64,000 nt of DNA from Mycteria americana (taxonomy: Eukaryota > Chordata > Aves > Ciconiiformes > Ciconiidae): positions 51,075,501 through 51,139,500 of the forward strand of contig NC_134370.1 of the NCBI RefSeq assembly GCF_035582795.1. The letters run 5' to 3'. Each line of letters opens with the position of its first letter. Within the stretch, counting starts at the first letter, position 1. Positions 1-64,000 of the stretch are shown here, piece by piece. Made by a program: the position numbers and the translations under genes. The notes below the pieces were generated by a model that had not been told where the DNA came from, did not search any database, and was given only the letters and a program-made list of their open reading frames with translations.

Positions 1-3000
1 ACCTTTCAAGGAAAAATTATTCTGCACAATGAAAATAGACCAAACTCAAACTCACTGCTAGAGTTAGTCAAGATTACAAGAGGAAGATTTAATCTCAAAA
101 TTCTTCCATTTTACACTGATAAGGTCACTAGTTTGAATGTATATTTTTCTCAACTTTTGACTAGCCCCTGCAGTGCAAGTCAATTCCCTAGAATCTCTGC
201 TGGCTCTGAGGAAAAAATACATACTATGACCCCTTAGTTCTTTTTCAAAACTGGCATCCACTTTTGGAAACTGATGTTTAATGCAATCTAATCAGACATC
301 ACAGTAAATGGTAAAGCATCACAGGAGATAAAAGCTATACAGATAGTTACTGAAGGTGGCTGAAGTAGATCACACATGGGACTTTTTTCAAGAACACCAG
401 TTTAGGAGTGACTTAGATTTTCTAGGAAGCTCCAAAAGGTATCAAGAAAACGCTTCTCTCCTTTCCTCCCCTTATACTTCCACATAGTACCCATCAGTTC
501 TGAGATTGATTTTGAAGACGGATTTTAAGACACAGGTGAAAAAAAAAGTAATTAATTCAGAAGGGCTTAATAATGTCTTTTAAGGTTTAGAGGGATCAAA
601 AGGATCCATGAATCAAAGCCAAGATTTCCAAACAGACTAGCCTTTACCCTGGACTATTTTAACTTTGGTGTCTCTAAACCTATACTATAACATAGCTCAA
701 ATGGAGACTGCTCAAGTCCCGCTATGTGACTGCCAGATTTTTGAATCCTGGGACAGCCACCCCCATGTACCCCCCAATTAATCTGTTTTGAAACTAATGG
801 CCCATTTTTTCTTCAATGAATCTTAAATAGTTACTTCATATTTAGTCATAGTTTGTAAAAGATTGGGGGGGGGGGGTAGGTTATTTTATTTCTTTAATTT
901 CTTCCTTCCTCAGATGTAATTTAAGTGACAATTATCAAGAGTATCTTAATTGGGAAAATGCTGTTTCTAGCTTTAAGAATTCATCCATCACTTAAACAGG
1001 AAGCTACGGGGTTTTTTAATATACTAAGTAGCATTTGAATATGAAATATGGACATTCATTAACTATTTGACTTTCATTCTTCTCGCATGAGATATTAATA
1101 TTTTAATATACTGAAAATACCAAGTTTCAGCCACTTAATCTTGATGTGCTATGGATATGTAGTTTAGCTCATTAGTTAGAATACAAATGATGAACAGAAA
1201 TACCACATCAGCACTTTTAACAGCATATGAAATTAATTGCATTAATTTAAAATGCTATGACTACTGCTACAACTGCAATTTCCCAAGATTCACTAATAGA
1301 TTTACAGGCAAAAAGATACTTTCATTAATTTGCATTCTTCTAAAAATGACATAAGAATGATGTGTACTTTAAAAAAATCCTTACTGTGTGTAACAGACAT
1401 TTGGCAAGTGTTTCCATTTTACATTTGATAGGATTTTGTGTCTCCATTGTTGTAAAGAGTTTTCTTCTAACTAGGTGCAGTGCCTGCTGAAATCACAGGT
1501 AATTTTATTCAGGTCTGAAAACAAATGACCTTTGCTCTGAAGAGATTTTCTTTTGGCCTCAAAGGTTATAAAGCACAAATACAGATTTTTCTGGAAAGTG
1601 TATTGTATCATAGACAACAGCAAACTAAATCAGTTTTAAAAGCTCCTTTGTGTCTAGGCCTGAATTCTTAGAATTAATTATAAGAACTATCGGGAAAACT
1701 AGATTCAGAGACTACTGAGGTTTAAAGATAATTGCGTACATACTGTCAACTACTGAAGCTAAGACACATCAGCACAAACAGTGAAAGACTCCTGTAGGGA
1801 TGGTTTTCTGAGAAAGCAAGCTTAGACTGCAGTTAGATATCTATGTGCACCAATCCATGCCTTGCACAGACTGATTTTTTGTGGTCGGTCATTTCCCTCG
1901 CAGCACCAAAATGATTTATACAACCATTCCTTTGATCACTTCAAAAACTCAGGATCTGCACAAAAAAATATCTTCTCAGAACTTAAGATTTCTAGTAGGA
2001 ACTCCACCAAAATTTTCAAATAAAGATGAATTTCAAAGCTAAAAGAAGAACATAAAGGGGAAGGCCATAAATACCTCTATTATGATACTATGAAGTTTAA
2101 CAAATGCAACTGCAACTTTTTAGAGGCTAAAATAAACTAGAAACTGGTGTTTCTTTTGTTCTTTCACTTCAGTAACAGGAAGTGGTGAGCTGCAAACATT
2201 CGTAGAGCAAGCCTGGTGACATGTGCTACCACTTCCTGCCAAGTGCACTTGCATGGCTAAGTACGAGCAACGTTTTGATTACAGTTAAATTTAAATTATG
2301 CTATGTAAAACACTCCAATGACTACAGCATTTCAAAAGTAATTATTGACAGAAAGTTTCCTTTATCAATGAATTCTTATTTTACACAGTCACACACTGCG
2401 ATACAAAAGTTTGAAAAGATACTCGGGTCTAATAAAGAAGAGTCATTTGCGAATTGGAAAGTTTGATTGCAAAGGATCACACAGCTTTCACAGTTTTAAA
2501 ATGCAATGTGCAATACTCTTCTCTCCAGTAGGGAGAGAAAGCCTAGAAACATTTGGATGTCCATCAGAAGTTAAGTTTTAGAAGCTTTCAGAAAACAGAC
2601 CCAGATTAATTCTTAGAACATGAAAGCTAACAGGATAATTATTTTTAACTGCTAAAGTGGAGTTGCCACACAGACGTCTGACACGCTGGTGTCCACTTAG
2701 CAAGTCAGTACATACCAGATATGGATACAAGAGCATCTGTTGCAGGAATCACAAACTTGCAGTCTGCAAGGATGAAGTCCAAGTTGAGTCCCGAACTGTG
2801 CATTGGTTAGGACTGTAATTGCTTGTATTTCCCTTGCAGCATGGGGTTAAAGTAGCTGAGGGCTTATTGTTCTTCAAAATCCTTTTCAGATCCTTGCTAA
2901 CTATAGGCCAGGGATGAATCCTCTCTCCTCACTTTACTGAGGGTATTTTCTCCCATAGCTTCCAAAAAAATTCTGTCAAAGAATACACTGAGCAGAGAAA

Positions 3001-6000
3001 TTTGCACACTAAGAAAAAGTCAGTGTCATTAGTGCCACACAAAGACTTACACAAAAACCATGAGTGCCGCATGTTGCCATATTTACCTTATAACGCTAAG
3101 TAAAGCTAATAAAATTCACCGGCTAGGGTATACCATTGTCCAACACCACGTAGCCAAATATCAGAGGCCAGGGAGACTGGCCTCACCTAGGCCTCTTTTG
3201 GTTTATGCCAAGAAGTCATGTTCATCTCATACACCGAAAGCTCTTCTGCCACTACTACTACTACTTCTTCCACCACTCCACTCCCTAGTTACACGTTCCT
3301 TCGTATTTCAGCCAACCTAGGCAGTTTTACCCATAATTAAGCTGTAATGCAAACATTTTAAAGGGACATTGATTGGGAAATGTTCCAAAGAGCTGCATTA
3401 CAATACCAAATATACAGGACTGCCCAGCAGTACATATTGAGAGGTTCCTTTTCCAGCTTTAGTACCAATGGTTTTCTATGAACCTTAACAAAACTAGTCT
3501 GACACAATTCTTACAGGAATGTAAGGACAAACTGAGCAGAGATGCTGAAACAGTTCATTTTGCTACTTTAGTTTTTAGAACAGTAGCTTACTCTCAAGGC
3601 ATCACTGTTACTCTTTTGTTCTCCCCTCATCCGTGATTTCATCATCAGAGCTAGTATTTCAGGTTTTTCAGCGCTACAGAATCAGTTTCAGCTAGGTCTC
3701 CACTACAACTTTTCCCTTCACAGTACCACTGTTTGGGCTTACAGATTGTCTTGTTTCTTCTTTTAAACAAAATTTCTGTTGCAGAAAATGCTACAGTACA
3801 AAGAAAACAAAGAAAACAAACCAAAGTATTCTGGCTGGAGCAAGTAAACTGTTACAAAAATACCAGCAAATACTTCCTGAAGGTAAAGGTTTCTCTGGTC
3901 TTCAGTCTGCTTAGCAAGAAGGTACCGGATACTGGAAGGGCTATGTTCTTGAATAATAAAAGTAGTGAAAACAGACAGAAAAGAAACACATACAAATTAA
4001 TGTAAAAAAAAAAAAAAAAAATCACTTAGTAGCCACTGGCAAGCAAATATTAGAATTCTTAATATTTACCTGTATTACACAGTTAACCAGTATTTTAAGT
4101 TAAATTTTCATGTGGCTCAACATTACTTTGCAGCAGCTGGACCTTACATGTGAGAAAGCTGTATGATCAGATGACAATTCCTATTGATTTTAACTCAAGT
4201 TGATTTAACAGGTTTCCTGTTCCACTAAGTTCATAGAGTCTGTATATTTAATAACATTTTTCTGGTGCAGCTGTAGCAAGAAATCAGCCAGGAAATAAAC
4301 CCTTTTCAGGATGCAAATAAATGTCAATCTCTGATAGAGTACACTAGCCTGTGTATCTACCACAGTAGGTTATTTCTCCATCTCTGCCAAAGCAATACTT
4401 TATTAAAAAAAAAAAAATCAGTACTCAATGTACTAGCATTTTAAATGGTTTAGTTGGTTTTTGTTTGTTTGTTTTTAAAATATACAAGTCAAAGGAATTT
4501 TAAAAAGTGATTAAGCACCAAAAATTGGTAAAGAAGCTTGAAAAAATTAATACCTGATCTGCTTGCTAGAAGGAGTCTCATTTTAGACTCATCTATCAAA
4601 AGATGCACCACAGTATCAGATCTTGTTTATCAAACTAAAAATTAAGACATCTGTTTTGCATGACCTGCACATAATAAAAACCCCACCCTCAAAGAAGTTA
4701 TCTTCCTACTTATCTAAATCTTACCTTACTCTTTTGAAGTAAGAATGGAAGAAGTAAAATTAAATGGAAATAAAATATTTTTCAAGTGGGATTCCCTGAT
4801 AAACAGAAACTTTGTAGCACTTATCACCATTGGACATAAATCACAATAAAAAGGAGTTCATTACAAGACGGGGAAAGGAGTCAAGGTACAAAGTCTTGTT
4901 ACCCTTTTGAGCAATCAGCATCAGAGCAACTGGAATTTATACATCAGCCTTCAAGGTGGGCTTATTCCAACTTCACAGCATTGGTCCTTCCTATCCTACT
5001 ATGTTTGTACGTGGGGTTGTGGGGGGTTTGATATTTTTCAATGGGCAGAGCTGGAGAGGGAGAAAATTTTGCAACTTCTTTACTGCAAGACACAACACAT
5101 GAGTCTTCAAGATATAAAAGGAAAGGAAAACGTTTTCCTGCAGTCACTCGGAGCTAAGGCTGAATTAAAAGCAACTTAGAAACGAAAAAGTAGATTTGTA
5201 ACCTGCCTTCAGAAAAAGGAAGTCAGAAGAGGCACATAACTGAAAATTAATATGCTTCACCTTCAGTTTGTTGAATTCTGGGAGAGAATTACTTGGAAAA
5301 TACTTCTCCCGATAGGCTTTGATTCTTGTGAACAGCAAGTGACTAAGCTGCATAGATGAACATCAGAACTAGTAAGTAGTAGTACTTCTGTAGCATAGCT
5401 GTTAAGAGCTGGTATTGTTCTGCTGATTCTCCCGAGGATGGGTTTCAATTTGAGAGAGCAGTCACAAGCATGTCATCTCCAAGATACTGCAGCAGTACGT
5501 GTTTCAGAATCAACTGCTGCCAGTGCATTTGCTTTTCATTATATTTTGAAGTGCTGTAAGCAATCGGCACTGAAGGACACTGAAGCACTCATTTACACAC
5601 CTTGCTCACCACAAGATGACAGACATGCAGATATCAGCACTGATCACACACACGAGTTTTGTGTGGATACACGTGAACAGAGCTGAAGAGTTTCAACATC
5701 TTCCAGGCAGAGTCCAAGCACGGACAGACCTATAGGACAAGACTCTTCCAGAAACTTGTTCTTTTCCATATGCATCCAACAGCTGAGGGACATCAATTTG
5801 TTCCCATCGATTTTCCCCACAAGCTTACCCTGGGATTACTAGGGTTTTTTGCGCTCAGCAGTAGGTATTTCAGGGTTTGGATTAAATACACAATTATTTT
5901 TAATGGTGTTTTTAAGGGACTGTTTTCTTGCGCTACATCAGCATACTGTCTCAATCTATAAAGGTAGATAAATGAAGCCTCAGAAATTTGCTTTTATATT

Positions 6001-9000
6001 AGATCTTTCTTGAAGGATTTCAGTAAACGTAAGAAATGCCCCAGTAGGAAAGAAGATCAGTGTAAAAGGCAGGGTGGGGAACACTTGCAACACACCAGTG
6101 TGTCATACAGCTTCATGCAAAAGAACAAAGTCTAACCATTTTGAACTTGAACGTTTGGCTTTAGTCCCTAGTAACATCTGCAAGGCATTTTTCAGATGAT
6201 GTCAGCAATGTCTTGTATCACTATGTAAATTAAAGACACAGTAGTCTTTTATTGCGACCATTCAAAAATACAGCAGATTAACATGAAGCAACACACCAGG
6301 GTGAAGGTCAACAGTTTTAAAAAGTTGTAAGATAAATTTATTTTAGAATTATACACAAGTGTAACCAGTTTTATTCACCCTTTCACAACTTAAAGGGACA
6401 AAGCTGTATTCTATTCCTTCTGGACAGCCCGTAAGAATCCACAAAACTCTACTAAATTCAGAGTGGGCTGAATAGGCTCCTTCAGGTTACCTGGCCTTTC
6501 TTCATCTTACTATTCACCCATAGAAAGAATCTAATACTGGTGCCCTACACAATGATACACAGAGCAGTGTTTTGCACCTTGAAAGATATTAATACAGTAA
6601 GGTTCTTGAAGTTTAAACACACTACACTGGCAAAATAAATACATACAAATGGCTAAAGCAGGTAAGGCAATAAAAAATGCGGGTGCCGTGCGTATATATA
6701 ACTTAAGGCAGTTTCCTGCTCATAAGACCTTGAAACTTACTACCAAGATCAGATCAACGCCTATAACATTAAGCAAACTGCCACTTCCTTCAGCATGTCT
6801 CCTCAGCTACAGTAAAGCTACCACTCTAAGCTTCCTTTCTTAAGATAAACTACTTTCTATTTAAAAGAGAACAAGGGATTCAGAATACAACTTAAAATCA
6901 TCAGAATTAGACCAACCTACACTTTGAAACATTCAGGGTTTTGACAGCTCAATAATCTATAGTGTAATCTGATTATCACACTGAGATTTGAATCCAGTGC
7001 TCTTCAGCCACTTGTTCATAACGGTGCTCCTACGAGTTCTGCCACCACAACTGTGCACTGCAGTGCTTCAGTGTGAACACTAGAAGATCCTGCAAAGTGA
7101 AATTCTCTTTTCAGCGTTTTGAAGTCAGAATTTACAGGTTGCTTTGAACAGCCTTTGAATTGCATTATTTTAAACACCAAAATCAATCCAAATTTAAAGA
7201 TTATAAAACAACACAATAGTAGAAACTTATTACTGTTTGACATGAGTAAAATTACCACCTGTCACAACAGCCCAACTTTAAAAGGGCTGGGTCCCTGCAG
7301 AATGTCTTGTAGAGTTTACAGCCTAGGTACTACACCTCTATGAAAGCGCACAGAAATTAACCTATGTCTACCTCTCATTCTATTTTGAATGTAAAATAAG
7401 CTACACTTGGTGGTAACTCAGTTTCATCTAAACCAATTCTGAAATAGATTAAAATTGCACCACTGATACAGACAGCAAAGTTTGTTTATTTAAGGATTAT
7501 TTATAGACTGACTGTCTCTAAGAGGAATGCACTAACTTAGAGGCTTTGAGAACATATTCCTTTCAAGCCAACGTGCAACTGGTGAGCAGCAAATGTTAAA
7601 ATCGGCCAACAGGCTTGAGTTGAGGCTACAGTTTCACAGCTAGCCAAAACCAGCGTGGGTGCTGCCACTGAAGAGTCATGACCAAATCCTTTTCTCTTTT
7701 GATCAGGTTAGTTTTCACCTGGGTGAGTTCCATAATTCATCTTACCATCATCTGTAATGACAACTGATGGCGTAACTTAGAAAACAGGTACACACGGTCA
7801 CAGCTCTCCTCCTTTGAGTAGCAGACCACAGACCCCGTTGAACCAATCATTAAAGCCCTAGTTAGTTAATACAGAGCAAGAGGTGGGCCACAAGTAGCTT
7901 GCAAGCAGCTCCAGTGTGGATCCTACACCAGGATATCACCTGACCAGCTGCAGCTCTGTGCTAGTACAGGAATTGCTCTGCATTTCACACTCCAGCTATG
8001 GGTAGGTATGGAACAGAAACAGCTGCAGCGATCTCCCAAGGACCCAGCCCCGTACTCACTCAACCTGTAATGCAGCAATGGGAGATTTGTGCATCTGTCA
8101 TCTACTTTGAAGCTTTTCTTTCCCTCAGGTCTCTAGGATGTGCAGCATATGGCTTTCTACTGCACAAGAAAAAAAAAAAAAAACCAACCAAAAAAACTTT
8201 GCCATATGTTTTAATGGGTAAGAACACCAGATTTTCCCATTTAGAAGGTGGCTTAGGAATAAAAATATTTGATTATTCTTTCAGAAGCCCAGTGCTTAAT
8301 ATGAGATGACATGTGATTAGTCCTTATCAAAAGCATCATTTAACTTAATAGGCAAGACCAACAAAAATTGGAAGTGGAACCCCCCAGAACAGGAAAATAT
8401 GATCCTGAATGCCCTTCCTGTAAATCGTTAAGTGTTTGTAGATGTAGAAAACATAGAAAATGCTGTCTTTAACCAAAATAACTAAGTGAATATTGCTGTC
8501 AGAAAAAAGAAAAAAAAAAGCTCACTTCATCCAAAAGTTAGAATCTCAAGCATCCAAAAGGGTGAAAAAAAGCCTTATTAAAAAAAACCTACGTAACCAA
8601 TACTACCTTGCCACCATGTTTTAAAGTTCATTGTTCACTATTCATATACTATGCTTCAGTTGCGATGATGAGAACAGGCCAAAAAGGTTAGGTTTGGTTT
8701 TGTTCAGTAATTTTTGGTCCAGATTAACCTATATGACTGTCCAGTGACAAATGGAGATGTCACTTCTTTTTAAAAAAGCCTCTTAAAGTTTTAGGGGTCC
8801 CACTTGATCTGGATGTCTATACTGAACTGGTTATTCAGAGTGAAGAAATAAAAGACTTTTGGGGGCCATACCATTGTCTGTTTACAGCAGAAGAGCTGCT
8901 ACATGAAAAGCAAGCATACAGAGTGTCCCAGAATTCACAAAGCAAAGGAAGAATTGGTAAGTCATTGATTACTTAGAGATAAAAAACCCTTGCATGTACA

Positions 9001-12000
9001 GATAATGCACTTTGTATCTTCTATTCCAGCAGTACCTATCATAGGTGCTGCATTCATATCCTGTCAGCTGCAGATTTAAGACAGGTATGGAAGACTTGAT
9101 GGGAACAGTTAGCATGCACAGTTAAACACTGCTATAGCCCAACAACTTGGACTGCCAAGCACCTCCTTGAGAGATTCAGGGATATCAAGATAGGGTCAGA
9201 GGCAGAGGAAAACAAAAGTTGAATTGAATAATGTCAGACAGAGCAGGTATAAATTACGCATGACCACTATAAAGATAGAAGTGATTAAAAAAGATGGGCA
9301 GTGATGAAATTTTTGAAAGTTTTATAGGAATGCAGGAACACCCCACTCATTAAACAGATAAGACTTCAGAGGGCACAAACCTGCTTAAAACTGGAAGGAA
9401 AAGCACATAGAATATGGGTATTACCAGCAACATAAACAGAGACAAAAATGAAAAAAAAAAAAAAAAAGCACACGTCAACAATGGTAGCAAGACAGTTCTT
9501 ACCTTTGTAACTGATACTCTGGCCAAAAGGATCTTGGTTATCTATGAAGACCAAATTGTCTCATCCAGTAAGAATTATCTTTGTTAAGATAAATCATCTA
9601 ATCTAGGAATTTCAGTTAGTCTGAGATACGGTCGTGTTTTAGAAGCAACTGTGTGAAGTACCTAGTGAGGCAGCAAAATCAGGCCAAAAGTCAAAGCAGA
9701 AGGTTTAAAGTTACTGAAGTTATTTTTAAAGATGGCAGGACAGTCAACAGACTTTGGGAACATCATTTTTATCAGAGTCTTTTTTTAAACCCAGGTTTTT
9801 ACATGGGGGTAAGTATGTGGGGGTTTTTTTGTTTGGGAAGCAAAGGACATGAGGGAAGAAGGGCTGCTTTATTTAACTTCTTACGTGAATGATGAAATAG
9901 GCCTTTTTTGAAAGACTTTTACTACCTAAATTAACAGGCAAAATCATGCAACTTATTAACGAAGGCCATACTTGTCTTTCTGGCACATAACAGTTTTCTT
10001 TTCCTACATTATGGAAGGTTCTTTTAATGGCCACTTCATCTCCTCTTCCTGCACTGCATGTTCTAAGTGCTCCTCTCTAGTCACTTCTGCTAAGCCAGAG
10101 AAGTTCTCCCAGCCAGCAGTTACTCTGACTTACTGTATCTCCCTCCTTCCTTCCATGCTTCGGTTGACACAGATACCTTACTTCATCTTTAATCCCATCA
10201 GAAGTCACACCATACAGACAAGATATTTTGTTTCACTAAAGGAAAGCTATTTCTCTCTGGCAGATGAAAGAAAGGGGGGGCAGAGGTGGGGGGCAGGCAG
10301 GGAGGGAGGGAGAAGCAGTGTATGTGTTCCCTGGCTGGCAGCCCCTTTAGCTTTGCCCAATTTCTTAAACTCAACCTGTTCTTCCTGAGTTCCAGATTTG
10401 GTGCCAGATTCCTATCAGTGACCAGTCTGCTTTACGCATTCTTAGATGTTGCCATCCATATAAGAGAATGCCACTGACATTCAGCATCAGTTTTTTTCTC
10501 TGGTGCCCAAAGCGGTAGAGTCTGCACAGCAGCAGCAAAACTAATACAGACCATCTGAAACTTGGTCAACTGTTTGTTCTCCCTAGCAGAAGAGAAGTCT
10601 TCTGAAACATGCAGTACTTCAGTTGCCTTTAAAACTACATACAATCTAATCAAAAGTGTCATAGCTTACATTTAAGAGGAAAGCTTACTATAAACTGGTA
10701 TTACATGCAATTATTGGTCAAAAACCCTGTAAGAGGCACTAAGTTACATCACACTGCAACCCCTGTTGGGACAAGAAGCTGCTGACTTAAGTTTTGAGTT
10801 GCAAGTCCAGCAACTAAAAGCCTCTGGATCAACTCTGCTTGTACAAGAGTCCTACACAGTGCAACTCCATTGAAATTACTATTATTCATAGTTCAGTTGC
10901 ACTAGAAAAGGATCAGATCTATTTCATATATCTACAGTCAGCTTGATGGACTGGGCACTTAAGCTACCATAACATCCAATTAAAGATAAAAAGCAATATA
11001 ATACCCTTTGAATTACAAACACACACCTATTTTCTATCACAAAACATGAAATAAAGCATCACCATAAATACTGCATGTATTCTTCATCATCTATTATGAA
11101 TGTCAGTTAAATTCTGAAATAAGTCAGTTCAAGATGTATTTCTACTAAAAGGATGCCCTATTGCAGAAGGACTAGGAAATCCTTCCAAATAAGTAAGTAA
11201 AAAATTCCCAAACAAAAGCTATGTGTCCTCAATACCTCTCTCAAAGCCTGTATCAATCAATCAATACATTTGTTCCTACATTCATTCAATGTTAGTCTGT
11301 GTTCTTAACTTTGCATTCAAGCCAAGTCACAAAAGCAGCACTAAGCTGCCCTCCTGTCACTCAAATAACCAGATAACACATAACCAAGACAGACCTCCAT
11401 CTGCCAATTAGGAATAGGCATAAAACAGTTAGACCTCTGTCATGCTGTTTCAGAGTAACACGCAGCAAGAAAGCTACAACAGCATTTTTAATAAAAGCCA
11501 AACAATTTCACTTACGTTGTTGGCCTGTTGCAGAATACCGTAGGGTAACGCAATCTCAGCAGCAGATGAAAATCAAAAGTCTAAGATGTCTTTTGTTACC
11601 AGCTAGGTGTTAGTATCAAATTTAAGGTCACAAGACACACAAACTCTAATGCTTTTAGCCTACAATGTCTCCAGCTACAATGCTTTCTGATCAACATCAG
11701 GACAACATCTTGCTGACCATATACCTTGAAAACAGAATAATTCTTCCAGTTTCATATTTACCTCCATAATGCTGTCTGCCCCATTCCCGTGTAAACCCTT
11801 GATCTCCTTCTCACACTGTACTGAAGAGATACCCAAGTCCCAGATCCTACAAACTTTGAACATGCGCTTCCGTTCTGTAGATATGAATAATGGTGCCACC
11901 TGAGTCACTTAAACTAGTCTCAGTCACTTCAAAGTCTTACTTACAATTTCTTTATTATACCGACCATTAATAAAGTACTACTGACAACACCTTCCTGACT

Positions 12001-15000
12001 CTTCCCTCCTTTTGCTCATCTGTCATGGATGTGCATTTTCTTCTACAGCTCCGACCATCTGGAGAAGCCCAAAAGAAATTGACTGAATGAGGATAGGGAA
12101 TGCTGAAGCTTAATGGGAGGGTGGAAAAAAACCAAGAAACCAACAACCAATTTTTTTGTCTCATACAAGTAACCGTGGGGAAGAAGAGTAGAAATATTCA
12201 GTGAGGCATAATTTGACTTGCGTACGCTAAAACAATTTCCATTACACATTACAGACATGGAAATTTCACTGCAAAAGGGAAGTTGGTAATTTTGCTTGTC
12301 AAAGGATTTTCATCAAAGTGTTCAAAGGTCAGCATACACGTGCTTGATTGCCAGAGTGGTGTCCTATTTTGCAAGATGTAGGCTAAGGAAAAGTTACTTC
12401 TGTAAAATCAACAAATTGTTTCAACTCTCAGATACAGAGCTATCTCATGTGGGCAACTTCCTGCCAAATGCTGATATCATCCTGGATTAAAAAAATAAAT
12501 ACGACAGATTTTAGTACAAAGGCTTGCTGACTCTGAAACAAGTCAGAAATGCTATCAGCTAAAATTTATATAACTTTACTTTATAGAAACCAGTTTAAAC
12601 AAAAAGTTGAAAGGAATGCAAAGAATAAACCTTATTATTTGGAATGATAAACCCAATCCAGTTTTACCAGACAGCACTACTTGAACAGCAAGTTAAGATA
12701 CTTAGAGACTGCTAAATTAATGCTTCTTGTTCTGGTACACCGCACTGAAACTACTAGCAAAATGCACATGAGATACTCCAAGATAAGTTTTGTTTTAGGA
12801 GCTGTTAAAGTGTGAAAATGAGCTGACTCAACTGCATTTTACTTTCTGTGTAAAACTGTGCAAAAGCAGAAGTCTCCATCCAGGAAGCAAACTAAACATA
12901 ACCTTACATAACACATTCCCATTGTAAAAAAACTTCTATCCCATGCTAACAGTGAAAAGCTGATCCTCACTAGGGACCACAGCAGTATTATGACTTGTCA
13001 ACCCTTTCAGAAATTTTCCAAACAGAGCTACAGAGCCATATGTAGAAAACGTAAAGTTGCTGAAGGCCAAGGATCTGCCTTGCCTAAAGTTGCTGAAGGC
13101 CAATCTGTGTTTTCACAGATTGAAAACACATCACTTAGAATAACCAAAAGGATCACCAGAGAGAAAGACTGCTGGTTCATTTCTCATAATGGGTAGCAAA
13201 GTTTGCTGAAGGTATTAGTCATGCCAGGTAGGCAAGACAAAGACAGAAAGACTCTTGTGCCAAGAGTCACCCAAAAAAGAATTTTAGAAGTCTGATAAAT
13301 TATAAATATATATGCACTGCACTTTTATCCTACTTCTTACGCAACTGTTGACCACAGGACACCAGGCTGGAAGATCTTACTGTCTGAATCAGGACAGCCA
13401 TCATTATAGCATGACCAAAGTCTTGAGGAGAAAAGTCAAGGGAATATTTGCAAACCTCCAAGAAACCTACAAGGAGGTAGCCTTACAGGCATGTTTTGCA
13501 TGACAGCAGAAGAGAAGGGAATCTGCAAAGTATGACACAAGTATATCATGCAAGATGACAAAGTAACTACAATTCATTAGTGACTCATTTCTATAATATG
13601 AACATTGAGGCTAAGTAAAACAAACATTCTATAAAAAAGCAATATTTCCATGTCCCCCTCCTACTTTCTTTTTTTCCTTTTGGAAAGTGCTTCCATTGCT
13701 CTGGTAATTGAAATGTTGTGGTTTAATCCCGGTTAAACTACTAAACAACAATAAGAGTGGGAAATTATAAGAAAGATATTTGGTGCTTAGACATGATGTG
13801 GGCCCTTTCGTCATGGCAACAAAATTTACTTTAATTTCTGGATGTAGAATCTAAGAAAAAAAAAGTTAAAACAGTTAGAAGTTTAATCCCATGTAGTTAA
13901 GAAAAACCTCTAAGTGACTCACCTCACTCACAAATAGCATTTACATACATAAGATTAAACAACAAAATTTTACGTCAACACATCTCAAGCATATGCCTTC
14001 TCAGTCTTCTACAGTTAAACCAACTCTGATCATGTTAGTGGAGACACAGACCAGAGGAGAACTAGGGCACCACTAAGGGCACATAATATCATGCGTGCTA
14101 ACTAAAATCATAGTGTTACGATGTGTGTTCGATTCACAAAGTACCATCATATTGCAGAATCCACTTTTTGGAGAACATATAAACAAAACAGTCTGGCAGC
14201 TTATACTTCAGGAAGACTCAGTGTACTCAATTAGGAATGCGAATCTGGAGACCTTAAAACTTCAACTGGCAGGGGGGGCCTGTTTGGGAAAAGCATTGCA
14301 TCCCTGCATCTCCCTCCACACTATGGTTCGCTGTGCTTTATCGGTCAAGGAAAAAAATCACAATTGTTAAAAGTGGAATGCCCCTAAGCTCATCAGACGT
14401 ATTAATTACGACTGTAAAACCGACTAGTATTGAGCAGCCAGCATGCGCTCACAGAGAGAGCATGTCTTCAGGAACAGATTAGCTCTACATGATTGACCTA
14501 AAATATAGGCAATACATGAAGAAGACTGAAAAAAACCCAAGTATTTTTATTTAAGCACACATCAGCACTTTATGAACAGTTTCACTATTTCCTGCATTGT
14601 CAACTTTCCTGTTTGTAGTTCCTTTGCTAAGAAATAAGAGGGACTGGAAGAAACAAAATTATAAGAAGGAAAACATAACTGTGAAATCACAAAGACTACC
14701 TATGGAATCAGAAGTATGCCTCAATTATTAGTAAGTTTCTTCAAGTTGAATAGTGTTGAAAATAAGACCCTTGTGAAAGCAAATATAAAGGAAGGAAATG
14801 AGAGCAAATCCTATATTTACTGAATAAGGTAAGAAAAAACAGCAGCACATTCACAATCCTCAAGACTTCAAAGTGAATCAGTGAGAAAAAGAAACATCAA
14901 GGGGCTAAGCAGTTCAAGAAATACCACGAAAATGGTTGGAAGACAGACACACCCATTTATGTTAGCAATCTCTTTAAAAGTATAGAGAGATATTTTATAC

Positions 15001-16757
15001 TTAGCACAGTACCAATGTAGGATTTTTTTTTAACTATACAGCATTTATTAATGTTTATTAAGCCTTTTGTTATACCACAGATAGAGCAAAATACATTTTT
15101 AGGTAAAATGCTACTCAGGCCTCGATTAGCTGGTGTTACTGATACAGCATTTTGAAAATGGTTGCAGAAAGAAAAGGAATGTGCCATTTTAATTATTCAG
15201 AACTATTTTTCTGAAATGCAGAAAAGCTGTTCTTGAACTGTTAGAAATGCTATCCGTACCTCATTTAGTCAATCGCATCTGCCTAAATAAAAATTTGTTT
15301 CTTCCCTGTGCACCAAGTTCAGCACAACAAAACGTCTGAAGAGGATATGGCATTTGGGTAACATTTTATGTCCCAAACAAGTCACATTTTATTCTACCAC
15401 ATCTTTAGATCAATCTCCTTCCAATAAAGAGTCTACTCATTCTCTTAGTGTTATTTTTCAAAGCCAGCATTAGTTTTGCCCTCCTAAATACTAGCAGCCT
15501 CCACTGCAGTTTACCTCTTCATACCGACAATGTACTTAATTTTATTTTAAAAGTGACCTCAACTACAAGTAGCTAACCATAAATCTCAAGTCTTGTCAGA
15601 CTGAGATTTCAATTCAGCAACATCTCAGTGAAGAACTGGAAAATTTTGCTTATGTTTAGTTCAGCAGAAAGTATTTCAAGACTAAATCTTACAGAAATAT
15701 AAGCCACAGCAGTGTGTTTTGATATATCACATCTCATTATCATTAAAAGAGGTTAGTCGAGCTTTAGAAACCCCTTTTTCACCACCAAATTTATAACCAA
15801 ACTCAACTTTTATCAAAGAGGTTCCTCTAGTCACTAAGGAGCTTCTAACTCTAGTCGACTAAGGAGCTTGAACAGAACTACTCCAGATCTCAAAGACGTG
15901 AGCTACATGTATATGAATACGCACACACATTTAGAAGAGTTGAGAAAAGAAGAGAGTTAAACTACCTGCCGAGAGTGCTTTAGTCACTGTCACTAGCAGC
16001 TTAGCAGGAGCCACAGTGAGCTTAAGCAGTCCAAGCCCTCTTCCACTTTCCGAAAATCTACGTCTAAACATGAAGCGACCAATAATGAAAGTGCAAGAAA
16101 AACGGACAGAAAGATCATCCTGTAACTCCACCAGTGCAACGTTCTGGATTTTGCGTAGGACTCGTTACTGATGCAGTCCTGTGCAGGCCATTGCCTAGAC
16201 AGCCCTACAGAAACATCATTTCCACTACCAGCAGAAACAACAGGCGAGCGGCCCAAAGGCTGCGCACAGCCGAGGCCGAGCCAACTGTTGCTGTCGCCGA
16301 GGCACAGGGAGGCGCGGGGGCCGCTGGAGGACCACATCGCATCCTGCGGGTCCCGGGCAGGGGCCGCGCCACTGAGCCGCCCTCCGGGCCTCCGCGCCGG
16401 GGACAAACCCTTCCCCCGCGCAACCTGCCCGCACCGCGGCCCCCGACGGGCCCCCCGCCGCCTCCACGGGGACGGCGGGAGCGGCGCCCCCGAGCGCGGG
16501 CGGGCTGGGCTCCCGTTGCCCCCGCGGCGGCCGGGGCACGGCGGCGGCGGGGCCCGTAACGGCCGCGGGGCTCCCGCCCACTCCCGCGCAGCGGCCACGC
16601 ACAGGCCGCCGAGCGCGGCCCCAGCCCCGAGCGGCGAGACGGGCGGCGCCCCTCCGTTCCTCCCTCCCGCCCGGCGGCTCCCCTCCCGGCGGGAGGGCCC
16701 CGGCCGGGACCCCTGTCGCCCCCGGGATGGCGGCGGCGGCCGGCCGCGGCCCCTCAC
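1..16757 (-). other. RAB8B: RAB8B intron 1 (5' part, runs off the left edge)
   Basis: This stretch follows the splice donor of RAB8B exon 1 on the minus strand and contains no exon I can recognise. I looked for the exon 2 peptide that follows the P-loop exon (it begins I-D-F-K-I-R in Rab8 proteins) and did not see it, so exon 2 probably lies beyond the left edge. The sequence is AT-rich with homopolymer runs, including a G12 run at 865-876, A18 at 4004-4021 and A17 at 9451-9467. It also has a (CTA)n tract near 3250 and a GGGA-rich patch near 10290-10312. All open frames are short and resemble no family I know. A local duplication and hairpin lie at 13053-13122. Confidence 0.75.
13053..13122. 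repeat. 18-bp direct repeat followed by a perfect 9-bp hairpin
   Basis: AAAGTTGCTGAAGGCCAA occurs at 13053-13070 and 13086-13103. The second copy runs into CAATCTGTG-TTTT-CACAGATTG (13101-13122), a perfect 9-bp stem. It is inside RAB8B intron 1. Confidence 0.85.
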
Positions 16758-16881
16758 CGATGGTGGAGATGAAGGTGGTGTTGAAGGCGTCCTCGCTGAA
16801 GCGGAAGAGCAAGCAGGTCTTGCCCACGCCCGAGTCCCCGATCAGCAGCAGCTTGAACAGGTAGTCGTAGGTCTTCGCCAT
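16758..16881 (-). CDS. RAB8B: RAB8B coding exon 1 (Rab8 small GTPase, N-terminal 41 residues)
   Basis: The exon encodes the first 41 residues and the first base of codon 42 of a Rab8-type small GTPase. The protein recruits effectors to exocytic and ciliary membranes in its GTP form. The reading starts [10 protein letters not shown]. The P-loop G-D-S-G-V-G-K-T is at residues 15-22, and the exon ends in the switch I approach (T-T-F-I-S-T-I). The ATG is at 16879-16881. The exon closes with ATC-G before a GTGAGG donor, the expected phase for the glycine that follows. The rest of the gene, including the Walker B motif, hypervariable tail and prenylation site, is outside the window. RAB8A and RAB8B are identical over this exon as far as I recall. 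The RAB8B call rests on the RPS27L-LACTB-TPM1 neighbourhood. Confidence 0.93.
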
Positions 16882-16928
16882 CTTCCCTCGGCCTCGGGCT
16901 CGCCGCCGCAGCAGGAGGGGGCGACCGC

Positions 16929-16971
16929 GGGAGGGAGGGCGGGAGGGAGGGAGGGAGGGAGGCAGGCAGGG
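16929..16971 (+). repeat. GGGA-repeat tract (G-quadruplex candidate) in the RAB8B leader region
   Basis: At least eight runs of three G separated by one to a few bases lie on the plus strand. The RAB8B sense strand therefore carries a CCCT-type pyrimidine tract about 50-90 nt upstream of the start codon. This meets the usual pattern for an intramolecular G-quadruplex in the template strand and an i-motif in the sense strand. Whether it is transcribed depends on the unmapped start site. Confidence 0.7.
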
Positions 16972-17056
16972 AGCGAAGCGCCGCCCCGCCCGGCAGCCAC
17001 TCACGGGCGGCAGCACCGCCCCGCGTCACGGCGCGCCGGAAGCGCCCCGGGCCCGA

Positions 17057-17069
17057 CGGGAGATGTAGT
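17057..17069 (-). promoter_or_regulatory. ZNF143/THAP11-type promoter motif
   Basis: On the minus strand the 13 bases read ACTACATCTCCCG, which fits the conserved vertebrate promoter consensus ACTAYRNNNCCCR linked to ZNF143. It is about 175 bp upstream of the RAB8B ATG and 14 bp from an ETS-type core at 17036-17043. The position and orientation are typical of a proximal promoter element. Occupancy is inferred. Confidence 0.55.
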
Positions 17070-17430
17070 CTGCGGGCGACGGCGGCAGGGCACCCGAGCG
17101 GCCGGCGACCCGTCCCTGCTGCCGGCTGGAGCCGCCTCGGGGAGCGGCACACGGGCGGAGCGCAGCGCGCTGCCACCGCCCGCACGGCCGCCGTCTGTGA
17201 GTATCTTCCAGTTTAACGCGAAGGCTCTGGCAGGCGCTGCCGGCGCGGCCGTCGTGCGCGGAAGCCGCGTGCTGTGCAGCAGCCGCCTCTCTGGCGTCGC
17301 CGGCCCGCACGGGCGAGAGCGGCCAGCCCCGCGTCTGCCTTCCCCTTCCCTGCGGTGCTGGAGGGCCCTGCGGGCAACGCGTGGCCGCACCGAGCCAAGA
17401 ACTCTGCCAGACACTTCTCTGTGTATTTCC

Positions 17431-20400
17431 ATGTGAACACAGATGTAATCTGTGAGGTTGAGTTTAAAAACCTACGTGCACTGACGCTAAGTCCGTTAGC
17501 GCCCAAACCGTTAGGTCTGAGACCTTGCCTTCTTGGTGCTCAAATGGCAGTAGATGCACGAGTTTTCTACATAGAAACACACGCATCCTGAATTTAGTGA
17601 TGCTTGGAGAATTGCTGTAGCTGAGCAATCAGATGGCCTCATTCTGCAAGGGACTGGGCTAAATTCTCTTTGGAAACTAGCTAGATTTGTAAATAGAGTC
17701 ATGTATTTATCTGCTCAAGTGACACAGTAAATAATGGCATAATACTGCACATCACCAATAAGCACAGGTGAAATGTGAGTGCGTATGTGGCCTCAAATGT
17801 TTATGTGTTGCTTTGGGAGTGTCTAGTAAGGAAGAAACTGTTGTTCACACAACAGAAAAATTATTTTCACAGTCTCAAGTAGCACTAAAAACGTGGGTAT
17901 TCTAGAACAACATATGGCTATTCTAGAGCACTTCAATAAACACTTTTCCCCATCTTTTTCCACTAATAATTATCTCTTGGTGTGAGGCAGCCTCATTATG
18001 TATTCATTATGCTGTGTTCCTCACAGGATGTCATAAGGCACTATAAAAACAAATAGCATTACTGAAACGCTTTAAAATGACAGTGAAGAGCTATTGCTTT
18101 AATTTAACTTAAAAATTGTAGCCTTTAGACAAGCTATAAACAGAAATCTCTAACAGTATAAATCACTGCAACAGTTCTCACTTCCCTCTTAGGAAAACAA
18201 AGGGAAAAGAGACGTTTTCCCCAAATCATTCATTTAAGGGTTTGTCATCCTGCAAGGCCTGAGCCACAAGCTTCCTTTCCAGATCCCTCCAGGCTTCCCC
18301 TCACCTCCATGCAGGAACGGCCCTTTGGCACCCGCTGACCAGGGCACCACTCCTGCTAGTCACCCAGCAGGGCATCGTGATCGACAGCTGCCTGGAAGTA
18401 AGGCAGGAGTGAGGTGCAGCATTAGGAGGCCCTGAGGGCCCCTGGGATTTCTCTTTAGCTGCAAGTGTTTCAAGCACCCTCTAGATGGGATTTGGGGGTG
18501 CAAATGAGATTCAACCGCCTAACAGCAGTCCAGAGATACCTGCTCATAAGTGTCTCCCGTCTGCAGCCAGATCTATTCGTTATAACCCAGCCTACAACTG
18601 TAAAAGGTCCTTTCTCATTTTTTGTGGTGCTAATTTGCAAATATATATGCTGTGTTCTATGCAGAATCAAACAAAATTAGTTTTGAATATTAAAGCTCTG
18701 TCATACATGGTTAACCTCCATATTCCAAGCACACAAAAAATCACTCCATGACATTAACCTGCAATTTGATGGGGTGAAATAGGGCTAAACTAGTCTTAAC
18801 GCCTGGCTACTGCTGTATTTGTGCAAAGTATTCTGAGGAATCGCTCCAAACAAATACCTTCAGCTATTATAAGCCTGAAAATGCAAAGCTATTCTGCTCC
18901 TAGTTGTTAATTATTCCAAATCTTCCTTAAGGGTCTCAGTTTGGTGGTGTTCCTGGCCAATATATGTTAGTGATAACAAATCATCAAAAATCCAGTGACA
19001 GGTCTGATGTAAATCTCTGTACAAGGTGAATCCAGTAAGAGCTTGTCATGAATGCTAATCTAACTTCCAGTTAATTGTATCAAAACCTAATTTTATATCA
19101 TAGATGCTGTGTTGTGATTCAAGTAAAAATTTAATTGTTTGTTTGATTGAGACCACTGGGAGACCAGGATATCACGTGTTAGAGCAGAATCAAGGCAGCA
19201 AAACAACGATGGGGGGAATTGCCGGGTTTTTTTGTTTTTTTTTTTTTTTTTACACACTTGGAGACCTCTGCCCAGTGCAGGGTGGAATTTGGAAACATGG
19301 CTGCTTGGTTCTTTTTTGTACTGTGTAATTAGCAGTTGGGCTGTTTAGATGTTAAGATGGGTTGTTACAATACTTATTACAAGATTTAAGTTTATAAATG
19401 ATAATGGCAACTTGGCACTGAAGCAGTCAAACCAAATTGGTTCATTATTTCAGACTAGCATGAATAATCAGATTATAGGAAACTGCAAATGAAAAACTAA
19501 TCTCTGAAACATTTCCCTGTATCTGTATTTTCAGAGACATGAGTTGCTATGTACTGTAATTACCACCATACTGAAGATCACTACACATCATTTTTCAGCA
19601 CTGAAGAGAGTAATTTTGGGGTTAATATTCACTCTTGAGTTTTATGGAACAAATAGGCTTCCATAAGTCTCTGGAGCAATATGTTTGCGATTGCCATCTG
19701 TTACTCAAGAGTAGTTTTATAGAAAAATAATGCAAATTACTTCCCTCTTTAATTACACTGGTGCTTTGCAATACTGTGTTCTGTTCTGATTTGGAAAAGT
19801 GCCAGTTTGCCAGATTCAAGGGACAGATGTTTACTTAACCATGAACTTTAAAAATAAGATATCAAAATTAAGTTACATTTTTTTATTTTCTACAATATGG
19901 AAAAACTGTAATTGTACAATTGTATACCTTGCAATATGTTAGTAAAACTTTGAGGAGTACTATTGAGCCTGTTAAGGCTCAATAACTAAGCCACTACAAT
20001 ACCTGTTCCATGAAAATACTTTGAAGGTCAGTCTTCATTATTGCACTAAATTGGAAAAGGCAACATTTTTTTTATATTGCATTACAGTCAAATAGATCAA
20101 CTACAATTAAACATTTCATTTTTTTCTGACATGGGAGAACCACTGAGGGGAACACTGAACATGTAGGAAGTAGAAAATGTTTGATCCTATGGTTTACCTT
20201 TTGTCACTACATATGAGCAGATAGCACCATAACAGTGTGATGCTCATTTGTACCTTCAAAAAAGCAGAATTTTGAAACCCTTTACAACCCCTAAATGACC
20301 GCCCAGTTTTGCCTGAATACCACAGTTGATGCTCATCCAATAAACAGATGTTGAGTCCCAATCAAGCTACGGCAGAATTCCATTAGTCACTGAGGTGTAT

Positions 20401-23400
20401 GTAAAGTGCATCTGTTAAAGCACTCAGTTTAAGAAAGGCACTAATATGAATAGCAAAATGCAATTACTCCCTGTATTCATATGCAATAAATTCAACAATC
20501 TTTACATACACATTAAAAAACCCAGAAAATATTTGTGACTAGTTTACCAACACCTATATTTTTAAGAAAAAAACAGATTACGTTGCTATTCATTCCCATT
20601 CTCACTTTTACTTTCTCAAATGATAGACACCATTACTTCTAGCTTTCAAAAATCCTATTTTACCTCAGTTCAAAGGTGAGACTGGTTAAGTAAAAAGAGA
20701 ACTGTGTGAAAATCTGTCTTTAATCAAGCTCTTCTATTCAATGCATACAAAATTGTAGGAAATTCTAAATCTTAATTGTTTAAGTACAAGGTTTCAAAAA
20801 AACAATAGAGTTTAAAACAAGTTGGTAGAACCAGGATCTTGTTATTTTGGCACTAATTGGAATCCACAGGTCCAAGTCTACAAAAGATAATCTTATGAGG
20901 CAGTCTTGCCCCGAATGCCACCTAACCGCAAATCATTAACATGAGCTTTGCTCCTCAGCTTTTGGACTCTGCTAGCTAATATGATAATATTTTTGATGTA
21001 TATCTTTAACAACTCTGGTTTTGTAGATGCCTCTGCAATTTATTACTGTTTGATGACTGTCATGTGACACTCCTTTAAAAAAAAGTCACTTTATTCCCCA
21101 GTTCCAGTAGATATGTCTTTCACTGCAGGTAGATACTTCTATGCTCATTCTACACTTTGTCTTACTGCATTTGATATGTTGAAATGTCCTGCTTTGAAGT
21201 CCTAGTTTTAAGAAGATCAATGCATGGGTTTAATTTTTTTGGTCTTTACAAAGAACAGCACTCTCCTTTACTCTAAATGTATGAATTTTCCATATGTATA
21301 TGCTGCAGAACTTTATGTAGAAGAGGTTACATCAAGTCATTATTGGAAAAAAAATACTTAGAATATGTACAGTTCAATTCCAGAAAGGAAAAGCACTGTA
21401 AGAGTCTTATCCGTAAGTTCCATTAATTTCAAGATTTGCTATTACAGTAGTGCTAAAAGTGGACCTTGTTCGAGTTCCACTGCTAATCTAAACTATCTCA
21501 GCATAAGGATATTTAAACTATATTACTACATGGCATGGTTTGCACCATGAAGTTATAATCAATTAAAATGATAATTCTGCAGTACAGGCAAAACCACAGG
21601 CAGACTGTGTTCCAGATCAAACACACCACTTGAACTTGCTTATTTTGAGTGCAGCTTAGAGGTGGTTAGTGTATAGAAATCTAAATGGTCTTAATGATAG
21701 TACTACAGAGACACCCATCCACATTTTAGTATTCTAGACAAACCGCTATAAGCATTATTAGGGTGATTTTTTTTTTTAATCAGTCAATACTCACTTCCTC
21801 AGTGACCACAGTCAGTTTAAACGAGGTTTTGTAGTGAACCCCGCAAAAAGCCTGTATTCTCGCAACATCAGACAGCAAATCCTAAGGACCCACCCAAAGT
21901 CAGCTGCAGAAGGCCACAAATGGAGCAGAACAGAGTAGCACTGGGTGTCAGCGGGTGCTCTGCTGCTACCTCCTTCCTCGCAGGGAGGGCTTGCTGGCTG
22001 CACCAGCCCAGCAGGAGGCCACCACAATGCATGTCATCAGAGGCGCAGATTCAGCTTTTAAACAGCAAGAGACTGCTGCTTGCAATGCAGAAAAAAACCC
22101 CAACTGTCATTATGTTGTTTTTAAACATTTCCAGATCAGCTTTTGGAAATTTTCTGTTGTCATTCTGGCAGACAGATAATGTTTCTTTTCTCTAAAATGA
22201 GATCAAAGTCTTTGTTTGCTGGGAGAAGGCTGGAAAGAGGAAGTCATTCTCTTAGACCTGAATCTATCTGGGTCTCTGTAGGCCACACCACTGTGGTACA
22301 GACCGCATTTCTCTCCTCGTTAACTGGCAACTTAAACTCAGTGCTGCATTTCTGTTTTCTAAAGAGTATACTTCAAAAAAGCTTCAATCATAAGATTGAA
22401 GGTAATGCATTAGAATTGACTAATTCAGCAGGTCACTGAACTACAAGCAGTTATGAAAAGGAAATGAATCTCCAAGTAAAACCAAAATAGAGAACCAAAC
22501 AGAGGAATGTGTCCAAAACACATCCTGTTTTCAGATCATCCTGTGTGCCCCTCCTTCCACAGAAACCAATTTTTAATGTAAACTATGACTCTAAAGTCTT
22601 CCTCAAGCACCAGAGGCTCCTTGCAGGAAAGACATTTAAGAAGGGAAAGTTAGGAGGAAGAGGTGAAGGAGGGCGGCACTTTTAGAAGTTCTCTTTTTTT
22701 GTTGGTGGTGCTTTATACATTGTGAAGGTATTTTCTTAAACAAAGAAAAATGTAATTCTTCAGATTCTGAATCAATGGGCTTAGCAGATTCGCCCCTTTC
22801 CCTTCTGCTGGCAGATAAATAACAGATTTGAAAAAGACTGAAAGGTAGTAGGAACAGATAAGACTCAAGAACTGACTCTGCGCTCATAACTGGTTTATGT
22901 TCCTAGCTTCACAGGACAGCATGCAGAGGAAAGTATGAGTCAGAGCCTTTCATATTAAATTCTACATGATGTAACAAGAAATACTTCCAAAATACCTCTA
23001 TCTGTGTGTCATCACCACTCCAGCGCATAAGGAAAAAATGCTAACATAGCACTACAATGTTACAAGACAATGGTTGTGATGGCAAGAAGAGGAAAACCAA
23101 TATAATGGCTTGGAGCACTACAACACATGGGTCTATTCTTGCAGAATAATGCAGGGTATTGGGGTGGGAAGAAAGTATTTTGAAAGTTGTGTACAGTGTC
23201 AGCACTGGAGAGGCCATCCCAGCTTTGAGAATATTATTGGCAGAAAGATATGCTTCTATAAAACTTCCATCTTCACTTGTGCTCATGGCAAACTTTTAAA
23301 TTATTTTTTTCTAAATGCATCCGCTCTCTCTTCCAAAAGGATGTGGCTCAACACACTGCCTGTCACATGTCTTGGAAGACTTTTCATACTAAGCAATTTT

Positions 23401-24150
23401 CATAAGGTCTACTTGTGCCACTTACTGGACTTCCAGGGAATTACACTTTTAAATGTTCTGTGCTTGATTAGATTACATCCAAGTCTTTACAGATTATATT
23501 TGTGATTATTTTTATTGAGCTATGCAGAAAACCACTCAACCTCTTACTAAAAAAATTAATGACAAATGTTTTTTTCATTCCCACTATCTGCAATATTTTT
23601 ATTTCTCAAAGGTTGTCTAAATCGGTTTACACACGTGAATGATAACTGACAGGAATTCTTCTGCATTTTTCTTTTTGACTGGGGTGGGAAACTGCAAAAG
23701 AATATGCACATAGGTACAACTTCATGCAATGTGTAATTTAGTATGAAACGACATATATGAGGGGCAATTTAGTGAGTATCTAACATAAAAGTAGATGGGA
23801 CTTCTAGATTCCACTTGTGACCTGAAAATACCTGTGTCATGTTAGAGGGAAAAATGAGCAGATTTTCTGAAGAGAGAACTGCAATCATATGAAGGCTCTG
23901 TCTCTGTGCTTAATCCGTTTCTGAATGCCAGTGAGAGCGAGCATTGTGGTCCTGCCCTACCGTAAGCACTGCAATGGCCGTTATGAAAGGTCTCACGCTG
24001 CTTCTCCCTGTCAGTGCCTTGTCGTCTATGAGAAAGCAGTCGGCGCGTTACCGCGAGCTCCTGCAGAAATCCTCTACAGGAAGCTAAGTGAACGCGCACA
24101 CACTCCCTGCGCTAATTTCCTCATCAGTTAAAGGTAAGCAAATCGAGTTA
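17431..24150. other. Spacer between divergent RAB8B and RPS27L promoters
   Basis: About 6.7 kb lies between two CpG islands facing away from each other. I see no exon, tRNA or snRNA that I can support. The content is AT-rich unique-looking sequence with homopolymers (T17 at 19235-19251) and a perfect 10-bp inverted repeat at 19961-19984. The distance is too large for a shared core promoter, but enhancers could sit here. Confidence 0.6.
19961..19984. repeat. Perfect 10-bp inverted repeat with 4-nt loop
   Basis: The left arm TATTGAGCCT (19961-19970) and right arm AGGCTCAATA (19975-19984) are exact reverse complements around GTTA. No T-run follows, and the site lies in intergenic sequence, so a bacterial-style terminator role does not apply. 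Confidence 0.8.
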
Positions 24151-24253
24151 CGTGCGGGGAAATGGCACGACGGCGTTTCTGCAGGTACTGCAAACAACGC
24201 CGCTATGAGGGCGAGACTCCCGCCCGGTTTCCGGAGGCCCGTCAGCAGCAGCC

Positions 24254-24348
24254 GCCGCGGCAGCCTCGGGGCCCGCTGCCCCTGGCCCCGCCCGCCCCCC
24301 CCTCCCCGGCGCCGCGGCAGCCTCGGGCCCGCTGCCCCCGGCCCCGCC
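24254..24348. repeat. Duplicated GC module in the RPS27L promoter
   Basis: A 39-bp segment (24254-24292) that opens GCCGCGGCAGCCTCGGGG recurs almost unchanged as a 38-bp segment at 24311-24348, offset by 57 bp. The copies differ by about one substitution and one missing G. Each holds a GGCCCCGCC box, so the duplication doubles the GC-box content of the promoter. Confidence 0.85.
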
Positions 24349-24522
24349 GGGCCGGCGAGCCCCGCCCCCCCCGAACACACCATAGACCCGAGTCCGCCGG
24401 GCGCCCAGAGCAGCGCGAGCTCCGCGCCGCCACCGCGGCGCTGCCCTCGCACCCGCCGGAAGCGTGCGGGGAAGGGGCGGGCCGGGCCGGCGGTGGCAGC
24501 ACGGGGCGGCTCCGCGGCAGAC

Positions 24523-28819
<4,297 letters not shown>

Positions 28820-29870
28820 ACAACTTCAGCACGTGGTTTTGGATCTGTGTTCCTGAAAGCCTTACCAGTTTAAAAATGCCTGTTAATACAACAACGTAAT
28901 TACAATTGATTTTGTAAAAATTACATGCTACTGGTGACCAATGAGCTGGAATCTCTTTTTCAATCAATGATTTGAAGTGCAAGTTTGCAGACAACTGAGC
29001 TCTATTTTTATAATTTTACTTTTAAACAGTGTATTGTTAATTGGGTGGTGTCATTTAATATAAAAACCTTGGACTTGCTGCATCCTTCCCCTTGTTAATC
29101 ATCAACTACAGCAGTGTAATGCGTATGGTGACAAAAACTGCTGTAAGAATGCATTTTGTATACTTTATTACTGCAGCTACCCTAACTGCAAGGGTTGCAA
29201 AGGCTAGATGGATTTTAAAATGGCTCATTTGCTTTCAACATTGCTTTAGTCCCTTTACCATGTTGAATAATGTGATGATAAATAAAAATATGAAGTTACT
29301 CACTTATGTTCAGCTGTTTTTCTGGAATGCATGGTTTTTCCCTCCCTCTAATCTGGTCTCGAAACTGCATTTGGTATTCTATACTGAGATTTCTATACAA
29401 AAAAAAAGGAGTCTTTTGCAAAACACTGAAAGCATTCAGTATAGAGAAGGCATATGGTATATAAGCAGCTGTAAGTCAGCAGACTACACTAACAGCTGTG
29501 AATGGTATCCAGTCATTAAAAAACAAACTAGTACAGCAAAACCATGCATATTTTCAGTATTAAATATTGATATTAGATAATTGCCTTTTTGCAATGAGGA
29601 AAGAGGTTTTAAGTTTGTTTTTAAAAGCCTTCCCTTTCTAAATGGCTGTTAAAAAGTGTATTTTTTTTTTAACCATGAGAAAACATTCAAAGTCTTAGAT
29701 GTATCTTATTTTACTAAATAATATCTCAGGTTATATATCAACATCTCTTTCAAAGTATCAGGTGTCCTGGTGAGCTCATTATTGTTGGGAATTTCTATTT
29801 AATCTGTATTCTTTTTATGACTTTTAAAACTTGTACATTACTAGTCAATAAAAAAAAACCCCAAAACCTG
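28820..29870 (+). other. RPS27L: RPS27L 3' UTR region with two candidate poly(A) signals
   Basis: AATAAA occurs at 29281-29286 and again at 29847-29852, so short and long 3' ends are both possible. An open frame of 162 codons at 29092-29580 overlaps this region, but it has no homology I recognise and is probably chance in AT-rich UTR sequence. The true cleavage site needs transcript data. Confidence 0.45.
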
Positions 29871-31860
29871 ATACTACAATTCGTTACATTTGCAAGGTAA
29901 GTTTTATTTCAGTTAATTCAAACAGTGAACACTTATAATTACCAGATGCAAAAAGTAGGTGTTTGATACAGAAATATATGCACCAATTTAGTATACATGC
30001 CTTTTAAGAAAAGTACAGATTTATGTCAGTGCCATACTATGTTTTCACAACAAAGGTTAATTTAAGAGCAAGTTTATCATGAAAGCTGCTCTTAATTGAC
30101 CAGTTTCCCCACACTTAATGCCAGTGCAAAAACAACTGGTTTCAGAACAAAGATCAAAGTAGCAGTATTAATTCACTTGTGACCTGAATATATGTGCTAA
30201 GGCCAGATTGATTCCTAGTCTCCCATATCTCTGCCTTCTCTTCCTCCACCCTAAAAAATAAGAACTCATGATTAAGTAAATACCAAATCAGAGAAGGTCA
30301 GTGACCCATTTTGTTCCAGGTACTGGAAGACGAAATTTAGACATCATAGCATTGCCAATACTGTACATGTGACAACAGAGGTTTTTTAAAAGCCTTAAGT
30401 TATAGGAGATACAGCATAAAGAACATGGTATGCATATAAGTAGTAAGTTGGTGGCTAAACATACTCTATGAGGGGACTGAGGCACTATCATTAATATCTT
30501 GGTGTTAGAAATGCCTTAGACACTTCTTACCATTATTCACTTTCATACATACTTCAAATATTTACATTTATTAGTGTTTGGTCCTATGCAGACATGCATA
30601 ATGGTAAACCTGTGCCTTCTACATTCTGAATCTTTGTCTAAACTCAAACGCAATGGTCAGTGAGTGAAATTTGTCTTCTCTCAAGTATGCAAAATGGTTT
30701 TCAAGAACAATAAATACCATTTGCAAAACAGATGCATCATACAAGAAGAGTATGTTATAAATCCTGAAATAAGTGTTAGTTTTCAGATTTTCTATATTTA
30801 AAACATTGTGTTTGGTCTATTTCTATTCATGTATTCTTCAACATGAAAACAACTCAGAACTACTTACTCTTGTTTCCTATGTAAAACAGGCAATGACTTC
30901 TGCTGCTGCATGTTTACCCAGCTAGCAGGTGCTCAAGACAAAAAAAAAAAAAAAAAAAAGTTGCTATTGTAGAAGATGCTCACCTCCAGTACTTCTGTAT
31001 TGGAACTGTCAACCAGTATCAGAGACTTTAGTGGAAGAGAAGATAATTTATTGCCTGACCAAATGAAAGTTTGTTCAGAAAGGTTCTCTCTGTTGTCTCT
31101 ACTGATTTGATATTCTTGAGATAAAGACAACCCATTATTAATGAATAAAAAAGTGAAGTTTTGGTGAGTGGGCTAGAAAACCCAACCAAATAGTTTAGGT
31201 GTAAACTTTTACTGTTTTAAGGCACAAGAATGATTATAATTATGAAGAGTACTAAAACAGTCCTACTAGCTTCAATTAAAAATGTAGGTAAAACATTGAC
31301 ACCTCAAAATACTAACTTTCCTGGTTTTTTAGTCTTAGGTAATAAATGTTATCATAGGCATACTGGGAACAGAGATGACAGCATGTTGTTTCATCACAGG
31401 GCAGGTAACAACTATAAAGTTAATACTAAAAGCACTAACTTGGGAAAGAAGCAGGTAAGGTTATCTTCTGCTAGCTGTTATCCAAGTCATCTTACTCCTT
31501 CAATTCAGAGAAGCAGAGAACAGTGCAGGGACATAAGTATTCAAACCTTTCCTGAGGCATATTTTGTTTTGTCTCACCCTGGAAATACTGTCTGATGTAA
31601 CTGCAGGGGAAGTGGGGCGGGGGTAAATCTTGGAGATCCTGGAGATTTTCCATGCCATTATGGAATATATAACATGAACATATTCAGATGTTATTGTATT
31701 CCTGGAGTAAAACTGAAGATTAGAAAATGCTTCTTTGGAACTCTACCACAATTTCTTGTTCAACCACGTGCAAAAGTAACTGCTTGAGGCAGGTCTCCAA
31801 ATGGAAAAAAAAGGATGGTTTTCAAAAAAACCTCTCAAAGTCTGTGAGACTTCTACTACT
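29871..31860. other. Short convergent spacer between RPS27L and LACTB
   Basis: About 2 kb separates the likely 3' ends of two convergent genes. It is AT-rich and includes an A20 run at 30940-30959. No gene is seen. Confidence 0.5.
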
Positions 31861-31883
31861 GGCTTCAAGAATGGGCTTTACAT

Positions 31884-31889
31884 TTTATT
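31884..31889 (-). terminator. LACTB: Candidate LACTB poly(A) signal
   Basis: TTTATT on the plus strand reads AATAAA on the minus strand about 0.9 kb past the LACTB stop codon. Nearer canonical signals were not evident. An internal-priming artefact or an alternative site cannot be excluded. Confidence 0.35.
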
Positions 31890-32781
31890 GAGTTATTTGA
31901 GTTCCTAATTCCTATATCTAAAGGAATATCTACATTACAGAATACAGTGCCATTTCTGGCTACCAAAGTTAGCATGTGTATCATTCAAAAACAATGAGAC
32001 AGTTCGACAGCTCACCATGTTGTGCTACTCCAGCATATTTGACTGTGGAAATAATACCCTTATTTCACCGTAAACTAGTTTCACACATTCTCTGTGTCCA
32101 ATAAAAATGGAAGAGAAGACATCTAAATAACAAAAAGATTTTTACTTAAATTATTCTAGCTTCATTCTTTTCTAATTCTTAGCAATCCACAGCTCTGACA
32201 AAAGCGTACTTCTGGTACAAATCTGCATTCTGGAGGTAGCTTCAAGATTTGGGTTTTGTTGGGTTTTTTTGCTTTTTAAGCAAATAAGCGCTATGTGAAA
32301 ATATAAAAATAAACAGTAAAACCATTTTCCTTTAAAAAGTAATACTGAACAGTTTTTGCAGACTGGAACTGTGAGAATAACGAATTACGTCTTTGTGTGC
32401 TCAAATCAAGATGAGAAATTTTTCAAAAGTTTAACATTTAAGGTAGATAATTTGTTGTTGTACTTCTCAGTGCAAGAAATCAATGCTAGTTTTTTATACC
32501 TTGGTCAAGTGCTTGACTGGATGAGAAAAAAACCTGCTAGTATAATGATAATTTACTACAGGAAGTCAAATTTGACTGTTACATTCTTCTTTTCTGTAAG
32601 TTAGGAACTTCCCTGAGAGATGAATTCCAGTTACACCTAAGTTTAGCACCACTAGTAGAAGTTAGTTAATTGAATTTTTGATGCTTTTTCTTCACGTATT
32701 CTTAGTGATCAGAGTCCAATTACACCCTTCTCTATTTATCATGTTTCAGTACCTTAAGTTCAGTTACACATATCTCTCTTT

Positions 32782-33325
32782 TTAATCTATATATTGTGCC
32801 CATTTTTCTTTATCAAATTCCCTTGCGATCTTTAAGGCAGTGCTGTTAAGGGAAACAGATTGCATATTACAGATAATACTAACAATTACTCCCCTAGGTG
32901 GTGCCACTATCCCAGTATCTATAGCTTCAGAGTCCAACTCTTCAGGAAGAATTAGGAGGACGCTACTTGCCCCCACTGCACCACCTGTATGAGATGCATA
33001 GTGTCTCTGCTGTCTGCAACAGCCATATTGTTGTTTTTTCTCTACTACAGCCCAAGCCATTGCATATTTACCATCCCTGTCCCACGATACTTCCGTTTTT
33101 GGCACTGGGGTCCACATCATTGCGACTGTGTCTGGCTTGAGGTACCCAGGAAGAAGTTTGCCATTAGTGTTTTTAAATTGTCCAGCTTGATAACTGTATA
33201 ACAAGGCATTTCCAAATTTCAGAAGGTCGCCTACTGATGACAGAAAGCCACCACCAGCCCACTTGTAAGAGTTGTCCACATACGGTGCATTTACCAGCCG
33301 TCCCTTTTTGTTGTAAACATAACAC
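32782..33325 (-). CDS. LACTB: LACTB coding exon 6 (last)
   Basis: The 544-nt exon has 181 codons including TAA, after one base completing Arg346. It follows a TTCTAG acceptor. It carries W-A-G-G-G-F-L-S and the active-site H-T-G-G, then P-P-R-G-V-I-V-S and a C-terminal W-A-Q-Y-I-D that is not in the human protein as I recall it. Confidence 0.95.
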
Positions 33326-36300
33326 CTAGAATTCAAGAAAATTCAACTTGTCATTCTCAGATACTATGCACAACTATTTTAAGCTGCCCTACCTTAAAAG
33401 AGCATGAGAGCTTAAATGAGAACAAGCTAATACATGCTCAGTCTCATGAAATGGTAGGGTTTTTTAAAATATATTGTTCTTAAATATATTTCTTGCAGAA
33501 AAATCAACAGGAAATTCAGATGGGAAAACAAAAATTAAGGTTATTTCTTAGGTTAGAAGCTTAGTTTCAATAAAGGTACTAATCCTTCTACTTACTTTTA
33601 GGATATACTAAAAGTAAAGGCAATATACAAATAAAAGATGCGACAGAAATCTATAGATCAGCCAGCACATGACTTTTCTTAAATCCCTGTACTAGATTTA
33701 AAGTGTTTTAAGAAAGAGGAATCCTACAACTATGCCGTGATTATCAGACACTGAGCTGAAATTTCACAGGTGACTGCTCTGAGACAGTAGTTTCCATTTA
33801 TGCTTGATTTCCCCCCACTGCCCCATTACAGTTGCCATATACTACAACAACTGAATATTCTGGAACTACTAAGAAAAGTGAGAAGCATGAAAGAGTTTTG
33901 CAAAACCTGTCATTAAAATACAAATTAGAAACTACCAACCAGAATTGCAGAATGAACTATCAGGAACAACACAATAAGAGCGCAGACTGAATCATGCTTT
34001 TGAAAGAAACAGTCCAATCATGACTGGATTAATTTCATACAACGTATGAAAAGGAATGTTGAATACCTATATAATCTGATGAATTTCAACCTTTGGCCTT
34101 TAGACCACAAGAGGTCCACGACTTGGAGAGTTGTGAAAAGGAACTACAAAAAAAAAAAAAAAAAAAAAGGTGGGGAGGGGGGCAGGGCAAGCCTACTATC
34201 AAACAGTACAGAGATACATTCCCTATCTAGTCTGCACTTATATTGGAAAACTTTTAGGGAACTTCTGAAAGCCATAACACTGAAAATCAGAGGTTGAAGC
34301 AAAGGAAGAGACACAAATGGTCCAAGACTACCATCAGCTCTGCCAGTGACTTGACTATCTCTGTGTCCCTACAGCCAGTTTTTCGATCACAATAAAACCT
34401 GTTACAAGGATGCTGAAACGCTTGACTTACACCTCTAATAGATTCAGAACATGAATTTTTAAACATTTTCATGTCAGTGAAATATAGTATAACCAAACCA
34501 CTAAACAAACCACAACATGTCAATATGTTCTTGTTTGAGGCACCAAGCTATTTGTGGAAGCAAAACCATCACATTAGCACCTCAGTTTTGCTTAACAATA
34601 AGTAGCCCAGAAAAAGACCCCTAAACCAGCATCTGTCCCAATTCTTTCATCCCTACCATACTTCAGTTTATAAAAGGATTAATATATACACATATATTTA
34701 AAAGAATGTGACTGTACAAGCTTGCTAATTTATGAGAACATCACTAGCATGCAGATCTACAGCCAGAAGAGCCTCTGAAAATTTGCAAGCAAAACAAATA
34801 CCAGCACAAAGCACCTTAGAATACAGCAGTAAAGCTATCCCTAAAACATTACAAACTGCTTTGTGTGTTGTGTATGTACATACACTTTAAATATAGACTT
34901 ATATGTAAGTACTATAAACTTTGGATTCAACATGGTCATCCCCATTTTCATTCTTTGAGAGCATTTTAGAAGCCAAACTTTTAAAAAATTTGTGTCTCAT
35001 TTTCGTGAGACTTTTTCCATAACCTGCTTTTGTGATTCAGTTAGAAATTTTGGTGCAGGAGAAGAATTAACAGGTGAGTCAATAAATCAATTTCAGAGCC
35101 CAGACAGGTAGGTCAATAAAATAAGACTGGAGAGAAAGACAAGAAAATCTACCCTTATCCACTATACTGGAATGGATTATCCAGTTACATAAATTTCTCT
35201 GGAGGCTTTTTTGGTTTTTTTGTGTTTGTTTGGTTGGGGTTTTTTTAAGTTAAAAAGAAATCAATTGGTCAAGCATGTTCTGTGTTAAACAGAATTTTAA
35301 TTCTGGTTAAAATTGATACTACAATTTAATTTATGAAAACCTTGTGTTACTGTGAGACTAATAAAATTCCACAGAACTCTTAAAGAGTCAGTATATTAAG
35401 CAAACCAAGGTTAACTGTATATTCTAACATAATCTCCTAGTTACTCCTTTATTTTACTCTATTTACACTTACCTGCTTATTTGTACCCAAAATAAGTGCA
35501 AACTACAAAGTCACCCCTGCCACTCCCCCCCATATATACTCTTATAACAGGAAATACTTATTTCCTATGCTGTAATTTTACATGCTAATTACAGAACCAA
35601 TACCATAATGCTGACATAAAATCAGTTACATGACTAACTTTGACATAACATAAGCCACTTCATTTAAAAGCCTGGAAAAAAAAGAAAAAAAAATTTCACA
35701 CATTCTTAATTCAGTTGGCTTAATAAAGATAGAAAGAGCAACAATTGTTGTGGAAAAAAAGTTTCATCCTTGTTTACCTTGCTCTGTTATATATCATTGC
35801 TTCATTGTCATCTAGTACAGTCGATAGCATATCCAAATCACGAAACATTTTTAGCATATAATCTGTAAATTTTTGTCCTGAAACTCTCTCCACAACAGCG
35901 CTTAAGAGAGTAAAGCCATACGTTGAATACAAGAACTGACTACCTTGAAGAAACACAATGAGAAAGGGAGGGGGGGGGGAAGTTAGCCACATGATGCTTA
36001 AATGGAATCTGAAGGATAAAATTTAAGTAATCACATGTGCAAATAAAACTATATATAGCAATAAATAACCAATTAAAAGACTCCCCCTCCAGCCTCATTT
36101 TAATATGATGTGAATCACAAGCTTATGATACTGGGCCCCAGGAATTTCTATACTGCAGCAGACACAGATACTTGCTAAGTGCAGGTAGCTCCGAGAACAG
36201 CACTAAAAAATTTCCAGGCATCTGTGTGTATAGCCAGGTTTCATGCCAAGATGTGAAAACTGACATTTAATATCCTTTCCACAATATTTACCATACCAGT

Positions 36301-39300
36301 TCTAACAAGAATGCCTATATTTGAAAAGCTGAAGCAAACCATAAAATTACTTCTTAAAAGAGGCTCACCTACTTGACTTGTTTGGGCGTCTATACCCTAG
36401 AGATGGGTAGGACAAGGGTAGGACTCACTCAAGGTTTTCAAAGGTCTTGATCACTTTTATCAGAGTGTTCCTAGTTCTAGGTTTCTAGTTCTAGAATATC
36501 CTGAAAGATTATATGAACACTAACATGCATATTATTTAAGACAATATAATTTATTTACAAAACAATGTTTCATTTTTTAAATCTCATTCTTGCAGTAACG
36601 CCTTTTATGAAACATCTACATATCAAGCAGCTGCCAAACTGCCTACAGTTGAGACAGATCTCTTATTTGAAATAATTCCTAGAACTCTCCAAGACAGTAA
36701 GTGGTTAACTTCTCCCCCTTCCTACCCCTCTCCCCTTAAATGCACATTATTTACTGTTTATCAGCAATGCATATCATTTGCCTGTTAACCTAACTCATTT
36801 AGAACTTACACCTGAAGTTCCTCAGTGTCTCTCTAGAATTAACTTAAATAATTCCAACAATAAATAACCTCAACAGTTCTGTGATTCTGTGGTCTTTCTG
36901 CAGACTTTTTTAGCTCTGGTTTAGTGCCTCACTAAATTTTTTTGCTTTTGGTTCATATCTAGAAGGCCCAGAGCATGAATACAGCAAGTTGGTATTACAA
37001 AATACTTTGTAGACACAAATTTGTTACCAAAATTATAATCTGCTTTAGCATTTATAAATTCAGTAACTGGTACGTTTCATAGCACTTACTGCATTACTTA
37101 GAGCTCCTGGGAGAAAAGTCTTGTTTCTACCTGAGGTCCCACTTTCTCTTCTCCCCTGCATTATCTGGGACTCTTTGCATTACCTTTTAAGTTTTGGCTA
37201 CATCACACTTTGAACCTGCTGGGTTATGGTGCAGATAAACCATTAGAAGGTAGCTATATAAGCATAATTCTTTAAGTCAGTAGATCGGTAAAGATATCTA
37301 TACAAGACTTATCTAAAATTGAACTGATAAAATCCTGATCAGTTCAGTCTTCAAAAGTTACATCAGTTTTAAGACAATTACATGACCCAATGGTTTGTGC
37401 AGAACAGCCCAAATACTTCTCTGTTAAGCTTTTAATGGGTCACAAAAAGAAAAAAAAAGGGGGGGCAGAATAAGACAAAAACCCCACATAAACACTCTTT
37501 ACTGGACTCTACTATCCTCATTGCATGTAAAACAATTTGAAACAAAAATTTCACCAGAAGAGCACATTTTGGTCAAAATGAATAGAAACTCACCTGGTTT
37601 AAAGAATAAAGGATCATTTTTAAATATCTTCAGTGATTCAATCACACTTTCAAATTTTTCCTTCAAATAATACTCTTCTTGCTCAAATTCCTTATCTCTC
37701 CTGCCAGGTTTTGAATTTTGGCTTTTTACCTCACCTTCGTGTTCTTTCCTTGGTTTGAGAGAATCAGTCTTTTCAATCCCTTTGCCCTCTTTTTCTTTTT
37801 GTTCTTTATCCTGGTAGGGTTTTGTTAGTTTAAACGCTCTGCTTGCCTTTTCCTTTTCTTCCTTTACTTTTGTAATATCTTTTTCATAGTGACGAATCCC
37901 ACTCAAGTGTGAAACTAACAGTCTTGTAGTAATAGCGACCTAGGTAGAAAGGACAATATTTAAATGTGAGCTCTCTTCATTAAAGACATGATGCACACTA
38001 AATCACCAGAAAAGTAAAATTCAACATGACGAGGAACAAAGATATAAGACCTTTTAAATATCATGTATTAAACCCAGTTAAAATATATACATATATATAC
38101 ACACAGTACACACTTGATATAAAACTGAAGATCCAAATTTCCAGCGTTGCTTTTTCTAACAGCAAACATCAGTACTTGTCTAAATGGTTTTTGATGTTTT
38201 ACAGGAACAGGTCCAGATACAGGCACCTGTACACATATGGCTGTGCAATGACAGGAATGAAAATCCAAAAAAGTGTTACCAATGAACAGTTACATACCTT
38301 TTCACCCTCGTAGACTTTTTCTGGAAATTCAGGGACATATTTCTGCACTGGAGCATCTAAATCCAGTTTCCCCTCTTCCCACAATTTAGCAACAGCCATC
38401 ATTGTAAGACACTTGCTAATACTAGCAATTCGCATGATCGTCTCTGGCTTACATAGGACACGATTCTCTACATCAGCATAACCCAAACCTTTAAGAAAAT
38501 AAAAACAGTGTGGTAAATATTTTGCAGAGACATGCTGAATTAATTACTTGCAATGAACTAGATTTACTGGCTCTTTAAAATGTTATTCCTCTAGCTAAAC
38601 TAGGACATGAAGCATTGGACCATCCCTGTTCCTGCTTCAATTAAGTTAATAACATTTTAATGTAGTAGGAACTGTTAATCAAAGCCCATTGTATTGGCCA
38701 ATGGAATCCCAAGTTACTGATTAAGACTACAAAACAAACCTAATGATAAATGAGATTGAAGATTAAGCTGAAATTTACTCTCCTGAGGTCAAATATTCAA
38801 TGTAGAAAAACTAAAGAGACCAAAATCTAGACTGTAAAATAACTGACCCAACAGTCATAAATACTGCTTTTATTGTTCTGAATTAATGGTTGAAACAGTA
38901 AAGGGTCTTATTTTATCAATACGGAAATTGAGAAAGGAAACTACTCACAAACTCATAGCAACTACCTAGGCTGTAAAGCTTCACAAAACAGTTATGTTTC
39001 AACATCACCCAGCATGATTTCAATTAAAAGACAGCTTAATAGTCTCCATACCAGCGTTTTCCTATGTAACCAACCCACAAGTCTGGTAGCAAGAACTGTA
39101 ATTAATACGGCATTATCAAGCTCCCATACTAGTCTTCAATTTGAGCTAGGTTTGAAGAAACTGTGCCAGGGACGTTGCAGCATAAAAAGCAATGAAATGC
39201 AGTAATGACATATTTGCAGTTTTCACTACAAGCAAGGCCTGCAAGCGATGTATGTCTGCCTATATAAAACTGTAGTCTAATAATGAACTACTCAGAAAAA

Positions 39301-42076
39301 AAAAACCTTGCCAAAATACAAGAAATAAACCAGATGACACGTCAGTTGCCCAAGACCCTTTCTTTTACGCAAAGTTGCTACCCAAGTGCTTGCATGATGC
39401 TTGTGAATGCAGATGCTGTGCCCCTCAGTGAAAATACCTTCCAAATCTCAAATCACTCCCATCAGTTTAGCAAGAAAGCAGGTTTAGTACTGTGGTCAGA
39501 GAATACACGCAACTCACACCTGTTCCTATTTTTTCCTCACACAAAGAAGGGAGGAGGACAACAAAATGAGCCAGAAGTCTGCTAGAGCAGTGTTACCCAC
39601 CTCCCAGCTGCCTTACTCAAGGCAGTGTTGTTCTCTATATCCATATGCAGTAGGGTAGAGAAAGCTCTGCCATGGCTTATGCTCCCACATGTAGTTGTCT
39701 TGCTACTAGATCTGGCAGTCCTGGTGATAAACCACAACCCTGGCACTAGTTCCCTCAGACACTTCCCTGCATGTCAAGGAAGGTATTCTGCAGAAGTCTT
39801 ATAAAAACTTCTGTTTTCGTTGCTAGATAATTTGAGACCAGAAAAAGCTATCTGATTTGTGAAAGTCTGTGATAAAGTTTCTAGCACAATTTTCTTATTA
39901 GGCCACATTACAAAAGGTACAAGAGGCTCTCCAACTCACTTTTGTCATGATGAAAGGGAAATGAAAACCTATAATCAGCTTTATACATATATAAAAGTTA
40001 ATGTAACAACAGAATGTCAGAAGAAAGTTAGTAACAATCTTACAAAGATTTTTTTTTCAAATTCTGTAACACATTAATGAAATATGTTGCCGTTTACTAC
40101 TACCATTTAAGTTGTCCAAAAAACCCAAAACACATTCTGAAAGTGTTTCTGAAAATAGACACACAGTTTGGTGGGTTTTTTAAATAAACATCAAATGTCT
40201 ACATTATATGAGCAGTACTAACAGACTCTATTTAAAACTAAACTGTGTAATCAGAAAAATCACTTGCAATTTCTGGAAGGATGACACCTGTTAAATCTCA
40301 GTACCTTCCCAGTAAAAATCTACACCTCAGCCCACAAATGGGAGACAGATCACCAAATGTGAGCCATTATTACTCTGACTATCAAGTTCCTGTGGGAAGA
40401 ACAGTTCTTTACCTCCTATATACAATTCCACCAGACCACTGTACAGCTGTGTGCCTAGAATATAAGTATATTCAAAGACCGATCTGACAAATTAATGGAA
40501 GAAAGGTTCCTAAACATAACTGTTGAGATACAGTAACACATTCAGGAAGTTAATAAATTACCGATTCCTGGAAATTATTGAAGTTTACCAAGGAAAGTAT
40601 CACTTCATACTCTCTAGGCACCTGTTTCTGGCCACTGTCTGGAGACAGGACATCAAGTGGATGAAATCCCAGCCTGATCGGTGTGTCCAAATTGTTCATT
40701 TTTAAAACATTCATCACTTCCCAACAGCATGCACAGCTACTACTCCCGTATACTAACCTTCTGACCAGACTTCCTTTCCATCTACAGAAACTCCAACTAG
40801 TATACCTGGGATTCCTGCTTCATCCTGTCAAAAAAAATGGACAGAAGACATTACGAAGGATCTTTACAGTTAAAAAACACCTTCTCCCAAACCCTAAAAA
40901 TACAAAAGCAATCCTACAAATACACCTGCACATTGTTGTCACATTACAGTTGAAATTTCGTTAAAGACTAGTTGGGCTGAACTGATATGAACTGCTTTTG
41001 TAAAGCAGACATTTTAACCCAGCAACTGGGAAAAATATATGTAACAACAATAATAATTTAAAGAAAATACTTTATTTAATAATTTAATTAAATCAGCGAC
41101 CAGGACATGCAAGAAAAACTGAATAGAAACAAAACATTACAGAGTTAATATGCAACATGCAAACTGTATCATGTCTTAGCAAGCAGAATTTCAAAGGAGC
41201 TTCAGTTAAATTTTCAAAGTCACTATAACATGCTTTTTAAACAACCCCCTTGCCTCTCTCTCTCCTTCCTACAGCCTTTAAGGCCTTCCCTTGTTCTCAC
41301 ATAGCCCATACTGCACCATACTTCCACCAGCTCCCCACATCAAGCTCTGCCTGGCCTAAGCTTCCCAAGCACTGCCAGCCTTCACTGATACGACATTAAG
41401 AAGAAAAATAATGACATATTCTGTAAGACAGCTACCGTGACATTCAGCGATTCATTTGTGACAGCTGAGCGGGAACTCAACGAGTACGCAGGAGCTGCGG
41501 GCGGGGCGGAGGCCCTGCGCGCCCGCGGCGGGACAGGACGGGGCGGGCGGGAGCGGCTCCTCACCGGAGAGCCAGCGGCTGGAGGTGAGCCCCGGCAGCT
41601 CGGCGGGGTTCGCCCTCCCCCTCCAGGCGCGGGGCCCCCAAAAAACGTTCCCGCCCGACAACGCTTGACCGAAATCTCTTGCAGCGATGCCGAAGTCCAC
41701 GGAACGAGATACAAGCCCACCTCCCGCCTCACGGAGGTGAGGGCTGGCTCGCACAGCACCAGACACGGGGTGAGACCCCGGCTCCCCTTCAGCCCCGCTC
41801 GCTCAGCACCTTAATCCTCCGCAGGAGGTCCCTGCTCCTCTCGATGGCCGCGCCGAAGCCCCGAGGGGGCGGCAGCGGATTTCCCTTCGCCTCCGCCTCC
41901 TGCCCGCCGTCAGCCTCGCAGCCCGCCGGCACCTTCACCCCCAGCGCCAGCCCCAGCGCCAGCCCCCAGCCCCAGGGCCGCGCCCTGGCACCGCCGCCCC
42001 CTCGCCGGGGCGCCGACAGCCGCCCGGCCCGCCCGGGGGCCGCCGCCCGCTGCAGGGCCCGCGCCAGGCCGTACAT
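32782..42076 (-). CDS. LACTB: LACTB, mitochondrial serine beta-lactamase-like protein (526 aa, six exons)
   Basis: The joined exons 41810-42076, 40758-40824, 38298-38488, 37594-37939, 35778-35943 and 32782-33325 give 1581 nt, or 526 residues plus TAA; human LACTB has 547. LACTB descends from bacterial penicillin-binding/class C beta-lactamase proteins. It is imported to the mitochondrial intermembrane space, forms filaments and acts as a serine peptidase affecting lipid metabolism. The N-terminus is Arg/Ala-rich with a Gly-Leu-Ala hydrophobic segment, which fits a targeting/anchor sequence. The nucleophile motif S-I-S-K is at about residues 134-137, the Y-S-T motif at about 296-298, and the K-T-G-equivalent H-T-G-G at about 458-461. 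A Lys/Glu-rich insert of about 65 residues lies between (about 197-262). All three catalytic motifs are intact. The N-terminal part is shorter than in human, and the C-terminus has a few extra residues. Confidence 0.95.
33326..35777 (-). other. LACTB: LACTB intron 5
   Basis: About 2.45 kb, AT-rich, with an A21 run at 34148-34168. No exon or RNA gene is recognised. Confidence 0.8.
35778..35943 (-). CDS. LACTB: LACTB coding exon 5
   Basis: The 166-nt exon carries the second catalytic motif (L-Y-S-T-Y-G) and the following helix, ending N-R-A before a GTAAAC donor. Its acceptor has a strong pyrimidine tract that includes a run of C. Confidence 0.94.
35944..37593 (-). other. LACTB: LACTB intron 4
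   Basis: About 1.65 kb. A short imperfect duplication (TTCTAGTTCTAG-like) is near 36468-36495. A few bases near 36880 resemble the terminal octamer repeats of CR1 elements, but this is too short to call. Confidence 0.75.
37594..37939 (-). CDS. LACTB: LACTB coding exon 4 (charged insert)
   Basis: The 346-nt exon begins V-A-I-T-T-R-L-L-V-S-H-L-S-G-I-R-H-Y and contains the Lys/Glu-rich low-complexity insert characteristic of vertebrate LACTB. It ends F-F-K-P before GTGAGT. The insert aligns only loosely with human, as expected for a flexible loop. Confidence 0.94.
37940..38297 (-). other. LACTB: LACTB intron 3
   Basis: A 358-nt intron with GTATGT donor and CTACCTAG acceptor. It contains a short TA/CA dinucleotide stretch near 38089-38105. 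Confidence 0.85.
38298..38488 (-). CDS. LACTB: LACTB coding exon 3 (nucleophile serine)
   Basis: The 191-nt exon starts with the last two bases of Gly112, then L-G-Y-A-D-V-E-N-R, and carries R-I-A-S-I-S-K with catalytic Ser and Lys. It ends Y-E-G-E-K before GTATGT. Confidence 0.95.
38489..40757 (-). other. LACTB: LACTB intron 2
   Basis: About 2.3 kb, AT-rich, with no exon or repeat element that I can name. Confidence 0.8.
40758..40824 (-). CDS. LACTB: LACTB coding exon 2
   Basis: The 67-nt exon begins D-E-A-G-I-P-G-I-L-V-G-V-S-V-D-G and ends W-S-E plus one base of Gly. The acceptor is TTGACAG and the donor GTTAGT. It aligns with the human D-E-V-G-A-P-G-I-V segment. Confidence 0.94.
40825..41809 (-). 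other. LACTB: LACTB intron 1
   Basis: About 1 kb. It is CpG-rich next to exon 1 (to about 41470) and AT-rich beyond. The donor is GTGCTG, a weak but valid GT site. Confidence 0.8.
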
Positions 42077-42660
42077 GACTGCGCCGCGCCTCCTCGCCAC
42101 CGCCTCACCGGGTGCCCGCCAGGCAGCTCCAGCCGCTCCCGAGCGTTCGCTCGGCCGAGCTCCGAGCGAATCGAGGGAGGGCAGCCGCTCGCCTCACGGC
42201 GTAGCGCGGCCCCGCGCCCGGTGGCGGCGGGGCCGGAGCCGGCGAGGCAGGCGCGGCCCCGGAGCCGCTCGGGGCGAGCGGAGTCCCGGCAGCGACGGGC
42301 CGGGCCTGGCAGGCCGCACAGGCTCGCGCTTCCCGGCGCCCCGCAGGGCCTCTCCCGAGGGCGAGGGACGGGACCCTGCCGGCATGGCGGGCTCGGGCGG
42401 CCGCCGCGCTGTCGGGAAGCGAGCGGAAAGCGGTGGCGAGGGGGACAGCGCAACTCGCTCTTCCGCAGGCTGGATTAAGTGCAGGTTAAAACCGGGCTCG
42501 ATCTGACGAGCCGCCTGCCGGTGCCGTGACCTGCGCCCCTCTCCGAGCCTGGCGGGCAGCTAACGGAACGGCCCTCCGGCCGGGGCGGCGGCGGGCCCCG
42601 CGGAAGGACGCCCGGCCGGCGGCCTCCTCCCCGGCAGTCGGGCCGCTTCCCCGGGGCTCC
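41470..42660 (-). promoter_or_regulatory. LACTB: CpG island over LACTB promoter and exon 1
   Basis: Dense CpG sequence covers exon 1, the exon-proximal part of intron 1 and about 580 bp upstream of the ATG. No TATA box is placed convincingly. Long open frames on both strands here are GC artefacts. The transcription start lies somewhere above 42076. Confidence 0.78.
41810..42076 (-). CDS. LACTB: LACTB coding exon 1 (mitochondrial targeting region)
   Basis: The 267-nt exon encodes 89 residues from ATG at 42074-42076. The start M-Y-G-L-A-R-A-L matches the position and style of the human M-Y-R-L start. An upstream in-frame GTG at 42098-42100 is not needed. The exon includes a Gly/Leu/Ala hydrophobic stretch coded by an internal CAGCGCCAGCCCC-type tandem repeat. 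It ends I-E-R-S-R-D-L-L-R-R-I-K, aligned with human I-E-S-S-R-D-L-L. Confidence 0.9.
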
Positions 42661-42794
42661 TCACGTCTGGCTGGTGAAGGCGATTTAAAGCTGGTTTGCA
42701 TAACCACCAAAAGCCACCTGTGTGTCCAAATGCAGTAACAGGCAGTATTTGGCAACATGAGTCAAATCCCTGTGAATCCTTCCCAAATCCTTAG

Positions 42795-42828
42795 TCCTTA
42801 AAAAGAAAGAATCCTTAAAAAGAAAGAT
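42795..42828. repeat. 17-bp tandem duplication upstream of LACTB
   Basis: TCCTTAAAAAGAAAGAA is followed directly by TCCTTAAAAAGAAAGAT, identical in 16 of 17 positions. It lies about 720 bp upstream of the LACTB start codon at the edge of the CpG island. Confidence 0.85.
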
Positions 42829-45800
42829 TTTAAAGCACAATTCCTCTCTGCCGGGTCCCCCGGCGAGCTCAGCACCGCCTAGCCCTTCTCGTGATGGAAG
42901 GAAGTTTGTATCTCCTGCCAGTACCAACGCGGCGCTGACAGAATAAGCTGGTTTTAACCCACGCTTTCATTGCACTGATGTATAAGAAAAGGGTAGAGAG
43001 AAGATGAAGGATACTTCAAGCCACGACATAATTTCTGATCTTAACTCTGCACTCCACAGCAAATGATTGCAGCATCAAATGAAGAAAGCCTGCTGCTAAA
43101 TGCATGCCATGCGGAGGTAAAGCAGGGCAAGCTAGGCTAACACCAAGATAAAACCTTTTAACTGCAAGATGAGCATATTTGATCTAGATCAGTGAGGAAT
43201 TACTTACAAACACTGAATTTTCCAATGCTGGTTTTAGAGTCAAGTTTCAGCCTAGAGCAGTGCCAATGGCACAGCAAACATTTGCTCACAGAAATAATTT
43301 TTCCGTGTAGTTGCTCTCTTTAGACAGAGACTATGGAGAGATGACAATGCCCTCCAATTGATGCTTTTAAACTGTTTCAAAACCTTCCACATATTTGGTT
43401 TTCAATAAACTTTTAATAGGTCTCTCTAATGATTTGAATCTTGACCGAGCAGCAAGTTAAAGAGACTGAAGAGTGACCAAATAGTGATACTAGTACTCAA
43501 GAAGGCAGAAGGAAAGGATTTTCAGTGCATCAGCAGATTCAGATTGACAGGTAGGCAGCATGTCAGCTAGATCCAAGTCCCATCCAAGGATACATCCAAC
43601 AACCAGGGTTCTTGTGAGCTTTGCCAAGCGAATGAGTCTGTAGATTTGCGATCCTCACATAAGCCTTTTATGACAATTAAAGAGATTGTATGTGCCTAAC
43701 GTAAAGGCAAATCCAGAGCCACTCAATGCTGGCAACAGAATTGTTAGTCCACATGTCTAACTGGAGCATCAAAATACCTTCATTAGTATGAAGATACTCA
43801 GTCATCCCCTTCCTATATGTCATTGCTGTGAAATTACTAATTGTAATGATGCTAGAGCAGATGATGTTAGGTCCAAAGAAGGTTAAAAAAAGCCCTCATT
43901 AACAGTTCATTTCAGTCATTTTTAAGCAATCTTATTGCTCTTCTTTTGGATTTCAGACTACCTAGTCCAATAGCCCAAGTGCAAGAGGGGAGGACAGGGA
44001 GGGACTAGCTTATATGAACTAAGCACTAACCAAGATGAGCAGAAAATTCTAGAGGCGATACCAAAAGCAGCAGAGCCCTCGGCATACTATGGAGAATGCA
44101 GTGGTGTCCGAACAGTTGAGAAATGTTCGTAGTAGCCTTTCTTTTTAATTGTTCTAAGTCAGTCCTCTCAAGGGAATGCCTTAGACTGAACTGTTCACAG
44201 GACCTTCAACCCTGCAAATCACAAATAGATTGAGCAGCATGTATCATTACTTAGCAATGCAGAAAGCTCCTTGTGCAGAAAGCCCGCAGTGTCCAGTCTG
44301 ATGGATTGTGCTGGGGTCTGCCATTTCTTTCTTGGAGATTTTCTGGGGTATTTAGACAATGTTGAAGGATTCTTGAACAACAGCTAACAACCTTTAATAA
44401 TGGCGACTCCATAAATATTACAGATGTTGACAGAGAATACAACAGCTTAAAAAATGCAAGAAAAATGAGCCCTACTGGTAAGCAAAAGTGGGGAGTCTGT
44501 CCTTTTAGAACTCTGCATATACTCTGCTAGAAGAAAATTTTGAGATGCTAACCTAGGGAGTTCAATCTCCTTCATGTCCGATGATCTCAAAAACTGCAGG
44601 ATTTGGCAGGAAGTCAGGCCAAATAGCTTTCATGTGTGAAGTCAAATGCAGACCAGATGCTACACTTTTCACTGCAGGCATTTATTTCTCATTAGTATTT
44701 TCTCAATAAAACTCTGTTGCTTATCACAGTACAACTTCATACCCAACTGGTACAAGATGCTGTATTTACATTCTCATAACTCATTTTCACTGTGTTAAAC
44801 TGTCTTTGGAAGTGTTTTGCAGCAGGATTCTCTGCATTCTTACATTAACCTGCTCAGCAGGAACACTCTTTAGCATCACACTTTTGAATGGGCCTAAGCC
44901 AGAAACGGATCTTGCCATTTTTCTCTGATTGCCTTAATGAAGAGCTTTGTGTTAAATCCAGTAGCACAACATGGCCTGCTGTTATCTGTTGTATCATCTT
45001 CTAAGCTGCCGCTTTCGTTAACTTTCAGTTGAGATATCAGGCTCGTAAGGTTTTGAGAATTTTCTACTCCCACTGATAGCAATAGAAAATGAGGACAGCA
45101 AGCACTAGGCTAATCCATTTCTAAATTTAACAAAAAACCCCAATGTTTTTCTTCTATCCTCGTCCATCAGTCACTTAGAAGTATAGCCACAGACTCTCAG
45201 CTGTAATCCATCTTCCTTATGTAACCCAGCCAGAAAAGTCCATCTGGAGACCCCTCTGGCATGGTGGAAAAACTCCACATGGTTTAGCACTAAACCGACT
45301 GACTTTTCCTCTGCTCTGCCTCCTTGCCAAGTTGTACTTACCAGATTTGAAAAGCCTGTGTGAAGAGATATGCCTTATTCGGATAATAAAGAATGGCGCA
45401 ACACAATGGGTCTCTCAGCAAAGCAGGGCTGTGCTCAGTCACCTCAACGCGGGCCAACTTCAGAGTCTCACCATCAAGAATCCTTTAAGGCTTTATAGCC
45501 TTTAAGTAAGACAAACACCAAAGGCTCAATAACAGGAGACCTTAAAACAAAGTGCTTATGTATCTTCCTAGTCACCTTGCTCTTGTAGTTGTACGCAACT
45601 GCATTCACTGGCTTTTTCATAATACCGTTACTGCGTGAGCTGGGGAACAGCAACAAGGTGGGCAGTAGCTTTTATACTGTTCTGCAGTGGTGTAGCCCAC
45701 CATCAAAACGTGTAATATGCTCATTCTGCTGCTGGTGGTCAGCACTATGTGGAAACATCAGGTATTTGCAAATTGTGAGGCTTCATCAGTATTTCCTAAA

Positions 45801-48800
45801 ACATGACTCTTTAAAAAAAATAAATCTACAAGCATTTCGAAAACAACTTCATCACTTCTGTCAGTCCTCCTCCATTTCTGCAAGGGCTTTTGTGGATCCT
45901 GATTTCTCAGCAACGTTTAACAGATGTTATTATGGCTGCTCCTGCTTGTAGGTCTGGACTTTGATCTCAGTATTTTTGCTATGATGGTCTCATTTGCTTT
46001 TCTAGCTCACCGATGTGGCAAAATTCTACAGTGACATGCCCCTAAATTTAACATTTCCATTGAAATTGAAAAGATGGGTAATGTTTTTAACAAACAACAT
46101 CTAAGGTTTGAATGATAGGAAACAAGTGATGCCTATTAATATTCCCCTGATAAAGGGCTGGTCAGTTCTGAAATCATGAGCCCAGCTCTGCTCTTTCATC
46201 CTATTAAATACCATTTATAACTGCCACAGACCCAAACTGAAGCTTGCAGGTTGAGTTTGTAGGAAGGGGCTTTTAAAAATTTAGGAAGTAACAGTGTAAG
46301 GAAATGCCTTTGTTTTCTTTGTTTGGATTTATTGTGAAATAATGAAATGTTCCATTAATGCAATGGATTCCAATTATTCCAACTGGATTCCAATAATTAA
46401 AGATTGTAACTTTTGTAAAGACTTCTGGATCTAAAAATGTTGAATCTAATGGAAAATAATTAACAGACAAAAGCTAAAATTGTCCACAAGGACTGTAATT
46501 TATATTTGTGCTAGACAAAATGAAGAAAAATAGGAAAGCAGCAATTAAAAAATATTATCTATGTTTGTATACATATAGGGGAAACGGATGTTGGTGGAAA
46601 ATGCAAAGAGTAAAGGGATAATGATTCCTTTGATCACACCTGATGTTTCTACCCTCAGTATAGAAAAGATTTTTAAAAAACCAAATTCTTTCTGAATTTG
46701 AAAAGAAGACAAAGGGAATGTTAGATGTAGAGAGAAATCAAGCTCTGCTTTTTCTCTCTCTTTTCAGAAGCAATTTCATTTATTTGAGAACCAAGAGACA
46801 GAATTTTTATTCTCCTCTGGCTTGAAGCATTTGTACAGTAGATGGCAGTAAGAAACCTTATCAGTTTAACCAGTTGTTAGCAAAAGGGGTGGTTCCACTG
46901 CAGTGGGATTGTCACAGTCTTACTGAACTGAGTTGTTATTACAGATTCCTCACCCACATACATTTTTTGTTTGGTCTTGGTCAGTACAGCAGTTCTCAGG
47001 GTATTATTATTTGCTTATCAAATAAGGTAACACCTGCATGATTACAGTGTATGTACCCTTTCAGTAACAGTGCTAACACTACCAGTGTGCACCAATAACG
47101 TTCTGCGCTAGGACAGTCAGACCCAGCCAAAAAACAGGCATCCCTTCCCCAAAAGGAACGTAAATAGGTGCATACTCACAGCTTTATTTTAAGATAAAAA
47201 TCTTCCCTGAGTTTTTTTTTTTTTTAATAAACTAAGGTCATGAGTGGGTGAATTCTCCAACAACTAGCTGAGAAACATTAATCAGGAACAAATCTTTAAA
47301 CATGTAAGATGTGTCGACCAGGAAAAAAATTAGCATTAAAAACAGTGGGTCTTTAGACACTGAGATCAACATGTTTATCATCAGCTCTGCTTGAACTATG
47401 ACTCAGATATTCATTAATCTTAACTTCTTGAGGAGTTTAGTTAAACATGATGTACTTTTTCTACACTACACAGGAACATTGATCCTGTTGTGGTCACACC
47501 AGCAGCATAGTCATGCCACATCCATGTCCCCCTCACAAGTTAACAGGGCAGCAGTGGTGGTCCTCAAGCTCAGCTAGGAGCCCAGCAGGGCTGGCCATGC
47601 CCTCCAAGCAGTAGCTCATACCTGGAGACTTGTGCAGCACCACAGGACTTTGTATTTTTTTTTTTCTCCCCAACACACACCATAAAAGGAACATAACTCT
47701 CCTTAATTTACTCCATTTTCCTGTGTACTCAGGATGTGTCACCTGGGGATTGTTTACTTTCAATAAAATAGAATATGAAAGAGTTTTATAGTGCCACATT
47801 GTTACTGCCTTAGTTTTACAAGTTGCATGTAGTCTGACACAGACCCTAGAAACAACAGGATGGGAGCTTGGGAAATATTTTACATGTCAGGGAAAGGAAT
47901 GCTGAAAAGACCATGCTGTGGTTACAGACCAGCCAAAGGGCGCACACATTTCTTTTTCTTCTTTGCAAAAACATTAGTTTTGAAATTCCAGTTTCTCAGT
48001 GGTGATTTCCTCATACTTTTAATTCAGGGCCTACTTTGAACCTCTTGGGACTCAGAGGGAAAATAATTGTCACCAGCTGAAAGTAATGAAGGAACATTTG
48101 TGAAATACATCAGTGTAAAAAAAGAAAAACACCACCCCCACCAAAAAAAAAAAAAAAGAAAGAAAGAAAAAAAGAAACCAAAACCATACAGAATTATTTC
48201 CTGTTTTTCCTGAAGTTATTCTCCAGGCAACAATCTCTTCTGGTAGAAAACTGAGCACAGAGAGGACTGAACAATTTTGTCCCTGAGAATGGCTTCACAT
48301 TTATCATGAGAACTCAGTTGCTGTGTATAACCTTTTTACCCTCTCCAGCTTTTCTCCCCACTCAGTGGGTAGAGGTACAATATACCATGGAAAATGATGG
48401 TTTGTGTAACCACTACTCACACAATGCAACAGGTACCAGGCAGCATCAGTGTCTTTGACTTTTCCATGTATATCTTTTCAGACTGAAGTATGTTGCTTCA
48501 AAACAAAGTAACAAATCACGGAAGGTGTAAACCAGCTAAAAGATTAAACATATTAACCATAAGGTATCATCCTTAAGTTCATAAGCCCAAAGATACGGTT
48601 ATGAAGTGCAGACACTTAGGAAAGCTTTCTGGCTTGCTCTAGGAAGAGCTCCTCACAATTGGGTGATAACACCTCTTTCCACCCTTTCTCCCCAAAATAT
48701 AAAGCTCAACAAAATGAACGAGTCCCAGACAACTATGCATCAAGAAATGTGGCAGTGAGAACTCTGACTGCCTGACACTGACCAACTTACTCAGAGAGAA

Positions 48801-50837
48801 GTGGACCAGGCAACTGCATTCAGTCATCCTGAAGTGCCAGGGTCAAGTGCCACCTCCACAGCAGGTGTCCGCAAGTCAGGAATAAAAACAACAGGCACAT
48901 TTGCTTTGACAGATATAGCAGCAGGAGGAAAAATGTGTTTCCAGATTTTGTATGTCAATCTTCAGGCATATCCCTGTGTGAAGAACACAGTCCTGATTTG
49001 CATTTACTGTCTTTATCTGTTCTTCTAGATAGAAGACTCTAGATCCTTCTCAGTATCTAATCTTCTAGCAATTTTTCCAAACCATTCAACATTATTTGAA
49101 GATCCAGCATATGTTTTTACTGGTAACTATTGTCATAAGCAAGTGCTTCTCTGCAGTTCACACCAAATACTCATCCAGCTATATGTGCATGCTGGTTGCC
49201 AGCCCATTTTCCACACATTCACTGCTATGACTATCTGTTCTAGTGTGGTTTCACCTACCTGTGCTGCAATTACACCTTCATTTCGCTCTGCAGATATGTT
49301 CTGTGCCACTAAAAATGCTCTTCGTGAGAACTGAGCACAGATAGCTTCAGAAACTGCACAGGCTAGTAAAAAACAGGAAAAGGCCTCTTATCAAATTAGT
49401 AACATCTCGGATAGTTGGGTGGAGGCGTTTGGCACTGGGCTTGCGCATTCTTATGGGAGCGAGTCCATGCATACTACAAACTCTATTCCTTTGCTTCGTA
49501 TTATTGTTCCTAAGTTGAGGCATGTTTCAAAAGAGGCTCTCTAAAGATGTGTCAGTGCAAAACTACTATATGCTACACAGACCAGTAAGAAGGGATTTTA
49601 CTCTATCCTCTTTCCATACGTGTAAAATAAGAGTAAATCAAGTTAATGGCATTTACACAGATTTGTGCTGCAATAGGATCATTGCAAAAACTAAAGTAGG
49701 ATTTCTTTTGTACCTTTGCATGCAGAGCTATGGGAAACAACTAAGAAAATTTGAAAAACTTCACTACTGAGGGAAGACAACTGCCTGGGATGACTGACTT
49801 CTGCAGTAAGCACTAAGTGTGGGACAGTTTGTGAAGTTCCCTCCTGCCACTTGGAATAACCTATCAACTGCCTGAGTTGGAAATACTATCATTTATTTCT
49901 TCGACCTTGAACCAAACCAAAACCATTTCCATGTTTTAGATGCTATATATACTTTCTGGTGTATAGCAGTGTATGTCAGGTACACATACACGCACTACTA
50001 ACTATACTTTAGTGTGATTAACATTACTCAGTAGAACAGTTTTACTACCTACATACTCATCCTAATGTCTTCCACCCAGCTTGGATTCTTTTCATCCCTT
50101 CATCTCCAATAAAAACAATCTTGTTGTGCAAAGGTAAGCAAGATATTGATGCATACATCAGAAGAGAATCAAGCTCAAGGTGTAGTGATGCTGGAGGGGA
50201 AGCTATGCTCTACTTAATGGATGACGACATTTTTTCCAAGTGGTGTAATGAAAGCTAACAAGTTCCTACTCGACATGGTGCCTGTCAAACATAAACAACA
50301 GGTGTGAGTAAAAAGCATTTCTTATATGGACAGCTGGTGTTCCTGTAAATTCTCAAAGAGGAAAATAAAATAGAAACTAAGAGAAATCCCCATGTTGTCT
50401 GAGAATGTAACTGAAACAAAGTGACACACTTAGTTTTGCTGTTTACACTGCAGTAGAGAGAGTAACTTCATTATTGCTTCAAAGGCAAAAGAGACATGGG
50501 GAAAAGAGGAACTGGGAAACCACATTTCAGAGCTTTCTGGTTTTACTGTAGTTTAAATAGGGATTCTGCCATCTCCCACCTTTAGTACAGTATGCAGGTG
50601 TCCTACTCAGATAAAAGAACTGCTCAGTGCCTTTGAACATCAGTCTCTATCTTTTGAAACTGAAATATAGCATTGCAACCCTCACTGGGGACAGCCGTTT
50701 GTTTTTTAAACCTACATACCAAATGTCACAGCAGCTAAAGACCCAGCAGCTTTGACACACGAGAGAACTTCTCATTGTGCAATGACTCTATAAAGCTCGA
50801 TTCTACAACACTGAGACTTTGCTCTAATGGAACTGTT

Positions 50838-50862
50838 TGTTTGACTAAGGCTTAGTCAAACA
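50838..50862. repeat. Perfect palindrome with 12-bp arms and 1-nt centre
   Basis: The arm TGTTTGACTAAG (50838-50849) is mirrored exactly by CTTAGTCAAACA (50851-50862) around a single G. Each arm contains TGACTAA, close to an AP-1/CNC-bZIP half-site. Confidence 0.85.
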
Positions 50863-51221
50863 GGCAGGCCTTAGCTGTATATACTCTATATATGTGTATG
50901 GCCAAAGTTGTATATGCATTTATGTGGTTTGGCAAAATGACCTTCTTTAAAACAACTTAGCTAAAATGACAAACACCCCTATACAATCTCCACTCAAATT
51001 AAACTTGGATTTTATTGATTTTCCTTAATTAAATCCAATTGTGATAGCCAATAATCCAATTGTGAATCCAATTAATAGCAAGTGATTCACAAAAATAATG
51101 GATCCAGAGTAAACCCTTCCTAGGAGTTCTTTTGCTAGCTGTAGTGTTCCTAGTGCTAGCAGCACATACACTGATGGGGAAGGAGAAGGAGGAGTCAATA
51201 ACTTAATTGCTCAAAATGGCA

Positions 51222-51285
51222 ATAATCTCTGCTTCCCCTCCACAGACAGAGACATAATCTCTGCTTCTCCTCCACAGACAGAGAC
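51222..51285. repeat. 32-bp tandem duplication
   Basis: Two adjacent 32-bp units beginning ATAATCTCTGCTTC differ at a single base (CCCC versus TCTCC context). This is probably a recent slippage duplication in the spacer. Confidence 0.85.
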
Positions 51286-54200
51286 ATATAGGCCTGTGTG
51301 CTTTTTATTTCAAGTTACAACAGTAAGTCTCAGCACAGAGCGCCTCCCATGGATTAATGACCAGTTTGGGTCCCTTGGGCTGCCTCTTGTATCCACAATC
51401 CTTCCCACCCACTTGTTAATATCCAGGAAATGCCTTGCACTCAGACATGGCTGCATGTGAATGTAATAAAAGCACATACACATTTGCTACATTTGCTAAC
51501 TGCTGAAAAGCAGCAAAAAATGGTGGTTTTGTCTTTTTTTTTTTTTAAGTGTCATGATTTCTTGGTTAAGGTAATTGATAATAAAGTCCTAGCATAGAGA
51601 AATTTAACCCAGATTCTGCTGGTGTGGCGAGAACCACTGAGAGAAAGGGGTTTTATTGATTTTTATGGGAAAAGCTCCTGCATATTGTACTTGGAGAGGT
51701 GACAAAGAATTTGCTGCTACCTGGACTTTGCCAGCCACCTTCCTCTGTGGCAGAGGAATGTGGTGGCTGCAGAACACAAGCAGAGGCTACAGGAGCAGGA
51801 CAAGGCATAACTACATGGTGGCATTTAGAGGGGGAGGATTCATTCTTCTGTAGATCACGTTCATGCTGTCTATACCCTCCTAACTGGCCTTTAGCCCCTG
51901 TGCACAATTCTATCTCACTGTTTCCCTCTTTGATGCTTTTTCACCTAGTTCATCTTCTAGATACATTTTTTTATTTCTGGACAGCCTGCACAAATTACAT
52001 CAACTCTTTAGCCTATTGTATAGTCTATGTGTGTATAATAAACAAATAAGGAAGTAGTACAGCAATCCAGATTAAGTGGAAAGAAGTCTGGCAGGCTCCT
52101 CCTTGCTAGCTACAGAAAACCAGGAAAGATTTTGAAGCATTTTCCCAGGCTATTTCTCCAACTAGTATTCTTGTCAAGAGAAACATGCAAACTATTGGTG
52201 GACCTGGAAAGAAACGCTCTATTTTTAAACTGGAAACTCACACAGATATGTTAATATCAATACCAATATGTCCTAAGCAAGTTAAAACAATTTACCAGAG
52301 CTTTGCAGTTGTACCTTCCTGATTATTCTTTCACACATTCTACTGTAGAGACACCAGACCTGCATCATTTTCCTCAGTGGCATGGACAACTATCACTAGG
52401 TGTTAGGCCTTTGCAGGTTTTATCCAAAGAAACACTGTTTGCCATGAGCTTTGGCTGAGACAGGTCACACAGACACTTCCTTGACATTTCTGTTTGAATC
52501 TCAGGGCAAAAAATGAAGACAACATCAATGAAAGGAATAATCCCGAGAAGCAGATCATGGTCAGGCTCTGGAATAGGAGGCATTCACAATACTTTGCAGG
52601 ATCATGGCCCCAAATATACTTCATCCCTTTATACCTATGATCCATAGATGCTTGCTGTACACAAATGAGAGAAATATTCCCACAACCATGCATGCCAGTA
52701 TGTTATGACTTGTGGTACTGTCAGCTGCAGCTACATCTGCAGGACTTCTTTTTTGGCTCTATTTTTTTAAATGAAACAGGTGCTGTCTATTCTTTATCCA
52801 GTCATTCCTCAAACCCGCAAAGAGATAGGAAGAAACCAGTGCTGAGGTGCCCTTAAAGGCCATAATACTCAAATCCAAAATACTGCGTAATGTCCTTTCA
52901 TTTCAGTGCATTATGAGTCAAGAAATAACAAATGGGAAGGAATAATTTTTTATGTGTCTGTAAGACTTTTGTCTGCTTCTGTTTCCCATTGTTTCTGCTC
53001 TCATATAAATTAACTAACCAGGATATCTAGATCGCTCACTAAGCTGCTGTCATTGTGAGGGGTATCCTGCATTTATGCAATTCTCAGCAACAGCTTGCAA
53101 ATTGGCAAGGCTATGACTTACAGAAAACTAGATAGGTTGGCAGCTGAAGCCACGAAGATTATGCAAACTTGTACAGCTTTTCCATACCTTGGAAAGAATA
53201 CAACACACACCGAAGAAAGTAAGTTACACGGCTTCCCTCTACTAAAAGGAACTATTCCTGTGTGCATTTAAAAAAAAAAAAATCCATTAAGATAAAACGC
53301 ATTATCCTTATTTTCTCTACTGCTTTGACCTTTTTGCTGCAATTCCCACTTAAATTTTCACTGATGGTCCTATTTTATTATTAAAAAACTCAGAAATTAA
53401 AAAAACCCCACCAAAATGAACACCTGAGGAAAAAATACTCTATTTTCCCATGTACTGAGCCATGTAAAAAGTATTTCCCCCCTTCTTTGTTTTTAAATGT
53501 TTTAGTTGGCTAATCACTTTCTTCTTTTGCTATCACTAACAGACATTACAGCAGTCATAGACAGCCCAGTGTAACAGATATTCCTACAATATTAACAGTG
53601 TAGCAAGGTTTGCCAACTTAACCCAGATTTTGAGTAGCATCAATGACAGCAGAAATTGGTTAACATGCATAATATGTTACAGATTCAGATTTCTCACTCA
53701 GGTGCTAGAGCTCTGAGAGGCAGTGCCCTATAGGTGCCGGCTACTGCTTTAGCCTTATTTCTTAAAGAAAAGTAACTTATATGTCATTCTTATCTCTGTC
53801 TCTCATCCCATTCAACGACTCTTGAACCGATTGGCTAGTTTTGACCACATAGAACTCTAAAAGGAAAATTACATTTCTACACGTTTTGTGAACCATTAAG
53901 ATAGAAAGAGCATGCCTATGAGCATCTTGATGCTCTGCAGCATGCCTTGCATATTATTAGACATCAGAGAAATCCCATGAGGAAGCAAGAGACAACACAA
54001 ATGTCTCGGTATCTGGAAAAAAACTCATTGCAAGTTTACAACCAACCATGAGACATGAATCTGCAAGAAGGCAGGTTTTGCTAGTTCTGGTGCTCTCAGA
54101 ACTACTCATTTCATTGAGAGAGGATAACTCACAAAACAACAAAGACAATTACATAGCACGGCTGCACAATAAGGTATATTTCAAACTGCCAAATGTGGTT

Positions 54201-56320
54201 TTGCATTGAAGAAAAGGGTGAGTAGCTCTCCAAACCAAGACACACATCTGGAGGAATGCTGAATGATGCAGGGTTCTGTAATTCAACATTTTTTTTGAGT
54301 TAACATTTTGGGCAAAGCAGCTGCAAGAGGGAGAAATTGCCATTTGTTTGGAATGGGGTTAAATCAGAGTCCAATATATTTATTTTTACAAGCCAATGCA
54401 TTCTAGCTTCACTGAGTTTTGTCTGATTAGGCACCGCATGCACAGAATCCATGATGGGTAGTGGCTTATGATATATAGTAGAAACAGATTTTTCTGCTCC
54501 ACCAAATACATCTGTATGCCTATTTATGCATCTGTTGCTAGTCAGCAAAAAAAAGCCACTTGGTGTGATTCACCATTATGTTCACTGCTCCCTTCAGCTC
54601 TCCTTGGAACTGGAAGCTTTTATTTACCTATTATAAAGCTTTATGGATTCATGTACAACAGTGCACTTTGGGGAAGTCTGTTCTACAAACAGATTTTTTT
54701 CAGATTAATTCTAATCTCCTTGCTTGCACATGCTTGCCCTATTAATGGTGACATGATCTCATTAAGAGACATTAAAACCACAGCCTCCTCCTTACCCTTA
54801 CACACAGTAAAAGGTGAATTCAGATTTCCCAAACCACAAAGCAGTTTGTGGTCTCCTGGAAAGCAAGCAATTTGAAGCAGCAAACAAAGGGTCTGACCTC
54901 ACTCAGACACATTGTATAGGACCCAAGCACAGACCATGGGACCATAAAAGCAATCCAGTGGAGCAGGCAGCACACTCAGCTGTGTAAGACTCATGGCCAA
55001 GTGCCAGGAACTCCTTTGTTCAACTCCCAGCACAGCCTCCGACTCTCTGGGTGGCCTTGGGCCCTACCCTACAAACTACTACCCAGCACAGCACTTCCTA
55101 CAGGAAGCAGCCCTACTGACTCCAGCAGCACCACTCAAAGTCAGGAGCACATGGAGGCTTGAACTCTTGGAGCCCAATTACCTGTCATTTCATCCTTCTG
55201 CTAAGGAAGGAGAAAGAGATGAGAATAACTTACCTCTGCACAACTGTTATTTGGAGCTTTAGACTGTCAGCCTCCAGTACAAGCTTAAGGCACTGTAGGA
55301 GCCTTGTAACATATATTTTGCTTCCTAAAGACACTTAAAGGGAAATGTGAAGCCAAGGATCTCATCCTTTCCGTTCAGGATGACTTGGCAGCAGCAAATG
55401 AATCATGCAAAAGCTTGTAATGTTACTAAGTTCTCCCCTTTATAACACAATCAAAAAAAGCCAGACTCACACCAGTACATCTTCCCTCTCCGACTCCCAT
55501 TTAACCTGAAATTATTACATATTACTTCACTCTTTCACCACTACACTAGCTGCTGAGAAAGTCACTTGTTTTCAGTTGCTTGCTAAGGGTTTGCTAACAG
55601 AGATTCTTTGATGATCTGGAAGGTTATCTATACCTGTCTCCTACCGAGCTCCTTGCTGCTAGAAGGATGGACAACTTTCAGCAATTTTTTTCTTCAAAAA
55701 AGAAGAATAAGAATTATTTTTGAAGTTCTGAAGTTGCTCATTGACAGACCTCGTAATTCAAATAAAGATACATGAAGAAATTAGCAACCAGTAGTGAAAA
55801 GTTGGGTGAAAGGATCTCTCATTAATTTCACACATCATTTTGGAAGGTTTATCACTGTATCAAAGTAAATTAACACATATTAACAGGTAAGATATACAAA
55901 TACATGGTAATGTTTCCAAGAGCAAGGCCTTTAGGGCGCATTTCCTACAGAAGTCTATGGAAGTTCTACAATGATCTTACTGAAAACAGTTTTGGTCAAC
56001 AATGAGTAATTTTGGAAAGCTCTATCATCCGTTAGGGGATAGTTGCATTCTGCACCCATCTGGGAATACAATCAAGTGGTGGGGACAGGTTCCTGCAACA
56101 TGGCCATCAAAGGGCCCCCCTTAGCAGCTGCAGATCCATATCAGTCGAAAGCACTGTGTTTCACTGCATTTTTATACATTAGCCTAATAGCACAGGAGAG
56201 ACTTAAAGCCAATGTGTTAACAGTGTATCCCAATGAGAGACACTGCACCCATGCATATTTTACACAGCAATACCCAGAAAGCTAGTGTGATGAAAAACAA
56301 ATCACAGGAGAGCAAAATTT

Positions 56321-57177
56321 AAAAAATGTCCTAAAATGTGCATTTTTATTCCATATCATTATACAATGTTTACATACAGGTATACTTTTAAAACTGCTCA
56401 AAGAAAGTGTGAAAAAAAAGTGAGGCGAATATCAGTTTATAAATTCCTCCCCCTCCCCAAAATCCACACAAATAAAATACATTTCAAAACAATCTCTTCC
56501 AAATTTGTTTTCTCCTGAATTTATTGAATGTTTCATTTCAACATGAAAAATACAATCAAATGAATACTCAAGGTGAAATGGTGACCTACACTTCTGTATT
56601 GAGTTGCAAGAACACAATTTAAAACCTCCAGAAGCCTTCACTTTTCTGTTGCTTACATACCTTCGTTTTATTGAATTAGAAGGCATAGAAAGTCCAAATC
56701 CTCACAGATTAATAAAATTCTGATAAAAATAAATTACTGTGCTGGACAACTCCTGACTTCTCTGATATCAAACAAAAGACTTCAGTAGAACCTTTTGTTC
56801 AAAATAGCACCATTTCTACCTGGTCTCTCTTGAACGTGAATCATTCTTCTTGTTAAAAACTGTAGTTGGCACTTGAGGTGGGACACTTTCTGCCACAGCC
56901 AGGATTCTTCAAAAGACTAAGCATACTGAATTGCTGAACTCTCTACAAAGTGTAGGTAACATTTTTGTTGGGAAATGGCACATTTAAACCATAATGTAAT
57001 ATAGCTTAACCCGCATATGGCTTGCCCATTTTGGTGTTTCCCTGACCCCTGCCTGATAATTTAGCAGATGTTCTTGTGAATGTGGTGAAACTAAAATAAA
57101 GACATGTTTATGGGGTTTCACGGCAAGCAGGTGTAAAAATAATAAAACAAATAATGTGGTTGCTGCTAAGAAGGTTT
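56321..57177 (-). other. TPM1: TPM1 exon 9d 3' UTR with several poly(A) signals
   Basis: Minus-strand AATAAA signals occur at 56667-56672, 56520-56525 and 56345-56350. This suggests alternative ends 0.5-0.85 kb past the stop. A TAAGCTA heptamer (57002-57008) matches the miR-21 seed, and TPM1 is a known miR-21 target in mammals. The outer boundary is approximate. Confidence 0.5.
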
Positions 57178-57260
57178 TCACATGTTGTTTAACTCCAGTA
57201 AAGTTTGATCCAGCATCTGATGCATACTAAGGTTTTCTTCTTTGGCATGCGCCACTTTCT
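57178..57260 (-). CDS. TPM1: TPM1 exon 9d (smooth/non-muscle C-terminus)
   Basis: The 83-nt coding segment reads [14 protein letters not shown], then [13 protein letters not shown] and TGA (57178-57180). This matches the fibroblast and smooth-muscle end of vertebrate TPM1 as I recall it. It is the most 3' coding exon of the gene. Confidence 0.95.
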
Positions 57261-60200
57261 CTGTTGTGGGATTAGAAAATTAAAACATGAATAGCAGTTC
57301 TTTGGAGGCACTGATTCTCCGAACATGAAGGCATGCAATCATCATTTCTATTGGAGGGTTTAGAAAGTTAAGAAATGTGCATGCTCATAAATACCGATGT
57401 CCCCAGACAACACAACTAGAGAGAATTCCAAATTAATAAAACAAATGGCAAGTAATGCAAGTTTAGAACTGTTTACAGATGCATTTGTTAAGAAAATGCA
57501 CTGCCAACAGAGACGCAATTCTTGCACGTTCTGGAAGTTCTTTGCTTATAGGAATGTGGAATGGTGAATGCTTTTTTTTTTTTTAAAGCAGGGCAATAAA
57601 GAAAACATTTAAGTTCTTTGCAGATCCATACTTTAAGTTTCATGTAATTCAGAACTTGCAAAGAACAAAAAAGTTACAACCAATCTCTTCTTCAGTGAAG
57701 TGACCTTTAAGAAAAATATTTCTTCTAGAAAATAAATAAAATTGAAGTTAGTAGCTTTATGTTGCATGCACACTTTTATAGGACAGTCATTTAACACACT
57801 TACATGATACAATAAATGAGCACAATGTTCTAGAGCTGCATCCTACCAGAATCCAGTAATAGTAACTTCATACTAATGCAAGCATACCTTTAAACTGACC
57901 AGGTATTTTCAGATGGAGCTCCCAGTCCTAGCTTCATTATTTGTTTTTTTTAAAGCCAAATACAAGCCCAATTCACAGTAATGCAAAATTAATGCCTTAA
58001 TTCTCCAGATTACAAAACAGCTATAAGTATCCTTTATGTTGGTTTTGAAATACAGAAATACAAATCCCAGTGAACATTTTTCTCTCATCCATATTCTAGT
58101 AAAAATCTCAGGGCCAATTCATGATATCAGGTAAACTGAGTATCTCTCTACAAGGCAGGCTGTTACTTTTTGGATACTGTTACCTTTTGGATACTGTTAG
58201 CTAAATGCTATAGCTGTTTACTGAAGAGGAAAGGAGCTATTGCATAGCCAAAGAGCTTACTGCTCCTCCAAAGTACGTGTGCATACAGATAATGAAAAGC
58301 CTCATCCAGAAGAAGCATTTTCATATGTTTCCAACAGAAACTGAGAATTTCATCCATTAATCAACAGCCTGAAAAAATCAATTTCTAGGTTTCTTGCTTA
58401 TTTCTACATTTACTGATTCATTCTAAAGGAAATTTGGAAGAAGCAGTTTTTAAACAAGTTTAAAATATAGTCACACTAAAGTTTAATCCTCATTCAATGC
58501 CAGCTTTAGTTCATTAGTTAGGCGACTGTTTTGCTCAAGTTGCTGGTAGAGTTGGTCTGTACAGGCAGCAAGCAGGTTAGAAGGGAAAAAAGAGGCAGAA
58601 TGAAGACAGATTAGACAGAGAAAACAGTTAGGTAAGAGTTAATAAAGAAACTGGTCACACCACAGACAGTTCAGTAACATACAGAGAAACATTTTACCTG
58701 TGTTTCTAGAACTCTAATAATAAATAGCTACTCCAAGGAACGGCTATTACAACCTATGAAGAACTGGCTAAGACACCTGTTGTGGAGAACAGCTGTGAGA
58801 CAGGTAAGTGGGAATAGAAATGGAAGAACTGCAGCTATATTCCTAGAACCAACAAGTCCTGCTTTAACCTTTACATACAATGTGTGGGAGATTTGTTTTG
58901 AGTGCCATTTTTCCTTGTAAACTATTCAAGATGTGGTGGAACCTCATCTGCCAGTGGAGGGAAAGCAACTGCATCACAACCAGGGTAAGTAATGGCAGAG
59001 AGATGCTGGTAGCCAACTACCACTAGGTCTGACTCAGCCCGTACTTCTGGGGATTTCCTGGGGAATCTGACAGCTGAAATCGTATTTTTGGTAGGGAAAC
59101 ATACTTCTGTTACTGGTATCAACACACTTCGATACCTTTAAATTGTCCAGTTGTACTTCATAAGAAAACAAACCCAAACATTTGGTGAAAATGAAATGGA
59201 AGCATGAAAACCCGTGTTGCTCAAATACAGCAAATGGAGAGGATGGTTCACAGTCATGGTCAAAGAGAACAGCCACAGATATGTTGTGACAGTGCATTTA
59301 GTGGGAGTTGTTCTGCAGAGTGAAAGACCATTCCGTGATGGTTTTTTACTGTCTTGTTTTCTCAAACTGTCCGTATTCTTTGCAATAGTCTAGATTCAAA
59401 CTGCACTCCTGACCTCTTGATCCCAGATTATTCTCCTACAGGAAGTGACTGTTTCTGATTCTTTTCCACAAGCTTCCTAACAGCTTCCACAGAAATCCTC
59501 ATCCCCTGCAGGCTCTGGACACAGCAATGGCAAAGCTGTGCAGTGAGCTCATCTGTAGTACACACTTGTGCGGTGAGCAGCAACTCCTCACAGCTCCTTT
59601 CCCAGCCCAAACTCCAACAGCCAGTTCAGTAAAACCAGGGCACACTTCAGAACTGATCCTGGACTGGTAACAACTGGGTCTTGTCTCTCTTACCAGAGTA
59701 ATGTCACACATAAGTGGAAAAAAACATCAAAACCTCAGAGTAACTAAAATTTCACTTTGTTTTGCAAAGTGTAGTTAGTTGTTATTCAAACATGACAACA
59801 TAATTGGAACTAAGAACTTGATGCTTACCTTCATCACAGAAAACTCCTCTCTTTAATTGAGGCAGAGATTTACAGTATTTCTCAACATCCAAAATGAGAC
59901 TAAAACACCCAGGTAAAGCATGGAAAGCATTTACCAAGTGTACAGTCAGCCCTTGATTACCCACAGGCAGTCTGTCTAGGTTGCGATTTATCACAGAGGT
60001 AGAGCCAAGGGCTGGCTCTGTAGGCAGCCACCTTGGGCCAAGCAGGGAGTTCAAGCTCTGGCGCAGATCCAGTGAGGCTCAGCGTCAGCACAGCAGAGAG
60101 CCCAGCCAAATGAGACATCAGAGCCAGCCTTGCACTCCTGTCAACAAGCCTCATGTACACAACTAGCTACATGTGGCCAGACCTTGTGGGATGTACAACA

Positions 60201-63200
60201 TAATGCACAGTTCCAACAGTGATAAGAGTGCTGAAATACACTGCAGTGAGGAACCACAACAGCTCCACGGAGTCAAGATCAGTGCAGCAGGGCCAGCTAG
60301 GAATTCTGTACACAGCTACCTGGGTATCTGCATTGCCCATTTCCAGTACTCTGTCCAGCAATTCATCACCCTACAGTGCAGAGAGCTGAGTATGTGTGTT
60401 TGAAGGAAAAGGGAAGATTTAAATACTGATGTTCAAAATTACTGTGTTAAAAATTACCAGGTTGCTACACTGGATTTTGCTTTTTTTACTTCTCTTAAGA
60501 AACAACAGTATTGCAAGGAATTGAGGGGAAAAACAACACTGCTGACACAATAAACCAAAACACACAATAGATTAAGGGGTTGGAGTTGCTGTAGCGTAAG
60601 TTACTCTGGCTCATCTGACAAGTGACAGCTGGCCACATTCCCCATAACCCTTGCATTTGTGAAGTTAACCATGTTAGCTTCAGCCATCTTACAAATGCTC
60701 ATCCCATTATATTTGGTTAACCTTCACACTAAACTTTTTACTTTTCAGTTGCAATACACACAGTGTATAAACCCACTTACTGTATCTCAAGTGATGAGTA
60801 GTAAGTTATTGAACTTTATTATCTGGACTAGCTGTGACTGCTGACACATATCCTGTACTTGGGCTTCTCCCCATAGCCAGTAACATTAGGACATGTGTCA
60901 CAGGATAAAAAACTGGGATGAGACAAAGTTATCTGAGGATAGCAAGGGGGAAGACAATGCATCCATTTGCAAGCCTTATTTGGAAAACAGGTTTTGGGGA
61001 GGGGAGGAAATCTAGCCTAGACTGCACTGCTGAATAAACTTGAAGTTGAACAAGAAAGCCACATTTACATTACTCTACAAGCTAAAAACTATGCTATGAT
61101 GAGTTTATTTAGCTGTGGTGACTTAGGAACTTAGCAATATATACAGTGACAGGCATAATCAGAAATTAATCCAGTTTAAACTGATTCACTTTAATGTGAA
61201 CTGGAAAATAACTTTTTTCATTGTGAAGAAAATGAAGTTAAAATAATGCAATAAACTCTCTAATTGCAAATAACAGTATAAAAAAAGCAACATGTCAGTA
61301 TTTAATGCTTCATCCTTAATTCGGCACTGCCAAATCAGCTGAAAGCCAATGTTTAGGCTTTCAAACCTGAAATCTGTATGTTCCACTTTGCAGCAGCAGA
61401 AGTTAATTATTAGTGTAATGATGAGAGTTTTCCTTCTCCAGTTCTGAAACATTTCTCATGAGTCTGCAATTCAAACTCACAAGTCTGAGCTAAGCACGAG
61501 AGTGGAAAGCTACTGAAATCTCCCTGCTCAGCTTCCAATCCTATCATGCCACTCAAGAGAAGTATATTGTGTTAAAAAAAAAGTTAGCAAGCAACATCTT
61601 TGCTGAGTAAACGAGGTGTGAAAGAGGGGAAAACTTTTTTGCAAGACATTTGGAGGACTATTTTTGGGTGAAAAAAAGAATTTAAAGTTTTTGATAATGT
61701 CCTTTTAAATCTGTCTCAAATATTTAAGTTAACGAACAAACACATTTATATAAAGACAGGAAGTCTTCAGCATCAAGCTACGAGAAAATTTCAGACTTTA
61801 AAGTGAAAAATCTGGTGTCAAGGACTTAACTGCTCTCTCAGCCATGCTCCCACGACCAAGTGACCCCAAGGAAGTAGTGTCCTTGCAGATTTTGGCCTAA
61901 CAATAACAACTGAAAAAATTCCCATTACATCTATTTGTCATTTTAACTGCATCAGATTGACAAAGACTAAGATCATAACTGGCCAGTTTTGACCTCAAAA
62001 TACCAAGAGCAGTATTCTCATCCCCATAGACCGCTATCACTGACTTTGCATTGTCAACATTAATGCAAAAGTGTTTGCAGAAAAAAAAAATGGAAACACC
62101 AAAAAATTTTAAATTCCTAATGGCAAAAAAAGCAATTTTTATTAATAACTGAAATAGTTATTTAAATAAATAAAAGGCAAGGGAATAGCAAAAGGCATAC
62201 AGCTGGGATGTTTATTTTACATTGAGAGATGTAGAGTTTCTGTACAGCAGAGCACAAACAGAGCATGTTCTGAGACAGGTGCTAGAGGAATAGAGTCAAC
62301 TAAGCTAGAAGACAGGACAATGAACCCATGAAACATCCAAAGCTTGGAAAGATGTTTTATCCAACCCAGTGAAGATGTCTCTGGAGAAGTGAGGCAAAGA
62401 AAATTATCTGCATGAAAAGAAAAAGTGAGATAAGGTAGGAAATAAAAAAGGTGCAGTAAAGCTTTCCAAAAAAGCAGCAACAGCACAGAAGAGCCCAGCA
62501 TGCCAAGACAACTACTAGAGAAACACCACACCATGCTGGGACTGGAATGCTACAGTAATGTCCTCATATACCGGTAGGGTCCATTTTAAAGTCTGTTTTC
62601 CATTTAGAAATATCCCAAATTGAAGAAATACTGTAATCTCTCTACACAGAGGAGGAAAATCTACTTGCTTGATAAGCCACTGAGCAAAAGCATATGTTGG
62701 GGAAGTGGGGGGAATAAAAAAAAATAAATAAAAATCAAAGCAGACAACATTAGACCCCTACTAAAAAGTTGGGAGAGAGAGAAGTAATGAATAGATATAC
62801 GGATGAAAAAAGGCAAAGAACAAAACATTTTAAAAATGGGTGCATGCAAAACACATTTCAAGCGCTGAGCAAAGCTTATGCCTTGCTGAAAGCATGCTAG
62901 CTTCCAAAAAGAAATGCTGGGACTAAACATCACACCTCACAAGCGCCTGAGAGCCACAACTCTTCCTCTTTCCCATGCCAACTGTACAGGGTTCACGCAA
63001 GTGAAAGGTACGAGCATGGGAAGCTGGATTTAGCATAGCTGACCTCTTGTTCAGAGTTTTAAGTTGATGAAAGAAGAGTCAGTTTGTATCAAAACCTGCA
63101 CAGACTAGTCACTCCTTACAATTGATCACTTTCCTGCTTTCCTGCCACCTAATACACTCTTTATTTTTCTCCTTATGACTAAAGTTGATATTACCACATT

Positions 63201-63951
63201 TTTGGTATATGCAAATTAAATTACTACCACCATCCACAAAATATGCAGAAGCAACCTACAATTCAATTGTTACTTTTATGGGTTTAAATGACAAAGTATT
63301 TTAAATCAATTTCCACACCTGTAATTTAGTGATAATAGATTAAATTTTCAGAGCACTTAAGGAAATTTAGATGAACACTTTCCGCTGTCATTAATAGAGA
63401 ATACAGCTAAATGTAAATTTCTTTGAAACTTTTGTAGGAACTTTACCAGAGAAAAACTGTGACAGCAGAAGAATACACTCTGAATGCAACGTGTACCGAG
63501 GCAATTTTCTTTGGTAAACTGAATATGATGGGCCTGGCAGGCAATGTTTGAACAGAGGTGAACTGAAAGGATAAATGCAGAGCTACAAACAAAGGGCAAC
63601 CACAAGACACAAGGATTGCAGATACAGAATGAAAGAGTAAACACAAGCTTATTAGGCAGCTTACAAAATCACCATGAGTATTTACCAGGCTAGGCACAAC
63701 ACTCACCCACACTCTGCCACGGTAAAGAAATTGTTCATGGTATTTTGTACACCTAGTCTCGCTAAAGGAATGCGTCTCCCGCTACAGAGGGAGTATAATT
63801 TCACAAGGCCGGAACCGCGCAATCAATGAGGGCAGGGAAGCAGGTGCAGGCACAAGCTGGGAAGACATTTACATGGAAGTCATATCGTTGAGAGCGTGGT
63901 CCAGCTCCTCACTGATGGCTTTGTACTTCAGTTTCTGAGCATATAGCTCAT
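57178..63951 (-). CDS. TPM1: TPM1 alternative C-terminal exons (partial gene, 5' part beyond right edge)
   Basis: Four 3'-end elements of alpha-tropomyosin lie on the minus strand in transcript order: 9a (63951), 9b (60932), 9c (58556) and 9d (57260). Tropomyosin is a two-chain coiled coil lying along actin filaments. The last exon sets head-to-tail overlap and troponin binding, and differs between striated muscle, brain and smooth/non-muscle cells. The three coding alternatives start in the same phase: each needs a G from exon 8 to form Asp or Glu. This agrees with mutually exclusive use after one shared exon 8 outside the window. The elements must not be joined to each other, apart from 9a to 9b. 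Neighbouring LACTB, downstream on the same strand, matches the human gene order. Confidence 0.93.
57261..58482 (-). other. TPM1: Region between TPM1 9c stop and 9d acceptor (9c 3' UTR and intron)
   Basis: About 1.2 kb of AT-rich sequence. It must hold any 9c 3' UTR and the acceptor region of 9d (CCACAACAG). A 17-bp tandem duplication is at 58160-58193. Confidence 0.6.
58160..58193. repeat. 17-bp tandem duplication between TPM1 exons 9d and 9c
   Basis: CTGTTACTTTTTGGATA is followed by CTGTTACCTTTTGGATA, with 16 of 17 identical. It is about 290 bp downstream of the exon 9c stop in transcript orientation. Confidence 0.8.
58483..58556 (-). CDS. TPM1: TPM1 exon 9c (brain-type C-terminus)
   Basis: The 74-nt coding segment reads [13 protein letters not shown], then [11 protein letters not shown] and TAA (58483-58485). 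It matches the brain-specific end of mammalian TPM1, with Ser in place of one Arg after Q-N. The phase (needs G from exon 8) is the same as for 9a and 9d. No splice donor directly follows, so it is terminal. I did not find a clear AATAAA before exon 9d, so how its 3' end forms is open. Confidence 0.92.
58557..60796 (-). other. TPM1: TPM1 intron between 9b and 9c
   Basis: About 2.2 kb with no recognised exon. Open frames here are short and unrelated to tropomyosin. The region ends in a TGCCTGTACAG acceptor for 9c. Confidence 0.6.
60797..60932 (-). other. TPM1: TPM1 exon 9b (striated 3'-UTR exon, predicted)
   Basis: On the minus strand a pyrimidine-rich tract (GTCTTCCCCCTTGCTATCC) leads to TCAG, then ATAACTTTG. 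Joined to the AT of exon 9a, this gives ATA-TAA, that is Ile and stop, the standard striated end. The exon start resembles human ATAAGTTTC followed by CT-rich sequence, as I recall it. AATAAA lies 112 nt later (60815-60820), followed by a GT-rich element (TGTGTGTATTG, near 60755-60770). The short UTR exon fits the known gene structure. The right end is approximate. Confidence 0.75.
60815..60820 (-). terminator. TPM1: Poly(A) signal for TPM1 9a-9b transcripts
   Basis: AATAAA on the minus strand lies inside the predicted 9b exon, with a GT-rich stretch 45-60 nt downstream as expected for CSTF binding. Confidence 0.6.
60933..63159 (-). other. TPM1: TPM1 intron between 9a and 9b
   Basis: AT-rich sequence with no recognised coding exon. 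It ends, in transcript direction, with a strong pyrimidine tract before the 9b acceptor. Confidence 0.6.
63160..63872 (-). other. TPM1: Candidate exon 9a read-through 3' UTR (9a') with poly(A) signal at its end
   Basis: If exon 9a acts as a terminal exon, its UTR would begin at the in-frame TAA (63869-63871). The first AATAAA I see on the minus strand is at 63160-63165, about 0.7 kb on; others occur further, for example at 62211-62216. Xenopus TPM1 is known to use a composite 9A9' exon in this way. Use in this species is inferred. Confidence 0.4.
63873..63951 (-). CDS. TPM1: TPM1 exon 9a (striated-muscle C-terminus)
   Basis: After a TTAG acceptor the exon reads [14 protein letters not shown], then [12 protein letters not shown] and two bases (AT) before GTAAAT. 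This is the striated-muscle tail that binds troponin T. If the GTAAAT donor is used, the next exon completes the Ile codon. If it is not used, the same bases read ATG-TAA, and the protein ends Ser-Met with a stop at 63869-63871. Outside the exon, 49 bp of upstream intron are visible, including a perfect 7-bp inverted repeat next to the acceptor. Confidence 0.95.
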
Positions 63952-64000
63952 CTAACATTCCCCCAAGGGAATGCAGAGGTGTGCAAGGAAATGGAGCGTG

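Follow-up and report, generated by a model that had tools for sequence, protein, structure and literature searches.

Exon 9b as the probable partner of exon 9a at the 3' end of the TPM1 gene of Mycteria americana

Introduction

Xenopus alpha-tropomyosin reportedly possesses a composite internal/3'-terminal exon, a finding attributed to Hamon et al. in 2004. The title of that work, which names this exon, is cited in an excerpt of PMC10035508, and none of the literature matches listed described it beyond this reference title, which is not proof of absence. In human, two TPM1 isoforms that include both exons 9a and 9b end their coding sequence in 9a and draw their stop codon and 3' UTR from 9b (PMC4480939, excerpt). 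Transcripts ending in 9a have been mentioned in rat heart (PMC8419188, excerpt) and in human liver (PMC6698738, excerpt) and, together with the known Xenopus exon, they make the idea of a composite 9a plausible. More generally, composite terminal exons represented 1648 of the 2675 intronic-polyadenylation isoforms assembled in PMC5928244 (excerpt), so that this class is a common one. With respect to regulation, excerpted literature indicates that PTBP1 binds near 9b and that PTBP depletion leads to more 9b-containing transcripts. In this work, the 3' end of TPM1 in Mycteria americana was compared with these systems.

Materials and Methods

The window, that is, the whole 64-kb stretch of DNA analysed, sits on a 71.7-Mb contig of a genome of 1.348 Gb in 279 contigs. 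Splice sites were scored with splice-site matrices, in TPM1 exons 1a, 2b, 3, 4, 5, 6b, 7, 8 and 9a (2a and 6a being left out), and acceptors were ranked within a set of 426 AGs from 63800 to 57000. The start of human 9b was represented by a 26-mer, obtained by joining two human oligonucleotides on their shared G, the continuation being inferred: the 9a(-) oligonucleotide of PMC4480939 (excerpt), which crosses the 9a/9b junction (...CTTCCAT/ATAAG, the slash marking the junction here and below), and a 3' UTR primer of PMC7641708 (excerpt), GTTTCTTTGCTTCACTTCTCCC. Motif enrichment was evaluated in 30 motif-region tests against mononucleotide shuffles. The rival readings weighed below are not all mutually exclusive, and the odds that we attach to them do not sum to one.

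Results

The 3' part of TPM1 was found on the minus strand of the window, in the exon order 9a-9b-9c-9d, 9c and 9d being read by eye and their names presumed (Table 1). Exon 9a matched the Pfam Tropomyosin family under the curated cut-off (E 0.0097, 15.8 bits, cut-off 38.6), and the 27-residue peptide of 9d had no Pfam match. Of LACTB, RPS27L and RAB8B, which we take to be the neighbours of TPM1 in human, the last two had tblastn matches in the window and LACTB a putative exon; their close spacing may point to a sauropsid. Across these 64 kb, Rfam gave nothing at gathering score. Degenerate patterns of 9a, 9b and 9d in viral contigs, and of 9a and 9b in a collection of genome contigs, gave 0 matches each, as expected since this is a vertebrate gene, while no other copy of the region 57000-64200 was found in the 92 kb examined (blastn, E up to 1e-3).

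Table 1. Features at the 3' end of TPM1 and in its neighbourhood, in window positions.
Feature	Positions	Strand	Basis
AG-free zone upstream of 9a, 225 nt, in-window part (runs on to ~64178)	64000..63954	minus	AG-AG gap scan
TPM1 exon 9a (striated C-terminus DELYAQ...MTS + AT), 79 nt	63951..63873	minus	translation
Exon 9a donor GTAAAT; unspliced, ATG-TAA (Met-stop)	63872..63867	minus	5.8 bits
Composite extension 9' (putative), in case 9a is terminal; hexamers AATAAA 63165-63160, CATAAA 63280	63872..63140	minus	hexamers, downstream composition
Exon 9b (Ile-stop + 3' UTR), probably orthologous to 9b of human TPM1; 3' end estimated from AATAAA	62407..62190	minus	human oligo match, acceptor rank
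Candidate exon with ATAA, a good acceptor and AATAAA at 60820; possible extra terminal exon or decoy	60932..60800	minus	acceptor, hexamer
Exon presumed to be 9c, brain type	58556..58483	minus	read by eye; acceptor 6.5 bits
Exon presumed to be 9d, coding part	57260..57178	minus	read by eye; acceptor 3.3 bits
Beta-lactamase-like exon, taken for LACTB	32782-33336		PF00144, E 2.8e-05, 23.9 bits, under cut-off 27
RPS27L	matches between 25106 and 28816	plus	tblastn, human protein
RAB8B exon 1	16881		tblastn, human protein

Exon 9a, preceded by GTTAG, ends in TCC-AT and is followed by GTAAAT, and the same bases as in the initial annotation were thus recovered on the minus strand. That annotation had proposed that reading through the donor gives Ser-Met-stop and that splicing to an acceptor at 60932 gives Ser-Ile-stop. 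Both proposals were exact by translation: with G as the last base of exon 8, unspliced 9a yielded ...MTSM-stop, and its junction with 60932 (CCTCAG/ATAACTTT) yielded ...MTSI-stop. The Met reading is nevertheless automatic, because AT at an exon end always reads ATG-TAA when a GTAA donor follows and is left unspliced, and the Met/Ile dual reading is therefore no evidence of design. An in-frame stop directly past the unused donor, as in a composite exon, is indeed present (ATG-TAA), yet it is expected from any AT/GTAA junction; in the donor matrix used, A accounts for 0.52 at position +3 and 0.71 at position +4, jointly about 37%. Among the literature matches listed, the one for a protein end in ...DMTSM was unrelated.

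As regards the partner of 9a, exon 9b most likely lies at 62407 and not, as assigned earlier, at 60932. The exon start at 62407 reads ATAATTTTCTTTGCCTCACTTCTCC, with a long pyrimidine tract before the AG, and this acceptor (TTTTCTTTTCATGCAG/ATAATTTTC) also gives ...MTSI-stop with 9a, the AT that ends 9a and the ATAA that opens 9b completing the Ile-stop (62407 begins ATAATTTT). It scored 11.0 bits and ranked third of the 426 AGs, against 8.4 bits and tenth rank for 60932. The two acceptors ranked above it, 58220 and 59312, both lie farther downstream, and 62407 is the top-scoring acceptor in the interval from 9a to 9b. It is nearer to 9a than 60932 by 1.5 kb, it has an AATAAA downstream (62216-62211), and its AG-free zone is 83% pyrimidine, with yTnAy motifs at -24, -36 and -50. 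Similarity to the human exon points the same way. The human 26-mer aligned with 62407-62383 with 23 identical bases out of 25 (score 21), its best and unique match within 63872-57000, whereas the exon at 60932 scored 9; none of 200 block shuffles reached this score, the shuffle maximum being 15. The exon at 62407 is therefore probably orthologous to human 9b. Two additional segments of human 9b also aligned within it, at 62251-62238 and at 62225-62209, these positions being their joint-best or best matches; they lie in the correct order and include the AATAAA, although singly they are non-significant (124 and 23 of 200 shuffles, respectively, reached their scores). A segment S2 of human 9b (PMC9889151, excerpt) was unmatched in the 62407 exon, with a score of 6, its best match lying elsewhere at chance level. 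Given its lower acceptor score and its unlikeness to human 9b, 60932 was rejected as 9b and as the main partner of 9a. From the interpretation initially proposed, the Met-stop and Ile-stop readings are thus retained, and the position of 9b most likely is not.

Compared with mammalian 9a-9b (TPM1 alpha), the locus is alike in the coding end of 9a, in the AT/ATAA junction, in the 9b start described above, in the presence of AATAAA near the end of 9b and in the order of the four exons. It is unlike it in its 9b UTR, which has diverged past the start, and in the one human oligonucleotide segment that is missing. We consider it very probable that the locus shows the conventional TPM1 3' end of a vertebrate, and probably of an amniote, its exons being arranged 9a-9b-9c-9d and 9a being internal and joined to 62407. 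In striated muscle, 9a would thus be spliced from its donor (63872) to the 62407 acceptor; the junction would complete the stop codon (AT/A-TAA, that is, Ile284-stop) and the message would end past the AATAAA at 62216. Smooth-muscle and non-muscle messages would take 9d instead, and Met-stop would arise only when the 9a donor is unused. The tissue use and 3' ends given here for the 9a-9d messages are those expected from other species. As a counterpoint to this conventional 3' end, 60932 has a respectable acceptor and an AATAAA of its own.

The splice sites of 9a were weak. Its acceptor, at -4.8 bits, was the weakest of the internal TPM1 exons scored (1.3 to 10.7 for the seven others), and its donor, at 5.8 bits, was the second lowest of nine TPM1 donors, that of exon 1a being lower at 4.1. 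From 63940 to 62420, the 9a donor ranked tenth of 105 GTs, nine of them scoring higher, and within 120 nt downstream no alternative donor exceeded 2.8 bits. Such weakness of both acceptor and donor would permit read-through. Upstream of 9a, the AG-free zone of 225 nt was the longest of 1,425 AG-AG gaps on the minus strand between 56000 and 77000; it contains CTAAT at -163, followed by a T-rich tract. A zone of this length suggests a distant branch point, a signature for which exon 3 of rat alpha-tropomyosin served as the model (PMC1431707, excerpt). Similar zones precede exon 2b (149 nt, CTAAC at -145) and exon 6b (121 nt). The rat exon 3 of that model presumably corresponds to exon 2b in the present numbering. 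The distant-branch-point signature would fit a regulated, muscle-restricted inclusion of 9a.

As for possible regulators, PTB-type motifs showed no enrichment near 9b over mononucleotide shuffles and, in the 49 in-window bases upstream of 9a, numbered 0 versus 0.9 expected. In the 9a-9b intron, GCATG stood out against mononucleotide shuffles, with a weaker excess of YGCY (26 versus 18.3 expected, reached in 6 of 200 shuffles). TGTGT/TGTTTG was in excess in the 9b-9c intron (16 versus 7.6 expected, 1 of 200 shuffles).

Discussion

How the Met-stop of 9a might be used, if at all, depends on the fate of messages in which its donor is not recognised. According to a first reading, whose chances we place slightly below even, Met-stop would occur only in noise or nuclear transcripts that retain the intron and extend as far as the poly(A) site of 9b (62216), and 9a would be no composite terminal exon. 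In line with this, the two signals of 9b, 62216 and 62143, are T-rich downstream (0.53 and 0.58) and have two TGTA motifs each upstream, unlike the signal at 63165, and intron sequence near 9a is retained in human data (PMC6698738, excerpt). The presence of a canonical AATAAA at 63165 speaks against intron retention as the only source of Met-stop. This hexamer is the sole AATAAA/ATTAAA from 63872 to 62408, and it is compatible with the 3' end near 63140 put forward in the initial annotation.

A second reading, which we regard as rather more doubtful, is that 9a can also end the message as a composite 3'-terminal exon, embryonic muscle being one possible setting, read-through and intronic polyadenylation then producing Met284 while the spliced form uses 62407. 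It is compatible with the conventional 3' end proposed above and not exclusive of it. In its favour, the intron offers the AATAAA at 63165 as well as a CATAAA at 63280 that has GT-rich sequence downstream (best 20-base fraction 0.85), and the acceptor and donor of 9a are weak relative to those of the other TPM1 exons. Precedents are the composite exon known for Xenopus alpha-tropomyosin and a minor 9a-ending form in human liver (PMC6698738, excerpt). However, the GT content downstream of 63165 is that of the background (best 20-base fraction 0.65, median 0.65); 62216 has an equal value, and this measure therefore cannot separate the two signals. The sequence downstream of 63165 is moreover T-poor (0.22 versus 0.53 at 62216), and no TGTA occurs within the 80 bases upstream of it, against two at 62216. 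At the protein level, with the 9a peptide as the query, Ile was the last residue in all 5 alignments listed of the 18 distinct PDB sequences matched.

Conservation of the composite arrangement in Mycteria americana is thus a candidate reading with little positive evidence. The likeness to the Xenopus exon lies in the fact that read-through of 9a would terminate the protein immediately and bring its own UTR; by contrast, terminal use is putative here and the poly(A) signal of the 9a-9b intron is unremarkable. Likewise, the combination of a donor that goes unrecognised and a poly(A) site further on in the intron would be shared with the composite terminal exons of intronic polyadenylation (PMC5928244, excerpt), from which the present case would differ in that it changes one residue, with no truncation.

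The acceptor at 60932 may also open an additional terminal exon used as an alternative, in effect a second 9b, in which case striated messages would have two or three 3' UTRs; we find this credible, but unlikely. Among the 426 AGs, one base and a stop follow 23, and an Ile-stop would result for 19. A strong acceptor (score of at least 8.4, a threshold equal to 60932's own score), an Ile-stop and an AATAAA 40-240 bases on were combined at only two of the window's 8,826 AGs, both strands included, namely 62407 and 60932, so that the latter is no trivial chance match, although the threshold was self-set and the site was searched for. From the densities of strong acceptors and of AATAAA and the rate of Ile-stop, about 0.04 such sites would be expected by chance in the 3.6 kb from 9b to 9c, a small figure, but one that follows a post hoc search. 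GT-rich sequence does occur about 40-65 bases past the AATAAA of this exon, with a best 20-base fraction of 0.75, equal to the 75% point of the background. On the other side, the AG-free zone of 60932 holds no yTnAy branch motif, as is also the case for exons 4 and 8. The exon does not resemble 9b, 318 of 500 shuffles reaching its score, and it was rejected as a copy of 9b. Finally, the rat 3' exons named in the excerpt of PMC8419188 are 9a, 9b, 9c and 9d, with no additional one.

A three-way striated 3' end under distant-branch-point control of 9a, with 9a read-through (Met284), 9a-62407 (Ile284) and 9a-60932 (Ile284), which would provide three UTRs and two proteins that differ by one residue within the head-to-tail overlap, appears very improbable.

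On present evidence, this locus is an ordinary 3' end of TPM1, in which composite use of 9a is possible. The corrected exon assignment makes 63873-62407 the junction to examine first in read mapping. Were 9a read-through to be demonstrated in this species, the composite exon of Xenopus would seem to be an ancient feature of tetrapods, and splicing would control the last residue of tropomyosin, which lies in the end-to-end overlap.

Sequence Features Around TPM1 Exon 9a

Upstream of exon 9a, which encodes the striated C-terminus of TPM1, the 225-nt AG-free zone was the longest among 1,425 AG-AG gaps on the same strand between 56000 and 77000. With CTAAT at -163 in this zone, a distant branch point is probable for exon 9a. 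The same AG-free-zone pattern was present at exons 2b and 6b.

Downstream, the 9a-9b intron held five GCATG motifs of the RBFOX type vs. 0.9 expected (0/200 mononucleotide shuffles), an enrichment drawn from 30 motif-region tests, all evaluated against such shuffles. Further 3', the ATTAAA hexamer at 58487 contains the stop codon of exon 9c (GGATTAAAC).

Features located around TPM1 exon 9a and between TPM1 and the LACTB-like exon
Feature	Position	Strand	Location
GCATG (n = 5)	62978, 62897, 62847, 62536, 62503	-	9a-9b intron
AG-free zone, 225 nt	63954-64000 in the window, on to ~64178 in L002 (DNA reaching beyond the window end)	-	before exon 9a
Tandem repeat (32-base unit, 2.1 copies, 97% matches)	51222-51288		between the LACTB-like exon and TPM1

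Were 9a skipped and exon 8 joined to 9b, 63 codons would be read without a stop (62407-62217). In humans, messages with 9b but without 9a are reported to encode 287-residue proteins (PMC4480939).
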